From positions 1-64,000 of the forward strand of contig NZ_JANAIE010000006.1 of assembly GCF_029664245.1 (NCBI RefSeq): 64,000 nucleotides of DNA, written 5' to 3'. Position 1 is the stretch's first letter. Each line of letters starts with the position of its first letter. Shown one piece after another: positions 1-64,000 of the stretch. Origin of the DNA: Profundicola chukchiensis (lineage in GTDB: Bacteria > Bacteroidota > Bacteroidia > Flavobacteriales > Weeksellaceae). The notes under the pieces are model-generated. The model had not been told where the DNA came from, ran no database searches, and saw nothing but the letters and a program-made list of their open reading frames with translations. The translations under genes and the position numbers were made by a program.

Positions 1-27
1 AACTTTTATGAAAAGACTTTTACTTCG
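1..27 (-). ncRNA. Small RNA unit A (3' part beyond window edge)
   Basis: This is the first of six copies of a short minus-strand RNA unit. The predicted transcript starts at about position 27, 12 nt after the GC of a sigma-54 -12 element, and reads GAAGTAAAAGTCTTTTCAT then AAAAGTT before leaving the window. Its terminator would lie left of position 1 and cannot be seen. It is inferred to be an RNA because it is nearly identical to unit B, which is complete. No function is known to me. Confidence 0.6.
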
Positions 28-37
28 AGATAATATT

Positions 38-54
38 TGCAAGGCATGTGCCAA
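38..54 (-). promoter_or_regulatory. Sigma-54 promoter of unit A
   Basis: On the minus strand the sequence reads TTGGCAC-ATGCC-TTGCA, an exact match to the RpoN -24/-12 consensus (TGGCAC, 5-nt spacer, TTGC). The GG lies at 52/51 and the GC at 40/39, which predicts transcription start near 27, at the first bases of the conserved RNA block. Confidence 0.8.
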
Positions 55-177
55 AACATGTTTTTTTGCTTATTTATTAAGTATGACTTTTATCAATCTT
101 TTAAATTCAATAGGTGTAAAGCATCCGGAGGTAGTGGATTGCTAATTTTGGTTAGGTGTTTTTGAGTTTATTGCAAC

Positions 178-238
178 AAAAAGCCCCTCACTTCTAAGGG
201 GCTAATTATTCAACTTTTATGAAAAGACTTTTACTTCG
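178..238 (-). ncRNA. Small RNA unit B, sigma-54 dependent, about 61 nt
   Basis: This is a complete unit. Transcription is predicted from about 238. The first 19 nt after the initial C are GAAGTAAAAGTCTTTTCAT, followed by AAAAGTTGAA and a short linker. It then has an intrinsic terminator: stem AGCCCC/GGGGCT (183-203 region) and a U-run encoded by A178-182. The block CUUUUCAUAAAAG can itself form a 5-bp hairpin with a CAU loop. The RNA is minus strand: the U-tract follows the hairpin only in that direction and the promoter points that way. No conserved reading frame is present across the six copies. Confidence 0.75.
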
Positions 239-248
239 AGATAATATT

Positions 249-265
249 TGCAAGGCATGTGCCAA
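249..265 (-). promoter_or_regulatory. Sigma-54 promoter of unit B
   Basis: The minus strand reads TTGGCAC-ATGCC-TTGCA, identical to the unit A promoter. The -12 base is at 250, so transcription start is expected near 238, directly at the conserved RNA 5' end. An enhancer-binding protein would be required; none is encoded in this window. Confidence 0.8.
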
Positions 266-382
266 AGCATGTTTTTGGCTCATTTATTAAATATGACTTT
301 TGTCAATCTTTTAATAATTAAGTTCTAACTAGTTTGAAATTAAGTCATTTGCAGTAATTCGGATAATATTTAGGATTAATGC

Positions 383-445
383 AAAAAAAAGACCCCTCAT
401 TGCTAAGGGATCTTTGTTTAACTTTTATGAAAAACTTTTACTTCA
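383..445 (-). ncRNA. Small RNA unit C, about 63 nt
   Basis: This is the third copy, diverged from A and B. It reads GAAGTAAAAGTTTTTCAT (one base shorter than B in the central run), then AAAAGTTAAA. It ends in a terminator whose arms are GAUCCCU (412-406) and AGGGGUC (397-391), pairing with one G-U wobble, followed by eight U (390-383). The terminator stem resembles that of B loosely but not base for base, so pairing rather than sequence is kept. Confidence 0.68.
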
Positions 446-455
446 ATTTTATATT

Positions 456-472
456 TACAATTGGTGTGCCAA
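456..472 (-). promoter_or_regulatory. Variant sigma-54 promoter of unit C
   Basis: The minus strand reads TTGGCAC-ACCAA-TTGTA. The -24 element and 5-nt spacing are consensus, but the -12 GC is GT. Predicted start is near 445, again at the conserved RNA 5' end. The substitution probably weakens the promoter. Confidence 0.6.
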
Positions 473-631
473 ATACACTAAGTCCTTATTTTTTAACTTT
501 AATTCATGTTATAATTATTAAAGCGGCGCTAAAGCTTAAAATCTATATATACTAAGTAGAGAAGTCTAAGAGATGAAAATTTATCAAACTGTTAGACTAT
601 TTTTAATTAGAATTAATCACAACATATTTTT

Positions 632-639
632 TATATTTG
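632..639 (+). promoter_or_regulatory. -7 box upstream of pyrH
   Basis: TATATTTG fits the Bacteroidota -7 consensus TAnnTTTG and lies 18 nt before the pyrH ATG. No good TTG -33 element is seen at the usual spacing. The 473-631 stretch between the small-RNA array and this box is AT-rich and shows no gene I can support. Confidence 0.5.
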
Positions 640-657
640 TACGGCAAAATTATAACT

Positions 658-1365
658 ATGAAATATCAACGAGTATTACTAAAATTGAGTGGAGAAGCGC
701 TCATGGGTTCAAGAGCATACGGAATAGATCCACAACAAATTGTTTCTTACTCCAAGCAAATAAAGGAAATTGTTGATATGGGTTGTGAGGTAGCGGTTGT
801 GATTGGTGGTGGAAATATCTACCGCGGTATAGCAGGAGCGGCCAACGGAATGGATAGAGTGCAAGGAGACTACATGGGAATGTTGGCAACTATTATTAAT
901 GGTATGGCGCTACAACAAGGTCTAGAAGACGTTGGAATGGAGCCAAGATTGCAAACTGCTATTGAAATGGAGCAAATTGCTGAACCATATGTTAGACGTA
1001 GAGCTATTCGTCATTTAGAAAAGAAAAGAGTTGTTATCTTTAGTGGAGGTTTAGGAAATCCGTATTTTACAACAGATTCAGCGGCAGTTTTGAGAGCTAT
1101 TGAAATCGAGGCTGATGTAATTCTAAAGGGAACACGTGTAGATGGTATTTATACGGCGGATCCAGAAAAAGATAGTAGCGCAGAAAAATTCTCGAACATT
1201 ACTTTTAAAGATGTTTATCAAAAAGGATTGAAAGTAATGGATATGACGGCCTTTACTTTAAGTGAAGAAAATGAATTACCAATTATTGTATTTGATATGA
1301 ATACAGAAGGTAATCTTAAGAAAATTATTTCGGGAGAAGATATTGGAACTTTAGTTAGTAAATAA
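658..1365 (+). CDS. pyrH: UMP kinase
   Basis: Uridylate kinase phosphorylates UMP to UDP in cytosolic pyrimidine nucleotide synthesis. The 235-residue product has the bacterial PyrH layout: the N-terminal KLSGEAL phosphate-binding segment, the GGGN loop, and the C-terminal MDMTAFTL segment of the amino-acid-kinase fold. The ATG at 658 gives the normal family N-terminus ([13 protein letters not shown]). A longer frame from a TTG at 637 would begin inside the promoter -7 box and is rejected. frr follows 18 nt downstream, the classic pyrH-frr pairing, so the two are probably co-transcribed. The often associated rpsB-tsf genes are not upstream here. Confidence 0.97.
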
Positions 1366-1383
1366 ATATTAAAAAAATATAAA

Positions 1384-1932
1384 ATGGATATCGATAATAT
1401 TGTAAAGGAAACGGAAACCGGGATGCAAGATGCAATTGCTCACCTTCAAAAAGCGTTTAACAACATTAGAGCAGGTAGAGCAAATCCAGCGATGGTTTCT
1501 ATGGTGATGGTCGATTACTACGGAAACCCAACGCCGCTTAGTCAGGTGGCTAACGTGAGTGCTCCAGATGCGATGACTTTGAGTATTCAGCCTTGGGAAA
1601 GCGCAATGATTCAGCCTATCGAGAAAGCTATTATGGAGGCAAATCTTGGATTTAACCCTTCTAATAACGGAAATTCGGTTCTTATCAATGTTCCGCCATT
1701 AACAGAGGAAAGAAGAAGAGATTTGGTAAAGTTGGCAAAGTCTGAAGTTGAAAATGCTAAGATTAGTATTAGAACTTGGAGAAAAGACGCTAACCACGAA
1801 ATCAAAAATTCAGATTTATCAGAAGATTTAAAAGCAAATCTTGAAAATGAAGTTCAAGCACTTACAGATAAATTTGTGAAATCAGCAGACGACCACTTTA
1901 CGGCTAAGGAAGCTGACATTATGAAAGTTTAA
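1384..1932 (+). CDS. frr: Ribosome recycling factor
   Basis: RRF works with EF-G to split post-termination ribosomes so the subunits can be reused. The 182-residue product has the typical family length. It shows the conserved N-terminal helix motif NIRAGRANPAMV and the RRRDLVKLAK segment of the three-helix bundle. It directly follows pyrH and is likely translated from the same mRNA. A structured inverted repeat follows the stop codon and may end the transcript. Confidence 0.98.
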   Translation: MDIDNIVKETETGMQDAIAHLQKAFNNIRAGRANPAMVSMVMVDYYGNPTPLSQVANVSAPDAMTLSIQPWESAMIQPIEKAIMEANLGFNPSNNGNSVLINVPPLTEERRRDLVKLAKSEVENAKISIRTWRKDANHEIKNSDLSEDLKANLENEVQALTDKFVKSADDHFTAKEADIMKV

Positions 1933-1955
1933 ATTTTTCAATACTATAATAAATC

Positions 1956-2019
1956 GTCCATTACTAGCGATGAGTAGCATTCTATCTTCGGTGAATGTGA
2001 ACTATTGAAAGTAATGGAC
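1956..2019 (+). terminator. Inverted repeat / structured 3' region after frr
   Basis: Arms GTCCATTAC (1956-1964) and GTAATGGAC (2011-2019) pair perfectly over 9 bp. They enclose a second small stem CATTC/GAATG (1979-1983 and 1993-1997). A T-rich stretch follows. The long interior makes it an unusual terminator; it could instead be another structured RNA element in the frr 3' region. Confidence 0.45.
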
Positions 2020-2054
2020 ATTTTAATTTTAACCATAACCTAGATCTCTTTCCA

Positions 2055-4490
2055 TTGAAAAATTCATTCCCATTATTTTTTCTGCTTTTCGCTAGTTATA
2101 TTTTTGGTCAACAAACTTTTCTAATTAAAGATAAAGCTTCCGATCAAGCATTGGAACAGGTTAAGATTTATAATCAAAATCGAGAGGTTCTTTCCATTAG
2201 TAATGAGGATGGAGTATTTATGTTGAACGATAAGCAAGAGCTTATTTATGTTGAACATCCGGGATTTCCTTCACAGAGTTTTCAACTTCCCGTAGAGCAA
2301 AACATAATTTATCTAGATTCAGACTTAGTCAACTTAAGAGACATTCAGGTTGTTGCGAATGACGATAAATCATTGAAGTTGATTAAGAAAGTCATTGAAA
2401 ATCAAAAGAGAAATAATCCTAAGTCCTTAGGAAATTTCAAGTATAAATCCTACACCAAGCTTTGGGCCGATGGACAGGGAGATTCGATTGCTTATATTCC
2501 TAACCCAAAAACATCTCAAGACTCTGCTCAAAATCAAGCTAAAAAACTATTAGAAAATAGTATGCTGTTCCTTAGCGAAAGAGCTATTAGTCATTATTAT
2601 GACAAGAGAATGGGAATCAAAAATAAGGTAGAAGCCGCAAGGATTTCAGGTTTAAATACGCCTTTGTATGAACTAATTGCGCTACAACCTATTTCAACAG
2701 AGTTTAATGAAGATGAATTTAATTTTTTCTTCAGAAAGTTTACAAACCCCTTGTCTTTAGCTGGTTTGAAGGCTTATAACTATATTATAACAGATAGTAT
2801 ACAACAAGAAGGTAGAAACTTAGTTGAGGTTAGTTTTAACACTAAGAAAAAAGAGAAAAAATCCTTACAAGGTTATGCTTTGATAGATTTAGAATCTTTT
2901 GCCTTATCTAAGTTTTATGCTGAGAATAAAACCAAAGCTGGTTCTTATACTTATATCGAAATGATATATGAACCTTACAAAAATGTTTGGATTCCTTCAA
3001 GACAAGTGTTTAAAATTGATGCTGATAATCTAAGCTATTATGTGAAGAAGGATTCAATTAATGAGAAAGGAGAAAAGGTTGAATACAATTTAAATAAAAC
3101 AGCTAGATCTTGGTTGAACTCACATACTACATTTTCGGATTTTGAGGCTCCAGTCGAATTAGATTCCAAAGTTTTTAAAGGATATGAAAGTGAAGTGAAT
3201 AAAAAAGCTTTCACAGAGTTTAATGAAAAGATTGATTCTTTTAGAGAAAGCACATTAAATGAAAGAGAACTTAATACCTATGTTAAAATAGATAGTATTG
3301 GTAAAGCTCAGAATGTAGATCGAAATATTCAATTGCTTAGAGTTATTACTCAACAAGCTTGGTTAAACTTCGGAAACTTCGATGTGTATTTATTGGATTT
3401 ATTGCAATTTAATGATTACGAGGATTATAGAGTAGGGTTGAACTTAAGGACAAGTCATAAATTTAGTCAAAAGTTTGGCTTAAACGCAAGAACATTTTAC
3501 GGAACCACAGATAAAGTTGTGAAGTACGGATTAGGAGCATGGCTAAAGGTTAATCCTAATAATGATGCTGAGGTGTATGTGGATTACTCCGACGATATTG
3601 CATCTGCAGCTAGGTTTTCCCACCCAAATTTAAATTTACTAAACGCCATAAACGAAAGAACCGAAAAATCTTCTGATTATTTATTTATTGATAAAATAAA
3701 TGCACAAGTAGGTTATCGTCAAGACTTTTTCAGAAACCTTAAACTCGATTTGAGTCTTAATATGGCAAAGGAGAGAAGTCTTTTCGAATATACTTATAAA
3801 GATAATTCAGAGGATAAAACTTATAAAAGTAATACACTTCGTGCTGCTTTCAGATTTGCTCCGAGAGAAGAAAGCATTCAGACGCCAATGGGTAAGTTCG
3901 CGATAAAAGGTGGGCTTCCGACTTATTATTTAAAGGTGGAAAAAGGATTAAATTTATTAGATGGAGAAACAGACTTTACGAGGTTAGAATTCTCAACCAA
4001 TCAAAAATTAGATATTTTTAAGACATCTACTTTGGTAAACTTGAGAATGGGTAAGGTTTTTGGGGAGGTACCTATTTGGCATTATTTCGGTGGATTGGGT
4101 CGCGGCAGGGACAAAGAGCAATTTTGGCAACGTGCCCGAATGGGAGGTAGTCAGATTTTTGAAACCATGGCGCAAGGCGAATTCATCTCAGACCAATATG
4201 TTTTTGGTAGCATCAAACAACGTGTGTTGAATTTAAAATTAGTAAAAGATAAAAATATTCCGATTCATATGCTTTATAAGGCAGGTTATGGTAGCTTAGA
4301 TAAAAAAGAAAATCATACCGGTTTAATCTATAATGAAATGGATCAGGTGTATCAAGAAGTTGGTCTTGAAATCAATAACTTGGTGATGAAAGTGTTTGGA
4401 CTTGGACTATATTACCGTCTAGGTGCTTACAACACAGGAGAATTTAAAAATGACTTTAGCGTCAAGGCAGTATTTAATTTTGGTATTTAA
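2055..4490 (+). CDS. DUF5686 / carboxypeptidase-regulatory-like outer-membrane protein
   Basis: This is an 811-residue secreted protein of the Bacteroidota DUF5686 family; its biochemical function is unknown. A signal peptide ends near FGQQ (residue 20). Residues about 22-95 form a carboxypeptidase regulatory-like beta domain (LIKDKASDQALEQVKIYN). The rest resembles the DUF5686 region ending in alternating strands and a final aromatic-rich segment (AVFNFGI), as in an outer-membrane barrel. Translation appears to start at TTG 2055, because only that start yields a complete signal peptide. The RND exporter starts 5 nt after its stop, so the two probably form an operon and may act together in the envelope. 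Confidence 0.8.
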   Translation: MKNSFPLFFLLFASYIFGQQTFLIKDKASDQALEQVKIYNQNREVLSISNEDGVFMLNDKQELIYVEHPGFPSQSFQLPVEQNIIYLDSDLVNLRDIQVVANDDKSLKLIKKVIENQKRNNPKSLGNFKYKSYTKLWADGQGDSIAYIPNPKTSQDSAQNQAKKLLENSMLFLSERAISHYYDKRMGIKNKVEAARISGLNTPLYELIALQPISTEFNEDEFNFFFRKFTNPLSLAGLKAYNYIITDSIQQEGRNLVEVSFNTKKKEKKSLQGYALIDLESFALSKFYAENKTKAGSYTYIEMIYEPYKNVWIPSRQVFKIDADNLSYYVKKDSINEKGEKVEYNLNKTARSWLNSHTTFSDFEAPVELDSKVFKGYESEVNKKAFTEFNEKIDSFRESTLNERELNTYVKIDSIGKAQNVDRNIQLLRVITQQAWLNFGNFDVYLLDLLQFNDYEDYRVGLNLRTSHKFSQKFGLNARTFYGTTDKVVKYGLGAWLKVNPNNDAEVYVDYSDDIASAARFSHPNLNLLNAINERTEKSSDYLFIDKINAQVGYRQDFFRNLKLDLSLNMAKERSLFEYTYKDNSEDKTYKSNTLRAAFRFAPREESIQTPMGKFAIKGGLPTYYLKVEKGLNLLDGETDFTRLEFSTNQKLDIFKTSTLVNLRMGKVFGEVPIWHYFGGLGRGRDKEQFWQRARMGGSQIFETMAQGEFISDQYVFGSIKQRVLNLKLVKDKNIPIHMLYKAGYGSLDKKENHTGLIYNEMDQVYQEVGLEINNLVMKVFGLGLYYRLGAYNTGEFKNDFSVKAVFNFGI

Positions 4491-4495
4491 GGATT

Positions 4496-6874
4496 ATGTG
4501 GAAAAAGATAGCATCTCTCATTTTAAGGAATAGACTTACGATTTTAATCTCTTTGGTGGTTATAATCTTAGGTTTAGTTGGAATTACCCTGCAAAAGGGA
4601 GTGAGATTTACTACATCAAATGCGCAATTATTGCCGTCTAGTGATCAGACAATGATTGATTTCACTGATTTCCAAAACACCTTTGGAAGTGAGGACAATG
4701 TAATCGTAATTGGATATGATGATCAAAAAATGGCCAATCCGGTCTATCTCAAGAAATGGCAGCAGCTTACTAAGTCTATCACAGACTTACCAGGGATAGA
4801 TGGGATTTTCTCGATGACAGAGGCGCAGAAAATGACGCGCGATACGCTGAATGGTGGTTTCAAAACAGAGAACCTAATCCCAGAAGAGCACTTGGATAGT
4901 TGGATTGATATGCGAACGGATATCAATAATTTCCCTTTCTACGAATCCATGCTATACAATAAGAATAGCGATGCTATGCAGGCGGTGATTTATATGAATC
5001 CTGCAATTGTAGATTCTAAACAGCGAATTCAGGATGTTTTAGAGATAAATAAAATGGTCAATCAATTCACAAAAGAAACAGGAATTAGCCTGTATCTTTC
5101 TGGAATGCCCGTGATTAGAACCATGAACTCGGAGCAAGTAAAAGGAGAGACTATTAGTTTTATTTTTGCTTCACTAGGAGTAACGTGTTTGATTTTCTTC
5201 CTGTTTTTTAGATCATTTAGAGCTACAGCTGTTGCCGTTTCTGTAGTGGTTTCGGCGGTAGTTTTATGCTTTGCGATGTTGAGTTTATTTGGTTATGAAA
5301 TTACTTTATTGACCGCGCTAGTACCGCCTTTATTGATTGTAATTGGAATTCCAAATTGTATTTACTTAATTAATAAATATCAAGGTGAATATGCTATCCA
5401 TAAGAATAAAATCAAAGCTTTGCAGCGAATGATTATGCACGTGGGTAATACCGCGATGTTGACCAATCTTACTACGGCCTTTGGATTCTTTACCTTTATA
5501 TTTACTCAAAGCTCAACATTACAAGAATTTGGTACGATTGCTTCCCTCAATATTGTGGGTATTTTCGTGTTTTCACTTTTAATTATTCCTACGGCTTATA
5601 GTTATTTCCCAGAACCTAAGAAAAGACATTTAAAGCATCACGAGGAAAATTGGACCAGTAGTTTGCTGAAGTGGATGGAAAACGTGGTTTTAAATCACAG
5701 ACCATGGGTTTATCGTACGACAGCAGTGGTGTTGTTAGCAGCAATTATCGGAATGTTCCAAATGACTCGAAGTGGAAACTTGTTGGATGATATGTCCAAA
5801 AATGCCAAGTTCTATCGAGATATTGCCTTCTTTGATGAAGAATTCGGAGGAGTTTTACCTTTAGAAATTGTAATCGATACCAAACAACCGAACGGCGTTA
5901 CATCATTGAATACGCTAACTAGAATGGATCGGTTGAATCAATATATAGATTCTCTTGGGAGATCTTCTAAAACTTTATCCATTACAGAATTAATTAAATT
6001 CTCTAAACAAGCTTATTATAGCAATGATTCGGCGTTTTATAATCTGCCTACCAATCAGGAAAGAGCATTTATTTTAAATGAAATAAAGAAAACGCAAGGA
6101 GATGCTAACTTGGTGAATAACTATGTTGATTCTACGGGTAGAAAGGCTAGAATGACCACCTTGCTGAGCAATATGGACAGTAAGGATATGGAAGTCTTAA
6201 TCGACAATGTAAAAGCAGCACTTGTTGATTACTTTCCAGAAGAACGCTATAACACCTATGTATCGGGGATGGCTTATGTCTTTATGAAAGGAACCGAATA
6301 TTTAATTAAAAACTTATTGGTTTCGCTATCCTTGGCTATTCTTATGATTGCCATTTTTATGGCCTTTATGTTCCGTTCGCCACAAATGATATTAATTTCT
6401 TTGATTCCAAACTTAATTCCATTATTGGCAACAGCAGGATTAATGGGTTACATAGGTGTGCCAATTAAACCATCTACGATTTTGGTGTTTAGTATTGCAT
6501 TTGGTATTGCTGTGGATGATACTATTCACTTTTTAGCGAAGTATAGACAAGACTTGCATCTGTACAAAGGAAATATTAAAAAATCTGTGAAACTTTCTAT
6601 AGAAGAGGTTGGGAATAGTATGTTATACACATCTATTGTGTTATTTTCTGGGTTTGCGATTTTCTTATTCTCTGGTTTTATGGGGATTGTAGCTTTAGGG
6701 GGATTAATTTCATTTACCTTATTGATGGCGATGTTGAGTAACTTACTAGTTCTGCCATCTTTACTACTTACCTATGAGAGATTAACAACGAAAGACTTTA
6801 CCGATCCAGATGTAGATTATTTTGATGAAAGTGATGAAGATGATGATATTGAAGAGATTAAGTTAGAAGCCTAA
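4496..6874 (+). CDS. RND/MMPL-family transporter
   Basis: This 792-residue inner-membrane protein is of the RND superfamily (MMPL/SSD-like, hopanoid- or lipid-exporter type). It has an N-terminal transmembrane helix at about 14-32, a periplasmic domain, helices around 220-370, a second periplasmic domain, and a final helix bundle around 600-765. This is the duplicated half-unit architecture, with the FGIAVDDTIHF motif typical of helix 4 in the second half. The C-terminus is strongly acidic (DESDEDDDIEEIK). It is tightly linked to the upstream DUF5686 gene, suggesting joint export of a lipid or hydrophobic substrate, but the cargo is not evident. Confidence 0.85.
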   Translation: MWKKIASLILRNRLTILISLVVIILGLVGITLQKGVRFTTSNAQLLPSSDQTMIDFTDFQNTFGSEDNVIVIGYDDQKMANPVYLKKWQQLTKSITDLPGIDGIFSMTEAQKMTRDTLNGGFKTENLIPEEHLDSWIDMRTDINNFPFYESMLYNKNSDAMQAVIYMNPAIVDSKQRIQDVLEINKMVNQFTKETGISLYLSGMPVIRTMNSEQVKGETISFIFASLGVTCLIFFLFFRSFRATAVAVSVVVSAVVLCFAMLSLFGYEITLLTALVPPLLIVIGIPNCIYLINKYQGEYAIHKNKIKALQRMIMHVGNTAMLTNLTTAFGFFTFIFTQSSTLQEFGTIASLNIVGIFVFSLLIIPTAYSYFPEPKKRHLKHHEENWTSSLLKWMENVVLNHRPWVYRTTAVVLLAAIIGMFQMTRSGNLLDDMSKNAKFYRDIAFFDEEFGGVLPLEIVIDTKQPNGVTSLNTLTRMDRLNQYIDSLGRSSKTLSITELIKFSKQAYYSNDSAFYNLPTNQERAFILNEIKKTQGDANLVNNYVDSTGRKARMTTLLSNMDSKDMEVLIDNVKAALVDYFPEERYNTYVSGMAYVFMKGTEYLIKNLLVSLSLAILMIAIFMAFMFRSPQMILISLIPNLIPLLATAGLMGYIGVPIKPSTILVFSIAFGIAVDDTIHFLAKYRQDLHLYKGNIKKSVKLSIEEVGNSMLYTSIVLFSGFAIFLFSGFMGIVALGGLISFTLLMAMLSNLLVLPSLLLTYERLTTKDFTDPDVDYFDESDEDDDIEEIKLEA

Positions 6875-6898
6875 TCTCTTCAAGTTCAACTTAATTTT

Positions 6899-7705
6899 TT
6901 AATCTTTCTTCCTACCCGTGAAGTGTTCCATGGTTTTATAAATACCTAAGACATCACCTGCAAACCAATCAAATAGTTTGATAGGCATAAGACCTTGTCC
7001 TATTCGTGTTAAGCGATAAATATAACCAGGAATAGTTACCATTTTTTTGTTTCTTTCAATGGCTTTAACGATTGTTAGGGAGGCCGCCTCTTCATCTAAA
7101 ATTGGAATCTTGGAGCGAACGCCGTCAAACATTCCTGTGTTAATGTAATAGGGCATAATTGTCGTTACATGAATGTTTTTCTTCAACTGTTCCATTTCTA
7201 ATCTTAAACTATCAGACCAGCCGATTAAAGACCATTTGCTCGCGGCATATACCGACATTTTTGGGTTAGAAACCAAACCTCCAGAAGAAGCGATATTACA
7301 AATATGACCAGCATTTTGTTTCATCATATCTTCTAAGAAGACATGAGTCATATGCATGGGAGCAGAAGCGTTAATATCCATGGTTCTGTCGATATCGCCT
7401 AAGCTATGTTCATGGAAGTATTTGCCTACAATTATTCCGGCGTTATTAATTAAAACGTCTACAACACCAATTTCCTGTTTAACTTTTTGTGCAGTTTCTT
7501 TAATTTGCTCAATATTAGAAACATCGACTTTGTATCCAAAAATATTGGGATTAGAAAGTTCGGATAAGGTAGCGTCAATATTTTCTTGACTAATATCCCA
7601 AATAATTACTTTGGCTTTTCGTTCTAACATCAAGCGCGACATGATTTTACCGATACCAGAACCTCCTCCGGTAATTAAAACAACTTTGTCTTGTAGGTTT
7701 CTCAT
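6899..7705 (-). CDS. Short-chain dehydrogenase/reductase
   Basis: This is an NAD(P)-dependent SDR oxidoreductase, 268 residues. The cofactor loop TGGGSGIG is at 12-19, NNAG at 87-90, the catalytic Ser at about 140 and the YAASK motif (Tyr153, Lys157), so the active site is complete. The substrate is not predictable; the sequence resembles the SDR family that acts on lipid or retinol-like alcohols. It converges on the RND exporter with a 24-bp gap. It is followed on the other side, 35 bp away, by the M23 gene in the same orientation. Confidence 0.88.
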   Translation of the reverse strand: MRNLQDKVVLITGGGSGIGKIMSRLMLERKAKVIIWDISQENIDATLSELSNPNIFGYKVDVSNIEQIKETAQKVKQEIGVVDVLINNAGIIVGKYFHEHSLGDIDRTMDINASAPMHMTHVFLEDMMKQNAGHICNIASSGGLVSNPKMSVYAASKWSLIGWSDSLRLEMEQLKKNIHVTTIMPYYINTGMFDGVRSKIPILDEEAASLTIVKAIERNKKMVTIPGYIYRLTRIGQGLMPIKLFDWFAGDVLGIYKTMEHFTGRKKD

Positions 7706-7740
7706 AAATAGTTATTTAGAATTTTAATTAAATATCGTTT

Positions 7741-8304
7741 TTATTGTCTGTTTTGTTTAATAAACAAAGTTGGATCAACATATCCTTGAGTATCACTAGA
7801 ATATCCACCCCCTAAAGGTAAGCCAACTTCATCTCTAATTTCCAAATGAAGATGAGCATAATATATGCCATTAACATTACCAATTGTAGCAATTTGTTCG
7901 CCTTTTTCTATATAATCACCCTCGTTTACAAGCATGGTATCACAATGTGCATATAAAGATTCAACTTCAGTGTTTTCATCGATATGATGAACGATTCTGA
8001 TGACATTTCCCCAGCCGCCGCCTACGTCTTCAGCAAAAGTCACATAACCATTCGCGATATTGTAAATTGGATCACCTAAATCTGTATTTCCTCCACCAAC
8101 ACCATTCCAGTCATCTCCTAAATGGTTGTTTTCTGTGAATTTCTGAGCATTATAATAACCTTTAGCATCTGGTTTTCCTACAGGGAAATCAAATCCATCA
8201 GTGTAGATGATGTCTTTTTTTGTTTCTTCTTGAGCTTGGTTTTCATTTTGGCTGCATGCTATCATAGACATTAACATGCTGAAAATTAGAACGGTTTTTT
8301 TCAT
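7741..8304 (-). CDS. M23-family (LytM-like) peptidase lipoprotein
   Basis: This 187-residue lipoprotein has a lipobox ending at Cys17 (SMIAC). The mature part is an M23/LytM-type metallopeptidase with zinc ligands His61 and Asp65 (HLGDD) and the HLH pair at 141-143, plus a further His at 120. Members of this family cleave peptidoglycan cross-links, or scan murein when degenerate. Here all key residues are present, so it is predicted to be active in the periplasm or at the outer membrane. It starts 123 bp after the end of the upstream GEVED gene, with a strong terminator between them. Confidence 0.88.
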   Translation of the reverse strand: MKKTVLIFSMLMSMIACSQNENQAQEETKKDIIYTDGFDFPVGKPDAKGYYNAQKFTENNHLGDDWNGVGGGNTDLGDPIYNIANGYVTFAEDVGGGWGNVIRIVHHIDENTEVESLYAHCDTMLVNEGDYIEKGEQIATIGNVNGIYYAHLHLEIRDEVGLPLGGGYSSDTQGYVDPTLFIKQNRQ

Positions 8305-8348
8305 ATAAGATTACATTTATTAATTATTGGATTTATTTAAGTTTAAAA

Positions 8349-8385
8349 TCCGCTGCTATAAAGTTTTGAAGTTTATCGCAGCGGA
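8349..8385 (-). terminator. Terminator after the GEVED gene, with a nearby perfect palindrome
   Basis: Arms 8349-8362 and 8372-8385 pair in 13 of 14 positions (core CCGCTGC/GCAGCGG) around a 9-nt loop, and on the minus strand the stem is followed by ATTTT. Between this hairpin and the gene end lies a perfect 22-bp AT-rich palindrome (8397-8418; arms TAAGGTTTAA/TTAAACCTTA). The pair probably ends the transcript of the GEVED protein. Confidence 0.7.
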
Positions 8386-8427
8386 GTAATTTGTTTTAAG
8401 GTTTAATTTTAAACCTTATTAAGATTT

Positions 8428-9735
8428 TTATTTTTTAATGATTTTGAAGCTTTGCTGATCGCCATACTCGTTAATTAATTTTATGATGTAAGCACCAGAT
8501 TTAAGTTTTGAAATGTCAATTTGAATGTTTTTTCCTTCTGCATTTCTGGTTAATACTTTTTGACCTATTAAATTATAAACCTCAATAGATTTTAAGTTAG
8601 ATTCAGACTTAATATGCAATAAATCCTTCGTTGGAACTGGGTATGCCGAATAAGAATTAATGGCGTAATCTTTCACTCTTAATGTTCCAATATTTAAAGT
8701 AAAATCAACGGCTTGACCATATCCTGCAAAAACTCCATAATCTAGTATTGACATTGAAATTGCACAAGGATCAACCACGGCAACCGAGTCGGTATCTGTA
8801 TAAACTTTTGTGATTCTAATTCTAGTTTGGCCTGGTACAGCATCCGTAGGAACACTTATTTCCATACTTACACTGGTATCATCATTACCTGTTGAGTTAC
8901 TAATGGTTCCGATTTCATAAATCTCATTTTCATCATCTAATACCCCATTTTGATTCCAATCGATGAAAGCAACTATATTATTGTCAAAATTGCCATAAGT
9001 ATTTCCTTCGACAGAAAGCGTGTAAGTTTCTCCTGGCGTAACATCTGCTACTGTATCTGTGTGATCTACTAAAATTGAATCCGTGTTTAAGTTGGTAATA
9101 GTTGTTGTACCAAAATTAATAACACTAATCTCTTCAACTGTAGTGTCTGCGATATCGCAATAGGGTGCTGGAAATTCTGGAGTATCAACTTCAAGGTTTA
9201 AAGTAAAATCAACAGCTTGACCATATCCTGCAAAAACTCCATAATCTAAAATTGACATTGAAATTGCACAAGGATCAACCACAGCAACCGAGTCGGTATC
9301 CGTATAAACTTTTGTGATTCTAATTCTAGTTTGGCCTGGTACAACATCGGTAGGAACACTTATTTCCATACTTACACTGGTATCATCATTACCTGATGAA
9401 TTGCTAATAGTTCCGATTTCATAAATCTCATTTTCGTCATCTAAGACACCATTTTGATTCCAATCAATGAAAGCAACTATATTATTGTCAAAATTGCCAT
9501 AAGTATTTCCTTCAACAGATAGTGTGTAAGTTTCACCTGGCGTAACATCCGCTATTGTATCTGTGTGATCTACTAAAATTGAATCAGTGTTTAAGATGGT
9601 AATAGTTGTTGTACCAAAATTAATAACACTAATCTCTTCAACTGAAGTGTCTTCAATATCGCAATAAGGAGCTGGGAAGTTTTGAGCTTGCAACGTAAAA
9701 CTTGCAAGCAAAAGAAGTAAACCTATCTTTTTCAT
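8428..9735 (-). CDS. Secreted T9SS protein with two near-identical GEVED-type domains
   Basis: This 435-residue secreted protein has a signal peptide ending near AQN (residue 19). Two GEVED-like beta-sandwich domains start at PAPYCD (residues 21 and 189). Each holds DWNQNGVLDDENEIY, an acidic, probably calcium-binding segment, and two Cys. Residues about 360-435 form a T9SS type A sorting domain (SYPVPTKDLLHI ... FKIIKK). The protein is therefore exported across the outer membrane by type IX secretion and is likely surface-bound or adhesive. The two domains are almost identical in protein and DNA, indicating recent duplication or gene conversion. Confidence 0.85.
   Translation of the reverse strand: MKKIGLLLLLASFTLQAQNFPAPYCDIEDTSVEEISVINFGTTTITILNTDSILVDHTDTIADVTPGETYTLSVEGNTYGNFDNNIVAFIDWNQNGVLDDENEIYEIGTISNSSGNDDTSVSMEISVPTDVVPGQTRIRITKVYTDTDSVAVVDPCAISMSILDYGVFAGYGQAVDFTLNLEVDTPEFPAPYCDIADTTVEEISVINFGTTTITNLNTDSILVDHTDTVADVTPGETYTLSVEGNTYGNFDNNIVAFIDWNQNGVLDDENEIYEIGTISNSTGNDDTSVSMEISVPTDAVPGQTRIRITKVYTDTDSVAVVDPCAISMSILDYGVFAGYGQAVDFTLNIGTLRVKDYAINSYSAYPVPTKDLLHIKSESNLKSIEVYNLIGQKVLTRNAEGKNIQIDISKLKSGAYIIKLINEYGDQQSFKIIKK
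8692..9675 (-). repeat. 504-bp tandem intragenic repeat
   Basis: The segment 9675-9172 and the following 9171-8692 encode the two GEVED domains with a period of 168 residues (504 bp). The aligned 160 residues differ at only a handful of positions, and the DNA is nearly as similar, so the duplication is recent or kept uniform by recombination. Confidence 0.85.
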
Positions 9736-9843
9736 AATCGATGAGTGTTAATTAATTAGCAAGATATGAAAATTATTGTTAAAATTATAGGTTATCTATC
9801 ATAAACATAAGTCTATAATTCATATTCTTTAATAATGACTAAA

Positions 9844-10272
9844 CTATTTTGGATAGAAAACTAAGTTGCCGTTAAAATCTTTCTTGTATTTCCCTAAAAC
9901 ATTACCATACTTATCCTTTTTTACAATGTCGCCGTTGTAATCTTTGGAAAGCGTATACTGAACATTTCCATAGGTATCTTTGACTACCTCGTTACCATTA
10001 TAATCGGTAGATTGAATGGTCTTTCTATTTCCGTATTTATCTTTGGTAACCTTGTTTCCGTTGTAGTCGGTGGATTCTATTTCAATCACGTTTCCATATT
10101 TATCTTTCCAGACAAAATCGCCGTTATAATTGGTAGATCCCTTGGCAATTACATTTCCATATCGATCCTTTGCAACAGTATTTCCATTGTAGTCTTTAGA
10201 ATAAGTTACTTCTTGGGCCTGAGCATATGTCCCCAAAAATAACAGGGATAAAATAAGAATAAGCGTTTTCAT
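9844..10272 (-). CDS. Small secreted protein built of 21-residue YGN repeats
   Basis: This is a 142-residue product that I do not recognise as a named family. A signal peptide ends at AQAQ (residue 20). The whole mature part is six tandem copies of a 21-residue repeat with core DYNGN-x-V-x-KD-x-YGNV, the last one shortened (DFNGNLVFYPK). The pattern recalls YD/RHS or MORN-like beta-hairpin repeats, and Tyr, Asn, Gly and Lys dominate. It lacks a T9SS sorting domain. It stands alone, 108 bp upstream of the GEVED gene in the same orientation. A periplasmic or surface structural role is plausible but unproven. Confidence 0.7.
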   Translation of the reverse strand: MKTLILILSLLFLGTYAQAQEVTYSKDYNGNTVAKDRYGNVIAKGSTNYNGDFVWKDKYGNVIEIESTDYNGNKVTKDKYGNRKTIQSTDYNGNEVVKDTYGNVQYTLSKDYNGDIVKKDKYGNVLGKYKKDFNGNLVFYPK

Positions 10273-10446
10273 ATAAATAGATTTTAAATGATTAGATGAG
10301 TGTTGTCTTAGACTTTAAAGTTAATAAATAAATATAAAACTTTAACTATCAATGTTCTAAAAGACTTAAAATTAAATAGCCTTAAAGTTTAACTGAAACG
10401 ACTTTCCTGAGTTTCTTTAGATAAAATTTAGTTCTAAAAGGATAAG

Positions 10447-11058
10447 TTAACCCTCTTGAGTAGTCTTTCTTTTTATTCCAAGATTAAAAACCAACTTTTT
10501 ATCCATTACCAAAGCTTTCCAATCAATAGCAAACATCGCAAGGAAAAATAAAATGCTTATTACGATGCTCATCAGAGATTTTAATGAAAATGAATCTTGA
10601 ATGATGGTTTGAATACTTTCTTCGGCGAATGAACCCATATGAACTGCCAGCGCATTGGTAACAAGTCTACCAATAAAGAATGCTGGCAAAATGTAAAGAG
10701 GGTTAAGTTTAGATGCGCCAGCGCCTAAAAACAAAGGTGTTGTGGGCAATGGAAGAAGAGAATAGGTGAGAACCATTAATTGGCCTTTCCATTTGCTCTC
10801 TTTCATTTTTGCACCCAATAATTGAAAATCTTCACTTTTCTTAGGATCTAGATATTTACTGGCTAATCGTGACGATAACAACATCAAGGTGTATCTTCCT
10901 CCAACCGATCCTAAAACTCCAATTATTACGACCAACCAAATATTTAAATCGAAAATGATTTGGAGTAAGGTCATTATTGTATAGGCAGGTGGAAATGGAA
11001 ATGGTACTACATCAAATAAAAAAGCACCCAGAAATACTAGAATATATTGCCACCACAT
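10447..11058 (-). CDS. VTT-domain (SNARE-associated/DedA-like) membrane protein
   Basis: This 203-residue inner-membrane protein of the VTT/DedA-like superfamily is related to proteins implicated in lipid scrambling or undecaprenyl-phosphate recycling. It has hydrophobic segments near 4-40, 38-60, 88-115, 120-145 and 150-185. It also has the re-entrant-loop features of the family: the PFPFPPAYT turn, GSVGGRY, and the PLPTTPLFLGAG segment with a following GR. The exact substrate is not inferable. A TACTTTTG -7 box lies 20 bp upstream (11086-11079, minus strand). Confidence 0.72.
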   Translation of the reverse strand: MWWQYILVFLGAFLFDVVPFPFPPAYTIMTLLQIIFDLNIWLVVIIGVLGSVGGRYTLMLLSSRLASKYLDPKKSEDFQLLGAKMKESKWKGQLMVLTYSLLPLPTTPLFLGAGASKLNPLYILPAFFIGRLVTNALAVHMGSFAEESIQTIIQDSFSLKSLMSIVISILFFLAMFAIDWKALVMDKKLVFNLGIKRKTTQEG

Positions 11059-11078
11059 AGGGAGAAAGAATTAAGCTG

Positions 11079-11086
11079 CAAAAGTA
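11079..11086 (-). promoter_or_regulatory. -7 box of the VTT gene
   Basis: TACTTTTG on the minus strand matches TAnnTTTG and sits 20 bp before the ATG at 11058. A TTG -33 element at the preferred spacing is not evident. Confidence 0.45.
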
Positions 11087-11122
11087 AGCTTTAAATTTGC
11101 AAGTCGTAAAAGATTCAAGGAT

Positions 11123-11953
11123 TTAAGGTTTCATTTCCATATTGTTTCGGCTCCACTCGCTCCATGAACCTACATAAAGTTTTGGAATCTCTAATCCAGC
11201 ATAGGCCATAGCTAAAATAGAATGACAGGCCGTAACTCCCGATCCACAATGGAAAACAGCATCTTTGCTTTTAGTTTTTTCTAATGCATTTAAATATTTC
11301 CGTTTTAAAGCTTCAGGCTCCAAGAATAACCCATTTTCATCTAAATTAGTTTCGTATGGAATGTTTATAGCTCCAGGAATATGACCTGCAATCAAGTCAA
11401 TTGGCTCACTTTCTCCACGATATCTTTCTGGGCTTCTTACATCAATAACTTTAGAATCTTCTTGTTTTCTAAGTTGATCAACTTCTTCGATTTCAACGGT
11501 ATTTAATTTCCAATCGCTAACCTCTTGAACTTTTGATTTTTCCAATTGAACAGCTTTATCATCCGTTGGGTAGCCAATTTCTTTAGCCATTTTAAATCCT
11601 CCATTCAAGACTTGAACTTTTTTATGCCCAAAAGCTTTAAGCATCCACCAAAACCTAGCGGCTGCATTGGCAGCAGAACTTCGGTCATAAACCACAACAT
11701 GACTTTCAGGTTGAATCCCTAACTCAGAAACTAATTGAACAAATTTTTCAATCTTGGGCAACGGATGTCTTCCTCCTTTTGAAGCGTCATCTTTAATGTC
11801 AGAAAGCTGCGTATTTAAATCAACAAACTGTGCATTTGAAAGATGTTCTTTTTCGTAATCATCTCTATTACTTGCGTCAATAATGATTAAATCTTTGGAA
11901 TCTTTAATTTTTAAAAGTTCATCCGCATTGATGATGGGAGATAAGTCAGACAT
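11123..11953 (-). CDS. sseA: Two-domain sulfurtransferase (3-mercaptopyruvate type)
   Basis: Two tandem rhodanese domains span about 5-130 and 155-272 of a 276-residue protein. The first is catalytically inert (no Cys in the loop position). The second carries Cys236 in CGSGVTAC, the loop typical of 3-mercaptopyruvate sulfurtransferases rather than thiosulfate rhodaneses (CRKGVT). It is predicted to be cytosolic, moving sulfur from mercaptopyruvate to thiol acceptors. Assignment between mercaptopyruvate and thiosulfate as substrate rests only on this loop. It is transcribed singly, with about 60-85 bp on either side. Confidence 0.88.
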   Translation of the reverse strand: MSDLSPIINADELLKIKDSKDLIIIDASNRDDYEKEHLSNAQFVDLNTQLSDIKDDASKGGRHPLPKIEKFVQLVSELGIQPESHVVVYDRSSAANAAARFWWMLKAFGHKKVQVLNGGFKMAKEIGYPTDDKAVQLEKSKVQEVSDWKLNTVEIEEVDQLRKQEDSKVIDVRSPERYRGESEPIDLIAGHIPGAINIPYETNLDENGLFLEPEALKRKYLNALEKTKSKDAVFHCGSGVTACHSILAMAYAGLEIPKLYVGSWSEWSRNNMEMKP

Positions 11954-12038
11954 GGTTTTTATTTTGAAGTGATTTGTTGAACTAATTTAAGCTATCTAAT
12001 TTGTAAATAAAAGCTTTTCTAATATTATTGACTTGAAT

Positions 12039-13379
12039 CTAGAATCCTAAATACCAAGATGCGATGGAGAAATAAATTAAAACTCCACAAATATCAGAAA
12101 TTGAAGTAATTAAAGGTGCGCTAGCAGTAGCTGGATCTAATTTAAATTTAGTAAAAATAAAAGGCAATAGCATTCCTATAACACTGCCTGTCATTACAAT
12201 TAATACCATTGTGGCAGCTACCACCATCACAATTTCTGGAGCTCTAAAACTTGCCACCAAGGATACTCCCAAAGCCATCGTAACCCCAAGAAGTAATGAA
12301 ACTAATAATTCTTTGAAAATTAATTTATACCAGTCGGCTAGCTTTACGTCTCCCATAGCCAACGAACGAATCATGAGTGTGGCGGATTGGGCGCCCGCGT
12401 TTCCTCCACTATCAATCAAAAGTGGAAGAAAGAACACCAAAGAAACGGTCGCTTGCAAAACATCTTCGAAAGAGGCGATGGCAGTTCCAGAGAAAATATT
12501 CATGAAAACCAACGCCAATAACCATAAAATTCTTTGTTTATATAAATTAAAAATTCTTGCATTTAGAGGGTTAGAAACTGCTGATTGAAAAGCACCAAAC
12601 TTGTGGAAATCCTCTGTAGATTCTTCCTCTTCAATGTCCATAATATCATCGAAGGTGGTAATACCAATCAGTCTACCACTTTCATCGATTACGGGTAGTG
12701 CAACTCTATCATAATCCTTGAAAATCTTAACAGCAATTTCTTGATCTTCTTTTGGGTTTAAGGCGATAAAACCCCTTTCCATGATTTCGCCAATGGTCTG
12801 TTCAGGTGAGGCGAGGAGGAGAGATTTAATTCTAACATCACCAATCAATTTCCAATCCTGGTCTACAGCATAAATTACATTGAGCGTTTCAGAATCTTTA
12901 CCATTTTTACGAATATATAACAAGGTATCGGCAATGCTATCTTCCGCTTTCATGGCGATATATTCCGGAGTCATCAATCGTCCGATACTATCTTTAGGAT
13001 AGCCTAGAAGTTTAACGGCTATTTCTCTTTCTTCCTCGGTTAAAAGCTGAAGAAGACTTTCGGTTACATCCTTTGGAAGCTCTTCAAAAAATGCAGTACG
13101 ATCGTCTGGTTCAATATCATTGATGAGGTTCGAAAGTTTTAAGTCATTTTCAAGTAGACCTTTGATTACCTCTTTTTTCTTACTCGTAGATAAATGCTTG
13201 AAAACCTCTTTAGATAAACGCCTGTCCAAAAGACGGTACATGATTATTTCTTCCGTTGGAGACATTTCCTCAATAATCTTGGCTAATTGAACATTGTTCA
13301 TTTGGTTCAGAGAAACCTTTAATGTTCTAAAATCCTTTTTCTTAATGAGTTCGCGAAAGTTGTTTTTATTTACCTCCAT
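12039..13379 (-). CDS. mgtE: Magnesium transporter MgtE
   Basis: This 446-residue MgtE-family Mg2+ channel has an N-terminal superhelical domain (about 1-125), a pair of CBS domains (about 130-250) and five C-terminal transmembrane helices (about 280-446). The pore signature is visible as SGGNAGAQSATLMIRSLA. In this family, Mg2+ binding to the cytosolic CBS and N domains closes the channel, giving feedback on uptake. It appears monocistronic. No Mg-sensing leader is evident in the short 97-bp gap upstream. Confidence 0.95.
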   Translation of the reverse strand: MEVNKNNFRELIKKKDFRTLKVSLNQMNNVQLAKIIEEMSPTEEIIMYRLLDRRLSKEVFKHLSTSKKKEVIKGLLENDLKLSNLINDIEPDDRTAFFEELPKDVTESLLQLLTEEEREIAVKLLGYPKDSIGRLMTPEYIAMKAEDSIADTLLYIRKNGKDSETLNVIYAVDQDWKLIGDVRIKSLLLASPEQTIGEIMERGFIALNPKEDQEIAVKIFKDYDRVALPVIDESGRLIGITTFDDIMDIEEEESTEDFHKFGAFQSAVSNPLNARIFNLYKQRILWLLALVFMNIFSGTAIASFEDVLQATVSLVFFLPLLIDSGGNAGAQSATLMIRSLAMGDVKLADWYKLIFKELLVSLLLGVTMALGVSLVASFRAPEIVMVVAATMVLIVMTGSVIGMLLPFIFTKFKLDPATASAPLITSISDICGVLIYFSIASWYLGF

Positions 13380-13476
13380 GATGCTAAATTATATATCCAT
13401 GTCTAAGATATAAATTAAAAGCATCAAGCGCCTATAAGTAATTAACCTAAAGTGATTTTTAGGTGATTAAGTCAAT

Positions 13477-14475
13477 TTAATATTTTGAAATATAAATCCA
13501 AGCCTCTTTTCCCGATGTGGTAGTTGATAAAACTCTTTTGTAATTTGTGCTCAGGAGTTGATCGAGTTTAATCAATTGATCACCCAAAACTTCGTAAAGA
13601 TTACCTTCAATTTTGTCTTGTGTAGATTTTTTAGCAATCGCTTGATGTTGAACAGTAAAGTCTTTGTGAAAACCTTCTATTTTATGCTTAGAATTTTCTA
13701 TGGATACACCAAAGTTATCCAATTTTTCATCGATAGCTTCTAGCATTCCGTAATCGAAAACTAAATGCTTTTTATTCTTTTCAAATTGAATAATATTAGC
13801 TTTAATTTGCTGTAAGACAAGGTCTTTTGCCTCGGCATAGGAAATGCCATAAACTCTTTCAATTTTGTTTAAATGATCAGGATATTTAGAAAGTAAACTA
13901 TCATAATAATCATTTAATCCCGCTTGATTAGGTAAATCATACCTTAATCTCAATTGAAATCTTCTAAGCAATGCAGAGTCAATAATGTCTAAGTGGTTGG
14001 TAGCGCAGACAAGAATAGCATGATGAGATAAATTATCGATTTGTTGAATAAAAGTATTCACCAAGCGCTGCATTTCTCCGGAATCTTCGCTGTTGTAATC
14101 TCTAATTTTTCCTAAAAAGTCGAATTCATCAATAAATAGAATCGCACGATCATTAGAAGCCTGACGAAAGACTTCGGAAAGATTTTTACCAGTTTCTCCG
14201 AGACGAGAGGAAACAAAACCACCCAAATTTAAAACGACAACTTTTTTGTTTAAAGCCAATCCCAAAGCATGTGCTGTAGCTGTTTTACCACAACCTGTAT
14301 GTCCATGCAATAGAATTTTATTATCAATCGGAATATCATATTCTTTTAAGGCTGACTGATAATTAAATTCCTCAATTAATTGATTTAATTTTGCTCGATT
14401 TTCCTCAGATAAATAAAGTTCATCTAGCGATAAAACCTTTGTTTTTGTCTTCAGTGTCGTTTTGTGAAAAGACAT
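13477..14475 (-). CDS. Stand-alone AAA+ ATPase
   Basis: This 332-residue protein has a single classical AAA domain: Walker A GHTGCGKT at 58-65, Walker B ILFIDEFD around 112-119, sensor-1 Asn160 and a paired arginine (Arg171-172) in the arginine-finger position. The C-terminal about 110 residues are charged and partly helical with no recognised domain. There is no protease domain, so it is not FtsH. It resembles small AAA proteins of the ATPase-family-associated type with unknown clients. It ends 10 bp after the start side of rluF on the same strand, and both may share a transcript. Confidence 0.8.
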   Translation of the reverse strand: MSFHKTTLKTKTKVLSLDELYLSEENRAKLNQLIEEFNYQSALKEYDIPIDNKILLHGHTGCGKTATAHALGLALNKKVVVLNLGGFVSSRLGETGKNLSEVFRQASNDRAILFIDEFDFLGKIRDYNSEDSGEMQRLVNTFIQQIDNLSHHAILVCATNHLDIIDSALLRRFQLRLRYDLPNQAGLNDYYDSLLSKYPDHLNKIERVYGISYAEAKDLVLQQIKANIIQFEKNKKHLVFDYGMLEAIDEKLDNFGVSIENSKHKIEGFHKDFTVQHQAIAKKSTQDKIEGNLYEVLGDQLIKLDQLLSTNYKRVLSTTTSGKEAWIYISKY

Positions 14476-14484
14476 AAGCTTGAA

Positions 14485-15222
14485 TTATGATTTACTTGTT
14501 TTTGAAGCCCCAGCCAAACGTCTTCTGATTTCCTTCATTTCTGCCGGCGTTAATTCTCTATATTTTCCTAATGGAACATCTAATTCAATATTCATAATGC
14601 GATAGCGCTCAAGCTTCACAACTTTATTTCCGCAATATTCAGTCATACGACGAATTTGGCGGTTTAATCCTTGCGTTAAAATTATTCTGAATTGCTTTTC
14701 GCCTAATTGCTCTACAAAACATTTTTTGGTAACGGTGTCTAAAATCGGAACTCCATTGGACATTTTATTGATGAAGTTTTGATTGATTGGTTCTTTGGTG
14801 TAAACCATATATTCCTTTTCGTTCTCATTATCCGAACGCAAAATTTGATTTACAATATCACCATCGCTCGTCATTAAAATCAAGCCTTGACTATCTTTGT
14901 CTAGTCTCCCGATCGGGAAAATTCTCTCAGGATAATTAATATAATCTACGATATTATTTTTCTCTCTGCGCGTGTCCGTCGTACAAACAATACCACGAGG
15001 TTTATTGAATGCTAAATAAACATGCTGAACTTCGTCGTTTGGCGTAATTAATTTTCCATCTAATCTAACTTCATCGTTCATCGAAACCTTGCTTCCCATT
15101 TCTGCCTTAACGCCATTAATGGTTACGCGTCCTTCTTGAACATATTTGTCTGCAGCTCTTCTAGATGAATGTCCTACCTCGCTGAAAAACTTATTAATTC
15201 GAACTAATTTCTTTTCTTCCAT
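14485..15222 (-). CDS. rluF: 23S rRNA pseudouridine synthase, RluF type
   Basis: This 245-residue RsuA/RluB-E-F-family synthase has an N-terminal S4 RNA-binding domain (about 7-65: RINKFFSEVGHSSRRAADKY) and a catalytic domain. The catalytic domain has FNKPRG at 72-77 and the catalytic aspartate Asp108 in GRLDKDSQGL. QGLNRQIRRM is the conserved late motif. RluF modifies U2604 and U2605 of 23S rRNA in E. coli; the exact target here is inferred from similarity. The AAA ATPase follows 9 nt after its stop. Confidence 0.88.
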   Translation of the reverse strand: MEEKKLVRINKFFSEVGHSSRRAADKYVQEGRVTINGVKAEMGSKVSMNDEVRLDGKLITPNDEVQHVYLAFNKPRGIVCTTDTRREKNNIVDYINYPERIFPIGRLDKDSQGLILMTSDGDIVNQILRSDNENEKEYMVYTKEPINQNFINKMSNGVPILDTVTKKCFVEQLGEKQFRIILTQGLNRQIRRMTEYCGNKVVKLERYRIMNIELDVPLGKYRELTPAEMKEIRRRLAGASKTSKS

Positions 15223-15438
15223 ACCTGAAAAATTACGCTGTTATTTAACCTTTAAATATTGAATTTCTAGGTTAAAATATATTCGCCGAAGTTAAGAAAA
15301 AACCAGCTAGTAGAGAAAAACATAAGTTTTGGGTATTATTACTAATCAGTCTAATTCTTGAATATAATATAACTTCCTGAAATTCTTTATTTAATACTAT
15401 ATTTACTAACTATATTTTGAATGAATTTGCTTTAAAAA

Positions 15439-16548
15439 ATGAGCAAGATTTATCAAACATTTTATCCTAACATGCAACCTAATCAAACTAACTTAAAACT
15501 TAATATTCCTAAGCCTCAAGAAATGGCTCCTGATCAAATGGCGTTCAGGCGAGGAGACGATTCAAGTTTAGCTATTGAGTATCTTGAAAAAGGCATTAGT
15601 ATTTTAATTTTTGACTATTACCATGATGGGATTTTGCTTTTAAAAAGCATTCATGATTATCTGCAACAAAAGCTTCCTAATAAAAGTTTTAATGATCAAA
15701 GAATATATCGATCTAAATATCAGCAGTTATCAAATTTACTTTTGGTTGAGGTCAAAAACTCAAAATTAAACTTAAAGAAAGCTCCAGAAATAGGTTGGTT
15801 AAAAAGGTTTTACCCGAATCAATCAAGCTTTTTGCTTTCTTTTCCACAGGTGCAAGGCTTAAATAGTTCTTGGCAGTGGTATAAAAATGGTATTCAAATT
15901 CCTGTTTTAAAGAAAAGAATTCATCCGTTTTATGGTGTTTATTTTCCGACAAGATTTGAGCATTTAATTCTATTTGATGATTGGGTTAAAAACTATAAAG
16001 GTCCAAAGGAATCAGCCATAGATGTAGGTGTTGGTTGTGGGGTTTTATCCTTACAACTGCTTCAATCCGGTTTTGAAAAAGTATATGGTACAGATATTAA
16101 TCCCAACGCGATTTATGGATTAGAAGAAGTGATTGAACGGCAAAATTTACATGGAAAGCTTCATTTAGATTTTGCTAATTTATTCGGGCAATGGGAAGAG
16201 CCCACAGAATTGATTGTTTTTAATCCACCTTGGTTGCCGGCGCCTTTTGATTTAGAAGGAATAGATGAAGCGATTTATTATGATCAAGATTTATTTCCAA
16301 ACTTCTTTAGAGAAGCTAGAAAGCGTCTATTGCCGAATGGGAAATTACTTTTAATTTTCTCGAATTTGGCACAAATAACGAATGTTACTACATCGCATCC
16401 AATTTTAGAGGAAATAGAAAATGGAGGTAGATTTGAATTTGTTAAATGCTATACAAAAACCGTAAAGGCTGCTTCTAGCAAAACAAAACGAAATGCTCAT
16501 TGGCGCGCTGCAGAAGAAGTTGAGCTTTGGGAATTAAAACCCATTTAA
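15439..16548 (+). CDS. Class I SAM-dependent methyltransferase (HemK/RNA N-methylase-like)
   Basis: The 369-residue product has a catalytic domain in its C-terminal half. The SAM-binding motif I is AIDVGVGCG (about 193-201), followed by an acidic GTDINPNA motif and the NPPW catalytic motif (about 252-255). The latter is typical of enzymes that methylate amide or exocyclic amine nitrogens (PrmC, RsmC, RlmG types). The N-terminal 170 residues have no recognised domain. The substrate could be rRNA, a protein glutamine or a small molecule. It converges on the MFS gene, and the two stop regions overlap by 4 bp. Confidence 0.75.
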   Translation: MSKIYQTFYPNMQPNQTNLKLNIPKPQEMAPDQMAFRRGDDSSLAIEYLEKGISILIFDYYHDGILLLKSIHDYLQQKLPNKSFNDQRIYRSKYQQLSNLLLVEVKNSKLNLKKAPEIGWLKRFYPNQSSFLLSFPQVQGLNSSWQWYKNGIQIPVLKKRIHPFYGVYFPTRFEHLILFDDWVKNYKGPKESAIDVGVGCGVLSLQLLQSGFEKVYGTDINPNAIYGLEEVIERQNLHGKLHLDFANLFGQWEEPTELIVFNPPWLPAPFDLEGIDEAIYYDQDLFPNFFREARKRLLPNGKLLLIFSNLAQITNVTTSHPILEEIENGGRFEFVKCYTKTVKAASSKTKRNAHWRAAEEVELWELKPI

Positions 16549-17735
16549 CGACTAACTTTTCCTGGTTTTCCGGCTTGTAAGCCCATATAGAGTTTAACGA
16601 GTGCCACTATCATTAAAAATAGTAGCGGATAATTCCATGATTTGGTAAAGTCAAAAATACTTCCAATTAAAATCGGACCTGTAGCTGCAATGAAATACCC
16701 AACTGATTGCGCCATTCCAGAGAGTTCTGTTGCAGTTTCGGTGTCGCGAGCACGCAATACTAAGAATAAAAGAGCAAGTCCAAAGCATCCGCCTAAAACA
16801 TAGCCAATCATCGAAATCCAAAGCCATTGTAACCCAAATTGAGGGAGTAACAAGCCAATGATGCTTAAAACTTCCATTGCAACTAGAAATATGACTAAAG
16901 ATTGTTGATTCGACCTTTTTCCAGCAATGAAAGGAATGGTTAAAGATCCTAATATTCCGGTAGCTTGTGATAAAGAGAGCATCCATCCTGCCGACTCATG
17001 GTCGTAGCCACGACTAATCAATAAATCGGGTAGCCAAGCCAATATTACGTAAAAGGTAAAAGATTGTAAACCCATAAACATTGCAACATTCCAAGCAAGG
17101 CGTTGGCCTAACATGTTTTTAATGGCTTGAATAGGATTTCTATTGGATTTAACTCTTTTTAAACGCCAAAGTTGTGGTGTCCAAAGTAGTAAAGCTAGAA
17201 ACGAAACAATCGCCCAAACTTGTAGAGAGCCTTGCCAATTGAGTTGGTAATCTCTTGCTAAGGGAACGCTAATACCTGCGGCTAGTGCAGCACCGATTCC
17301 CATCATTCCAGAGTATAAACTTGTGATTAAACCTGCGTTGTTGGGAAAGTTTTGTTTGGTAAGAGAGGGTAGGAGAACGTTACCAAAAGCTATCGCGATT
17401 CCTAATAAAAATGTTCCGATGTACAAAGCAGGAAGCCAATCCAATGAGCGGATTAAAATTCCAGTGGTTAGTAGAATTAAAGCAAGAAATAGAACGCGTC
17501 CTATGCCTAATTTTTTAGTGAAAAATGCCGCCGAAATAGAAACAAAACAAAACGCAGCCAATGGGAGCGTGGTCAATAAACCCAACATGAAATTACTCAA
17601 TCCGGTAGCTTCTCTTATGTCATCTACTAATGGACCTAGACTTGCCAATGCAGGTCTAAGATTAAAGGCTATCAACAGAATTCCAGCGAGTAAAAGAGCT
17701 GTGTTTCTTTTATTTGATTTTATGTTTTGCTCCAA
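16545..17735 (-). CDS. MFS transporter, CynX/NimT-like
   Basis: This 396-residue major-facilitator protein has twelve hydrophobic segments. The start FNLRPALASLGPLV followed by DDIREATGLSNF is characteristic of the CynX/NimT branch (cyanate or 2-nitroimidazole resistance). That branch has few tested substrates, so the cargo is unknown. Translation seems to begin at a TTG (17735), since no ATG precedes the first membrane helix. It lies downstream of the terminator of the envelope operon and is expressed separately. Confidence 0.8.
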   Translation of the reverse strand: MEQNIKSNKRNTALLLAGILLIAFNLRPALASLGPLVDDIREATGLSNFMLGLLTTLPLAAFCFVSISAAFFTKKLGIGRVLFLALILLTTGILIRSLDWLPALYIGTFLLGIAIAFGNVLLPSLTKQNFPNNAGLITSLYSGMMGIGAALAAGISVPLARDYQLNWQGSLQVWAIVSFLALLLWTPQLWRLKRVKSNRNPIQAIKNMLGQRLAWNVAMFMGLQSFTFYVILAWLPDLLISRGYDHESAGWMLSLSQATGILGSLTIPFIAGKRSNQQSLVIFLVAMEVLSIIGLLLPQFGLQWLWISMIGYVLGGCFGLALLFLVLRARDTETATELSGMAQSVGYFIAATGPILIGSIFDFTKSWNYPLLFLMIVALVKLYMGLQAGKPGKVSR

Positions 17736-17764
17736 TTTTAAAGTTTAAATAACTAGAAAAAATT

Positions 17765-17790
17765 AAACCATACCTTTTAAAGTATGGTTT
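17765..17790 (-). terminator. Terminator of the amidase-MlaD-FeS operon
   Basis: A perfect 9-bp stem AAACCATAC/GTATGGTTT with an 8-nt loop is followed on the minus strand by AATTTTTT. It lies about 30 bp after the Fe-S protein stop codon and ends that operon before the MFS gene. Confidence 0.85.
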
Positions 17791-17817
17791 AAATATATTT
17801 TTAAATCTTATTTATAA

Positions 17818-19152
17818 TTAAGCCTCTTCAGCCCAATTCAAACGATCTGAATTGTTGAACTGCCATGGTGCTCCGTTATTTTCAACGTTTTGCATCATTA
17901 AGTTTAATTCCATTGGCGCTGCAGATTCTTCCATCACCAAATATCTACGAATATCCATAATGATTGATAATGGATCGATATTCACTGGACAAGCTTGAAC
18001 ACATGCATTACAAGAAGTACAAGCCCAAATTTCTTCTGCAGAAATGTAATCTCCAATTAATTTTTTACCATCGTCTACAAACTTTCCGTTGTTCTTGTCG
18101 ATGTTAGCTCCAACATCTTCTAAACGATCTCTCGTATCCATCATAATCTTACGCGGAGAAAGTTTTTTACCTGTTAAGTTCGCAGGACATTCAGAAGTAC
18201 AACGACCACATTCTGTACAAGTATAAGCGTTAAGTAACTGAACTTTATTTAAATCAAAGACGTCTTTAGCTCCGAAAGTTTCAGGCTCAGCCATTTCTGC
18301 TCCTGGTGCTGGCGCTGCAAAAGGATCAGCATTTGGATCCATCATTAACTTAACCTCAGAAGTAACACTTGCTAAGTTATCTAACTCACCCTTTGGTCGT
18401 AATTTTGCAAACCAAACATTCGGGAAAGCTGATAAAATATGGAAGTGTTTTGAATAGTATAAGTAGTTTAAGAAGAATAAAACTCCTAAAATATGCATCC
18501 ACCAGAATACTCTTTCCATCACCTGAAGAGTTCCAATTCCGAAAGAATCAAAGAAGAAAAATAAATTCTTAGAAACAGGGAAAGCACCTGCTAGTGCAAC
18601 ATCTTGTTTAGCGTGTGCATAGTAATCTGCGGCATTCATCCCAAGGAATAAAACCATTAAAGCAAACTCGATGTATAGAATATAGTTCGCATCGTTTTTA
18701 GGCCAACCTTTCATTTCTGGTTTCCAAAAACGTTGAAGTTTGTGAATATTTCTTCTTACCCAGAATGCTCCAACCGCAATGATAACCAAGAGTGCTAAGA
18801 TTTCGAAAGAACCGATTAAGAAATCATAGAATCCACCCAAAAATGAGAAAACACGATGTGTTCCGAATAAACCATCGATGATGATTTCTAACATTTCTAA
18901 GTTGATGATTATAAAACCAACGTAAACCAAAATATGTAAGAAACCAGCAATAGGTCTAACTACCATTTTGCTTTGTCCTAGAGCAACACGTGCCATTAGA
19001 GCCCATCTAGATTCAGGATCATCTGTTCTATCGATAGGTCGTCCGAGATTAATATTTCTAAAAATCTTTCTTACGTTATAAATAAAAAATCCAACACCGC
19101 TGATTAATGCGATGAGAAAAAACATTTGTGATAGATGGGTAAGACTTGTCAT
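17818..19152 (-). CDS. Membrane-bound 4Fe-4S dicluster oxidoreductase subunit
   Basis: The 444-residue product is an HdrE/NarI-like membrane domain fused to an HdrC/GlpC-like ferredoxin domain. Helices lie near 8-25, 65-90, 112-130, 158-172 and 210-232, with His residues suitable for heme b. Two 4Fe-4S motifs follow: Cys312, 315, 318 and 322, and Cys378, 381, 384 and 388. It probably passes electrons between a quinone and a cytosolic partner. In many Flavobacteriia a cysteine-rich CCG-domain subunit follows directly, but none is present here. It overlaps the upstream mlaD-like gene by 4 bp (ATGA), so translation is coupled. Confidence 0.82.
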   Translation of the reverse strand: MTSLTHLSQMFFLIALISGVGFFIYNVRKIFRNINLGRPIDRTDDPESRWALMARVALGQSKMVVRPIAGFLHILVYVGFIIINLEMLEIIIDGLFGTHRVFSFLGGFYDFLIGSFEILALLVIIAVGAFWVRRNIHKLQRFWKPEMKGWPKNDANYILYIEFALMVLFLGMNAADYYAHAKQDVALAGAFPVSKNLFFFFDSFGIGTLQVMERVFWWMHILGVLFFLNYLYYSKHFHILSAFPNVWFAKLRPKGELDNLASVTSEVKLMMDPNADPFAAPAPGAEMAEPETFGAKDVFDLNKVQLLNAYTCTECGRCTSECPANLTGKKLSPRKIMMDTRDRLEDVGANIDKNNGKFVDDGKKLIGDYISAEEIWACTSCNACVQACPVNIDPLSIIMDIRRYLVMEESAAPMELNLMMQNVENNGAPWQFNNSDRLNWAEEA

Positions 19153-20180
19153 GGTTCTATTTCTACGTTAACTGAAGTTTCACTATTCTCTTCTTTAACC
19201 TCTACTTTTTTAGGTTCTTTGTATTTCTTGCCAAATACAGAAAATTGAACATATCGATCTGGGCGCTCTTTGAGATCGCTCATTAATATATTTAAATTTT
19301 CGGCTGTACTATTAAGATTATTATACAATTGAGGATCATTAATAATTTTATTTAATGTTCCTTCAGAAGATTCAAGTCGTTTTAAAGTTGAGCTAAGAGC
19401 TGTGGTTGCTTCATTAATCTCGTTCAACGTTTTTTCGATATTAGCTTCATTAATTTTATCTGCCACTTCACCATATTTCTTGATGGTGGAATTAGAAGTT
19501 CCAACTAATACACGCGTATCTTGAGTTAGACCTTCAATACTTTTATTGGCATTAGAGATTAATACATCGGTATTATCAGATGTTTCTTTCAGTGAATTAG
19601 CCGTTTGTCCCATGGCATAAATCGTAGCATCCAGTTGTCTTAAAACTGATTTCAAACTCTGGTTGGTTTCTTCATCTGCCATAGATCCAAAGCGATCTAA
19701 TGCCGAATTTAGAGTAACTAATACACTGTCAATTCTACTTTGTGTAGGTGCTAACTTATTGGAAAGCATAGTCATTAAAGACTGATTGTTCGCTGAAACC
19801 AAGGTGTCACCACTTTTTGCTAATCTACCATCATAGCTGAGGTTTAATTTAATCATTTTACCAGCCATAAGCCCTGGCTCATAAATTTCAGCCACAGAAT
19901 TTACGGTAAAATCTAGATCTTGTTCTATGACCATCTTCACGATAAAGTAAATACTGTCATTACCTTCTTTAATGATAATATCCTCTACACGTCCGACTTT
20001 TAAGCCATTCACGTTCACGGGTTTGGTGGGTAAAAGTCCATCCACATCGTGATAGGTAGCATATACCACCTTTCCAGAGGTGAACAAATTTTCACCTTGC
20101 AAAAATTTGAACAGCCAATAAAAGGCGACAATCGATAGAATCGCAACTACACCTATTTTAAGTTCTTTAGATATTTTCAA
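19149..20180 (-). CDS. MlaD/MCE-domain lipid-transport protein
   Basis: This 343-residue protein has one N-terminal membrane anchor (about 8-25) and an MCE domain (about 38-115: TYHDVDGLLPTKPVNVNGLKVGRVEDI). A long helical region follows, with many Asn/Ser/Thr and Leu heptads suited to a coiled coil or tube. MCE proteins carry phospholipids between inner and outer membrane. The Mla ATPase and permease are not in this window. The gene starts about 170 bp after the amidase gene and overlaps the Fe-S gene. Confidence 0.85.
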   Translation of the reverse strand: MKISKELKIGVVAILSIVAFYWLFKFLQGENLFTSGKVVYATYHDVDGLLPTKPVNVNGLKVGRVEDIIIKEGNDSIYFIVKMVIEQDLDFTVNSVAEIYEPGLMAGKMIKLNLSYDGRLAKSGDTLVSANNQSLMTMLSNKLAPTQSRIDSVLVTLNSALDRFGSMADEETNQSLKSVLRQLDATIYAMGQTANSLKETSDNTDVLISNANKSIEGLTQDTRVLVGTSNSTIKKYGEVADKINEANIEKTLNEINEATTALSSTLKRLESSEGTLNKIINDPQLYNNLNSTAENLNILMSDLKERPDRYVQFSVFGKKYKEPKKVEVKEENSETSVNVEIEP

Positions 20181-20353
20181 ACGTTAGCTTTTATTCAAAC
20201 AAATATAATTAATTTAATATGACTCAAGAACTATAATTTGAATAACTTGAGTATTAAACAGCAATTATACAATTTAGGCTCATTCAAAATAAATGACCAA
20301 ACGTGTAAAAAATTGAGATGTAAATTTGGTTTTAAAGATTGAAAACGATTAAG

Positions 20354-21742
20354 TTATTCCTTTTTACCTTCTTTAAAACGTACAATAAACGCATCAGCGA
20401 ATCCTCTTGTTTTAATGTTCGGAAGATCTTTTCTCGCTTCGTCTTCAGTTTTGTACCAACCATAGAAATACTTGTATAAACCGTTGTCAACGATTTTATC
20501 CACCGGCTTTACACCCTTCATCTGCGGAGCTTGAGCATCATAATTTCGCTGTGAAGTTAGTATTTGAATTCTATAACCTTCTGTGGGAGTTTTGTCTGCT
20601 TTATCAACTTTCTTTGCATTATCCTTTTTAGCCCCACCGTCGTTTTTGGTATCGATTTCTACCACAAAAGCGTCTGGGAATCCAGCTCTTTTTACCCTTT
20701 GTAGGTTTCGATCACGTTGAGAAGCAAATGAAGTTGGGCCAAAGTAATATTTATAAACCTTTCCATCTTTTAAGATTTCACTTGGCGTGATTCCTTTTAA
20801 CTGTGGAGCAGTAGCTCTATACTTTCTAGAAGAAGTTAAGAATTGAATTTTAAACAATTTCCCAGGTACTGGTTTTTCAACTTCTTTTTTAGCAGTTTCT
20901 TTTTGTTTGGTTTGTTTTGGTGCTTTTTCACTAATAGGATTTCCACGTTTGATATCCCACTCTTTTTTATATTCTTTGAAAGCATTAAAGATAGATTCAG
21001 CTGTTTTTTTCTGACCATCTAAAGAAGCTAAATAAGTACCTTCTTCTGGGTTGGTAATAAAACCAAGTTCAATTAAAACAGATGGTGTTGCGGTTTGCCA
21101 TAAAACCAAGAACCCTGCTTGTTTTACACCACGACTTTTTCTTTTGTCCTTATTGACAAAGTTTTTCTCAACTTTCTCTGCGAATTTTAAACTATTATCT
21201 AAGTAGATATTCTGCATTAAGGTTAGACCAATCACAGATTCTGGCGAAGTAGGGTCAAAACCTTCATATCGCTCCTCATGATTTTCCTCTAATAGAATTA
21301 CGGAGTTTTCTTTTTTTACAATATTAAAATTAGCGCTTGATCTATGGTCTTCTGTTCCTAAAACAAAGGTTTCTGAACCATAAGCGCCAGGTCTTGCAGA
21401 ATTACAATGAATAGAGATAAAAAAGTCAGCGTCTGCTTTGTTTGCAATATTTGCGCGCTCATGTAACTCCAAAAATCGGTCATCGCGACGAGTATAAATC
21501 ACTTCAACTTCATTTTTGTAGTGATCTTCTATTAGTTTACCTAATCTTTGAGTAACTTCTAAGTTAATTACTTTCTCATTTTTTACTACACCTTTCGCCC
21601 CTGGGTCATGACCGCCATGCCCTGCATCTAATACCAATACAAACTTATCGGTCTTCTTTTGAGCATAGAAAGTTTGTTGCATTCCTATGAAAAATAAAAA
21701 GAAAATAATGAGTTTGATGTTAATATCCGTTATTCTATTCAT
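20354..21742 (-). CDS. N-acetylmuramoyl-L-alanine amidase with two SPOR-like repeats
   Basis: This 462-residue secreted amidase_3 enzyme has a signal peptide to about residue 27. Zinc ligands His42 (AGHGG), Glu56 and His112 are in place in the catalytic domain (34-265). It cleaves the amide between MurNAc and L-Ala in peptidoglycan. A basic linker follows, then two SPOR-like repeats (about 295-365 and 385-458; each FKIQ/YRIQ-LTS ... GFxDAF), which probably bind denuded glycan at division sites. It is divergent from lptD with a 61-bp gap and heads an operon with the MCE and Fe-S genes. Confidence 0.9.
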   Translation of the reverse strand: MNRITDINIKLIIFFLFFIGMQQTFYAQKKTDKFVLVLDAGHGGHDPGAKGVVKNEKVINLEVTQRLGKLIEDHYKNEVEVIYTRRDDRFLELHERANIANKADADFFISIHCNSARPGAYGSETFVLGTEDHRSSANFNIVKKENSVILLEENHEERYEGFDPTSPESVIGLTLMQNIYLDNSLKFAEKVEKNFVNKDKRKSRGVKQAGFLVLWQTATPSVLIELGFITNPEEGTYLASLDGQKKTAESIFNAFKEYKKEWDIKRGNPISEKAPKQTKQKETAKKEVEKPVPGKLFKIQFLTSSRKYRATAPQLKGITPSEILKDGKVYKYYFGPTSFASQRDRNLQRVKRAGFPDAFVVEIDTKNDGGAKKDNAKKVDKADKTPTEGYRIQILTSQRNYDAQAPQMKGVKPVDKIVDNGLYKYFYGWYKTEDEARKDLPNIKTRGFADAFIVRFKEGKKE

Positions 21743-21761
21743 TATGGGAGTAAATTTTTAT

Positions 21762-21769
21762 TATTTTTG
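21762..21769 (+). promoter_or_regulatory. Possible -7 box for lptD-like gene
   Basis: TATTTTTG fits TAnnTTTG and lies 34 bp ahead of the TTG start at 21804 within the 61-bp divergent gap. No clear -33 element accompanies it because that position falls inside the amidase gene start. Confidence 0.35.
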
Positions 21770-21803
21770 ACGCTTCAATTATTGCAAAATTAAGCATTGT
21801 AAT

Positions 21804-24440
21804 TTGGCATTTAACGATTTTAATATCAGCATTCGTATATTTTTTCTACTATTTTTCAACATTGTGCTTGCACAAGTTGAGACGATCGATACCTCTGTAT
21901 CCAAAAATGATACCGTTACAATCATTCAACCTATAGTGAAAACCGATGTTGACGCTGCCAATGATACGGTAAAAAAAGAAAGATTGCAAGGCATTTTGGA
22001 TTATGATTCTTATGATCAATACCACGATTATAAAAATCAGCATACTTACTTGGTAACGGATGCGATAGTTAAATACCTTGACATGGAAATCCAGGCAGAT
22101 TATATTGATATCAATTGGAATACAGGTGATATCTATGCTGTTGGAAAAGAAGATTCCTTAGGAAACATAGTCGAACCAAGTAAGTTTAGACAAGGAAATA
22201 AGGAGATTGAATACAATAGTTTCAGCTTTAATATTAATACCAAAAGAGGAAAAGCCTTTAATGTAAGAACCGAAGAAAGTATGGGTTCTGATCAAGGAGT
22301 TATAATTGCTGGTGTGGTTAAACAATACAACGATTCGGTCTCTGGAATGCGAAAAGTGGCTTATACTACAGATACTTATTTTATTCAAAGAAAGGATTCT
22401 ATTGCTGATTATCATATGGAGGCGGAAATCGCTAAGTATATGCAAGGCAAGGATAAGAAAGTGGTGACGGGTCCGATCGTAATGAAGATTTATGAAGTAA
22501 CAACTCCTTTAGCTCTGCCATTTGCATTTTTACCTATGGGTGATAATCGAAGCGCGGGTATTTTGTTGCCAAGTTTTGGAGAAAGAGAAGAAGTAGGATT
22601 CTATTTACAAGGCGCTGGTTTCTATCTTCCGATTGGAGATTATATGGATATTTCTTTAACAGGAGATGTCTATACCAGAGGAAGTTTAGGACTTCATGCC
22701 ATGTCTCAGTATTTAAAACGATATAGCTTCTCCGGTAATTTTAGTTTTGATTGGGAGAAAAGAGTTACAGGAATTAAAGGTTTAGATGATTATAATAAAT
22801 CAACTAACTATAGATTAGCTTGGAGTCATCGTCAGGATCCGAAAGCGAATCCGAATTTAATTTTTAGTGCGAATGTAAACTTTATGAGTTCTAAATTCTA
22901 TCGCGAAGGGATTAGTAATTATGGTATATCCTCTGGAAACTACCTTCAAAATAATGTTAACTCATCTATCTCGATAAATAAGAATTTCCCGAATTCACCA
23001 TTTAGTGCGTCATTAACAGTTTCTCATAGCCAGAACACAAATAATAATTCTGATCAACAAGGAAACGCTACTTTTCAATTGCCGCAGTTAACAGTGAACA
23101 TGAGTAATATTTATCCGTTTGCTCCAAAAACTGGTTCTAAGAAAGGTTTATGGCAAAGCATCGGGATGAATTATAATTTTAATTTACAAAACACACTGTA
23201 CACCACAGAGGATGATTTGTTTAGCTCGCGCATGTTTGATAATGCTAAAAATGGAGCAAGACATAATTTTAGTTTTAATACAGGTACAACAATTTTTAAA
23301 TATTTCCCATTAAGTTTTAATGCAGGCTACGAAGAAGTTTGGACTTTACACACCATTCGTAAGCAATACGATGATTTGACCAATAGCGTATTTGAGGAGC
23401 GTGTAAATGGATTCGATTCTTATAGAACTTTTAATTTAGGAACTGGAATTAGTACGACACTTTATGGTCAGGCTAACTTTGGGACCGCAGATGATGATAA
23501 AATGATTAAGGCGATCAGACATATGATTTCACCTCGTGTTAGTTTTAATTATCGTCCAGACTTTAGTACAGATGAATGGGGATATTATGATGCTTTCATT
23601 AATGGAGAAGGAGAGGAGATTCGCTATTCTTATTTTGATGGAGGTATATATGGTGCTCCATCGCAAGGTTTATCTCAAAGTTTGAGTATTGGGATTAACA
23701 ATAACCTTGAGATGAAGATTAGAAGTAAATCAGACTCTACAGGAATTGAGAAAATTAAAATCTTTGAGAGTTTTAATATTTCAACTGGATATAACTTTGC
23801 AGCGGATAGTCTTAAATTAAGTCCTATTAGCATTAATGGTAGAACCAGCTTGTTTAAAAATAAAATGGGCATCAGCTTTAGAGCTACGGTTGATCCATAT
23901 AAAAACTTAGTTAACGATGAATTTCCTAATGGTAAACGCATCGACGAATTAGGTAAATTTAGATTTACCACAATGGGGGTTAGGTTAAATTATAACTTAA
24001 CAGAGGCATTGTTTGGAGAGCGTGAAATGGATTACGAAAAACGCGGTAGAATACGATATGAGGATTATTATTTTGATGATGATAACTATGCTCAATTTTT
24101 GACGCCATGGTCCTTAGCGGTGGATTTAACCCATACCAGAACGATGTCTCTAACAGATGAAGTTAGAAATACAACTTCCGTGGGATTACGTGGTAGTATA
24201 TCTCCAACGCCTCATTGGGCGTTTAGCGGGAGAACATCTTTAGACGTTCAGAAGATGGATTTTGCAGGAACTTACTTTACTTTTTCGAGAGATCTCCGTA
24301 GTTTCGTGATAGATTTTAGTATGAATCCATTCGGACAATACAAAACCTGGAATTTCTTTATTGGTATTAAAGCAAACTTCTTGAGAGATGCTGTTAAGTA
24401 CGAGGAAAGAGAGTTTAATTCAAGAACAAATACATTTTAA
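21804..24440 (+). CDS. LptD-like outer-membrane LPS assembly protein
   Basis: The 878-residue product has the LptD layout. A signal peptide (about 8-23, ending VLAQ) is followed by an OstA/LptA-like jellyroll region (about 45-230; ITDAIVKY-type repeats with MEAEIAKYMQGKD). A large C-terminal barrel starts near AGILLPSFGEREEVGFYLQGAGFY, the typical entry to the barrel in Bacteroidota LptD-like proteins. It places LPS in the outer leaflet. The start is taken as TTG 21804, the only one that leaves an intact signal peptide. RidA starts 12 bp after its stop. Confidence 0.8.
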   Translation: MAFNDFNISIRIFFLLFFNIVLAQVETIDTSVSKNDTVTIIQPIVKTDVDAANDTVKKERLQGILDYDSYDQYHDYKNQHTYLVTDAIVKYLDMEIQADYIDINWNTGDIYAVGKEDSLGNIVEPSKFRQGNKEIEYNSFSFNINTKRGKAFNVRTEESMGSDQGVIIAGVVKQYNDSVSGMRKVAYTTDTYFIQRKDSIADYHMEAEIAKYMQGKDKKVVTGPIVMKIYEVTTPLALPFAFLPMGDNRSAGILLPSFGEREEVGFYLQGAGFYLPIGDYMDISLTGDVYTRGSLGLHAMSQYLKRYSFSGNFSFDWEKRVTGIKGLDDYNKSTNYRLAWSHRQDPKANPNLIFSANVNFMSSKFYREGISNYGISSGNYLQNNVNSSISINKNFPNSPFSASLTVSHSQNTNNNSDQQGNATFQLPQLTVNMSNIYPFAPKTGSKKGLWQSIGMNYNFNLQNTLYTTEDDLFSSRMFDNAKNGARHNFSFNTGTTIFKYFPLSFNAGYEEVWTLHTIRKQYDDLTNSVFEERVNGFDSYRTFNLGTGISTTLYGQANFGTADDDKMIKAIRHMISPRVSFNYRPDFSTDEWGYYDAFINGEGEEIRYSYFDGGIYGAPSQGLSQSLSIGINNNLEMKIRSKSDSTGIEKIKIFESFNISTGYNFAADSLKLSPISINGRTSLFKNKMGISFRATVDPYKNLVNDEFPNGKRIDELGKFRFTTMGVRLNYNLTEALFGEREMDYEKRGRIRYEDYYFDDDNYAQFLTPWSLAVDLTHTRTMSLTDEVRNTTSVGLRGSISPTPHWAFSGRTSLDVQKMDFAGTYFTFSRDLRSFVIDFSMNPFGQYKTWNFFIGIKANFLRDAVKYEEREFNSRTNTF

Positions 24441-24452
24441 AAACATAAGATT

Positions 24453-24830
24453 ATGAAACATATCAACACACCAAATGCGCCGGCAGCGATTGGTCCTTAT
24501 AGCCACGCAGTAGTAGTAAACGGAATGGTTTATACTTCTGGACAGGTAGCTATGAATCCAGAAACAAAAGAACTAGTGACAAGTGGTGTTGCAGACGAGA
24601 CTCATCAAGTAATGAAGAATTTAGAAGCTATCTTGAAAGAAGTTGGAACTTCATTCGACAAAGTAATTAAAGCCACTATCTTCTTGCAAAATATGGATGA
24701 TTTTCCAACAGTAAATGAGATTTATGGATCTTACTTAACAGAAGGAAAATTCCCTGCACGTGAAACGGTTCAGGTTGCTAGATTACCTAGAAACGTGAAT
24801 GTTGAAATATCAATGATTGCTTTAGTATAA
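24453..24830 (+). CDS. ridA: RidA-family enamine/imine deaminase
   Basis: This 125-residue YjgF/YER057c/UK114 protein hydrolyses reactive 2-aminoacrylate and related imines released by PLP enzymes. The family pattern runs from NAPAAIGPYSHAV and VYTSGQVA to the C-terminal ARETVQVARLPRNVNVEI, whose Arg binds the substrate carboxylate. Length matches the family (about 125). It lies 12 bp after lptD and its stop overlaps the next start by one base (TAATG), so it belongs to that operon. Confidence 0.95.
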   Translation: MKHINTPNAPAAIGPYSHAVVVNGMVYTSGQVAMNPETKELVTSGVADETHQVMKNLEAILKEVGTSFDKVIKATIFLQNMDDFPTVNEIYGSYLTEGKFPARETVQVARLPRNVNVEISMIALV

Positions 24831-25276
24831 TGTGGGTTAGAAATACATTGGCCATATTAGCAGGATTAGCCGTAGCCATGACTCTCATTATGTTGGCGAT
24901 TACAGCCAATAAAGTGTGGTTTGATGAGCTAGACAATATTGTTTTGTCTCAAAAAGGCGATGTCTTCTATTATTGGCAAAGAGTGATCAAACAAGCGCCT
25001 ACCAACTTCTTCATAGCACTATTGGTCTCCTGTGGTGTTGGAGCAACGATTGGTGGTGTTGTGACTGCCTATTTAGTCGAAAATGCTAGACAAGCTTATG
25101 CTTTGTTTTTAGGTTTAATTTTATTCTTAATGGCGGTTGCTGACATTATCATCTTTACCGATCATCCAACATGGTATGAAATCGGATTGTTCATTATTTT
25201 CTTTCCGTTCTCTTGGTTAGGAGGTAAGATTGTAGATGAATTAATGAAGAATAAATTAATGCCCAACGATAAATAA
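24830..25276 (+). CDS. Small four-helix membrane protein, unknown function
   Basis: This 148-residue protein has hydrophobic segments near 5-25, 58-82, 90-108 and 113-135. I do not recognise a family. Its start codon overlaps the ridA stop by one base, so it is translationally coupled to ridA. It converges with the glycosyltransferase gene across a 21-bp gap without a visible terminator. Confidence 0.7.
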   Translation: MWVRNTLAILAGLAVAMTLIMLAITANKVWFDELDNIVLSQKGDVFYYWQRVIKQAPTNFFIALLVSCGVGATIGGVVTAYLVENARQAYALFLGLILFLMAVADIIIFTDHPTWYEIGLFIIFFPFSWLGGKIVDELMKNKLMPNDK

Positions 25277-25297
25277 AGGGGCTTTTAAAATATAGGT

Positions 25298-26779
25298 CTA
25301 TTGAACTGCGATAGACTTTCGTTTATAGATTTTCACGCTCTTATCGGGCGTGAATTCTTTTTCTAGAGTAAAGTATTTCTCTAAACTATTTTTATAATAG
25401 TCGAATACAATAGAATCCCCACGCAATTGATTTCTATCCTCATCGACTATAATAAAGTTAGGTTTCTTAACTTCTAAAATATATTTGAGCTCACTCAATG
25501 GATCACTTTGAATGTTCTCTACATGTTCAAAAGTGGTTTCTCTCACTAGATTAGAAGGGTGCATTGTAATGGCCGTAGGAGACATGGTGTTTAAGATCCA
25601 ATAGCCAATATGTTCATTGAGATAGAAAGAGTTTTTTGGAAGTTCAGTTCCGTAATGCTCCATTAAATAATGAGCTGTATTATAACCTTCGCCATTATAT
25701 AATCTATCGTATTTTTTCTTAGAATCTACCACAGTGGCAATTTCTAAATAGGACTCCATAGGTAGCAAAATAAACAAAGCGATGATGAGTTTTGGAGCAA
25801 TTTTATTAAACTTCTTAGGAAAAGGAATCTTAGAAATTAATCCAACAAAAATTATTAATAAAAATGGAAAAACCTGAATCAAATAATGTCCATTTACTTT
25901 TCCACTTATTAGGAACATAATGGCTTGTCCGAAAAGCATGCTGAGTAATAAGTAGAAATTAAATCGATTCTCTTTAGATCGAATAAATTTATATGCTAAA
26001 CCACAAAGTAACGCAACTGCCAGAATAAGAGGTAGCGTTTTTAAAGTTTGTTTTGATGCGGCGCTATAAGCGATAGAAGCATCAATTACAGAGGTTTTAA
26101 TTAACGCTAATTGATCGGTGAGGATGTAAGGAAGTAAACTTAAAATAACGGCTAGAATGCTTCCAATGCTTAAAAAGATACCTTTCTTAATTCCAGCTTT
26201 GTTTAATCCAGCATGTAGACAAACAAAAGCATTCACAAAGAAAATAGCATAAGCTAGATTAAGTCTAAAATTAATCGCTAAACCAAATAAAAAACCAGCT
26301 AAAATTAAGTTCTTAGTAGTGTGTTTTTTGGTTAAATATAGCATTCCTAGCACTAAGGGAAGGGCTGCTAAATGTTCTGACATTACGCCCTGCATGGCAC
26401 CAAACAAACTCAATAAATAGATCGTTAATAAGCCAACAAAGAAGCTAGCTATTTTATCTAAATAAGCTCGACTTAATTTATATGAGTAAAATGCTGTGAG
26501 TGCAACCACTAAACTTCCGGCAGCGCGAATGGCTATCATACTTTTTCCGAAAACAGCTATGATTCCTGCGAAAAAGTAAAAAACCATAGGTGGTTTCAAA
26601 TCCCAATATTTGGTATAAGGTAGATAACCATCAACCAAAGCTTGTCCCATTAATATAAAGGTGCTTTCGTCGTGGTCTACATAATCCCGAAAAAAGAATG
26701 GGAATCGAATTAAAAACGCTACAACAACAAAAATTAATAAAATTTGAAGCGGAGAAAGTTTAGATATTCTGCTCCACAT
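25298..26779 (-). CDS. GT-C glycosyltransferase (GT39/ArnT-like)
   Basis: This 493-residue integral membrane protein has about eleven hydrophobic segments. Near the N-terminus it has the GT-C signature FRDYVDHDESTF, with acidic catalytic residues in the first periplasmic loop, followed by YLPYTKYWDLKPPMVFYF. The family transfers sugars from polyprenyl-phosphate donors to proteins or lipid A. It starts 3 bp after yaaA and is therefore co-transcribed with it. The acceptor is unknown. Confidence 0.82.
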   Translation of the reverse strand: MWSRISKLSPLQILLIFVVVAFLIRFPFFFRDYVDHDESTFILMGQALVDGYLPYTKYWDLKPPMVFYFFAGIIAVFGKSMIAIRAAGSLVVALTAFYSYKLSRAYLDKIASFFVGLLTIYLLSLFGAMQGVMSEHLAALPLVLGMLYLTKKHTTKNLILAGFLFGLAINFRLNLAYAIFFVNAFVCLHAGLNKAGIKKGIFLSIGSILAVILSLLPYILTDQLALIKTSVIDASIAYSAASKQTLKTLPLILAVALLCGLAYKFIRSKENRFNFYLLLSMLFGQAIMFLISGKVNGHYLIQVFPFLLIIFVGLISKIPFPKKFNKIAPKLIIALFILLPMESYLEIATVVDSKKKYDRLYNGEGYNTAHYLMEHYGTELPKNSFYLNEHIGYWILNTMSPTAITMHPSNLVRETTFEHVENIQSDPLSELKYILEVKKPNFIIVDEDRNQLRGDSIVFDYYKNSLEKYFTLEKEFTPDKSVKIYKRKSIAVQ

Positions 26780-26782
26780 ATT

Positions 26783-27541
26783 TTATCGCGTAAATACTAA
26801 TAAGTCGTCGGTAGAAAGATTGTCGTCGTAAGCATAGCCCATTCCGTCAAATTTCTTTAAGTCATCTAATGAATTAGCTTTCGTTTTAGCACAATATAAA
26901 GCCATTTCACCTCTCGCTTTTTTGAAGTAAACCGTGATTTGTTTTAACTCTCCATTTCTGAAGTCTTTAAACTTAACATCAATCCATTTTCCTTTCATTT
27001 TATCTCTATCTAAAACAGAAATATATTCTTTGCTCGAAAGGTCTAATAGAAGTTCATCTTCTGCAATCTGATCATTCACATAAGACGTGATTTTATCCGT
27101 CCAAAATTCATATAGATTGTTGTGTTTACCAACTTTTAGGTCAGTTCCCATTTCTAATCGATAGGGCATTACAGCATCTGTGATTCTTAAGGCGCCATAC
27201 AAACCTGATAAGATAATTAGGTTTTCCTGGAAATACTTAATTTCTTCTTTGTTAAGTTGGCTATCTCTCAAGCCTCTATAGACCTCGCCGTCGAACATCC
27301 AAGCGGCAGGATAAACATTATCTCCTTTAGTTTGAGCCTTCCATGAGTGATTTCTTTCGTAGTTTAAAGCAGCTAAATCGCTCGATATTTTTTGTAAATT
27401 TTGAAGTTTACGAGGAGATTTCTTGCTCAAACTCTCCATGACAATTTTTGCATCTTCTAAGAACTTAGGCGTGCTAAGTTCGGTTGGAATTTCATACTCT
27501 TTTTCATTCAATCGCTTCGCTGGTGAAAGAAATATTTTCAT
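26783..27541 (-). CDS. yaaA: Peroxide stress protein YaaA
   Basis: This 252-residue YaaA/DUF328 protein limits free iron and DNA damage during hydrogen peroxide stress in E. coli. The start MKIFLSPAKRLNE and the segments FDGEVYRGL, LSGLYGALR and PYRLEMGT are family hallmarks, and length is typical. It is first in a two-gene operon with the GT-C glycosyltransferase. Confidence 0.93.
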   Translation of the reverse strand: MKIFLSPAKRLNEKEYEIPTELSTPKFLEDAKIVMESLSKKSPRKLQNLQKISSDLAALNYERNHSWKAQTKGDNVYPAAWMFDGEVYRGLRDSQLNKEEIKYFQENLIILSGLYGALRITDAVMPYRLEMGTDLKVGKHNNLYEFWTDKITSYVNDQIAEDELLLDLSSKEYISVLDRDKMKGKWIDVKFKDFRNGELKQITVYFKKARGEMALYCAKTKANSLDDLKKFDGMGYAYDDNLSTDDLLVFTR

Positions 27542-27556
27542 GGTTTCAATTTTGGT

Positions 27557-27588
27557 TAAAGATAATCAACATCAAGCCTCAAAGCAAA
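27557..27588 (-). promoter_or_regulatory. Promoter of yaaA operon
   Basis: On the minus strand TTTG (27588-27585) is followed after 20 nt by TATCTTTA (27564-27557). This matches the Bacteroidota -33/-7 layout, with A instead of G at the last -7 base. Confidence 0.55.
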
Positions 27589-27665
27589 CTTATTCGATCA
27601 TCTTGTGTTATATATAAATCTAGTTTGTAGATGTTTTAATGGAATGAGATTAAATTTAAAACAAT

Positions 27666-27697
27666 AAAAAACCGCAACTCATAAAATTGCGGTTTTT
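27666..27697 (-). terminator. Terminator after the glucan phosphorylase homologue
   Basis: An 11-bp perfect stem (AAAAACCGCAA/TTGCGGTTTTT) with a 10-nt loop lies 19 bp after the gene end. The T-rich flank on both sides could let it work in both directions. Confidence 0.88.
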
Positions 27698-27715
27698 ATT
27701 ATAATCAATCACTAA

Positions 27716-29374
27716 TTAAACGTTATACATTTTCTCGTAATAATCATGTGCCATTCTATCAGAATCGAAGAAAGGTACAACCTCGGTCATAGCGTCCATA
27801 ACTTTCTTATACCATCCTTTTGAATCATCATAATATAATGGAATGATTTCGTTTTCTAATACTTTATATAAGTTATCTAAATCTTGTTGATCTTGCTCAA
27901 AAATAGGAAGCGTATGATCTACAATTGGTAAAACAAATGAACAATCAGGGCTCATTTCGTGGAATTCTCTAATCCAACCATCATTTGTAGATAGGTTTAA
28001 AGATCCATTCATAGCTGCTGTCATACCACTCGTTCCAGAAGCCTCTCTGGTAACTCGTGGGTTGTTTAACCAAATATCTGAACCGTCTTTTAATAACTTA
28101 GAAAGTGCTAATTCATATCCAGCTAAAACAGCCATGTTTTTAAGCCCGAAGCTCATCTCAACTAATGAATCATACTGTCTGATGGCATTATAATCCATTG
28201 GATAAGGCTTACCAGCAAAAATAATTTGAACTGGTTTTTCAGTATTGTTTAATAACTTTTCAAAACGAGCATAATCTCTTGTGATTAAATCAGCGCGCTT
28301 ATAACCCGCAAATCTTCTTGCCCAAACAATCGTTAAAACGTCTTCGTCAAACCATTTACCTGTTTGATCCGCAACTTCTTTAAATAATTCTCTTTTTAGT
28401 TCTTTTTTGCGAGTAACTAAGTTTTTAGCATTCTTTTTAGCTCTAGCTTGTTCCAATCTATCATCTGCCCAATACAATTTGTTTTGAGAATTGGTAACAT
28501 GATCGATTTCGCAAATACCTTCGTATTTCCCCCACATACCACGAGAAACTTCACCGTGTAATTTAGAAACCCCATTAGCTTTTCTAGCTAAACGTAACGC
28601 AACTAATGAATGGTTGAATTCATCGTCGTGGATACCAGAAACAGCTCTCACGTCTTCTAATGACATTCCATTGAAGAAGCCCATTTGGTCTAAATCATGG
28701 ATATTGTGTTTTTCGTTTCCAGCCTCTTCTGGAGTATGTGTAGTGAAAACTAATTTTTCTCTTAATTTTTCCTGTCCCATTTTTGGTAACCAGTGGAAAA
28801 CAGCGGATAATGCATGAGCTTCATTGAAGTGGTAAACTTCTGGATCGTAATTTAACTCATCTAATAATTTAGCTCCACCGATTCCTAACACCATACTTTG
28901 TGCAATTTTGGCTTTAGGGTCAGAATCATACAATTTAAATGTAGTAGATCTTGCCAAGAAGTCATTTTCAGGAACATCTGTACTTAATAAGAATAAAGGC
29001 ACAGTACCGAATTGTTTAGGATCTAAGTAATAAGCTTTCACCCAAACTGGATGTCCTGCAATATTAATCGTGAACTTAATGTCGGTGTCTTGTAAGAAAT
29101 GATAAATCTTTTCTTGGAACAAAGCACCCATTTTTCTGTCCTCTTTTTTAAATTGGTCATAATAACCATACTTCCATAAGATACCAATTCCAATTAAGTT
29201 TTGTTTCGTATCATAAGCAGATCTCATGTGAGAACCCGCTAGGAAACCTAAACCTCCAGAATAAATCTTTAAACTTTGGTCGATACCGTATTCCATACAG
29301 AAATAAACAGCAGACTTTTTATATTTAGCGTCGAATTTATACGGATGTTGAAATGCTTTAGGCAATTTACTCAT
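27716..29374 (-). CDS. glgP: GT35 alpha-glucan phosphorylase homologue
   Basis: The 552-residue product is of the short alpha-glucan phosphorylase type, which releases glucose-1-phosphate from glycogen or maltodextrin. Conserved parts include EYGIDQSLKIYSGGLGFLAGSH near the N-terminus, FVFTTHTPEEAGNEKH-like and VWARRFAGYKR segments, and REASGTSGM near residues 444-451. The residue after SGM is Thr452 (ACA codon), where better-known short phosphorylases have the PLP-binding Lys. Start ATG 29374 is preferred because a longer frame from TTG 29401 would overlap the promoter -7 box. It is divergent from korB. Confidence 0.82.
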   Translation of the reverse strand: MSKLPKAFQHPYKFDAKYKKSAVYFCMEYGIDQSLKIYSGGLGFLAGSHMRSAYDTKQNLIGIGILWKYGYYDQFKKEDRKMGALFQEKIYHFLQDTDIKFTINIAGHPVWVKAYYLDPKQFGTVPLFLLSTDVPENDFLARSTTFKLYDSDPKAKIAQSMVLGIGGAKLLDELNYDPEVYHFNEAHALSAVFHWLPKMGQEKLREKLVFTTHTPEEAGNEKHNIHDLDQMGFFNGMSLEDVRAVSGIHDDEFNHSLVALRLARKANGVSKLHGEVSRGMWGKYEGICEIDHVTNSQNKLYWADDRLEQARAKKNAKNLVTRKKELKRELFKEVADQTGKWFDEDVLTIVWARRFAGYKRADLITRDYARFEKLLNNTEKPVQIIFAGKPYPMDYNAIRQYDSLVEMSFGLKNMAVLAGYELALSKLLKDGSDIWLNNPRVTREASGTSGMTAAMNGSLNLSTNDGWIREFHEMSPDCSFVLPIVDHTLPIFEQDQQDLDNLYKVLENEIIPLYYDDSKGWYKKVMDAMTEVVPFFDSDRMAHDYYEKMYNV

Positions 29375-29398
29375 GTTAATTGTATTAAAATATGCCGA

Positions 29399-29406
29399 CA
29401 AAAGTA
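29399..29406 (-). promoter_or_regulatory. -7 box of glgP
   Basis: TACTTTTG on the minus strand matches TAnnTTTG and predicts a start near 29394, 20 nt before the ATG at 29374. Confidence 0.5.
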
Positions 29407-29546
29407 AGCTTTATTTACCTAAAATAAAAACTAAGTGTATAAATAACACTTATTGATATAATGTTTTGTTAAAGTTATGCTTAGTCATATAAATCAAGCA
29501 CTTAAAATGCTTTTTATCATATCTGCTTTTTAAGGTTTAGATGCTT

Positions 29547-29562
29547 TAATTTTGTAGTTTTG
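29547..29562 (+). promoter_or_regulatory. Overlapping -7 boxes at korB
   Basis: TAATTTTG (29547-29554) and TAGTTTTG (29555-29562) are adjacent matches to TAnnTTTG. The second ends exactly 4 nt before the ATG, which would give a leaderless mRNA; the first would give a leader of a few nt. Confidence 0.5.
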
Positions 29563-29566
29563 TCCT

Positions 29567-30583
29567 ATGACACAAGTATTAACTTCAAAGGATTTTGTAT
29601 CTGATCAAGACATCAAATGGTGTCCCGGTTGTGGAGACTATTCCATCCTAAAACAGATGCAAAGCGTTTTGCCTGAATTAGGCTTAGATAAAGAAGATAT
29701 TGTATTTATTTCAGGAATCGGATGTTCATCTCGTTTCCCTTATTATATGGATACCTATGGAATGCACAGTATTCACGGTAGGGCTCCAGCTGTGGCTTCG
29801 GGGACGAAAATCGCTAATCCAGACCTACATGTTTGGGTGATTACAGGAGATGGTGATAGTTTATCGATTGGTGGAAATCACTTTATACATGCCTTCCGTA
29901 GAAATATGGATTTCAATATTTTATTGTTTAACAATGAGATTTATGGTTTAACCAAGGGGCAGTATTCTCCTACATCTACTCAAGGTCTTAAGACAAAATC
30001 TTCACCTTATGGTTCAGTGGATTATCCATTTAATCCTTTAGGTGTAGCCTTAGGAGCCGATGCTACATTTGTGGCTCGTTCTATGGATAGAGATCCTGTG
30101 CACTTAAGAGAAATGATGCGTCGTACGGCAGAGCATAAAGGAACTTCGCTTTTAGAGGTTTATCAGAACTGTCCGATTTTCAACGACGGAATTTTTGAGG
30201 AATTCACCGACAAAAAGAAAAGATCGGCCAATGCTATTTATATAGAACATGGGCAACCTATGATATTTGGAGCAGAGGAGGAGTTAGGTTTAGTATTAGA
30301 CGGAACCACGCCTCGAGTTGTTAAATATAAGGAGTTGGGCATGAGTGCTGATGATTTATGGATTCATGATGAACAAGATATTACCAAAGCTCAAATTTTG
30401 AGTCATTTGTTTGATGATCCAAAAGAAACTGAATTCCCAAGACCTTTTGGTGTACTATATTCTATCGAAAGAAAAACCTATGAAGAGTTGTTGTTTGAGC
30501 AATTAAATCATGTAATGGAATCGAATCCATCGCCTAAATTAGATGATATTCTTGCTGGAAAGAACACTTGGGTGGTGAATTAA
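29567..30583 (+). CDS. korB: 2-oxoacid:ferredoxin oxidoreductase beta subunit
   Basis: This 338-residue TPP-binding subunit is of the 2-oxoglutarate (or related 2-oxoacid):ferredoxin oxidoreductase family. It has WCPGCGDYSI (Cys19, Cys22), ISGIGCSSR, and the TPP motif GDGDSLSIGGNHF to NNEIYGLTKGQ (94-130). It decarboxylates a 2-oxoacid with CoA and reduces ferredoxin, together with an alpha subunit (KorA). The alpha subunit is normally encoded directly upstream in relatives but is missing here; glgP lies divergently in that place. A strong terminator follows. Confidence 0.88.
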   Translation: MTQVLTSKDFVSDQDIKWCPGCGDYSILKQMQSVLPELGLDKEDIVFISGIGCSSRFPYYMDTYGMHSIHGRAPAVASGTKIANPDLHVWVITGDGDSLSIGGNHFIHAFRRNMDFNILLFNNEIYGLTKGQYSPTSTQGLKTKSSPYGSVDYPFNPLGVALGADATFVARSMDRDPVHLREMMRRTAEHKGTSLLEVYQNCPIFNDGIFEEFTDKKKRSANAIYIEHGQPMIFGAEEELGLVLDGTTPRVVKYKELGMSADDLWIHDEQDITKAQILSHLFDDPKETEFPRPFGVLYSIERKTYEELLFEQLNHVMESNPSPKLDDILAGKNTWVVN

Positions 30584-30631
30584 AATAGTTTTTAATTATG
30601 CTTAGTTCTTATTTTTGAGCTAAGAAACATG

Positions 30632-30669
30632 TTAAGATACTCAATTTATAAGAGTCTTAATTTTTTTTT
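30632..30669 (+). terminator. Terminator after korB
   Basis: Stem TTAAGA-(TA bulge)-CTC pairs with GAG-TCTTAA across an 9-nt loop and is followed by nine T (30661-30669). A smaller stem CTTAGTTC/GAGCTAAG (30601-30624) precedes it. Confidence 0.85.
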
Positions 30670-30683
30670 AATCATTGCTTCAT

Positions 30684-30691
30684 TAGATTTG
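30684..30691 (+). promoter_or_regulatory. -7 box of the M13 peptidase gene
   Basis: TAGATTTG matches TAnnTTTG and lies 18 bp ahead of the ATG at 30710. It supports that ATG rather than an upstream TTG-type start inside the preceding terminator. Confidence 0.5.
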
Positions 30692-30709
30692 TATAAATTC
30701 TACAATCCA

Positions 30710-32758
30710 ATGAAGCAATATTTTTATTTAGCGGTCGTGTTCGTGACCGTTTTCGCATGTAAAAAGGAAACTGAACAAAAACCAATAGAAGAAATTTCGA
30801 TGCCAGCTGGTATCAATGTGTCCTTAATGGATACAACTGTTCGTCCACAAGATGATTTCTACAATTTTGTGAACGGAAATTGGATGAAAAACACGGAAAT
30901 TCCTTCTGATAGAGGTAGATGGGGAAGTTTTGATCAATTAAGAGAGTATACGGACTCTATTTCTTTAAAATTATTGAATAAAACCCTAACCGAAACCCAT
31001 GAAGCTGGTACGGACAGTCAAAAGGTAGCGGATTTGTTTAATTCAATTATGGATACGGTTGCTCGTGATAATGCTGGAATCGATCCACTTAAGAAAGATT
31101 TAGATGCCATCGAGAAAATTGCTAGTTTAGATGATGTTCAAACTTATTTAGAGAAGCAAACGGCTAAAGGACAAAATCCACTTTATTCTTTTTATGTAAG
31201 ACCTCACACAAAAAACAGTAATAAAAATGCTGTTTATTTAGGGGGTCCAAGTTTAGGGATGAGTAGAGATTATTATCATAAAAATGATAAGGAATCAACA
31301 GCTAAATTAATGGCGTACCAAAATTATTTGAAAAACATCTTTGGTTATATTGGCGACGAAAATGCGGAGAAATCAGCGCAGGAAACTTTAGAATTAGAGA
31401 AAAAATTAGCTAGTGAAATTTGGAAGTTTGAGCAGTTAAGAGATGCTAACTTACAGTATAATCCTGTTGCAACTGCAGATTTAGCCAATCTTACTAATGC
31501 AGTAGATTTTAATAAATACTTTGACTTCTTAGGAGTTAAGACAGATACTGTAATTATCCGTGAGATTAATTATTACAAAAACTTATCTAAGGTCTTAACA
31601 GAACAAAATTTAGATAAAATTAAAAAATACCTAAAAGCTGACTTAGTAAATGGAAATGCTCAATATTTAAATAGTGATTTAGAGCAAATGCATTTTGATT
31701 TCTATGAGAAAGAATTAAAAGGTATTGACGAAATGCGTGCAAGAGATAAACGTGCATTAGGTACGGTTAACTCAACCATAGGTCAAGCTTTTGGGAAAGT
31801 ATATGTTGCTGAGTATTTCCCTGCTGAGGCAAAAGAAAAAGCAGAGGAAATGGTGAGATATGTTAGAAAGGCATTTCAGGATCATATCAATAGCAATACT
31901 TGGATGACTGACTCTACGAAGGTAAAAGCATTGGCTAAATTAGAGAAGTTCAATGTCAAAATTGGATATCCAGATCAGTGGAAAGATTATTCAGGTTTAA
32001 CTATTAAGAGTCCAAAAGATGGTGGGTCTTTCTATGAGAACATGAAGAATATTGCAGCTTGGCAATTTCAAGAGAATTTAGACAAGATTGGAAAAGATGT
32101 GGATAAATCAGAATGGTTTATGCCACCTCAAATGGTAAATGCATACTACAGTCCATCATTTAATGAGATTGTATTCCCAGCAGCGATTTTACAACCACCT
32201 TTCTATAACTTTAAAGCAGATGCAGCAGTAAACTTCGGAGGAATGGGAGCTGTGATTGGTCATGAGATTTCACACGGTTTTGATGACAGTGGAGCTAAAT
32301 TCGATGGAGATGGAAACTTAAACAACTGGTGGTCTGATACAGATAAGGAGCAATTCTCAGTTTTAGGAGATGCATTGGTAGAGCAATATAACTTATACGA
32401 ACCTTTAGAAGGTGTATTCGTTAATGGTAGATCTACATTAGGAGAAAACATTGCCGATTTAGGTGGAGTAAATGTGGCTTATGATGGTTTACAATTATAT
32501 TTAAAAGATAAAGGTAGTCCAGATAATATGGACGGATTTACACCAGACCAGAGATTCTTTATATCTTGGGCAACTATTTGGAGAACTAAGTCAAAAGATG
32601 AGGCATTAAGAAATCAAGTTAAAACAGATTTCCACTCTCCAGGTTATTTCCGAGCTATTGGGCCATTAGAAAATATCGACGCTTTCTATAATGCATTCCA
32701 TGTGAAAGAAGCAGATAAAATGTATAAGCCAGAAGATCAACGAATCAAGATTTGGTAA
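30710..32758 (+). CDS. M13-family zinc metallopeptidase lipoprotein (PepO/neprilysin-like)
   Basis: The product is 682 residues from ATG 30710. A lipoprotein signal ends at Cys (TVFACKKE), so it is an envelope-anchored peptidase. The M13 N-terminal domain starts at VRPQDDFYNFVNGNWMK. The zinc site is intact: HEISH with downstream ENIADLGG. Members cleave oligopeptides. A frame opening 81 bp earlier would start inside the korB terminator and add a hydrophobic stretch before the real signal peptide, so it is rejected. The rhodanese-like gene follows after one base. Confidence 0.92.
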   Translation: MKQYFYLAVVFVTVFACKKETEQKPIEEISMPAGINVSLMDTTVRPQDDFYNFVNGNWMKNTEIPSDRGRWGSFDQLREYTDSISLKLLNKTLTETHEAGTDSQKVADLFNSIMDTVARDNAGIDPLKKDLDAIEKIASLDDVQTYLEKQTAKGQNPLYSFYVRPHTKNSNKNAVYLGGPSLGMSRDYYHKNDKESTAKLMAYQNYLKNIFGYIGDENAEKSAQETLELEKKLASEIWKFEQLRDANLQYNPVATADLANLTNAVDFNKYFDFLGVKTDTVIIREINYYKNLSKVLTEQNLDKIKKYLKADLVNGNAQYLNSDLEQMHFDFYEKELKGIDEMRARDKRALGTVNSTIGQAFGKVYVAEYFPAEAKEKAEEMVRYVRKAFQDHINSNTWMTDSTKVKALAKLEKFNVKIGYPDQWKDYSGLTIKSPKDGGSFYENMKNIAAWQFQENLDKIGKDVDKSEWFMPPQMVNAYYSPSFNEIVFPAAILQPPFYNFKADAAVNFGGMGAVIGHEISHGFDDSGAKFDGDGNLNNWWSDTDKEQFSVLGDALVEQYNLYEPLEGVFVNGRSTLGENIADLGGVNVAYDGLQLYLKDKGSPDNMDGFTPDQRFFISWATIWRTKSKDEALRNQVKTDFHSPGYFRAIGPLENIDAFYNAFHVKEADKMYKPEDQRIKIW

Positions 32759-32759
32759 T

Positions 32760-33104
32760 ATGCTAATCCCCAGATTATTTGGTTGGTTTTCTCGAAAAAA
32801 GAAGAAAAACGGTCCGGTTAAAAACACTTTTGATGCATTGAGGCATGATGATACATTATATGTAGATGTTAGTTTGGATTACTCTCTTACTGGTGAAACC
32901 TATGAAGATAGCGTTAAACTAAATCGAGAAAATTTAGCTGAATTTGAGGCTAAGCATAATAAAGATTTACCCATAATATTATTCGGGAACAACAAAAGCC
33001 AGTTGAACAAAATGCACGACGAATTAGAGCATAGAGGATTCACCAAGGTTTTTAATGTTGGGCGTTTAGAGGATCTTAAAAAAGTTAAACAAGAATTAGA
33101 ATGA
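32760..33104 (+). CDS. Degenerate rhodanese-like small protein
   Basis: This 114-residue protein starts with a basic amphipathic stretch (FGWFSRKKKKN). It continues with a pattern reminiscent of a single rhodanese domain: DTLYVDVS, LPIILFGNNKSQ, HRGFTKVFNVGRLEDLK. In active enzymes the position before the NNKSQ-like loop carries a catalytic Cys; here the loop is FGNNKSQ with no Cys in the whole protein, so sulfur transfer is unlikely. It lies 1 bp after the M13 gene and overlaps the next gene by 4 bp. The family call is inference from pattern only. Confidence 0.5.
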   Translation: MLIPRLFGWFSRKKKKNGPVKNTFDALRHDDTLYVDVSLDYSLTGETYEDSVKLNRENLAEFEAKHNKDLPIILFGNNKSQLNKMHDELEHRGFTKVFNVGRLEDLKKVKQELE

Positions 33105-33502
33105 TAAGAATAAAGTATTTTGTCTTCCTATTAGCAATGATAGGAATGTTGGCATGCAACTCTAAAAAGGAGTCTGCTGTTTCTGATGAAAAACCAGTTG
33201 AGGTAGTTGAAAGCTCAGCGAGTGAGGTACCTAATTTTAGTAATCCAGAGTTTCAAAAATATGTAGATGTTTTTGATGAATATGTTGATGAGGGGATTGC
33301 TAAATACGAAAACAATGAGTTTTCTACAGATGAGGGTAAAAAGGCTTTAGCGAAATATCAGAAAAACATTAATAAGTATATCCACAAGCTTGAAATAGAA
33401 AAGGAAAAAAAGGACGAAAAAGAGCAAATGATGCTTACTGAATATCTTGAAGCTAAAAAGCAAGAGATAGAAGAGAAGGCTAAAGTTCTTTTGGGAGAGT
33501 AA
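33101..33502 (+). CDS. Small helical lipoprotein, unknown function
   Basis: This 133-residue product has a lipoprotein signal ending at Cys19 (GMLACNSKKE). The mature part is short, charged and helical, with a Lys/Glu-rich C-terminal coiled-coil-like segment (EKEKKDEKEQMMLTEYLEAK). I do not recognise a family. Its ATG overlaps the preceding stop (ATGA), so it belongs to the M13-peptidase operon. Confidence 0.7.
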   Translation: MIRIKYFVFLLAMIGMLACNSKKESAVSDEKPVEVVESSASEVPNFSNPEFQKYVDVFDEYVDEGIAKYENNEFSTDEGKKALAKYQKNINKYIHKLEIEKEKKDEKEQMMLTEYLEAKKQEIEEKAKVLLGE

Positions 33503-33528
33503 AAATTTAATAATAATTAATGGAAGGC

Positions 33529-33559
33529 TTTGATTAATAGAAATCAATTCATATCTTTG
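33529..33559 (+). promoter_or_regulatory. Promoter of rplU-rpmA
   Basis: TTTG (33529-33532) and TATCTTTG (33552-33559) are separated by 19 nt, a full match to the Bacteroidota -33/-7 promoter. Transcription start is expected near 33564, giving about a 20-nt leader. Confidence 0.75.
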
Positions 33560-33583
33560 CCGTCCAATTTTTAAAAGAAAATC

Positions 33584-34207
33584 ATGTACGCAATTGTAGA
33601 GATAGCAGGGCTTCAGTACAAAGTAAAGAAAGACCAACAGTTGTATGTTAATCGTTTACAGGGTAATGCAGGTGATTCAGTATCATTTGACAAAGTATTA
33701 CTAACTGACAACGGAAGCATCACGGTAGGCGCCCCAGTTATAGAAGGTGCAGCAGTAGAAGTTAAAATTCTAGAGCACTTAAAAGGAGATAAAGTAGTTG
33801 TCTTCAAGAAGAAAAGAAGAAAAGGATACCGTAAGAAAAATGGTTTTAGACCATCTTTAACTAAGGTTGAGGTATTATCTATCCCAGGATCAGATTCTTC
33901 TAAATCAGCAGCTAAGTCTGAAAAGAAAGCCGAGCCAAAAGCAAAAGCTTCTTCTAAAAAGGACAAATTAACAGTAGTTGAAGGTATTGGACCAAAAGTT
34001 CAAGAGCTTTTAAACGAAAACGGAATTGTTACTTTTAGAGATTTAGCAAACACTTCAGTAGATGCAATCAAAGCTATCTTGGAGCCAAAAGGTGGAATTT
34101 ATGCATCAATGGACCCAGGTACATGGCCAGCACAAGCTGAAATGGCAGCAGATGGTAAAATGGACGAGCTAAAAGCTTGGCAAGATGAACTAGACGCTGG
34201 TAAATAA
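33584..34207 (+). CDS. rplU: Ribosomal protein L21 with C-terminal helix-hairpin-helix extension
   Basis: Residues 1-102 are a normal bL21 (MYAIVEIAGLQYKV ... RKKNGFRPSLTKVEVLSI), a 50S protein contacting 23S rRNA. After a Ser/Ala/Lys linker (about 105-127) comes an extra domain of about 80 residues beginning KLTVVEGIGPKVQELLNENG, a helix-hairpin-helix pattern, and ending in an acidic helical tail. Total length is 207, twice that of E. coli L21. Such extensions are seen in Flavobacteriia. rpmA follows 26 bp downstream, as is usual. Confidence 0.93.
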   Translation: MYAIVEIAGLQYKVKKDQQLYVNRLQGNAGDSVSFDKVLLTDNGSITVGAPVIEGAAVEVKILEHLKGDKVVVFKKKRRKGYRKKNGFRPSLTKVEVLSIPGSDSSKSAAKSEKKAEPKAKASSKKDKLTVVEGIGPKVQELLNENGIVTFRDLANTSVDAIKAILEPKGGIYASMDPGTWPAQAEMAADGKMDELKAWQDELDAGK

Positions 34208-34233
34208 TTAATTAATACTAAAAACTTAAAACA

Positions 34234-34491
34234 ATGGCACATAAGAAAGGAGTCGGTAGTTCGAAAAACGGTCGTGATTCATTATCCAAGCGCCTTGGCG
34301 TAAAAATGTTCGGTGGTGAGATCTGTAAAGCAGGTAACATTATCGTAAGACAAAGAGGAACAAAGCACCATCCAGGTGAGAATGTAGGAATGGGGAAAGA
34401 CCATACTTTATTCGCTTTAACTGATGGAAGAATCGTTTTCACTAAAAAAGGAGAAAACAGATCATTTGTTTCAATTGAACCAGTTAACTAA
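34234..34491 (+). CDS. rpmA: Ribosomal protein L27
   Basis: This 85-residue bL27 sits near the peptidyl-transferase centre of the 50S subunit. It has the typical start [50 protein letters not shown], and family length. It carries no Firmicutes-type cleavable N-terminal leader. It is co-transcribed with rplU and followed by an intrinsic terminator. Confidence 0.98.
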
Positions 34492-34516
34492 GAATTAATT
34501 TCATAGTAGATATATC

Positions 34517-34546
34517 AACCGTTTCAGAAATGAAACGGTTTTTTTA
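34517..34546 (+). terminator. Terminator after rpmA
   Basis: Perfect 9-bp stem AACCGTTTC/GAAACGGTT with a 6-nt loop, followed by a T-run to 34546. Confidence 0.92.
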
Positions 34547-34619
34547 TGCCCTAAATTCTCATAGCAAGGATTATTGCGCTAATTTGTAACATTTCTTTCA
34601 AAAGTACTACCAATACAAC

Positions 34620-35126
34620 GTGAGCGAAGAATCAAAGAAAATAGAATTCACCAAGCTGATAGAGGAGAATCAAGGAATTGTCCACAAGGTTTGTAGGATT
34701 TATACAGATGACGCAATGGCGCACAATGATCTCTTTCAGGAGATTGTTCTGCAATTGTGGAAATCTTATGATTCGTTCAAAGGAGATTCTAAGTTTAGCA
34801 CTTGGATGTATCGTGTGGGAATTAATACAGCTATCACTTTATATCGCAAAAAGAGTAGAAAACCTAGAATCGACAGATTAGATGACCATCATTTCCATAT
34901 TCAATCAGAGGAAAGAGATGAGAATGTTGAGTTTCAAATTAAAATGCTTAAAAAGGCCATTAATCAGCTCAACGACATCGAACGAGCGCTTGTGCTTCTA
35001 TATCTAGAAGAGTTGCCGTATAAAGAGATTGCCCAAACTATGGGGATAACAGAGGTGAATGCTCGTGTAAAGATGAACCGTATAAAGAAAAAATTGAAGA
35101 CCATGTTAAATCCATATAGACCATGA
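34620..35126 (+). CDS. ECF-type RNA polymerase sigma factor
   Basis: This is a 168-residue sigma-70 family, group 4 factor. The sigma-2 region is at about 22-85 (DLFQEIVLQLWKSYDSFKGDSKFSTWMYRVGIN) and the sigma-4 helix-turn-helix at about 118-160 (LPYKEIAQTMGITEVNARVKMNRIKKKL). It redirects RNA polymerase to stress or envelope promoters, but no cognate promoter can be identified from this window. Translation starts at GTG 34620. It overlaps the downstream membrane gene by 4 bp (ATGA), which points to that gene as a functional partner. Confidence 0.92.
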   Translation: MSEESKKIEFTKLIEENQGIVHKVCRIYTDDAMAHNDLFQEIVLQLWKSYDSFKGDSKFSTWMYRVGINTAITLYRKKSRKPRIDRLDDHHFHIQSEERDENVEFQIKMLKKAINQLNDIERALVLLYLEELPYKEIAQTMGITEVNARVKMNRIKKKLKTMLNPYRP

Positions 35127-35764
35127 GCAAGGAATTTGACCTAGATAGCCTAAAGGATGCTTGGAAAAGTCAAGTGGATGAGAAAAAGTTTACCTCTGAT
35201 GAGATATTTGCTATGCTGAAAAGAAAATCTAGCTCTTCGGTGAAATGGATTTTTATGATCAGTTTGGCAGAACTTATCTTAGGAATTGTGATGTACATTT
35301 TTATGTTCTCTAATTTCTCAGTTAGTGATTATCATAACCATCTTTTAGAGCAAATGGGATATTGGGCTATTATATATGAAATCATAACTTTCATTTTCTA
35401 TGGTGCAACATTCTTATTTATTTATATCTTTTTCAGAAGCTATAGACGAATCCATGTGCAAGACAGTATTAGGGAATTAACTAATGACATCATCAACTTT
35501 AGAAAAGTTGTGAATTACTTCATTTACTTTAATTTAATTGTCGTTTTCGTGCTATTATGGATTTTCTTAATTCCTATGATTTCTCAGAATCCGGAGTTAA
35601 TGGATATGGATTGGACATCTGCAACTGGTATAGGGTTTATAGTTGGCGTTTTACTATCATTCTCATTGGTCTTAGCTGTCTTCTGGTTGTACTATTACTT
35701 GGTGTATGGAACATTCCAAAGACGTCTTAAACGTAACCTAAAAGAGTTAGACGCATTAGATTAA
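35123..35764 (+). CDS. Membrane protein coupled to the ECF sigma factor (candidate anti-sigma)
   Basis: The 213-residue product has a soluble N-terminal 40 residues (DLDSLKDAWKSQVDEKKFTSDEIFAMLKRK) and four hydrophobic segments near 42-62, 88-108, 132-152 and 168-190. The translational coupling to the sigma factor and the N-terminal cytosolic segment suit an anti-sigma or modulator role. No zinc-type anti-sigma motif (HxxxCxxC) is present, so this is inference from position. The C-terminus is basic and cytosolic. Confidence 0.6.
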   Translation: MSKEFDLDSLKDAWKSQVDEKKFTSDEIFAMLKRKSSSSVKWIFMISLAELILGIVMYIFMFSNFSVSDYHNHLLEQMGYWAIIYEIITFIFYGATFLFIYIFFRSYRRIHVQDSIRELTNDIINFRKVVNYFIYFNLIVVFVLLWIFLIPMISQNPELMDMDWTSATGIGFIVGVLLSFSLVLAVFWLYYYLVYGTFQRRLKRNLKELDALD

Positions 35765-35784
35765 ATGGTATTTTAAAGTAGCAC

Positions 35785-36546
35785 ATGAATAAGCTTGGGA
35801 TTATTGGATATGGTTGGTTGGGATCTAGAATTGCAGATTATCTATCAAGTCAATTTGAAATTTATACCACCACCACAAGTCCCGAAAAATTAGCTGATTT
35901 AAAATCCAAATCTATTCAAGTAGAGCTTGTTGAGTTCCCCGACGAAAATAAAGCTCATCAAATTACTGCTTGGGATGTGATTTCTAGCTTAGATGCAATT
36001 ATAATAACTATTCCATTTTCATCGCGACAATCTTGCGCTAGCTCGTTATTTAATAAAATTCAAAATATTTCAGCCTTTTTAGGAGATTATACGGGACAGC
36101 TTTTTATGATGAATTCCACTGGTGTTTATGATAAAGAGGAAAAAGTATATACCGAAGCCGATCAAGCAATTGATAAGGTAAGCAGCGAAAGATTATTTAA
36201 GACTAAATTCCCGCAAATCAATATTCTTAGATTAGCTGGTTTAATGGGGGATGACAGATTGTTGAAGAATTATAACGTATCTAATATAGAGGCTCCCGTA
36301 AACCATGTGCATTACCAAGATATTGCCCGTGTAGTTCAATTGATGATAGAGCTTGAGCAGCATGCTAAGCTTTATAATGTTGTTGCTCCTATACATCCTT
36401 CTAAACAAGATGTAATCAACGCTCAAAATAATGTAGTATATGATGCAGAAAAAGAGGCAAAAGGTAGAATTATTTCTTCAGTAAAATTAATCGAAGAGTT
36501 AGATTTTACTTTTAATTATCCTGACCCAAGGTATTTTCATATATAA
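35785..36546 (+). CDS. NAD(P)-binding protein, YeeZ-like epimerase fold
   Basis: This 253-residue protein has an N-terminal Rossmann motif GIIGYGWLGSRIA (4-16) and the segment VISSLDAIIITIPFSSR. A later MNSTGVYD motif resembles the Ser/Tyr region of extended SDR epimerases of the YeeZ group. The catalytic YxxxK is not evident, so catalysis is uncertain. It lies 20 bp after the membrane gene and may share the sigma-factor transcript. Confidence 0.7.
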   Translation: MNKLGIIGYGWLGSRIADYLSSQFEIYTTTTSPEKLADLKSKSIQVELVEFPDENKAHQITAWDVISSLDAIIITIPFSSRQSCASSLFNKIQNISAFLGDYTGQLFMMNSTGVYDKEEKVYTEADQAIDKVSSERLFKTKFPQINILRLAGLMGDDRLLKNYNVSNIEAPVNHVHYQDIARVVQLMIELEQHAKLYNVVAPIHPSKQDVINAQNNVVYDAEKEAKGRIISSVKLIEELDFTFNYPDPRYFHI

Positions 36547-37034
36547 AATAATTTTCTTTTAAAATCATTCCTTTTAGCATTTTCTGATTCAAATTTTGTC
36601 TTGTTTGAATCTTAAGTTTTCTCTTTTCTTACACTCAGTTAACTCGATAATTTTTATAAAATTATTGAAGTCAATTTGCAGAGTTAAATCCAGAAATAAA
36701 CATAATAAAATTAAAGTTTGACATTAATTTTTAGTGAATCTCCCTAAAATCTCATGATTTTGAGTTGTTTTAAATGGTTTCAAATGTTAAAGTTTTAAAT
36801 ATTTCTTACTTTTTAAAAACTTGATATTCATCGACTCTTTTTTGGACAAAATTCACGCTTTCATTGATTATCAGGTTTATGTGTATTCTCTACACATTTT
36901 TTAATTTTATTGAATTATTCTTATTAAATACTATTTATGAATATCAAAAGTTTTGATTTCTTTTAAAATCATTGAATTTTAAGTAATTTATTTATATATA
37001 TTTGTCAGCATTAATAAATTAAATTTTTTAATGT
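36547..37034. other. 488-bp intergenic region: terminator-like hairpin and promoter only
   Basis: The stretch is very AT-rich with no plausible coding frame. It holds an inverted repeat GATTCAAA/TTTGAATC (36586-36593 and 36604-36611, 10-nt loop) followed by a T-rich run, probably ending the upstream transcript. It also holds the promoter of the metalloprotease near its right end. The middle (about 36620-36965) shows several T- and A-rich tracts and nothing I can name. Confidence 0.55.
36972..37004 (+). promoter_or_regulatory. Promoter of the secreted metalloprotease
   Basis: TTG (36972-36974) and TATATTTG (36997-37004) are 22 nt apart, within the range for Bacteroidota promoters. The expected start near 37009 leaves about 26 nt before the ATG at 37035. 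Confidence 0.6.
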
Positions 37035-38975
37035 ATGACAAAGTATTACTTTATTTTGCTTGCCTTTATTGGTTTGGCAAGTATGCAATCTCAAGAACTG
37101 TTGCGACCCGTAGAGTTGGTCCATAGTGCTGTTAAAGAAACAGACCCAGTTAAGGTTAAATTATTTAAGAAAGCTGAAAAGCAAACATCAGAGCTAAAAG
37201 GAGTCTTAACCGACTTTATGGAAGTTGCTTATGATATGGATGGTAAAAAGCAGATCAAAGAAATTCAACCTGAATTTATAGAGGTTGACGTTCCGCTTTC
37301 TCCAAGTGAAACAATATCTCTGCAATTAGTTAAAGTTGACATTTACGATGGGAGTAGACAAGTACAAGTTTTCCCAGAAAACAAAATGGTAGATGTTGAA
37401 GTTGGTGTGCACTATAGGGGTATTGTTAAAGGAAAGCCGGAAACCATTGCAGCTTTATCTGTTTTTGAAGATGAGTTAATTGGACTTGCTTCTGGAATCT
37501 ATGGTTCTAACGTTGTAATAGGAAAACTAGAAGGAAGAACTAATCATGTGATTTACATTGATCAACAGATTGCTAAGCATCAAAAATTTGAATGTGCAGT
37601 TCCTGATGACAATGTTGCTTATTCAGACGAAGATTTAAAAATTAGTACAGATACAGAAAGTAGAGCAACTTCTAATTGCGTTAGATTCTATATCGAAACA
37701 AATTATGATATCTACCGAAATAAAGGAAGCGAAAGCGCTGTATCAAATTTTGCTACGGCTGTTTTAAACCAAGTGATGACTTTATATGCTAATGATAACA
37801 TTAGTACTAAGTTAATGCCATTAGGAATTTGGACACAACCTTCTCCTTATACAGCTTCTGGAACATTAGATTTAATGAGACAATTCCAGAATTATAGAAC
37901 TAACTGGAATGGTGATTTAGCACAGCTTTTAGGATTTTCTGGAGGTGGTGGAATTGCCAATGGATTTAATGGAATTTGTAATCCAAACAGATGGGAAAGT
38001 ATGTCTTACTCTGGAATTAATGCTTACTATAATATCGTTCCAACTTATAGCTGGACTGTACAGGTGATTGCTCACGAGTATGGTCACATAATGGGTTCTC
38101 GTCACACACACGCTTGTGTATGGAACGGAAATGGAACGGCTATCGATAGTTGTTCTGGCTTTACAGAAGGAAATTGTTATTTACCAGGAGTTCCTTCAGG
38201 TGGTGGAACAATCATGAGTTATTGTCACCAAACAAGTGCTGGAATGAACCTAAGTTTAGGTTTTGGTGTACAACCAGGAAATGTTCTTAGAAATAGAGTC
38301 AATAATGGTTCTTGCTTAAGTAGTTGTGGTGGTGTAGAACCTGATCCAGACCCAGATCCAGTGCCTTCATGTATTGATACTTCAGTTGTTTTCAAAACTG
38401 ATAATTATCCAGGAGAAACATCTTTTAATTTAAAGAATGACAGAGGCGAAATTGTAGCTTATGGTTATAATATTCAATGGTCAAATTATAGATACACAGT
38501 TAGTCAGTGTTTGCCTCCAGGATGCTATACACTTACTTTCTATGATACTTATGGAGATGGATTCTGCTGTAGTTATGGAAATGGATATATGCAGTTTTAT
38601 GAAGGAAACACCATAAGATATAATAGATGGGCGAATTTCGGAAGAAGTATCTCTACTAGAATTTGTATAGATAATACTTCTAAGTCAGTTCAAGATATTG
38701 AATATAAAGATGAGATTCCTCCATTTACTACAGAATTTGCAGCGATTTCACCATTTAGTGAGTCTTTAGTTATAAAATTTGAAGAGACTAAAGAGGTTGT
38801 AAATGTTAAAAACATGAAGGTTTATGACTTGAAAGGAAACGAAGTTTATTCTCAAGACAATGTTTCATCTAAAGACTTGATTTCTATTAATTCATCTAAA
38901 TGGATGCCAGGTGTTTATATTGTAAATATGAATAATGATGGTCAACAAAAGTCTATCAAAGTGATTAAAAAATAA
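37035..38975 (+). CDS. Secreted metzincin metalloprotease with T9SS sorting domain
   Basis: This is a 646-residue secreted protease. A signal peptide ends near MQSQ (residue 17) and a pro-region runs to about 210. The catalytic domain holds the metzincin zinc motif HEYGHIMGSRH (His347, Glu348, His351, His357) and the Met-turn GGTIMSYCH, as in reprolysin/ADAM-like enzymes. A Cys-rich domain with YDTYGDGFCCSYGNGY and a Pro/Asp linker (DPDPDPVP) follows. The C-terminus (KVYDLKGNEVYSQ ... KSIKVIKK) is a T9SS type A sorting domain. It is likely released or surface-anchored to digest external protein. It is monocistronic with its own promoter and terminator. Confidence 0.9.
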   Translation: MTKYYFILLAFIGLASMQSQELLRPVELVHSAVKETDPVKVKLFKKAEKQTSELKGVLTDFMEVAYDMDGKKQIKEIQPEFIEVDVPLSPSETISLQLVKVDIYDGSRQVQVFPENKMVDVEVGVHYRGIVKGKPETIAALSVFEDELIGLASGIYGSNVVIGKLEGRTNHVIYIDQQIAKHQKFECAVPDDNVAYSDEDLKISTDTESRATSNCVRFYIETNYDIYRNKGSESAVSNFATAVLNQVMTLYANDNISTKLMPLGIWTQPSPYTASGTLDLMRQFQNYRTNWNGDLAQLLGFSGGGGIANGFNGICNPNRWESMSYSGINAYYNIVPTYSWTVQVIAHEYGHIMGSRHTHACVWNGNGTAIDSCSGFTEGNCYLPGVPSGGGTIMSYCHQTSAGMNLSLGFGVQPGNVLRNRVNNGSCLSSCGGVEPDPDPDPVPSCIDTSVVFKTDNYPGETSFNLKNDRGEIVAYGYNIQWSNYRYTVSQCLPPGCYTLTFYDTYGDGFCCSYGNGYMQFYEGNTIRYNRWANFGRSISTRICIDNTSKSVQDIEYKDEIPPFTTEFAAISPFSESLVIKFEETKEVVNVKNMKVYDLKGNEVYSQDNVSSKDLISINSSKWMPGVYIVNMNNDGQQKSIKVIKK

Positions 38976-39003
38976 AGTGTTTTTAAATTAAGTATTAAAA
39001 GGA

Positions 39004-39045
39004 AAAATCCTCATGGAATTAAGTTTCTATGAGGATTTTGTTTTT
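39004..39045. terminator. Bidirectional terminator between convergent genes
   Basis: Stem AAAATCCTCAT (39004-39014) pairs with ATGAGGATTTT (39029-39039), followed by G and a T-run. A-richness on the left side lets it serve the minus-strand gene at 39077 too. Confidence 0.88.
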
Positions 39046-39076
39046 TAAGCACTTCAGGTTTTTTTAGTAAAATTCT

Positions 39077-39811
39077 TTATTGATTTTTCTTTGTTCCAAG
39101 GGAAATCTTGAAAATATCGTATCCTATTCCCATTCCGAACCAAAGGTTTCCATTGGATTCCCATCGATATTCACTTTGATTGTTTATGTGATCAACACCC
39201 ACGTACATTCCTGCATTAACTCTATGGTACTCTAACATGATACCGGTGAAAAAATTAAGCGAAGAAATTGTTTGCGCTTTATCATCACTGATTCCTGACG
39301 CATTACTAGAATTTAAATTTACATTGCCTATACCAGATCCAATTTGCACATTTAGTTTAGCCCTATAAACTCTAATTAGACTCCAATTTAATGTAGTGCT
39401 TAAGTTAAAGTTTGTGTCAAAGGTAAAATCACCTTGTGGTCGAGCTTTGAATGGTAATGTCAAAATTCCTATAGAAAGCTTATCATCGTGTTTATACTCT
39501 TCATGACTTTCATTAAACTCTTTTCTAGCGACTGTGTAAATCTTGTCATTGTAATGAACTTGTTTAGTAGAGTCATTTTTAAAATGTAATGCTTTTAGGT
39601 AAATTTTGGTACTATCAACCTTATTAATATTATACAATAAATAAGGCTCTAAATATTGAACTGAATCCTTATTTTCTCCGATAATATTATCAAAGCTTTT
39701 GACTTTTAAGTGAGAGATTAACCTAACTGTTTCTCCTACTTTCTGTGCCGATGAATAATTGGAAATTAAGATAATACTAAGTAAATAAAATAGATTTTTA
39801 AACTTTTTCAT
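39077..39811 (-). CDS. Secreted/outer-membrane protein of unknown function
   Basis: This 244-residue product has a clear signal peptide (cleavage near SSAQ, residue 22). The second half has alternating hydrophobic/polar strands ending in GYDIFKISLG, suggesting a small beta-barrel or beta-sandwich. I do not recognise a family, and no T9SS sorting signal is seen. It stands alone between two long AT-rich gaps, facing the metalloprotease. Confidence 0.6.
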   Translation of the reverse strand: MKKFKNLFYLLSIILISNYSSAQKVGETVRLISHLKVKSFDNIIGENKDSVQYLEPYLLYNINKVDSTKIYLKALHFKNDSTKQVHYNDKIYTVARKEFNESHEEYKHDDKLSIGILTLPFKARPQGDFTFDTNFNLSTTLNWSLIRVYRAKLNVQIGSGIGNVNLNSSNASGISDDKAQTISSLNFFTGIMLEYHRVNAGMYVGVDHINNQSEYRWESNGNLWFGMGIGYDIFKISLGTKKNQ

Positions 39812-40152
39812 AATAATTGAATTTTGTTTAATAAATCTATGATAAATTTAACTTAAATTAATTATAATTTAATTAAAATAACATATAATTACTAATTTTG
39901 TTTTTAATGGTTTGTTTTAGGATAGAATAAATAATTTAAAGCATTGAATATTTAAAATAAACTTATTTTAAATTATTAAGTTTAACTTCTTATGAATTAT
40001 GTAGATGATAAGCGTCAATTAACTATAATATTTAATGAATCTTTGATAAAATTGAATTGTATGTAAGTTAAATAGGTTAAAAGCCTTAAATGCATATAGT
40101 TTTACATATAAGGCTTTACTGTTATTAATAAACTTTTATTCTTATAGAATAA
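39812..40152. other. 341-bp AT-rich intergenic region with palindrome and terminator
   Basis: No coding frame is credible. It contains a perfect AT-only inverted repeat with 11-bp arms (39950-39960 and 39963-39973, 2-nt spacer). A terminator-like stem AAAGCCTTA/TAAGGCTTT (40080-40088 and 40109-40117) would end the minus-strand metal-uptake operon. No convincing -7 box for the gene at 39811 is seen. Confidence 0.55.
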
Positions 40153-40767
40153 TTATTCCACTACAATAGGAAAAAGTGCCATCATATCGGTAGCGCCACC
40201 AACGGAACTTCCAAAGTTGTTATTGGCTTGATCATTTACCTCAGTAGGTTGATGTTTTAACTCAATCTGAAGGTTTCCTGTACTGCTAGCTAAAGCTGTG
40301 ATTCTAGTTTTAACGCCAATTTTGGTACCATCATTTCGTGTAGATTCAGCATCGTCGGTTCTTTCAAAATCAATATTTAAAGAATTTGATTTAGCGTACA
40401 AAAAGAAATGTTCCTCTACAGCTTCAAGTGTTTCATGCAGAATATTATGCTCATCTCCTTCATGGTCCTCGTGGTCGTCATGCTCTTCCTGGTCTTCGTT
40501 ATGTTCATGGTTGTCTTGACCATTCAATGCAATAATCTCGAAATTGTAGATTTTTCCGCTAGTTAAATAGATAGTTTCACCTAAATTATTCCCTGCAATG
40601 AATTCGTATTGAACTGGATTTTCTCCATTTAGGTCGGTTCTTTCAATCACAAGCTCGTGAATTCCCTCGTGATCATGGATATGTTCGGGAATGTCATCAT
40701 TGCTACAAGATGTAAATAAAAATGTAATTAATAATATGCTAAGTATGTTGTATGGTATTGATTTCAT
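40153..40767 (-). CDS. His/Asp/Glu-rich lipoprotein, probable metal binder
   Basis: This 204-residue lipoprotein (signal ending at Cys21, FLFTSCSND) has an early cluster PEHIHDHEGIH and a central run very rich in His, Asp and Glu (residues about 85-110, such as HDDHEDHEGDEH). Both are suited to binding zinc or a similar cation. It lies 12 bp after the TonB-dependent receptor and is certainly co-transcribed. A role as a surface metal collector for that receptor is the simplest inference; the metal is not determined. Confidence 0.75.
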   Translation of the reverse strand: MKSIPYNILSILLITFLFTSCSNDDIPEHIHDHEGIHELVIERTDLNGENPVQYEFIAGNNLGETIYLTSGKIYNFEIIALNGQDNHEHNEDQEEHDDHEDHEGDEHNILHETLEAVEEHFFLYAKSNSLNIDFERTDDAESTRNDGTKIGVKTRITALASSTGNLQIELKHQPTEVNDQANNNFGSSVGGATDMMALFPIVVE

Positions 40768-40779
40768 GATATTAAAGTC

Positions 40780-43188
40780 TTAAAAATTGTAAATAAATTG
40801 TAATTGAAACTGTCTTCCCATCTCATCTGCGTAGTATCTAAAACGATTTAAATAATTACGATAAGATGTATTGGAAATGTTGTTGATTTTTCCATTGATT
40901 TGCAATGGATGATTAAAAAGGTTAATCGAAACTCCGGCTTTTAGGCTCATTAAGAAATAGGAAGAAGGCGGTGTGCTGATATCAACCAACTTGCTCACTT
41001 GTTCGCCATTTTCTAAAATATTGATGGTGAAATTATAATCTGCAAAGCGATTTTGCTCTGCTACCCATTGTGAACTAAATGAAATATAAGGTTCAAGCTT
41101 GCTATTCCATGCATAGCTTAATTCTTGACTCCATTCAAAAGGCGGCATCTGAATCAATGCTAAATTATTGGTTTTATCATTCGCATAAACATAAGAAAGC
41201 TGATGACTCCACGATAAAGCTTGATTAATATCTAAATCGATATCCAAATCAATCCCCGAAATTTCGGCATCTATTTGTTTGAACTTCCACACAGGAAACG
41301 CTCCACGAATGGTGTATTCAGCACCTGAAGGAATTTGATAAATATAATCTTGAATGTAATTATGATATGCTAAAACGTTTAAGTTAAGCCCATTTAAAAA
41401 CGCTACATTTTGAATATAATTAAGAGTAATTTTATGCGCCTTTTCTGGGTTTAAACTTACATCTCCTAGTTCAATAGAAACAGCCGAATGATGTAATCCT
41501 TCACTAAACAATTCTGCCGGATTAGGCGGGCGATTGGCATAGGCATAATTCATAGATATCTCACTGTCATTGTTGGGAGCAAAGCTAGCACCCAAGCTTG
41601 CTGAAATATTGTGATAATCTAGCTTAAAGTGAGTTAACCATTCATTCCCAAAATCTCCTATGATGTTATTTGCATATAATTCATTGTAGTTCATGGAATT
41701 CCAATAACGTTTAAAATAATACTTTTTGGTATCCATATGCATAAAATCATATCTCAAACCTGTATTAAATTTCCACTGAAAATTAGGACGAAAATTCGCC
41801 GAAACAAAAGCACCGGTTTTCCATTTATTAAAATCAGGAATTAAGCGCTTATTCTGAGTTTTAGGATCAGAATAATTATGCTGAAAATTAAAATCTACGC
41901 CCGTCTCAAGATTAAAATGATCTAAATTATCAATCGATAAATAGGCCTCCACTGAATGTGTACTCAACTCAACGTCCATGGATGGAATATCTGTTACTTC
42001 GCCAATCCTAACATCATATTCTTGACGTTTATTAAATTGAAAAGAATATTGTGTTTCTAATTTTCCGAAATTCTGAAACCTCTTCTCATATTTTAATTTA
42101 GCCAAGTGATGTTGAACATTTTGAAAAGGTTTATCAATTCTATAAGTAAAATCGTCTTTTACAGTAGGTTCGGTTGCATTTATTGCGTCGGCTAAATCAC
42201 TTAAATTCCCTAAGTGAGAAGCCTTCATAATGCCTAAATCTGTATCAAAATAGCTATAAGATAAACTTATCTTACGTTTAAAATCGCCATAAGTTAATTC
42301 TGTAACAAAGGCTTTTTGCTCACTGCCACTATTGCTCAAATAGTAATCAGGAGCTTTAAAATCTCCATGCTTTTTATAAGAAGCTTGAGCTTGAAATGCC
42401 CAATGAGAGTTAAAACCTTTTTGAATAGCTGCATTCAGATTTCCTCCTCTACCATTAGAAATCCCCGTCATAGAAACGACTCCTTTTAGCGTATCTCTTT
42501 TAGGTAGCTTTGGAAGTTCGGTGATAACAATACCACCAATCGCGTCACCTCCGTAGCGTAGGGCAGAAGCTCCCTTCAAGATTCGAATGTCTTCAAAGGC
42601 ATTTAAATCTATATTGGGCGCATGTTCGGCACCCCATTCCATATCTTCTTGTCGCACTCCCTGGTTCATCATGATAATTCTGCTACTATGCATACCATGA
42701 ATCATAGGTTTTATAATGTTGTTTCCTGTTTCTAATCCCGAAACTCCACTTACTGATTTAAGTAAATATCCAATCGTTTCTACGCTATTCTTATTGATTT
42801 CTTCTTGGTGAATATGCGTTTCAGATTGAGTATCAACGGCTCGTTTTTGAAATCCTTTAGCTTCAATACTTTCTAGTTGAATGATATGATGTTCTAAGAA
42901 CCAAGATACAGTTTCATTTTGGTTTAAGGTAAGCATCTCTTGTAAGGGTTCGCATTCTTCGTGTGTAACCAATACTTCATAATCACCTTGACATAAATTC
43001 TCAAAGGAGAAATATCCATTCTCGTCGGTGAGTTGATTTAAATTTAAAGCTGGAATACTAACTAATGCTTCGTCTAAAGTTTGATTATCGTGAAAGTCGA
43101 TGATATGACCTTCAAACTTTAAGTCACAATTTTGTGCATTCACCAATGCTATGGCACTCATAGCCAAGCAGGTTAAATATATTTTCAT
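40780..43188 (-). CDS. TonB-dependent receptor, probable metal uptake
   Basis: This is an 802-residue outer-membrane receptor. It has a signal peptide (to about 19), a carboxypeptidase-regulatory-like beta domain (about 22-95), a plug domain (about 118-225, with RILKGASALRYGGDAIGGIV) and a 22-strand barrel ending in RQFQLQFIYNF. The plug pattern and the downstream His-rich lipoprotein resemble Bacteroidota receptors linked to zinc or copper. It is not a SusC type (no SusD partner). A palindrome and a near-consensus -7 box lie upstream. Confidence 0.88.
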   Translation of the reverse strand: MKIYLTCLAMSAIALVNAQNCDLKFEGHIIDFHDNQTLDEALVSIPALNLNQLTDENGYFSFENLCQGDYEVLVTHEECEPLQEMLTLNQNETVSWFLEHHIIQLESIEAKGFQKRAVDTQSETHIHQEEINKNSVETIGYLLKSVSGVSGLETGNNIIKPMIHGMHSSRIIMMNQGVRQEDMEWGAEHAPNIDLNAFEDIRILKGASALRYGGDAIGGIVITELPKLPKRDTLKGVVSMTGISNGRGGNLNAAIQKGFNSHWAFQAQASYKKHGDFKAPDYYLSNSGSEQKAFVTELTYGDFKRKISLSYSYFDTDLGIMKASHLGNLSDLADAINATEPTVKDDFTYRIDKPFQNVQHHLAKLKYEKRFQNFGKLETQYSFQFNKRQEYDVRIGEVTDIPSMDVELSTHSVEAYLSIDNLDHFNLETGVDFNFQHNYSDPKTQNKRLIPDFNKWKTGAFVSANFRPNFQWKFNTGLRYDFMHMDTKKYYFKRYWNSMNYNELYANNIIGDFGNEWLTHFKLDYHNISASLGASFAPNNDSEISMNYAYANRPPNPAELFSEGLHHSAVSIELGDVSLNPEKAHKITLNYIQNVAFLNGLNLNVLAYHNYIQDYIYQIPSGAEYTIRGAFPVWKFKQIDAEISGIDLDIDLDINQALSWSHQLSYVYANDKTNNLALIQMPPFEWSQELSYAWNSKLEPYISFSSQWVAEQNRFADYNFTINILENGEQVSKLVDISTPPSSYFLMSLKAGVSINLFNHPLQINGKINNISNTSYRNYLNRFRYYADEMGRQFQLQFIYNF

Positions 43189-43263
43189 TAAATTATTTTT
43201 GAATTGTAAATGTCAGACTATTAGAGGTTTAATGCCTGTTGAATTAATGATATAAGTTGAATT

Positions 43264-43290
43264 CAAAGATGAATATAGCGAATGGCTATA
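43264..43290 (-). promoter_or_regulatory. Possible promoter and operator of the TonB receptor operon
   Basis: CATCTTTG (43271-43264, minus strand) differs from the -7 consensus by one base. Just upstream lies the inverted repeat TATAGC-GAATG-GCTATA (43274-43290), placed between -7 and -33 where a repressor would block polymerase. It has no T-run, so it is not a good terminator for the upstream small gene. Confidence 0.4.
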
Positions 43291-43304
43291 AGCATTGAAT
43301 TAAC

Positions 43305-43631
43305 TTAAGAAATTTGATATGTACAATTCAAATAAGGTGGTGCCCTAAGATTAAAGTGAAAGGCTAAATAAGATGAAACTAATTTATTCTTAGTTTCAAT
43401 TATCTCTCTAGAAATATATTCTTCGCCTAAGGAATTAGAAAGTTCAACCGATTCTGGGTTTAAGAAATTACCTTGCCCAAAACTCAGAAGATTGATGTAA
43501 GTACAATCATCTAAAGCATTTTTAGTCGACTCTTGATGATCTAAACTATGTGCATAGAAGTGTACCGGAGTGATACTCAAAAAGTAAAACCCGATAAAAA
43601 CACTCAGTAAGATTGTTTTTAAAAATTGCAC
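43305..43631 (-). CDS. Small secreted protein of the metal-uptake group
   Basis: This 108-residue product, started by GTG, has one hydrophobic N-terminal segment (about 6-24). It then has a short His-containing part (HFYAHSLDHQ) with a single Cys, and a C-terminal LRAPPYL motif. Short proteins with a His-rich middle and an LR-x-PP ending are commonly found beside metal-linked TonB receptors in flavobacteria, which fits its place upstream of the receptor. Function is unknown. A TAATTTTA box ends 4 nt before the GTG. Confidence 0.55.
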   Translation of the reverse strand: MQFLKTILLSVFIGFYFLSITPVHFYAHSLDHQESTKNALDDCTYINLLSFGQGNFLNPESVELSNSLGEEYISREIIETKNKLVSSYLAFHFNLRAPPYLNCTYQIS

Positions 43632-43650
43632 GCCGTAAAATTAGAAAATC

Positions 43651-44349
43651 TTACTTAGTAGAAAACTTATTTCTATAATTTTCGAAATTATTTAACAGCT
43701 CCTTTTCTTTGGATTTAGGCATTCTCCTATAAACTTCTCCTTTTTCCTCTAAGGCTGGAAATTCAGATTTTTCTTTTATCAATTCAATGGCTTGTAAGAG
43801 CATATCAATCTCTAAACGATATTGTCTGTAAGCTAGCGAATGAAAAGTGTCGTTATCATAAATAGGAACCAATTTACGATCGATCATAAAACCTGCATCG
43901 GCTTGTTCATTTACAAAGTGAGATGTGACACCAATAGGTTTATCATTAAAAATAGCCCATTTTAGAGCATCTAAACCACGAACTTCTGGCAAATAAGCCG
44001 GGTGTGAGTTGATCAATTTATGATTCAAAACCAATTCTGCCGGTAGAATTCCTGCGCCTGCAATTAAGATTGCGTCGGGTTTGGATTCATTAAATATTTC
44101 AAACAAGTCAGTAACTTCAACTTTCTGAAATTGATAATTAAAGTTAGCAGCTAATTGCTCTGGGTAAATATCGTGACAATCACTCGGACGATGAGAATAA
44201 ATCGGTTTAAAAGGGTTTTCTCTTTTTACAAATGGCAAAGCATAAAGCTTCACATCCTGATATCCTTTGGCTTTTAATCCGAAAACTACATCTTGTGTTT
44301 TTCTGTGGGGATGGTCATAAGTAATGACCGCAATTTTATCCTTATTCAT
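43651..44349 (-). CDS. Formyltransferase-fold protein
   Basis: This 232-residue protein has the N10-formyltetrahydrofolate-dependent formyltransferase fold. It has LINSHPAYLPEVRGLDALKWAI with Asn and His of the active site, then GVTSHFVNEQADAGFMI with the essential Asp. It is shorter than Met-tRNA formyltransferase (about 315) and lacks its C-terminal domain, so it is not fmt; a sugar-amine or purine-type acceptor is possible. Its start overlaps the GH13 gene stop by one base (TAATG). Confidence 0.72.
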   Translation of the reverse strand: MNKDKIAVITYDHPHRKTQDVVFGLKAKGYQDVKLYALPFVKRENPFKPIYSHRPSDCHDIYPEQLAANFNYQFQKVEVTDLFEIFNESKPDAILIAGAGILPAELVLNHKLINSHPAYLPEVRGLDALKWAIFNDKPIGVTSHFVNEQADAGFMIDRKLVPIYDNDTFHSLAYRQYRLEIDMLLQAIELIKEKSEFPALEEKGEVYRRMPKSKEKELLNNFENYRNKFSTK

Positions 44350-45743
44350 TATTTAGACTGACCGATAATTATAGTTGAATGAGCTGGAATTTCTAATCCT
44401 TTTTCAGAAACAATATTGTCTGAAGAATCAATTAAATTGGTTTTAATATTCAATCCATTTAATGAGATTTCTGAAACATATTGAGGATGCTTAGAGTAGT
44501 TCTGTAATACTGCAATTAAGTCATCGTTTTTCTTAATAATAAAATGTAGACCTTGATTTTCAGCTTTTAAAACTTCATATTCAGCTCTCTCTCCGTTGTT
44601 CCAAAGTGCAGGATTGTTTTTATAAACTGAGATTAAATTCTTGAAATAATCAGCATATTCATAATTACCCCAATCGATTGGATCTTTTTCAAAAAACTCT
44701 AATTGCTTTTTAAATCCAGCTTCCTGACCACTGTAAATTAATGGCATTCCGCCCATTACGTAAGTTAAAGCATTATAATTCTTTAAGTTCAATCCAAACT
44801 TATCACTTTCTAAATAATTCCAAGAGTTCTCATCATGATTAGTTGTAAAGTACATGATGATATCATCGGCTTTATACTTATTGTTTCTTTCTTGAACATA
44901 GTCGATCACTGCGTTAAAACTTTTGTTGTTATCAGCGATATCTATCATAATATCTTTTAGTGGCCAACCATATGTCATGTTAAATGCTTGGTGTAATTCT
45001 GGTTCTGCACCTTCAGCTAACATAAAAACAGGCTTAATTTCATCTAATTTTTTTCTCGTATCAATCCAGAAATCCATTGGAACCATTTCTGCTACATCAC
45101 ATCTAAATCCATCGATGTTTGCTTCTTTAACCCAAAACATCATGGCGTCTTGCATAGCTGCACGCATGTCTTGGTTATCATAATTTAGGTCAGCTACGTC
45201 CAACCAATCTGTTCCAACTGTAGGAATAGGAGCATTGCCTAAACTATCTTTGGTATAATAATCTAAATTATCTTTAATCCAAACATTGTCTGGCGAAGAG
45301 TGGTTAGCAACCCAATCAATTATCACTTTCATTTCTAAGCCATGTGCCTTATCAACCAAAGCTTTGAAATCATCCATATTTCCGAACTCAGGGTTAACTG
45401 CTTTATAATCCTTAACGGCATAATAGCTACCCAAACTTCCTTTTCTGTTTTTCTCTCCAATCGGATGGATAGGCATCAACCAAATAATGTCGATTCCCAT
45501 ATCTTTCAAACGCTGTAAATCTTCAGTTACAGCCTTAAAATTACCTTCCTCTGAATACTGACGGATATTTACCTCGTAAATCACAGCGTTTTTAGCCCAA
45601 TCAGGTTGTTTAATTTCTAGATTTTCTACCATGGTTGAATCTTTTGCTTGATCCTGCACTTTAACTTCGGCTTCTTGTTTCTGACAAGAAGTAAATAGCG
45701 TTGTAAAAGAGAATAATGAAAGAATGAGTGCCTGTTTGAACAT
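44349..45743 (-). CDS. GH13 alpha-amylase-family lipoprotein
   Basis: This is a 464-residue lipoprotein (signal ending at Cys, TLFTSCQKQ) with a full GH13 (beta/alpha)8 domain. The catalytic triad is visible as the Asp in GFRCDVAE, the Glu in MLAEGAEPE and the Asp in TNHDEN. It cleaves or rearranges alpha-glucans, probably at the outer membrane or in the periplasm, feeding malto-oligosaccharides to the cell. Start ATG 45743 is chosen because it gives a proper lipoprotein signal and follows the promoter. The longer frame begins upstream of the -7 box. Confidence 0.9.
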   Translation of the reverse strand: MFKQALILSLFSFTTLFTSCQKQEAEVKVQDQAKDSTMVENLEIKQPDWAKNAVIYEVNIRQYSEEGNFKAVTEDLQRLKDMGIDIIWLMPIHPIGEKNRKGSLGSYYAVKDYKAVNPEFGNMDDFKALVDKAHGLEMKVIIDWVANHSSPDNVWIKDNLDYYTKDSLGNAPIPTVGTDWLDVADLNYDNQDMRAAMQDAMMFWVKEANIDGFRCDVAEMVPMDFWIDTRKKLDEIKPVFMLAEGAEPELHQAFNMTYGWPLKDIMIDIADNNKSFNAVIDYVQERNNKYKADDIIMYFTTNHDENSWNYLESDKFGLNLKNYNALTYVMGGMPLIYSGQEAGFKKQLEFFEKDPIDWGNYEYADYFKNLISVYKNNPALWNNGERAEYEVLKAENQGLHFIIKKNDDLIAVLQNYSKHPQYVSEISLNGLNIKTNLIDSSDNIVSEKGLEIPAHSTIIIGQSK

Positions 45744-45772
45744 TATATTGGAGATTTGTTTTTGATTGGTCA

Positions 45773-45804
45773 CAAAGATAGCAGAAACCCTGCCTAATAT
45801 CAAA
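45773..45804 (-). promoter_or_regulatory. Promoter of the GH13-formyltransferase operon
   Basis: On the minus strand TTTG (45804-45801) and TATCTTTG (45780-45773) are separated by 20 nt, a full match to the Bacteroidota promoter. Start is expected near 45768, giving a leader of about 25 nt. Confidence 0.75.
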
Positions 45805-45822
45805 TGGAGAAAAATTAATTTT

Positions 45823-46485
45823 TTAATCTAAAGAGTGTTCTTTTTGCTTATAAAACTTGGGCATGGTCCTCCATAAATAAACATCTAACAAACATTTAAC
45901 CCTCGCTAAATATTCTCTAAAATGTGTTTTCATGGAGTTTTTAATTTTAACAGCTTGTGCGTTGTATCCCGTTGCATTCATACCATGGTGATTCGCTATA
46001 AATACAGCTCGTTCATTATGAAATGGTTGAGAGACAATTATGATTTCATTTTGCCCAAAAACTTCTTTGGCTCTGATAACAGAATCTAAGGTGCTAAAAC
46101 CAGCAAAGTCTTCAACAATCGCTGCTTCTGGAACGCCCAATTGAATGAGATAATTTTTCATATCTCGTGTTTCATTGTATTCCATCAAACTATTATCACC
46201 AGAAACGATGATAAATTTAACCTTATCTTCATCATAAAGCCTTTTTACGGCTTCCATTCTGTATTTAAAAAATCGATTAATGCCACCGCCGACTACGTAT
46301 TTAGATGTTCCAAGCACAAGTGCCGTCTTGGTGGGCTCAATCTCTTGAATATTATTCGTGATTTGATCTCTAGTAGATTGGCTAATCCACTCATAGCTAC
46401 CAAATAAAATTAGGAATAGCACAGCCAAAGCAGTAAAGAAAGTTATGCTCAAGTATTTCAGAATAGCTTTAATCTTCTTCCTCAT
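45823..46485 (-). CDS. SanA/DUF218-family membrane protein
   Basis: This 220-residue protein has one N-terminal transmembrane helix (about 10-30) and a periplasmic DUF218 domain. The domain has ALVLGTSKYVVGGGINRFFKYRMEA, IIVSGDNSLMEYNETRDMKNYL and IIIVSQPFHNERAVFIA. SanA of E. coli affects the envelope barrier to vancomycin; other DUF218 proteins act on cell-wall or lipid-sugar intermediates. The gene overlaps the end of rmuC by 17 bp. Confidence 0.85.
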   Translation of the reverse strand: MRKKIKAILKYLSITFFTALAVLFLILFGSYEWISQSTRDQITNNIQEIEPTKTALVLGTSKYVVGGGINRFFKYRMEAVKRLYDEDKVKFIIVSGDNSLMEYNETRDMKNYLIQLGVPEAAIVEDFAGFSTLDSVIRAKEVFGQNEIIIVSQPFHNERAVFIANHHGMNATGYNAQAVKIKNSMKTHFREYLARVKCLLDVYLWRTMPKFYKQKEHSLD

Positions 46486-47947
46486 TATCTAAATCAACGT
46501 GTTTTAGAATGTTTTCGTCTATCTGTTTACTTGCTTTTGCGCCTAATTTCTTAAGTTTTTGAATATTCTTGAATAAATTTCTATTTCCAGTGAGTTTCTT
46601 CATTGCAGAATCATATGAACCTTTAGCGGTATCCATTTGATTACCAACTTTCACTAACTCATTTAATAAGTTGGCGAAGGTGTCATATAATAATCCTGCC
46701 TGGGTTGCAATATCAATGGCATTTTTCTTTTGTTTTTCATTTTGCCATAAAGTATCAATTGTTCTTAAAACTGCTAATAGCGTAGTAGGAGTAACTAATA
46801 TAATATTCTTCTCAAAAGCATCTCGATAGAGAGAGGGCGAAGTTTGAGAGGCCAGCGCAAATGCACTTTCTATTGGAATAAACAGCATCACAAAATCTAA
46901 TGAGTCCATTTCATAGAGTTTGTGGTAGTTTTTACTGCTCAATTGATCTATATGCCGCTCAATTGATCTATAATGCATTTTCTGCCACTGTGCTCGCTCG
47001 TCATTTTCACTTGAATTGACATATTTTTCATAGGCTGTCAATGAAACTTTTGAGTCAATAATAATTTTCTTATTTCCAGGGAGGTGTATAATTACATCCG
47101 GCAACAATCTTCTTCCATCTTCTGTCTGAAAGGATTGTTGAACAAAGTATTCTTGATCTTTTTGTAAACCAGATTTCTCCAATACAGATTCAAGGATCAT
47201 CTCTCCCCAGTTTCCTTGAGTTTTAGATTCACCTTTCAACGCACGTGTCAAATTATTTGCCTCTTTAGACATTTGCTCGTTGAGTTCTTTGAGACCAATA
47301 ATTTGTTGACGAAGTTTTGCGCCGTGTTCAATACTTTCCTTGTGCGTATTTTCAACTCGTTTTTCAAATCCTTGAATTCTTTCTTGCAAAGGATTTAAAA
47401 GAACGCTTAAGTTTTCTTGGTTTTGTTTGGCGAATTTCTCTGATTTCTCATCTAATATCCTTTGAGCTAAATTTTCAAACTCTGTACTGAATTTTTTATT
47501 TAATTCTTCTAACTGGGCTCGCTCTTCATTTAATCTATTAATTAAATTTTCGTTTTCTGAATTAGCTTTAGTCAATGAAATTTGTAAATCATTCCTTAAT
47601 AATTCTGTATCGTAGAGTTGCTTGTTAAGCTTTGTAATATCAATTTTAAATTCATCAATTCTGTTTTCCAGGCTTTCTTTTAGGGTAGACAAAGAAGTGA
47701 TGTCCTGCGCCATCAACGAATTGTCCTGTTGCAATCTTTCTATTTTAGCATTTAAGTTTAATAATTGTTCCTCTGTTGTCTGCTTATAATCATTGAATGT
47801 TTCTCTTAACAAAGCTTCTCTATCTGTAATTTGATTTAATCTTGAAGCATACTGATTCTTCAAGAAAATGTAAACTAAATAGATAACAACAATTAGTAAA
47901 AGGATAACAATCAAGAGCATCCAAAAGGTATCGGCAAGATTCGGCAT
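46469..47947 (-). CDS. rmuC: DNA recombination protein RmuC
   Basis: This 492-residue protein has an N-terminal membrane helix (about 9-29), a long coiled coil (about 35-215) and the RmuC nuclease-like domain (about 235-430). The domain includes GNWGEMILESVLEKSGL, LPDVIIHLPGNKKIIIDSKVSLTAYE and PIESAFALA. RmuC limits inversions and rearrangements at short inverted repeats in E. coli. It overlaps the downstream sanA-like gene and is divergent from the DUF4126 gene. Confidence 0.95.
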   Translation of the reverse strand: MPNLADTFWMLLIVILLLIVVIYLVYIFLKNQYASRLNQITDREALLRETFNDYKQTTEEQLLNLNAKIERLQQDNSLMAQDITSLSTLKESLENRIDEFKIDITKLNKQLYDTELLRNDLQISLTKANSENENLINRLNEERAQLEELNKKFSTEFENLAQRILDEKSEKFAKQNQENLSVLLNPLQERIQGFEKRVENTHKESIEHGAKLRQQIIGLKELNEQMSKEANNLTRALKGESKTQGNWGEMILESVLEKSGLQKDQEYFVQQSFQTEDGRRLLPDVIIHLPGNKKIIIDSKVSLTAYEKYVNSSENDERAQWQKMHYRSIERHIDQLSSKNYHKLYEMDSLDFVMLFIPIESAFALASQTSPSLYRDAFEKNIILVTPTTLLAVLRTIDTLWQNEKQKKNAIDIATQAGLLYDTFANLLNELVKVGNQMDTAKGSYDSAMKKLTGNRNLFKNIQKLKKLGAKASKQIDENILKHVDLDNEEED

Positions 47948-47995
47948 AAAAATTGTTAAAATAATGTAAAAATCAATCTAATTTACGACTATAAT

Positions 47996-48589
47996 ATGGA
48001 TTTTATAATAGAAAACGGACAAATGCTCATAGCTTTTTTCCTTGGAATTGGGCTAGCCGCTTCGGCGGGCTTTCGTGTGTTTCTACCTCTTTTTGCGCTG
48101 AGTTTGGCTGCTAAATTTGGATTTGACTTAAACGAAGAATGGGCTTGGGTAGGTAGCTGGACGGCTATCATCACTTTGGGTGTAGCGACTTTGGTGGAAA
48201 TCGGAGCTTATTTTATCCCTTGGATAGATAACTTGTTAGATTCTATCGCAGTTCCTTTGGCAGGAATTGCTGGAACGATGTTAATGGCTTTATCACTTGG
48301 TGATGCAAGTTCAGAGGTAATTCAATGGGGATTGGCCATAATTGCGGGTGGAGGAACAGCCGCTGCTGTTAAAGGTACGGCAGCGAGTGCACGGATGGCT
48401 TCTACAGCTACTACGGGAGGTACTGGGAACTTTATCGTATCTTCCACAGAAACGGCTGCAGCCGGTATTTTGAGTGTCACTGCGATCGTATTCCCAATTT
48501 TAGCTTTTGTATTGGTTTTAGTAGTTTTCTACTATATCTACAAAGGCTGGAAATATATAAATAATAAAAGAAAAAGAGCTTCAAGTTAG
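47996..48589 (+). CDS. DUF4126 membrane protein
   Basis: This 197-residue integral membrane protein is of the DUF4126 family, function unknown. It has GLAASAGFRVFLPLFALSLAAKFG near the N-terminus and about five hydrophobic segments. A Gly/Ala/Thr-rich middle (GGGTAAAVKGTAASAR, TATTGGTGN) is also typical of the family. It is monocistronic with a strong terminator downstream. Confidence 0.85.
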   Translation: MDFIIENGQMLIAFFLGIGLAASAGFRVFLPLFALSLAAKFGFDLNEEWAWVGSWTAIITLGVATLVEIGAYFIPWIDNLLDSIAVPLAGIAGTMLMALSLGDASSEVIQWGLAIIAGGGTAAAVKGTAASARMASTATTGGTGNFIVSSTETAAAGILSVTAIVFPILAFVLVLVVFYYIYKGWKYINNKRKRASS

Positions 48590-48613
48590 TTTTAAGGCTC
48601 AATGAAAAATATA

Positions 48614-48642
48614 AACTCCGTATTGATTACGGAGTTTTTTTT
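48614..48642 (+). terminator. Terminator after the DUF4126 gene
   Basis: A 9-bp stem AACTCCGTA/TACGGAGTT with a 5-nt loop, followed by a T-run. It also lies just beyond the end of the convergent DUF1684 gene. Confidence 0.9.
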
Positions 48643-48670
48643 ATGGATGAGATTTTTAATTTTAAACTAA

Positions 48671-49288
48671 TTAATCGTGAATAAATTCTTCTTTGTTGTA
48701 TTTCACTCCTGCCGGTATTCTAATGTCTAATCGATTTTCTGATGGAACTATAGGGCAACTATAATCGTAGTAATTATAGGCACAATATGGTTGGTAGGCT
48801 TTATTAAAATCGATAATAATCTTATCAGAGTTTGTTCTGCTTAAATCAATATATCTTCCTCCAGCATAGGTTTCTACATCATTTGTTTCATCATAAAAAG
48901 GTAAAAACAAATGATCTTTATATTCTTCCATATCTTTTAGAGTCTGATTTTGATAAATCGTTAGACTATGATTTTTTCCATCTAATTTAAAGTTTGCTTT
49001 AGCATAAGCTAAATAAGTTTGAGTCTTACCCGATGAGGTAGGCATTTGAAATGGCTGAGCATCTGTAATTCTCTCGAAATCTGCTTCAACTTTATATTCG
49101 GGATTAATAGGGAAGAAGGGATGTTGTTTGAAATTTTCATAAAACTTACCTCGCAAAGGTGTTTCCTCTTTATTCAAATACTCCTTATTCAATTCTGCCT
49201 GAAATTCTTTGATTTCTTGCTTATGCGCCTCATTATTCATAGGCTTACAGCTGGATATGAGAATTAAAATGATAATAAGATATTTCAT
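48671..49288 (-). CDS. DUF1684 lipoprotein
   Basis: This 205-residue lipoprotein (signal ending at Cys14, LISSCKPM) has a DUF1684 domain, shown by GGRYIDLSRTNSDKIIIDFNKAYQPYCAYN and YSCPIVPSENRLDIRIPAG. The family is widespread and uncharacterised; its two Cys residues here could pair in the periplasm. Monocistronic. Confidence 0.88.
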   Translation of the reverse strand: MKYLIIILILISSCKPMNNEAHKQEIKEFQAELNKEYLNKEETPLRGKFYENFKQHPFFPINPEYKVEADFERITDAQPFQMPTSSGKTQTYLAYAKANFKLDGKNHSLTIYQNQTLKDMEEYKDHLFLPFYDETNDVETYAGGRYIDLSRTNSDKIIIDFNKAYQPYCAYNYYDYSCPIVPSENRLDIRIPAGVKYNKEEFIHD

Positions 49289-49354
49289 TGAAACTTGAAT
49301 TAAGGTTTAAAGGTATCAATTAGATGAATAAGAATTAAAAATTTAGCATAAAAA

Positions 49355-49378
49355 AAATGCCCAATAATTTGGGCATTT
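49355..49378 (-). terminator. Terminator after the DUF937 gene
   Basis: A 10-bp stem AAATGCCCAA/TTGGGCATTT with a TAAT loop, followed on the minus strand by a T-run (A-run at about 49351-49357). Confidence 0.9.
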
Positions 49379-49401
49379 ATATTTTGTCTTAATTAAAGGA
49401 A

Positions 49402-49992
49402 TTATTTCTTAAAGAAACCTCCTAATAACTTAGATCCAAGGTCCATAGCTTCGTCCATAATGCTACCATCTCCATTAGAATCTAACATTTTTTCAATCAT
49501 GCTCAATTCATTTCCGTTGGTTTGTTGCATTCCACCTAAAAGTCCTCCTAACAACCCTGAAATACCATTTTGATCGATATTGTTAGATTGTTTTTGTTTG
49601 CCTAAGAAGCCCATAACGATAGGAGCTAAAGTAGCAAGAATTTGTAATACGTTACCCGTTGATAATCCTGATTGTTTACCAATGTTTTGTGCTACTTGAT
49701 TTTGTTTATCTCCAAAAACATGTCCTAGGATACCTAATCCATCAGCCATATTTCCGCTGTTTAATAAACCATCAATATTGTTCAAAACAGAACCTGGATG
49801 ATCCTTTAATGCTTTATCTAAGTTCGCTGCACCCTCTGGTGTCGAAGCGTTCTTGTTCATTTGACTTAAAAGGAAAGGTAAAGCTAAAGAAACTGCAGAC
49901 GAAACACTTGAATCGCTTGCACCTGTTTGTTTGCTTAATCCTCCAATTAATTGTTGTCCTACAGGACCTGATACTAAATCTAATAAATTCAT
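49402..49992 (-). CDS. DUF937 protein
   Basis: This 196-residue soluble protein is of the DUF937 (YidB-like) family. It is helical, with repeated Gly/Leu/Ser-rich segments (GPVGQQLIGGLSKQTGAS, ALPFLLSQMNKNAS) and a calcium-loop-like DSNGDGSIMDEAMD near residue 175. Function is unknown. It lies 19 bp after the lipoprotein gene at 50012-50590, so the three genes from 50910 to 49402 probably form one operon. Confidence 0.85.
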   Translation of the reverse strand: MNLLDLVSGPVGQQLIGGLSKQTGASDSSVSSAVSLALPFLLSQMNKNASTPEGAANLDKALKDHPGSVLNNIDGLLNSGNMADGLGILGHVFGDKQNQVAQNIGKQSGLSTGNVLQILATLAPIVMGFLGKQKQSNNIDQNGISGLLGGLLGGMQQTNGNELSMIEKMLDSNGDGSIMDEAMDLGSKLLGGFFKK

Positions 49993-50011
49993 AATAAATA
50001 TTTTTAGGTTG

Positions 50012-50590
50012 TTATTTTATAGAAGTTTTTTCTTCCAGTACTTCTAAATTTTCTGGGTCAAGGAGTAGATTTATATCTGCTCTCATCACTCTTTTTTCGT
50101 AGCACTTACCTTGCAGCTTTATACTGGCGGCAATACCATCTTTTGTTAATTTATATTGTCTTTTTGAAAACTGAGTATTATAACTTTGTGGACATTTGCT
50201 TATTAGATGATTTTCAATAACTGGCTTTATAAAAGATTGAAAAACCCTAGCTTTAATATGTTTTCCTTCTATACTTCTATAGCCTGGAAACAAACTGTCT
50301 AACTTTACTCTATCTACTCGATAAAACGGGTTGATCATCGTAAAACCATTTTGTTTCATCAATTGTCCAAAGTAGACATAATCTAAATCCTCGTTTACAA
50401 TATACCAATCCTTTGAAAGCTGACTTTCAAGTTCACTTTCCATACGACGATCGAAAAAAGTGTTGGTAGAAACCTTTCTAGATCTTTCTAGAAACATTCC
50501 TCGTTCTGCATCTTTTAATGAGATATATCCACCTTTATTACAAGATGTGGCTACAAGCATTAGAAGTATAGGGATTAAGAGATATCTCAT
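50012..50590 (-). CDS. Lipoprotein of unknown function
   Basis: This 192-residue lipoprotein has a signal ending at Cys17 (VATSCNKGG). The mature part is basic, with a central FGQLMKQNGFTMINPFYRVDRVKLDSLFPGY segment and three further Cys. I do not recognise a domain. It overlaps the TerB-like gene by 4 bp (coupled) and precedes the DUF937 gene. Confidence 0.65.
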   Translation of the reverse strand: MRYLLIPILLMLVATSCNKGGYISLKDAERGMFLERSRKVSTNTFFDRRMESELESQLSKDWYIVNEDLDYVYFGQLMKQNGFTMINPFYRVDRVKLDSLFPGYRSIEGKHIKARVFQSFIKPVIENHLISKCPQSYNTQFSKRQYKLTKDGIAASIKLQGKCYEKRVMRADINLLLDPENLEVLEEKTSIK

Positions 50591-50910
50591 AAGGAGTTGG
50601 CAGAAATAAATTCATTCACACGGTCAATGAAATTCATTTCTTGTTCATTAATAACTTTATCACTGTTTGCCAATTCATTCAATAAAGTCTGAAAATATTC
50701 TAATTTTTCAGGTGATAATGACTTAACAGCCTTTATGGCGTCCTCTTTTTTGAAGTTTTCTAATTTATCTAGAAAACCAGTATCCCAATCAAATTCCTCA
50801 ACAATTGCTTCTAAAAACTCAACTTCTTTTTCGTGTATGTCATTGTCTGAACGAATTAACTCGTCCATGGCTTTAAGCATCGAAATTTTTTCTTCTTCTG
50901 TAAATATCAT
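50587..50910 (-). CDS. Small acidic helical protein, TerB-like
   Basis: This 107-residue acidic, all-helical protein has two related acidic segments (MDELIRSDNDIHEKEVEFLEAI and LNELANSDKVINEQEMNFIDRV). This is the internal-repeat pattern of TerB-like folds, which bind divalent metal with Asp/Glu. No membrane segment or signal is present, so it is cytosolic. The assignment is by pattern only. It starts the operon with the lipoprotein and DUF937 genes. Confidence 0.6.
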   Translation of the reverse strand: MIFTEEEKISMLKAMDELIRSDNDIHEKEVEFLEAIVEEFDWDTGFLDKLENFKKEDAIKAVKSLSPEKLEYFQTLLNELANSDKVINEQEMNFIDRVNEFISANSL

Positions 50911-51028
50911 GTATTAAAATCTAAAGGTTTTCAAAACTAACAATTTAAATCGCAAAATACAATTTATTGGCTTCTATTAAGTTTGAACATTGACCTTACA
51001 CTACTTTTCAAATTTTGTTCCAAGAGTG

Positions 51029-51036
51029 TATATTTG
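51029..51036 (+). promoter_or_regulatory. -7 box of the SRPBCC gene
   Basis: TATATTTG matches TAnnTTTG and lies 16 bp before the ATG at 51053. It supports this ATG over an in-frame start 63 bp upstream. Confidence 0.55.
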
Positions 51037-51052
51037 TAAAAACTATCAAGTT

Positions 51053-52087
51053 ATGAGGAATCTTTTGTTTGCTTTATTGTTATTAGTGGTTGGCCTAGCG
51101 GTTTTGCCTCTCTTTTTACCTAAATCTATGTATGTAGAAGAGGAGTATATTCTAGATGCGCCAGTAGAAAAAGTGTATAGCCACTTTAATGATTTACAAA
51201 AATTCACCAAATTCGATGCTTGGGTACAGAAAGATTCTGCTATTGTTTTGGAGTTTTCATCTCCTTCCTATGGCGAGGAAGCTTCTTTTTCTTGGAAAAG
51301 TGAAGACAGCGATTTAGGCAATGGAAGTATGACAATTACCGAAACTAAGCTTAATGAGTTTATTTATTATGATGTGAGCTTTGGCGATAGAGAAGGGAAT
51401 TTAACAGAGGTAATCTTCCAGCGCATGGAAGATGATAAAACCCGAGTGATATGGTCTTTTGATAGTGGAGAAGTAGGATATCCGTTTCAAGTGTATAATA
51501 TTTTAATGAAAGGTTCTGTAAAAGCTAACTTGAGAAAAGGATTAGAGAATTTAAATGCAATATTAAATAAACCTGTAGAACTTGATTATAAAAACCAAGA
51601 TGTAGAAAAGGGAGGATTTCAGATTGTAGAGCAAGATCCGAAAAAATTGTTTGGTGTTATTCAACAAACAAGTATTGCTGGTGAAGAAATGAATATGGCT
51701 ATGACCGAAACTTTTGGTCTTGTAAAGAGTTATTTGATGGATGCCAATAATCTGAGCGTAGAGCAAATTGGAAATCCAGTAGTTCTGTGGAAACAATTTA
51801 ATATAGAGGCAGATAATGCTTTGTTCTATTGTGGATATATTTTTAATGAAGAAGTTCCGGAAATAGATGATTTAGAATATGCTGACATTCCAGGAGGTAA
51901 GTTTTTGACCACTTTCCATAATGGTTCCTATGACTCATTGTATGTGACTTATAATAGAATGCGTAAGTTCGCAAGTGTTCAACTGTTTGAATTATCGAAT
52001 GATACTTACAATGTTTATTTAAACAATCCTGAAGAAACGGCAGAAGATGAACTTAAAACTCAGGTTTTTATTCCTATTATAGAGTAG
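51053..52087 (+). CDS. Membrane-anchored SRPBCC and GyrI-like domain protein
   Basis: The 344-residue product has an N-terminal membrane helix or uncleaved signal (about 2-20). It has an SRPBCC/polyketide-cyclase-like domain (about 27-170: EYILDAPVEKVYSHFNDLQKFTKFDAWVQKD) and a C-terminal GyrI/AraC-effector-binding-like domain (about 185-343, ending TAEDELKTQVFIPI). Both folds bind small hydrophobic ligands. The ligand is unknown. ATG 51053 is preferred because the longer frame starts before the -7 box. Confidence 0.75.
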   Translation: MRNLLFALLLLVVGLAVLPLFLPKSMYVEEEYILDAPVEKVYSHFNDLQKFTKFDAWVQKDSAIVLEFSSPSYGEEASFSWKSEDSDLGNGSMTITETKLNEFIYYDVSFGDREGNLTEVIFQRMEDDKTRVIWSFDSGEVGYPFQVYNILMKGSVKANLRKGLENLNAILNKPVELDYKNQDVEKGGFQIVEQDPKKLFGVIQQTSIAGEEMNMAMTETFGLVKSYLMDANNLSVEQIGNPVVLWKQFNIEADNALFYCGYIFNEEVPEIDDLEYADIPGGKFLTTFHNGSYDSLYVTYNRMRKFASVQLFELSNDTYNVYLNNPEETAEDELKTQVFIPIIE

Positions 52088-52136
52088 TTCATTTTAAATA
52101 ACTCAACTTTTACTAAACACTTTTATTTGCTTTTCA

Positions 52137-52790
52137 ATGACTAACTACTACAATATACTGGGCTTAGAGTCGGATGCAGATATAAGTGAGATTAAAACTA
52201 ATTACAGAAAGTTATCTAAAAAGTTTCATCCAGATTTAAATCCAAATGATGACTTTTTTGGTAAAATGTTTCTTCAGATTCAGGAAGCTTATGAAGTTTT
52301 GTCAGATGAAGAGACTAGGAGGCGTTATGATCAAAAATTAAAGACGAATTATAGTCCATATTCGAATAAACCTACGCATCAACCGATGAATGATTATATG
52401 CCGGTAATTGAAAACTTCTCTGTTGATAAGGATTCCGTGGCACGTCTTGAGGAATTTACGGTTACATGGAAGGTTAAAAATGCTGACTTTATTCAAATCA
52501 GACCTTTAGGAATTTTTAAAGAAGAAGGATTTGAGAAGTTTAAATTTAGCAAATTAAAAGGACGATCTGTCAATTTAGTTTTAATTGCCACCAATACTGA
52601 CACAGGTCTGTCAGTTCGTAAGCATATCGAAATCTATAATAAACGATGGAGGCCGAGAATTTCTGAAAATGAGAATATAATGGATGCGATTATTTTAATC
52701 CTCAGAATTTTGATGATAGCTATAGTCGTTATATTCATATTAATGATGATTTTTATGGGTGTTAGAGTGGTTGAACCAGTTCAACCCTAA
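52137..52790 (+). CDS. J-domain protein with C-terminal membrane helix
   Basis: This 217-residue protein starts with a J domain (2-66: NYYNILGLESDADISEIKTNYRKL, HPD at about 32-34), which stimulates DnaK ATPase. There is no zinc-finger or C-terminal peptide-binding domain as in DnaJ. A beta-type domain (about 85-165) follows, then one transmembrane helix (about 188-210), so it would recruit Hsp70 to the membrane. The small-RNA array lies directly downstream in the opposite orientation. Confidence 0.85.
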   Translation: MTNYYNILGLESDADISEIKTNYRKLSKKFHPDLNPNDDFFGKMFLQIQEAYEVLSDEETRRRYDQKLKTNYSPYSNKPTHQPMNDYMPVIENFSVDKDSVARLEEFTVTWKVKNADFIQIRPLGIFKEEGFEKFKFSKLKGRSVNLVLIATNTDTGLSVRKHIEIYNKRWRPRISENENIMDAIILILRILMIAIVVIFILMMIFMGVRVVEPVQP

Positions 52791-52800
52791 GTATATAAAC

Positions 52801-52863
52801 AAAAAAAAGCCATTGATTGCTCAATGACTTTAATTTTTCTTTTATGAAAAGACTTTTACTTCA
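52801..52863 (-). ncRNA. Small RNA unit D, sigma-54 dependent, about 63 nt
   Basis: Predicted start is about 52863. It reads GAAGTAAAAGTCTTTTCAT then AAAAGAAAAA. An 8-bp terminator stem GUCAUUGA/UCAAUGGC (one G-U pair, loop GCAA) follows, then eight U from A52801-52808. The conserved 5' block equals that of unit B, while the terminator stem is unrelated in sequence. The hairpin also has T-rich sequence on its right and may end the convergent J-domain transcript. Confidence 0.75.
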
Positions 52864-52873
52864 ACTACTATAA

Positions 52874-52890
52874 TGCAATACCTGTGCCAA
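52874..52890 (-). promoter_or_regulatory. Sigma-54 promoter of unit D
   Basis: The minus strand reads TTGGCAC-AGGTA-TTGCA, a consensus -24/-12 promoter with the invariant 5-nt spacer. The spacer bases differ from those of A and B, so the elements rather than the block are conserved. Confidence 0.8.
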
Positions 52891-52930
52891 ACTCTAATAT
52901 AATTCTTTTTCTGATTTAAATTTAAGAAAT

Positions 52931-52991
52931 AAAAAAACCTCCGACGAATCGGAGGCTAAACTCAACTTTTATGAAAAGATTTACTTCTCGT
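52931..52991 (-). ncRNA. Small RNA unit E, sigma-54 dependent, about 61 nt
   Basis: Predicted start is about 52991, four bases before the conserved block, which here reads GAAGTAAATCTTTTCAT (two bases shorter in the A-run) then AAAAGTTGA. The terminator is a 7-bp stem CCUCCGA/UCGGAGG with a short loop and a run of seven U (A52931-52937). The CUUUUCAUAAAAG core is unchanged. Confidence 0.73.
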
Positions 52992-53001
52992 GGAAAGTAT
53001 T

Positions 53002-53018
53002 TGCAATACATGTGCCAA
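53002..53018 (-). promoter_or_regulatory. Sigma-54 promoter of unit E
   Basis: The minus strand reads TTGGCAC-ATGTA-TTGCA, a consensus -24/-12 promoter. The region further upstream (53019-53198) is free of genes and could carry an activator site; none is obvious by eye. Confidence 0.8.
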
Positions 53019-53198
53019 TGCTAATGTGTCATATGTTAAAGTTATTGTTAAAATTACACTTATGTTGCTGCTCTAGAAGTTTTCACCTTTCATCCCAAAA
53101 ACTTAAGCATTTAAAGCTCATTTAATATTGGTCAAAAACCACTGTTGACTTTATCCTTTATGAATTAAAATTAAACTTTCAGAAGAGACCAAAAAATG

Positions 53199-53260
53199 AA
53201 AAACCCTCCACAATTTCTCATGGAGGGTTAATTCAACTTTTATGAAAAGACTTTTACTTC
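53199..53260 (-). ncRNA. Small RNA unit F, housekeeping-type promoter, about 62 nt
   Basis: The conserved block GAAGTAAAAGTCTTTTCAT then AAAAGTTGAA starts at 53260. It is followed by a 9-bp terminator stem AACCCUCCA/UGGAGGGUU and five U (A53199-53203), then a second U-run. Unlike the other copies it has no sigma-54 elements. It lies 82 bp after the stop of the acyl-CoA dehydrogenase gene on the same strand, and its hairpin is the first terminator after that operon. Confidence 0.7.
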
Positions 53261-53264
53261 GGTG

Positions 53265-53272
53265 CAAATATA
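53265..53272 (-). promoter_or_regulatory. -7 box of unit F
   Basis: TATATTTG on the minus strand exactly matches TAnnTTTG and ends 4 nt before the conserved RNA 5' end at 53260. No clear TTG -33 element is present. This copy would be read by the primary sigma factor rather than RpoN. Confidence 0.6.
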
Positions 53273-53342
53273 AGCGAGATTATTAAATACTATGCTTGAA
53301 TAAGAATCCTTAACATTAATTTAATCTCATTTTATGATTTGC

Positions 53343-55142
53343 TTAAAGCGAATAAGCATTTTCGTTAATAAATTTCTCTGCAATTTCAGTTTTTAATTGA
53401 ACGATGTTAGGAAATTCATTATAACGAGTAAATCTCTTTAAACCACTCAACATCATACGTTGCATGTCACCTTCAGCGAATGAAATAATCCCTTCGGTAG
53501 CATTAGCTTTAATCTTCTCTACAGAATTAAATAACTGAACCTTTGCCATTTTTTCAACTAATTCAGCATGGCTAGAATTTTCATGAGCTAATTTCTCTGC
53601 ACGTAAGATTACACTCTCTGCCATATAAATCTCAATTAAGATTTCAGATGCAGCTAAGATTAATTGTTGTTGGTGCTCTAATTCGGTTCCGTATTTCTGT
53701 AACGCAGCCCCAGAAACCATAAAGAATACTTTCTTAAGGTTTTCTAAGATCTCTTTTTCTTGTGCTAATGTTTCAGAATAATCAGGAATATCAAAAGATG
53801 GAATACTCATTAATTCATCTTGAATATTCATTGCTGGTGTCATCAAATCGATTTTACCTTTGAATGCACGTCTGATTAACATGTCTACAGACAATAGACG
53901 ATTGATCTCGTTGGTACCTTCGTAGATTCTAGCGATTCTAGCATCACGCCAAGCTGCCTCCATCGGAACATCTTTAGAATAACCCATTCCACCAAAGATT
54001 TGGATTCCTTCGTCTGAACAATCTTGCGCTGCCTCAGAAGCCCAAACCTTAAGAATAGAACATTCAATAGCGTATTCTTCTACTCCTTTTAATTCAGCTT
54101 CTTGGTCAGCTAATCCGCTAGCTTTTAATTCTTCAATTTTATCTTGAATATCTTTTGCTGCACGATAAGATCCAGTTTCAGAAGTGAAAGCTGCAATAGC
54201 ACGCTCAGCAATTTTCTTTTGAATTGCTCCAAATGAAGAAATAGCTACATCAAATTGCTTTCTTTCGTTAGCATATTCAATAGATTTAGTTAAGATTCTT
54301 CTTTGAGCGTCTAAACAAGCAGCTGCTAACTTAATACGACCAATGTTTAGAGCATTCATAGCGATTTTGAAACCACCATTTCTTTCTCCCAATAAATTCT
54401 CAACAGGAACTTTTACATCGCTTAAGAAAATTTGACGAGTAGAAGAGGAGTGAATACCTAATTTTGGTTCTTCTTCACCTAACTTAAATCCTTCTCCAGC
54501 TTCATCTTTTTCTACGATAAAAGCAGTAATATTTTTATCATCTTCAATTCTGGCAAAAACAATGAATACCTTAGCAAAACCAGCGTTGGTAATCCACATT
54601 TTTTGACCATTCAAGATGTAGTGTTTACCGTCTTCTGTAAGAGTCGCTGTAGTTTTACCTGAATTAGCATCAGATCCAGCTCCAGGCTCAGTTAAGGCAT
54701 AAGAACCAAACCATTCACCAGTAGCTAACTTAGGTAAATACTTTTTCTTTTGATCTTCTGTACCATAAAGCACGATTGGCATTGTACCGATTCCAGTGTG
54801 TGCACCATAAGCAGTAGCCAATGATCCAGTTGCACCCGAAACATAATCACACGCAAGCATGGTATCTACGAATCCCATTCCCATTCCATCATATTCTGTT
54901 GGAACGCTAATGCTCAAGATTCCCATTTCGCCTAATTGCGTCATAATATTTTCGATTAACTTGTAATCTTTCTCTTCGATTTGAGGTTTTTTAGGCCATA
55001 CTTCGCGATCGATAAATTCCTTGATGCTATCGCGCATCATTTTTTGTTCCTCACTGAAATCCTCTGGCGTGAAAATTTCATTAAATGGAGTTTCCTTCAC
55101 TAAGAAAGACCCACCGATTAGTTTTGATTTATTATCTGACAT
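53343..55142 (-). CDS. fadE: Acyl-CoA dehydrogenase
   Basis: This 599-residue flavoenzyme makes the first double bond in fatty-acid beta-oxidation. Landmarks are YALTEPGAGSDA, MWITNAGFAKVF, ERNGGFKIAMNALNIGRI, QIFGGMGYSKDVPMEAAWRDARIARIYEGTNEI with the catalytic Glu in the last part, and an extended C-terminal domain of about 180 residues. The length and extension match the Bacillus FadE (YusJ) type. It is last in the operon, 72 bp after fadA, and no terminator precedes small-RNA unit F. Confidence 0.92.
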   Translation of the reverse strand: MSDNKSKLIGGSFLVKETPFNEIFTPEDFSEEQKMMRDSIKEFIDREVWPKKPQIEEKDYKLIENIMTQLGEMGILSISVPTEYDGMGMGFVDTMLACDYVSGATGSLATAYGAHTGIGTMPIVLYGTEDQKKKYLPKLATGEWFGSYALTEPGAGSDANSGKTTATLTEDGKHYILNGQKMWITNAGFAKVFIVFARIEDDKNITAFIVEKDEAGEGFKLGEEEPKLGIHSSSTRQIFLSDVKVPVENLLGERNGGFKIAMNALNIGRIKLAAACLDAQRRILTKSIEYANERKQFDVAISSFGAIQKKIAERAIAAFTSETGSYRAAKDIQDKIEELKASGLADQEAELKGVEEYAIECSILKVWASEAAQDCSDEGIQIFGGMGYSKDVPMEAAWRDARIARIYEGTNEINRLLSVDMLIRRAFKGKIDLMTPAMNIQDELMSIPSFDIPDYSETLAQEKEILENLKKVFFMVSGAALQKYGTELEHQQQLILAASEILIEIYMAESVILRAEKLAHENSSHAELVEKMAKVQLFNSVEKIKANATEGIISFAEGDMQRMMLSGLKRFTRYNEFPNIVQLKTEIAEKFINENAYSL

Positions 55143-55214
55143 TTTCTTATTATTTTAAATTTAATTGAAGTCTAAATTTTAGACAATTGAGCTTTTTTAA
55201 CTCTCTATTCTAGC

Positions 55215-56393
55215 TTATAGTCTCTCAAAAATACTTGCGGCTCCTTGTCCTGTACCTACGCACATAGTTACCATTCCGTATTTTTTATCTCGTTTTTTAA
55301 GTTCGTCTAAGATTTGTACTGTCAATTTGGTTCCTGTACATCCAAGTGGGTGACCTAAAGCGATAGCTCCACCATTAACGTTCACGATTTCTTGGTTTAA
55401 ATCAAGTCCTCTAATTACGGCTAATGATTGAGAAGCGAATGCCTCGTTTAATTCAATTAAATCCATGTCACTTTGCTTAAGTCCGGCTTGCTCTAAAGCT
55501 TTTGGAATTGCATACAATGGTCCGATTCCCATGATTCTAGGTGGAACTCCTACGGTAGCATAAGAAACTAATCTTGCAACTGGCTCAAGGTTTAACTCTT
55601 TCACCATTTCTTCTGACATTACTAAAACAAATGCAGCTCCATCACTCATTTGTGAAGAGTTACCTGCAGTAACGCTTCCGCCATTTGCGAAAACTGGTCT
55701 TAGTTTGGCTAAAACTTCTTTAGAAGTATCTGCACGAGGACCTTCGTCTGTATCGAATGTATATTTCTTAGTTTGAACTTTCTCCTTAGCATCTAAAAAG
55801 TTATGTTCAACTTCTAAAGGAACGATTTGATCCTTAAATAATCCTTCTGCATTAGCTTTTAAAGCCTTTTGGTGAGAGTTATATGCAAACTCATCTTGGT
55901 CTTCACGGTTTACTTTGAACTCATTGGCAACCGCCTCAGCAGTTAGACCCATTCCCCAATAATAATCGGCGTGAGCTTTAGAAATATCCGTTTCAGGAAT
56001 TGGTTTATATCCTCCCATTGGAATATAAGACATAGACTCTGCACCACCTGCAATAATACAATCCGCCATCCCTGTACGGATTTTAGCTGCTGCCAAAGCA
56101 ATAGATTCAGAACCAGATGCACAGTATCTATTAACTGTAACTCCAGGAACTTTATCAGTGTCTAATCCCATTAAAGAGATTAAACGCGCCATGTTTAAAC
56201 CTTGTTCTGCTTCAGGCATTGCACAACCTACAATAAGATCGTCAACACGCGTTGGATCCAAATTAGGAACCTGTTTCATTAAATGTTTTAATACCGATGC
56301 TGCCATGTCATCAGGACGAGTAAAGCGTAAACTTCCTTTCGGGGCTTTACCTACAGCGGTTCGATATCCTGTTACTATATATGCTTGTTTCAT
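55215..56393 (-). CDS. fadA: Acetyl-CoA acyltransferase (3-ketoacyl-CoA thiolase)
   Basis: This 392-residue thiolase carries out the last step of beta-oxidation. The acylated Cys91 is in NRYCASGSE, and the C-terminal catalytic motifs are NVNGGAIALGHPLGCTG and MVTMCVGTGQGAA. It forms the usual pair with the hydratase/dehydrogenase encoded 47 bp upstream. Confidence 0.95.
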   Translation of the reverse strand: MKQAYIVTGYRTAVGKAPKGSLRFTRPDDMAASVLKHLMKQVPNLDPTRVDDLIVGCAMPEAEQGLNMARLISLMGLDTDKVPGVTVNRYCASGSESIALAAAKIRTGMADCIIAGGAESMSYIPMGGYKPIPETDISKAHADYYWGMGLTAEAVANEFKVNREDQDEFAYNSHQKALKANAEGLFKDQIVPLEVEHNFLDAKEKVQTKKYTFDTDEGPRADTSKEVLAKLRPVFANGGSVTAGNSSQMSDGAAFVLVMSEEMVKELNLEPVARLVSYATVGVPPRIMGIGPLYAIPKALEQAGLKQSDMDLIELNEAFASQSLAVIRGLDLNQEIVNVNGGAIALGHPLGCTGTKLTVQILDELKKRDKKYGMVTMCVGTGQGAASIFERL

Positions 56394-56440
56394 TGTTTAA
56401 TTTTTTAAATAAGTAGATGAATTAAATTCTCGTACTAATC

Positions 56441-58846
56441 TTAGTTTCTAAGAGGTTTTCCTTTTGTTAACATGTGCTGAATTCTTTCTAAAGTCTTGCG
56501 TTCACCACAAAGTGATAAGAAAGCTTCGCGCTCTAAATCAAGCAAATACTGCTCTGACACTAATGATTCTTCAGACAGATTACCTCCAGACATTACATAA
56601 CCTAATTTGTTAGCAATTAATTGATCGTGTTCCGAAATGTAATTTCCAGCCGCCATTTGGTCAGATCCAACATAGAACATTCCCATAGCGTTATTACCTA
56701 ATACTTTTACTTTTTCTTGAACTGGTTTTGTATAACCTGCATCCGACATTAAAATTACATGCTTCTTAGCTTCTGCAATTTGTCTGTCTTTGTTCATTAC
56801 AATCACATCCTGATCTCTTAAGAAACCTAGATTTTTAGCCTCGTGAGCAGAAGTAGCCACTTTAGCCATTGCTATATTTAAGTATGCTTCTCTTAGGTGA
56901 TTTGTTTTAACATCATCCTTTAGTAAATGTAATCCAGCTCGGCGAACCATTTCTTTGGTTCCACCACCACCAGGAATTACACCCACACCAACTTCTACTA
57001 ATCCCATATAAGTTTCGGCAGCAGCTACGATTTTGTCTGCATGAAGTGAAATTTCACAACCTCCACCTAAAGACATTCCGTGAGGTGCAACTACAACAGG
57101 AATACTACTATAGCGAACTTTCATCATAGTATCTTGGAAAGTTTTAATCGCCATATTTAATTCAAACCAATCTTGCTCTGCAGCCATCATCATAATCATA
57201 GCTAAGTTGGCTCCAACAGAGAAGTTATCAGCTTGGTTACCGATTACTAAACCTTTGTAATCTTTTTCTGCTAAATCGATTGCTTTTTGAATTCCTTGGA
57301 TAACACCACCACCAATAGAGTTCATTTTTGAACGGAACTCTAAGTTGATAACGCCATCGCCTAAATCCTCAATAACAGCTTCGGCATTCTTCCAAACTTC
57401 TTTTGTTTTTCTGATATTATCTAAGATAATGAATGCTCCTTGTCCAGGGATTTCTTTGTACGCTTTGCTTTCAATATCATAGAATTCTTTGTTGCCTTGA
57501 TCGTTTACTTGATAGAATGAAGTAACGCCTGCAGCAAGCATATCTTTTACCCAATCAGCAACTTTATAGCCTTCGCTTTCAATAAGTTCAACACCTTTCT
57601 CAACGCCTACCATGTTCCAAGTTTCGAATGGACCATATTTCCATGCGTAACCTGTTCTCATTCCATCATCTATACTGTATAGATTGTCAGAAATCTCAGG
57701 AACACGTTGAGAAACATAAGCAAATAGAGAAGCAAAGTGCTTTCTAATTAAATCTCCATGTTTTGTTTTATCCGCTAAAAGAACTCCTAATTGTTTCTTT
57801 GTTCCCCCCGCTTGTTTAGCTCTACCAATTACATCTAACTGGTTACGCTCTAGTGGGCGATATTCTAATTTTTCTAAATCTAATGCAAACCTATTAGTAG
57901 ATCCGTCTTTAGCTTTTTCTTTATAGTAGAAACCTTTACCTGTTTTATCTCCTAAGAATTTATTTTCTAAAAGGAAATTTAAAACTTTAGAATCTTTAAG
58001 GTTTTTAACCATTTCGTCACCTTCAGTGTTCTGTTGTAAACCTTTGGTAACATTGGCAGCTGTATCTAAACCAACTAAATCTGCTAGTTTAAATGTACCG
58101 GTCTTCGGACGACCTAAAATACTACCTGTTAAAGTATCTGTTTCCTCAATTGTTAAACCTAATTCCTGTCCAAGTTCCATTACTTTAGCCATAGAATAAA
58201 CACCCACACGGTTTCCAATGAAACCTGGTGTATCTTTCGCTAAAACAGGTTGTTTACCTAAGAATAAACTAGAATAATGTTCAAAGAACGAAATTACCTC
58301 TGGAGAAGTTTTAGGTCCAGGAATAATTTCAAATAATCTTAAATATCTCGGAGGGTTGAAGAAGTGAGTACCACAGAAGTGTTTTTGGAAATCTTCGCCT
58401 CTTCCTTCAGACATCATATGAATAGGAATACCCGAAGTATTAGAAGTAACTAAAGTTCCTGGTTTTCTAAGTTTCTCTACCTTGTCGAACATTTGGTTTT
58501 TGATGTCCAATCTTTCAACAATAACTTCAATAACCCAATCAGAGTCTTTAATTTTCTCTAAATCATCTTCAAAGTTACCTACGGTAATACGAGAAGCGAA
58601 TGCTTTATCGTAAATAGGAGAGGGATTAGATTTAAGAGCTTTATTTAAATGTTCTTGTGCGTTTCTATTTCTAACAACTTTATCGTCAAGCGACAAGCCT
58701 TTTGCTTTTTCTGCATCTGTAAGTTCTCTTGGAAGCATGTCGAGCATTAAAACCTCAACTCCGATTCCAGCTAGCAAACATGCAATACCAGAACCCATCA
58801 CTCCAGATCCCAATACGGTTACATGATTGATGTGTCTATTTTTCAT
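56441..58846 (-). CDS. fadN: 3-hydroxyacyl-CoA dehydrogenase / enoyl-CoA hydratase
   Basis: This 801-residue bifunctional beta-oxidation enzyme has the dehydrogenase first (Rossmann VLGSGVMGSGIACLLAG at 11-27, HFFNPPRYLRLFEI near residue 165). The hydratase/isomerase domain is at the C-terminal side (about 490-700: GNQADNFSVGANLAMI, GMSLGGGCEISLHAD, GVIPGGGGTKEMV). This domain order is the reverse of E. coli FadB and matches B. subtilis FadN. The gene order marR-fadN-fadA-fadE mirrors the Bacillus fadNAE operon with a different regulator. It starts 15 bp after marR. Confidence 0.93.
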   Translation of the reverse strand: MKNRHINHVTVLGSGVMGSGIACLLAGIGVEVLMLDMLPRELTDAEKAKGLSLDDKVVRNRNAQEHLNKALKSNPSPIYDKAFASRITVGNFEDDLEKIKDSDWVIEVIVERLDIKNQMFDKVEKLRKPGTLVTSNTSGIPIHMMSEGRGEDFQKHFCGTHFFNPPRYLRLFEIIPGPKTSPEVISFFEHYSSLFLGKQPVLAKDTPGFIGNRVGVYSMAKVMELGQELGLTIEETDTLTGSILGRPKTGTFKLADLVGLDTAANVTKGLQQNTEGDEMVKNLKDSKVLNFLLENKFLGDKTGKGFYYKEKAKDGSTNRFALDLEKLEYRPLERNQLDVIGRAKQAGGTKKQLGVLLADKTKHGDLIRKHFASLFAYVSQRVPEISDNLYSIDDGMRTGYAWKYGPFETWNMVGVEKGVELIESEGYKVADWVKDMLAAGVTSFYQVNDQGNKEFYDIESKAYKEIPGQGAFIILDNIRKTKEVWKNAEAVIEDLGDGVINLEFRSKMNSIGGGVIQGIQKAIDLAEKDYKGLVIGNQADNFSVGANLAMIMMMAAEQDWFELNMAIKTFQDTMMKVRYSSIPVVVAPHGMSLGGGCEISLHADKIVAAAETYMGLVEVGVGVIPGGGGTKEMVRRAGLHLLKDDVKTNHLREAYLNIAMAKVATSAHEAKNLGFLRDQDVIVMNKDRQIAEAKKHVILMSDAGYTKPVQEKVKVLGNNAMGMFYVGSDQMAAGNYISEHDQLIANKLGYVMSGGNLSEESLVSEQYLLDLEREAFLSLCGERKTLERIQHMLTKGKPLRN

Positions 58847-58861
58847 ATAGTTAAATTAAAT

Positions 58862-59317
58862 TTATTTCTTAAATATTTTTCTTTCGGAAATCATATTCTG
58901 TATGCCTTGATTAACTTCAAAGAATACTTTGAGTTTTTCCATTCCGAATTCTTGTTCGATATTTTTATTGAATTGTAATACAACTTGTTTAGCAATATCT
59001 CTACTTTCCATACCTTCCGCAGTAAGTTTGATAATCACACCTCTACCATCATCTGGGTTGGGATGTCTTTCTATCAAATCTCTTTCTTCAAGGTTTTTCA
59101 ATGTTCGAGAAAGGGAAGTAGGTTCCATTCCCATTTTTGGACCTAGAGATGTACTGGGTGTTCCTTTTTTAGGGTCGATGGAAAGTAATGCAAATCCCAT
59201 CACCATCGTAAAATTATATTTTTTAGCTTCTGTATTATAAGCCTTTACAACTGCATTCCACGTAGTTCGTAACATGTAATCTATCGTGGGTAAATCTTTG
59301 AATATAAAATCTTTCAC
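58862..59317 (-). CDS. MarR-family regulator of the beta-oxidation operon
   Basis: The 151-residue protein (from GTG 59317) has a winged helix-turn-helix of MarR type: FALLSIDPKKGTPSTSLGPKMGMEPTSLSRTLKNLEERDLIERHPNPDDGRGVIIKLTAEG. It is first in the operon with fadN-fadA-fadE and probably senses an acyl-CoA or fatty acid, repressing its own transcript; this is inference. The longer frame from TTG 59362 runs through the promoter and palindrome and is rejected. A TATATTTA box ends 4 nt before the GTG, so the mRNA may be leaderless. Confidence 0.88.
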   Translation of the reverse strand: MKDFIFKDLPTIDYMLRTTWNAVVKAYNTEAKKYNFTMVMGFALLSIDPKKGTPSTSLGPKMGMEPTSLSRTLKNLEERDLIERHPNPDDGRGVIIKLTAEGMESRDIAKQVVLQFNKNIEQEFGMEKLKVFFEVNQGIQNMISERKIFKK

Positions 59318-59321
59318 GTCG

Positions 59322-59354
59322 TAAATATAACAAATTTTATTATGCGTGCATAAT
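59322..59354 (-). promoter_or_regulatory. Promoter and palindromic operator of the marR-fad operon
   Basis: TATATTTA (59329-59322, minus strand) is a near-consensus -7 box. Upstream of it is a 16-bp perfect inverted repeat ATTATGC-GT-GCATAAT (59339-59354), spanning about -22 to -37 if transcription starts at the GTG. This covers the -33 region, a typical position for MarR repression. Further TTATGC half-sites lie at 59379 and 59410. Confidence 0.6.
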
Positions 59355-59568
59355 TTATTCAACTAAATTACTAGCCATTTATGCAACTTTCACAATTATT
59401 TAACACGCGTTATGCTTGAAGAGTTTAAAAATACGGATTTATATATTAATATCATAAGATAAACATATAAATATAATATATCTCGAATTTTGTCCTTTAA
59501 AAATATTTAAGTTTAAATGTTGAGTATGAAATTTTATATTCTCTTAGCTTCTAAAAGTATTTCAATTG

Positions 59569-59598
59569 TTGAAATACCTATAAATAATACTAAATTTG
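59569..59598 (+). promoter_or_regulatory. Promoter of the acyltransferase gene
   Basis: TTG (59569-59571) and TAAATTTG (59591-59598) are 19 nt apart, a full match. The -7 box ends 4 nt before the ATG at 59603, so transcription probably starts at the ATG itself. Confidence 0.7.
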
Positions 59599-59602
59599 TA
59601 GA

Positions 59603-60166
59603 ATGAAGAAAATTATTGGTTCTTTAGTACTCAAGTTAATGGGTTGGAAGCTCATTGTTGAAGAAGACCTATCTCAAATACGTAGTTGTGTCATGGTATG
59701 TGGACCGCATACCTCTAACTGGGATTTCGTAATCGCTGTTGGTGCTTTTTGGAAATTAGGAATTCCTATGAAGTTGTTCATTAAGGATGATTGGACAAAG
59801 CCATGGTATGGATTTATCATTAAATGGTTAGGTGGAATTGGAGTGAATCGTGCACAAGGTCAAAACTTGGTGAAACATGCCGGGAATATGTTACGCGATG
59901 AAAACCAAAGACTTTATCTTTTAAACACACCTGAAGGCACTAGGGGATGGGTAGAAAAATGGAAAAAAGGTTTTTACTATATCGCAAAACAAGGGGAAGT
60001 TCCTCTTTTGTTTGCTACTTCAGACTACAAGAAGAAAGAAGCTATTATTAAAGGTTATATTGATCCACAAAAACATAGCCTAGAAGAGGTATTAGAATTT
60101 GCTAAAGTTGTATATAAAGATATTCATCCAAAATATCCAGAGAATTTTAACAGAGATATTAAATAG
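59603..60166 (+). CDS. PlsC-like lysophospholipid acyltransferase
   Basis: This 187-residue protein has the HX4D motif (HTSNWD: His36, Asp41) and the EGTR motif (Glu111-Arg114) of glycerol-3-phosphate/lysophosphatidate acyltransferases. It belongs to the short branch without a clear N-terminal membrane helix. It probably transfers an acyl chain to a lysophospholipid or related acceptor at the membrane. It is transcribed towards the nuclease gene, which starts at the next base after its stop. Confidence 0.82.
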   Translation: MKKIIGSLVLKLMGWKLIVEEDLSQIRSCVMVCGPHTSNWDFVIAVGAFWKLGIPMKLFIKDDWTKPWYGFIIKWLGGIGVNRAQGQNLVKHAGNMLRDENQRLYLLNTPEGTRGWVEKWKKGFYYIAKQGEVPLLFATSDYKKKEAIIKGYIDPQKHSLEEVLEFAKVVYKDIHPKYPENFNRDIK

Positions 60167-61195
60167 ATGAGGTTTTTAAATATTTTTATACTTCTACTCG
60201 GTATTAGTTCGAGTGCACAAATTCCAAGCTATTATAATTCTATTGATTTTACGGCCTCTCCAGAAGAAGTTAAATCACAGCTAGAGTATTTAGTAAGGAA
60301 CACACAATTATATCATTTAAGTTATACGCCACAGGTTTGGTATGCTTTAAAAGAAACAGATGCAGATCCTGAAAATCCAGATAATGTTTTCTTGATTTAT
60401 GGATACGATGATGAAGATGATTTAAATTTTAATGACAGAACTCGTGGTAAGGATATGACCTGCCATGTAATTTCTTGTACCGATAGATGGAATAGGGAAC
60501 ATGTTTACCCAAAATCTATTGGTGGATATACCAACGATAGCTGGCCAGGCTCAGATGTGCATTCTATTCGTGCTGCGGATTCTAATTTCAATGAAATGAG
60601 AAGTAATTTTCCTTTTGCTGAAGGTTCAGGAAATGCAAGCGTATTAGCCAATTCAAGGTTTTATCCAGGCGACGAATGGAAAGGCGATGTTGCAAGAATG
60701 ATGATGTTTAGTTTTATCAGATATCCGAATGACTTAAAGCCTAATTATGTTGGCGTAGGATTAAATTCTTATCATGAAGATATGCCCGATATTTTCTTGC
60801 AGTGGAATGCAGAAGATCCGCCATCTGCTTATGAAATGCAGAGAAATGATATTATTGAAGAGTTTTATCAAGGTAATAGAAATCCTTTTATTGATAATCC
60901 ATATTTAGCAACTTATATATGGGGTGGGCCGGAAGCCTTGAATACTTGGGATGTTTTGTCAACCGTTGATTTAGAAGAAAAGTCATTTTCTGTTTATCCA
61001 AATCCAACGCATGACTATATAACTTATCAAGAAGAGTTTGATCAAATTTTAATTTATAATCTTCAAGGTCAATTAATTTCTGAAGATGAAAATTTAACAG
61101 ACAATAAAACCTATTTACCTGAAACGCCAGGTTTATATTTTGTAAAATTCTGTCAAAATAATACCTGTAAGACGCTTAAAGTCTTGAAGAAATAA
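60167..61195 (+). CDS. Secreted endonuclease I with T9SS sorting domain
   Basis: This 342-residue protein has a signal peptide (to about 18, SSAQ) and an endonuclease I domain (about 30-260). The active-site segment is WNREHVYPKS (His112) with GSDVHSIRAADSNFNEMRSN; this family degrades extracellular DNA. The C-terminus (VYPNPTHDYITY ... LKVLKK) is a T9SS sorting domain. It would supply nucleotides and phosphate or remodel biofilm DNA. It abuts the acyltransferase gene with no spacer. Confidence 0.9.
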   Translation: MRFLNIFILLLGISSSAQIPSYYNSIDFTASPEEVKSQLEYLVRNTQLYHLSYTPQVWYALKETDADPENPDNVFLIYGYDDEDDLNFNDRTRGKDMTCHVISCTDRWNREHVYPKSIGGYTNDSWPGSDVHSIRAADSNFNEMRSNFPFAEGSGNASVLANSRFYPGDEWKGDVARMMMFSFIRYPNDLKPNYVGVGLNSYHEDMPDIFLQWNAEDPPSAYEMQRNDIIEEFYQGNRNPFIDNPYLATYIWGGPEALNTWDVLSTVDLEEKSFSVYPNPTHDYITYQEEFDQILIYNLQGQLISEDENLTDNKTYLPETPGLYFVKFCQNNTCKTLKVLKK

Positions 61196-61223
61196 TTCAA
61201 TTTTTAAACCTTAATTTTTAGCT

Positions 61224-61231
61224 TAATTTTG
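61224..61231 (+). promoter_or_regulatory. -7 box of thyA
   Basis: TAATTTTG ends 4 nt before the ATG at 61236, predicting a leaderless thyA transcript. A TTG -33 element is not evident. Confidence 0.5.
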
Positions 61232-61235
61232 CCTT

Positions 61236-62030
61236 ATGAGACAATATTTAGATTTAGTTCAGCATGTTTTAGACAACGGAACTCTAAAAGAAGATAGAAC
61301 TGGAACCGGAACCAAAAGTGTTTTTGGATATCAGATGAGGTTTGATTTAGCTGATGGATTTCCGATGGTTACGACCAAGAAATTACATCTTAAATCTATT
61401 ATTCATGAATTATTATGGTTTTTACAAGGTGATACCAATGTAAAATACCTTCAAGATAATGGGGTTAAAATTTGGAATGCTTGGGCGAGAGAAGATGGTG
61501 ATTTAGGTCCTGTTTACGGAAAACAATGGCGTAGTTGGGGTGCTCCAAATGGAGAAACCATAGACCAAATCAAGAAGGTAGTAGAGCAAATTAAAACAAA
61601 TCCAGATTCCCGCAGAATGATAGTTTCGGCTTGGAATGTAGGCGAGTTAGAAGATATGGCATTAATGCCTTGTCATGCTTTTTTTCAGTTTTATGTAGCC
61701 AATGGGAAATTGTCTTTACAGCTGTACCAAAGAAGCGCCGACATCTTTTTAGGCGTACCATTTAATATTGCTTCTTATGCTTTATTACTAAAAATGATGG
61801 CACAAGTAACTGGATTAGAAGAAGGAGAAATTGTTCATACTTTTGGGGATGCGCACATTTATTCAAACCATTTTGAACAAATGAAATTACAATTGACGAG
61901 AGATCCAAAGCCTTTACCAAGCATGAAATTAAATCCTGATGTGAAAGATATTTTAGACTTTAAATATGAGGATTTTGAATTGGTAGATTATACATCTCAT
62001 CCACATATTAAAGGGAAAGTAGCTGTTTAA
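61236..62030 (+). CDS. thyA: Thymidylate synthase
   Basis: This 264-residue folate-dependent enzyme makes dTMP from dUMP. Length equals E. coli ThyA. The nucleophile is Cys146 in [12 protein letters not shown], and the dUMP-binding elements [22 protein letters not shown] and [18 protein letters not shown] are all present. folA, often its neighbour, is not in the window. A strong bidirectional terminator follows. Confidence 0.98.
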
Positions 62031-62050
62031 GAGCTAGTATAAAGATTTTT

Positions 62051-62079
62051 AAAAGACGCTGATATTTTCAGCGTCTTTT
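62051..62079. terminator. Bidirectional terminator between thyA and the MpaB-like gene
   Basis: A 12-bp perfect stem AAAAGACGCTGA/TCAGCGTCTTTT with a 5-nt loop and T-runs in both directions. It serves both convergent genes. Confidence 0.93.
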
Positions 62080-63204
62080 TTATTTGATGTTATTTTTATA
62101 ATCATTTAAAATGATGGCTTGATGCTTTCTACCTTCTAGAATTTGCTTTTTCTTATTGAAAGTCATTTTGTTCTTAAGCTGAATGATATTTGGTATCAAA
62201 TGAGGCATAACAACACTAGGAATTTGTAAATCCTTACGAATGTTGGCATCAATCAGATAATTGGCTACACTCTTATGAACATAGCCCATACTTTGGTTAA
62301 TGGGTTTAAGGTAAAACAGGCTAATCGGTGTGTCTTCATTTAATAATGAATCGGTAAGTTTTAAGGCATCTTCATCGGGCGCTAATTGATATTTTGTCCA
62401 GAAATAGAAAAAACTTAAAGCTTCTTTTTTATCATTAGGAATTAAATCTATTGGAACACCTAATAGGTATGTAATGTATTTCCAAAGATGAAAAACACCT
62501 GCTTCTTCACGCTCGCTAAATTCAAAATTTAATTGATTTAAACCATATAAATAATACACCGTAAAAGCCATGTGGGTGGCTATCATGTCTGCATGGTTAA
62601 TCGGAACTCCATATTTTTTAATATCCCAATGCGGGAATTTTTCCTCAATCATTAAACGCGAAGCTGAATGGATCAAGCGAGTTTGCAAACAAGCATTAAA
62701 TCGTAAATCATTTGTTGAGGTATTGCTTCTGGTGACTTCTACCCAAAATTTTAAAGTATTATAAAGCCTATGAATCGCGCCTTTTTCTAACGAACCTGTC
62801 GCGACCAAGGGTTTGGTGAGATTAGCAAAAGTATAACCACCAAGAAGAGCGAAATTTCTTAAAATTAATAAGCCATTCAATCCACTTCTCTCTGAAAGTT
62901 GTGAACCTAATCTTATTAAATCCGTATCAACCCAATCCGGAATAATTCTTAATTCATCCCTAAACTGAATATAATTCTCTGGTAATTCTAAAGTTGAAAA
63001 CCCATGAAGTGATTTCATTATAATTTTAAAATCACCGCTTTGAATCCAATTTTGAGTAAATTGATCACATTTTTCATCATATTCTTCAAATAGACTTGTT
63101 GAAAAATCAGAATTTAAATCATCTTTGGTAAGCCCAGCCCAATCAAGAAAATCCTTGCCATTTCCTGACTTCCAAAATTTAATATTCTTCTTATTTTCAA
63201 TCAT
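62080..63204 (-). CDS. MpaB/DUF2236-family oxygenase-like protein
   Basis: This 374-residue soluble helical protein is of the DUF2236/MpaB group, heme-containing relatives of the latex-clearing protein Lcp and of fungal MpaB. Visible features are GLLILRNFALLGGYTFANL, RLIHSASRLM and INHADMIATHMAFTVYYL, with His residues suited to heme or metal binding. Substrate is unknown. It is transcribed alone, convergent to thyA, with a gene-free 276-bp stretch upstream. Confidence 0.7.
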   Translation of the reverse strand: MIENKKNIKFWKSGNGKDFLDWAGLTKDDLNSDFSTSLFEEYDEKCDQFTQNWIQSGDFKIIMKSLHGFSTLELPENYIQFRDELRIIPDWVDTDLIRLGSQLSERSGLNGLLILRNFALLGGYTFANLTKPLVATGSLEKGAIHRLYNTLKFWVEVTRSNTSTNDLRFNACLQTRLIHSASRLMIEEKFPHWDIKKYGVPINHADMIATHMAFTVYYLYGLNQLNFEFSEREEAGVFHLWKYITYLLGVPIDLIPNDKKEALSFFYFWTKYQLAPDEDALKLTDSLLNEDTPISLFYLKPINQSMGYVHKSVANYLIDANIRKDLQIPSVVMPHLIPNIIQLKNKMTFNKKKQILEGRKHQAIILNDYKNNIK

Positions 63205-63454
63205 TTTTATCGTCTATATAGGGATAGAGTGGGCAAATTATACACCAAATTATTTCTTTAATTTTAATAGAATTTAATACGAGTAATACTTCACGAGCTC
63301 TGTTAATGCTAATTTATAGCTTAAGAATATGAGAATGAAATATGTTATTTGAATAAGCAAAATAGGCTTTATTTATTGAAAATCCGCTTAGTTAAAATGC
63401 TTCTAAAAAAGACTTTAGAAATATAAATTAATACCTAGAATTTATAGATATATG

Positions 63455-63462
63455 TATCTTTG
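63455..63462 (+). promoter_or_regulatory. -7 box of glgB
   Basis: TATCTTTG matches TAnnTTTG and lies 18 bp before the ATG at 63481. No TTG is seen at the preferred -33 position. Confidence 0.5.
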
Positions 63463-63480
63463 GCAATTAAATCCAACCTT

Positions 63481-64000
63481 ATGCATGCCTTAACTTTAAT
63501 AGAAAAAGATCCACTTCTAAAACCATTTGAGCAACAGCTTGTTAACAGAATAGAGTGGTATCAAAACACCAAAGATTATATTGAAAAGCATTTCGGTAGC
63601 CTTGATAGGTTTGCCTCAGCGCATGAGTTTTTTGGCTTTCAATATGATGAGAAAAAGCAAGGTTGGTGGTTTAGAGATTGGTTGCCTAATGCTTCTTATG
63701 TCTCGCTGATTGGAGATTTTAATGGTTGGGATAGAGCAGCGAATCCTTTAAGAAGAGGAAATTATGGTGCTTGGGAGATTTTCTTGTCGGATGAGGAGTA
63801 CAAGGATAAATTAGTCCCTGGTTCTAAGGTGAAAATGCACGTTCATGGCGAAAATGGTCAATTAGATAGGATTCCGGCTTACATAAGACAGGTGGTTCAA
63901 AAGGAAGACCATGGATATGATGGAGTTTTTGCCGGCATTATTCAATATCAATGGAAAAATAAATTTTCAGCAAAAGATATCAAAACCCCTCTAATTTATG
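63481..64000 (+). CDS. glgB: 1,4-alpha-glucan branching enzyme (5' part)
   Basis: An open frame of 173 codons runs off the right edge. It starts MHALTLIEKDPLLKPFEQQL and includes WWFRDWLPNASYVSLIGDFNGWDR, then GSKVKMHVHGENGQLDRIPAYI. This is the N-terminal helical segment and CBM48 domain of a GH13 branching enzyme, of the eukaryote-like subtype common in Bacteroidota. The catalytic domain is beyond the window. With the phosphorylase homologue and the GH13 lipoprotein it suggests glycogen storage. Confidence 0.88.
   Translation, partial: MHALTLIEKDPLLKPFEQQLVNRIEWYQNTKDYIEKHFGSLDRFASAHEFFGFQYDEKKQGWWFRDWLPNASYVSLIGDFNGWDRAANPLRRGNYGAWEIFLSDEEYKDKLVPGSKVKMHVHGENGQLDRIPAYIRQVVQKEDHGYDGVFAGIIQYQWKNKFSAKDIKTPLIY

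Follow-up and report, generated by a model that had tools for sequence, protein, structure and literature searches.

The 64,000-nt stretch of DNA analysed here (the window) lies at the beginning of contig C76 in the Profundicola chukchiensis genome (G000 in genus g1; 2.62 Mb in 108 contigs). The genome contains at least eight putative small RNA (sRNA) units of about 60 nt each, arranged in two arrays and lying on the minus strand within the window. The first three units, A, B and C, had been noted in a preliminary description of this DNA, and their sigma-54-type motifs were located as it reported, TTGGCAC-N5-TTGC from positions 54 (A) and 265 (B) and TTGGCAC-N5-TTGT from position 472 (C). The RNA starts were predicted there at 27, 238 and 445, at a conserved block. 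The block, GAAGTAAAAGTCTTTTCAT, is present at these sites but begins one base later, at 26 (A) and 237 (B), and the copy in unit C, which is one base shorter, begins at 444. The second array consists of three units, D1, D2 and D3, located at window positions 52800-53270, 3′ of an acyl-CoA dehydrogenase gene. The features assigned in the window are as follows.

1-26, minus strand: unit A sRNA, truncated after its 5′ part where the contig stops (the rest and the terminator are on contig C65, sequence L018)
38-54, minus strand: unit A sigma-54 promoter TTGGCACATGCCTTGCA, motif match
83-96, minus strand: TTGATAAAAGTCAT, located ~43 nt ahead of TGGCAC in unit A, candidate activator-binding site
174-237, minus strand: unit B sRNA, ~63 nt, seed and terminator (stem 203-182), R1 model score 81.7 bits
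249-265, minus strand: unit B sigma-54 promoter TTGGCACATGCCTTGCA, motif match
293-306, minus strand: TTGACAAAAGTCAT, located ~42 nt ahead of TGGCAC in unit B, candidate activator-binding site
383-444, minus strand: unit C sRNA, ~62 nt, terminator stem 415-388, R1 model score 78.5 bits
456-472, minus strand: unit C sigma-54 promoter TTGGCACACCAATTGTA, motif match
8428-9735, minus strand: type IX-secreted GEVED/Por_Secre_tail protein, predicted target (start-codon seed duplex of -19.9 kcal/mol)
52800-52862, minus strand: unit D3 sRNA, terminator stem 52831-52806, R1 model score 79.1 bits
52874-52890, minus strand: unit D3 sigma-54 promoter TTGGCACAGGTATTGCA, motif match
52928-52989, minus strand: unit D2 sRNA (GAGAAGTAAATCTTTTCAT variant), terminator stem 52957-52936, R1 model score 65.3 bits
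53002-53018, minus strand: unit D2 sigma-54 promoter TTGGCACATGTATTGCA, motif match
53194-53260, minus strand: unit D1 sRNA, terminator stem 53229-53202, R1 model score 67.1 bits
53265-53272, minus strand: unit D1 housekeeping-type -7 element TATATTTG (TAnnTTTG, consensus from PMC9723704), in place of a -24/-12 element

The last 48 nt of contig C65 (L018 7286-7333) are identical to window positions 1-48, and this overlap falls inside a unit. Past the overlap, C65 carries the terminator of unit A and then two more units, at C65:230099 and C65:229913. The array first described as having three units, all of which are present, is therefore larger: at least five units span the C65-C76 contig junction, flanked by lpdA and pyrH (names assigned by reading the ORFs). 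Since unit B contains the same 48 bases as the overlap, further copies could be collapsed in the gap between the contigs, and because the assembly is broken at a repeat, the unit count is a minimum. Weak matches to the block elsewhere in G000 were considered as extra units and rejected; they are exported-protein start regions or interior sequence. A near match to the block (GAAGTAAAAGTTTATTCAT) was also found in a ~95-nt stretch present in two copies 1.2 kb apart on contig C11 (L020 1502-1570 and 2738-2806), neither of which has a -24/-12 element or a terminator.

In seven of the eight units a near-perfect -24/-12 element lies 27-28 nt from the conserved RNA 5′ end. Comparison of 14 sigma-54 units from five genomes revealed that TGGCA(C/T)-N5-TTG is kept, with 27-28 nt from the T of TGGCAC to the point where the block begins, and that the 12 bases between promoter and block vary while the spacing stays fixed (counted from the sequences of all 14). 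Unit D1 has no -24/-12 element; instead, TATATTTG is found four bases ahead of the same RNA 5′ end. The TAnnTTTG motif is the box of the flavobacterial primary sigma factor according to PMC9723704. A TAnnTTTG-like promoter is also associated with the first unit of the acyl-CoA dehydrogenase array in a congener, G002 (Flavobacteriaceae MAG JAUNUH010000001), and both units keep the 5′ end of the others.

The genome encodes a single PF04552 protein (RpoN) and, with two strong PF00158 matches (E < 1e-60), two sigma-54 activators, so that both RpoN and bEBPs are available, as in an RpoN regulon. One activator is an NtrC-like response regulator with GSFTGA, the other a Fis-type protein with GAFTGA; judged by eye, the gene of the latter directly precedes lptE-like and secG-like genes. 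For F. psychrophilum, lptE likewise appears in a listing with a sigma-54 activator gene, and the sigma-54 motif SM4 precedes groESL, lon, dnaK, grpE-dnaJ, envelope and gliding genes, giving a regulon of chaperones, envelope stress and gliding (PMC9723704). RpoN is present in 311 of 316 family genomes, and its co-occurrence with the units is thus uninformative. The encoded machinery agrees with the sigma-54-type family proposed in the preliminary description, and the units are almost certainly genuine RpoN-type sRNA genes. In three of the seven sigma-54 units (A, B and a third at L018 7157-7170, minus strand), TGGCAC is preceded at a distance of 42-43 nt by a near-palindromic sequence, TTGA(C/T)AAAAGTCAT, of which the DNA examined contains no other copy; it may be an activator-binding site or a simple duplication.

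In the region at the window start, five terminator-like sites were found in 660 bp, compared to 0.3 expected, including the terminators earlier predicted for B and C. Each unit has its own terminator and all eight are different. Compensatory changes on both sides were found at 7 of 14 predicted terminator pairs in the eight units. Because terminators commonly vary in this way, the pairing supports transcription ends and not a structured function. Thus the pattern first described, conservation in the promoter and the RNA 5′ half with stems that differ yet pair, holds across the units. Fold z-scores range from -3.3 to -4.0, and centroid folds leave the 5′ half single-stranded. The last unit of either array abuts a convergent gene, which argues against the units being leaders, and a leader or riboswitch reading was rejected. 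Protein coding was rejected as well, with no ORF beyond a few codons and a plus-strand ATG whose frame varies between units.

To establish the distribution of the units, the pattern TGGCAC-N5-TTG-N(8-30)-CTTTTCATAA was searched in 320 family and 396 order genomes with the reversed pattern as a control. Five matches were obtained in G000 and matches were confined to two genera; the control gave none in either set, so that the units are not a chance occurrence. The units are absent from the ~700 other genomes searched, a stricter pattern applied to 84,980 species returned G002 and two chance hits only, and no match was found in the viral contigs searched. The range is thus much narrower than the Bacteroidota-wide family initially suggested. 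Exact-pattern hits in Emticicia and in a Saprospiraceae MAG were rejected as lacking the block and a terminator, and hits of the R1 model outside the genus (42-44 bits, family-wide) were ordinary terminators without the seed or a -24/-12 element.

Where related genomes do carry units, these recur at syntenic places. G002 has six units at the same two chromosomal places, five at the acyl-CoA dehydrogenase locus and one at pyrH. In the former array the promoter of unit 1 is of TAnnTTT type and unit 4 has a GAGAAG variant start like that of D2. A FAD-dependent oxidoreductase gene (DadA-like by eye) is situated between units 4 and 5 of this array (L101/L032). In another congener, G001, which has RpoN, no unit was found at either locus. 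Each of three genomes of genus g25 contains one diverged unit at the acyl-CoA dehydrogenase (acdH) locus, with seed AAGTACTATTCTTTTCATAAGGTAGTTGAG. The g25 RNA (L135, L136 and L134) is longer, ~90 nt, and nearly identical in the three species; in its predicted fold the first nine bases pair downstream, and two UUUUCAU motifs are in or near the hairpin loop.

Rfam models at gathering threshold, Flavo-1 and Qrr included, gave no hits in the window and none at the array loci but a tRNA; at permissive thresholds only chance-level hits were observed. The identity with Flavo-1 that had been considered possible is thereby excluded, and the initial suspicion of novelty stands: the family is narrow and apparently undescribed.

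Reverse-complementing the longest invariant run in the 14 units, the UUUUCAUAA core, gives UUAUGAAAA; for the invariant core UCUUUUCAUAA the result is UUAUGAAAAGA. Taken as a whole, the block is antisense to ATG AAA AGA CTT TTA CTT (MKRLLL), a typical signal-peptide start, and the g25 block to ATG AAA AGA ATA GTA CTT. For genus g1, complementarity of the RNA 5′ end to start codons is therefore evident at the sequence level. Target statistics were calculated for a 0.86-Mb sample (~1/3 of the genome, 647 starts) using a cut-off of -15 kcal/mol and 60 shuffled seeds. Twenty-eight of the 647 starts paired at or below the cut-off, compared to a mean of 3.1 and a maximum of 11 for shuffled seeds, none of which did as well. 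Hydrophobic N-termini were predicted for 24 of these 28 strong partners versus 261 of 647 overall (hypergeometric P ~6e-7). Pairing was strongest for a CHU_C type IX cargo protein, OMP_b-brl_2 barrels, the GEVED/Por_Secre_tail protein of the window and a 1661-aa PKD/CHU_C protein; the top predicted starts are at C54:174861, C32:11885 and C87:154480. In G002, 9 of 298 starts paired versus 1.3 for shuffles, and three reciprocal-best-hit pairs were paired in both G000 and G002, compared to at most one for shuffles. Antisenses of random starts from the same genome matched 14.9 starts on average and 8 of 60 reached at least 28; some of the enrichment is therefore what any anti-AUG sequence would give. 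With the g25 seed no excess was obtained in its own genome (8 versus 5.6, a value equalled or exceeded by 16 of 60 shuffles). Since the conserved 5′ end is complementary to exported-protein starts, the RNAs probably lower production of outer-membrane and secreted proteins. The predicted target in the window contains an almost identical internal duplication of ~170 residues; the neighbouring stretch at 9844-10272 (minus strand) encodes a small exported protein of short tandem peptide repeats (DYNGN..KDKYGN).

Several known systems resemble the units in part. FopS and GibS (RF04319, RF04182) are short, with an unstructured UUUUCAU 5′ seed and a 3′ terminator; by binding around start codons, the seed prevents initiation on mRNAs that include those for outer-membrane transporters (PMC11697453, PMC7366714). 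The single-stranded 5′ seed followed by a terminator and, as in FopS, the multiple copies are found here too, and the present family may well work like FopS. Outside UUUUCAU, however, the seeds are unlike (FopS consensus GUGUUUUUCAU...), and tandem arrays with mostly RpoN promoters are a property of the present family: the 14 FopS genes of Bacteroides have sigma-ABfr promoters (PMC11697453), whereas seven of the eight units have -24/-12 elements and D1 alone has TAnnTTTG. The FopS covariance model scored 20.5 bits against a gathering threshold of 56, for unit C only. Given this score and the mostly different promoters, we did not file the family as a FopS member.

Vibrio Qrr1-5 are multicopy RpoN-dependent sRNAs of ~100 nt that repress translation by base pairing; they are Hfq-dependent, activated by LuxO and act in quorum-sensing control. 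The present units parallel Qrr in multiplicity and the RpoN-type promoter only, with no sequence similarity and no hit of the Qrr Rfam model. In the case of the sigma-E-dependent MicA, RybB and VrrA, sRNAs repressing outer-membrane protein synthesis are transcribed under an envelope-stress sigma factor, and the RybB seed is at the 5′ end; these differ in relying on an ECF sigma factor, single-copy genes, Hfq and Shine-Dalgarno regions. The LhrC1-7 sRNAs of Listeria (Firmicutes) are activated by LisR and have structure and seeds other than those of the present units. They are a multicopy family repressing surface proteins (PMC11697453). The F. psychrophilum SM4 regulon is similar in that the RpoN of a flavobacterium governs genes for protein quality control and envelope stress; the accessible part of PMC9723704, which deals with this regulon and the Rfp sRNAs, describes no RpoN-driven multicopy sRNA family. 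No RpoN-driven sRNA family of Bacteroidota, multicopy or not, was found in the open-access literature.

We consider it probable, if far from settled, that the units are RpoN-induced multicopy sRNAs that mask start codons of envelope and secreted protein mRNAs. At least eight paralogous intergenic sRNAs of ~60 nt would each be transcribed independently. At seven of them RpoN polymerase, triggered by one of the two sigma-54 activators, would initiate at a fixed point, while the D1 copy, under the housekeeping sigma factor, would supply a basal level. In each RNA an unstructured 5′ seed of ~30 nt would be followed by a terminator hairpin at the 3′ end. The core of the seed, UCUUUUCAUAA, would pair over the AUG and first codons (AUG AAA AGA CUU UUA CUU) and block initiation, so that the synthesis of outer-membrane and secreted proteins is restrained under stress. 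Points that speak against this reading are the many starts matched by random-start antisenses, the g25 seed without excess in its own genome, the lack of units in G001 despite its RpoN and, in the sampled third of the genome, the lack of any RRM protein or RNA-binding partner.

The RNAs could also be RpoN-driven but directed at one or a few specific mRNAs, or at a non-secretory target, the signal-peptide match being a by-product of complementarity to one AUGAAAAGA start. An antisense made from any start matches many other starts, each sampled genome contains one clearly best partner (-23.5 kcal/mol in G000, -25.0 in G002), and barrel-type proteins homologous to each other take rank 4 in G000 and rank 1 in G002. 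With 24 of the 28 strong partners signal-peptide-like and the seed in the upper tail of random-start antisenses, we regard this possibility as rather unlikely, though one to be taken seriously. A role as a sponge or titrating RNA, in which the block captures an RNA-binding protein or a second sRNA in place of mRNAs, would suit a multicopy, strongly conserved unstructured element, and FopS family RNAs do bind RbpB via their 5′ part (PMC11697453). The core is, however, exactly anti-start and its pairing with starts exceeds that of shuffles. A sponge function appears improbable.

Descent from FopS/GibS, with diverged sequence and rewiring from the housekeeping sigma factor to RpoN, is suggested by the common build (multicopy, ~60-70 nt, single-stranded UUUUCAU 5′ seed, then terminator), by FopS being among the top weak Rfam hits of unit C, aligned in register, and by its action at outer-membrane protein starts (PMC11697453). 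Yet besides the low score obtained with unit C only, the common string is merely the anti-start UUUUCAU plus a terminator, and no intermediates were found among the 320 family and 396 order genomes; we think true homology very improbable. The tandem spacing of ~186-211 nt and the near identity of units A and B could point to a selfish or tandemly duplicated repeat devoid of RNA function. Conservation is, however, limited to the promoter, the 5′ half and terminator pairing while linkers and stems diverge, the D1 promoter has been swapped for another type with the same 5′ end, and location is kept between genera, which makes a mere repeat scarcely credible.

Start-codon masking by RpoN-induced sRNAs can be extended, tentatively and with considerable doubt, to a class-wide brake on the secretome, with RpoN as a counterpart of sigma-E and the seed tuned to the codon pattern of signal peptides (AUG AAA, A/G-rich, leucine). 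The arrays would then amplify the dose, the housekeeping-driven copy would supplement it, and exported proteins would be lowered as a class, in contrast to the repression of a few selected mRNAs.

The control of sRNAs by sigma factors in Bacteroidota is barely known, and here one paralog set bears both promoter types at the same RNA 5′ end. If start-codon masking by RpoN-induced sRNAs is true, the units would make up the first multicopy sRNA family found in the phylum to be driven by RpoN, and flavobacterial sigma-54 would be tied to controlling the load on the outer membrane and on type IX secretion.
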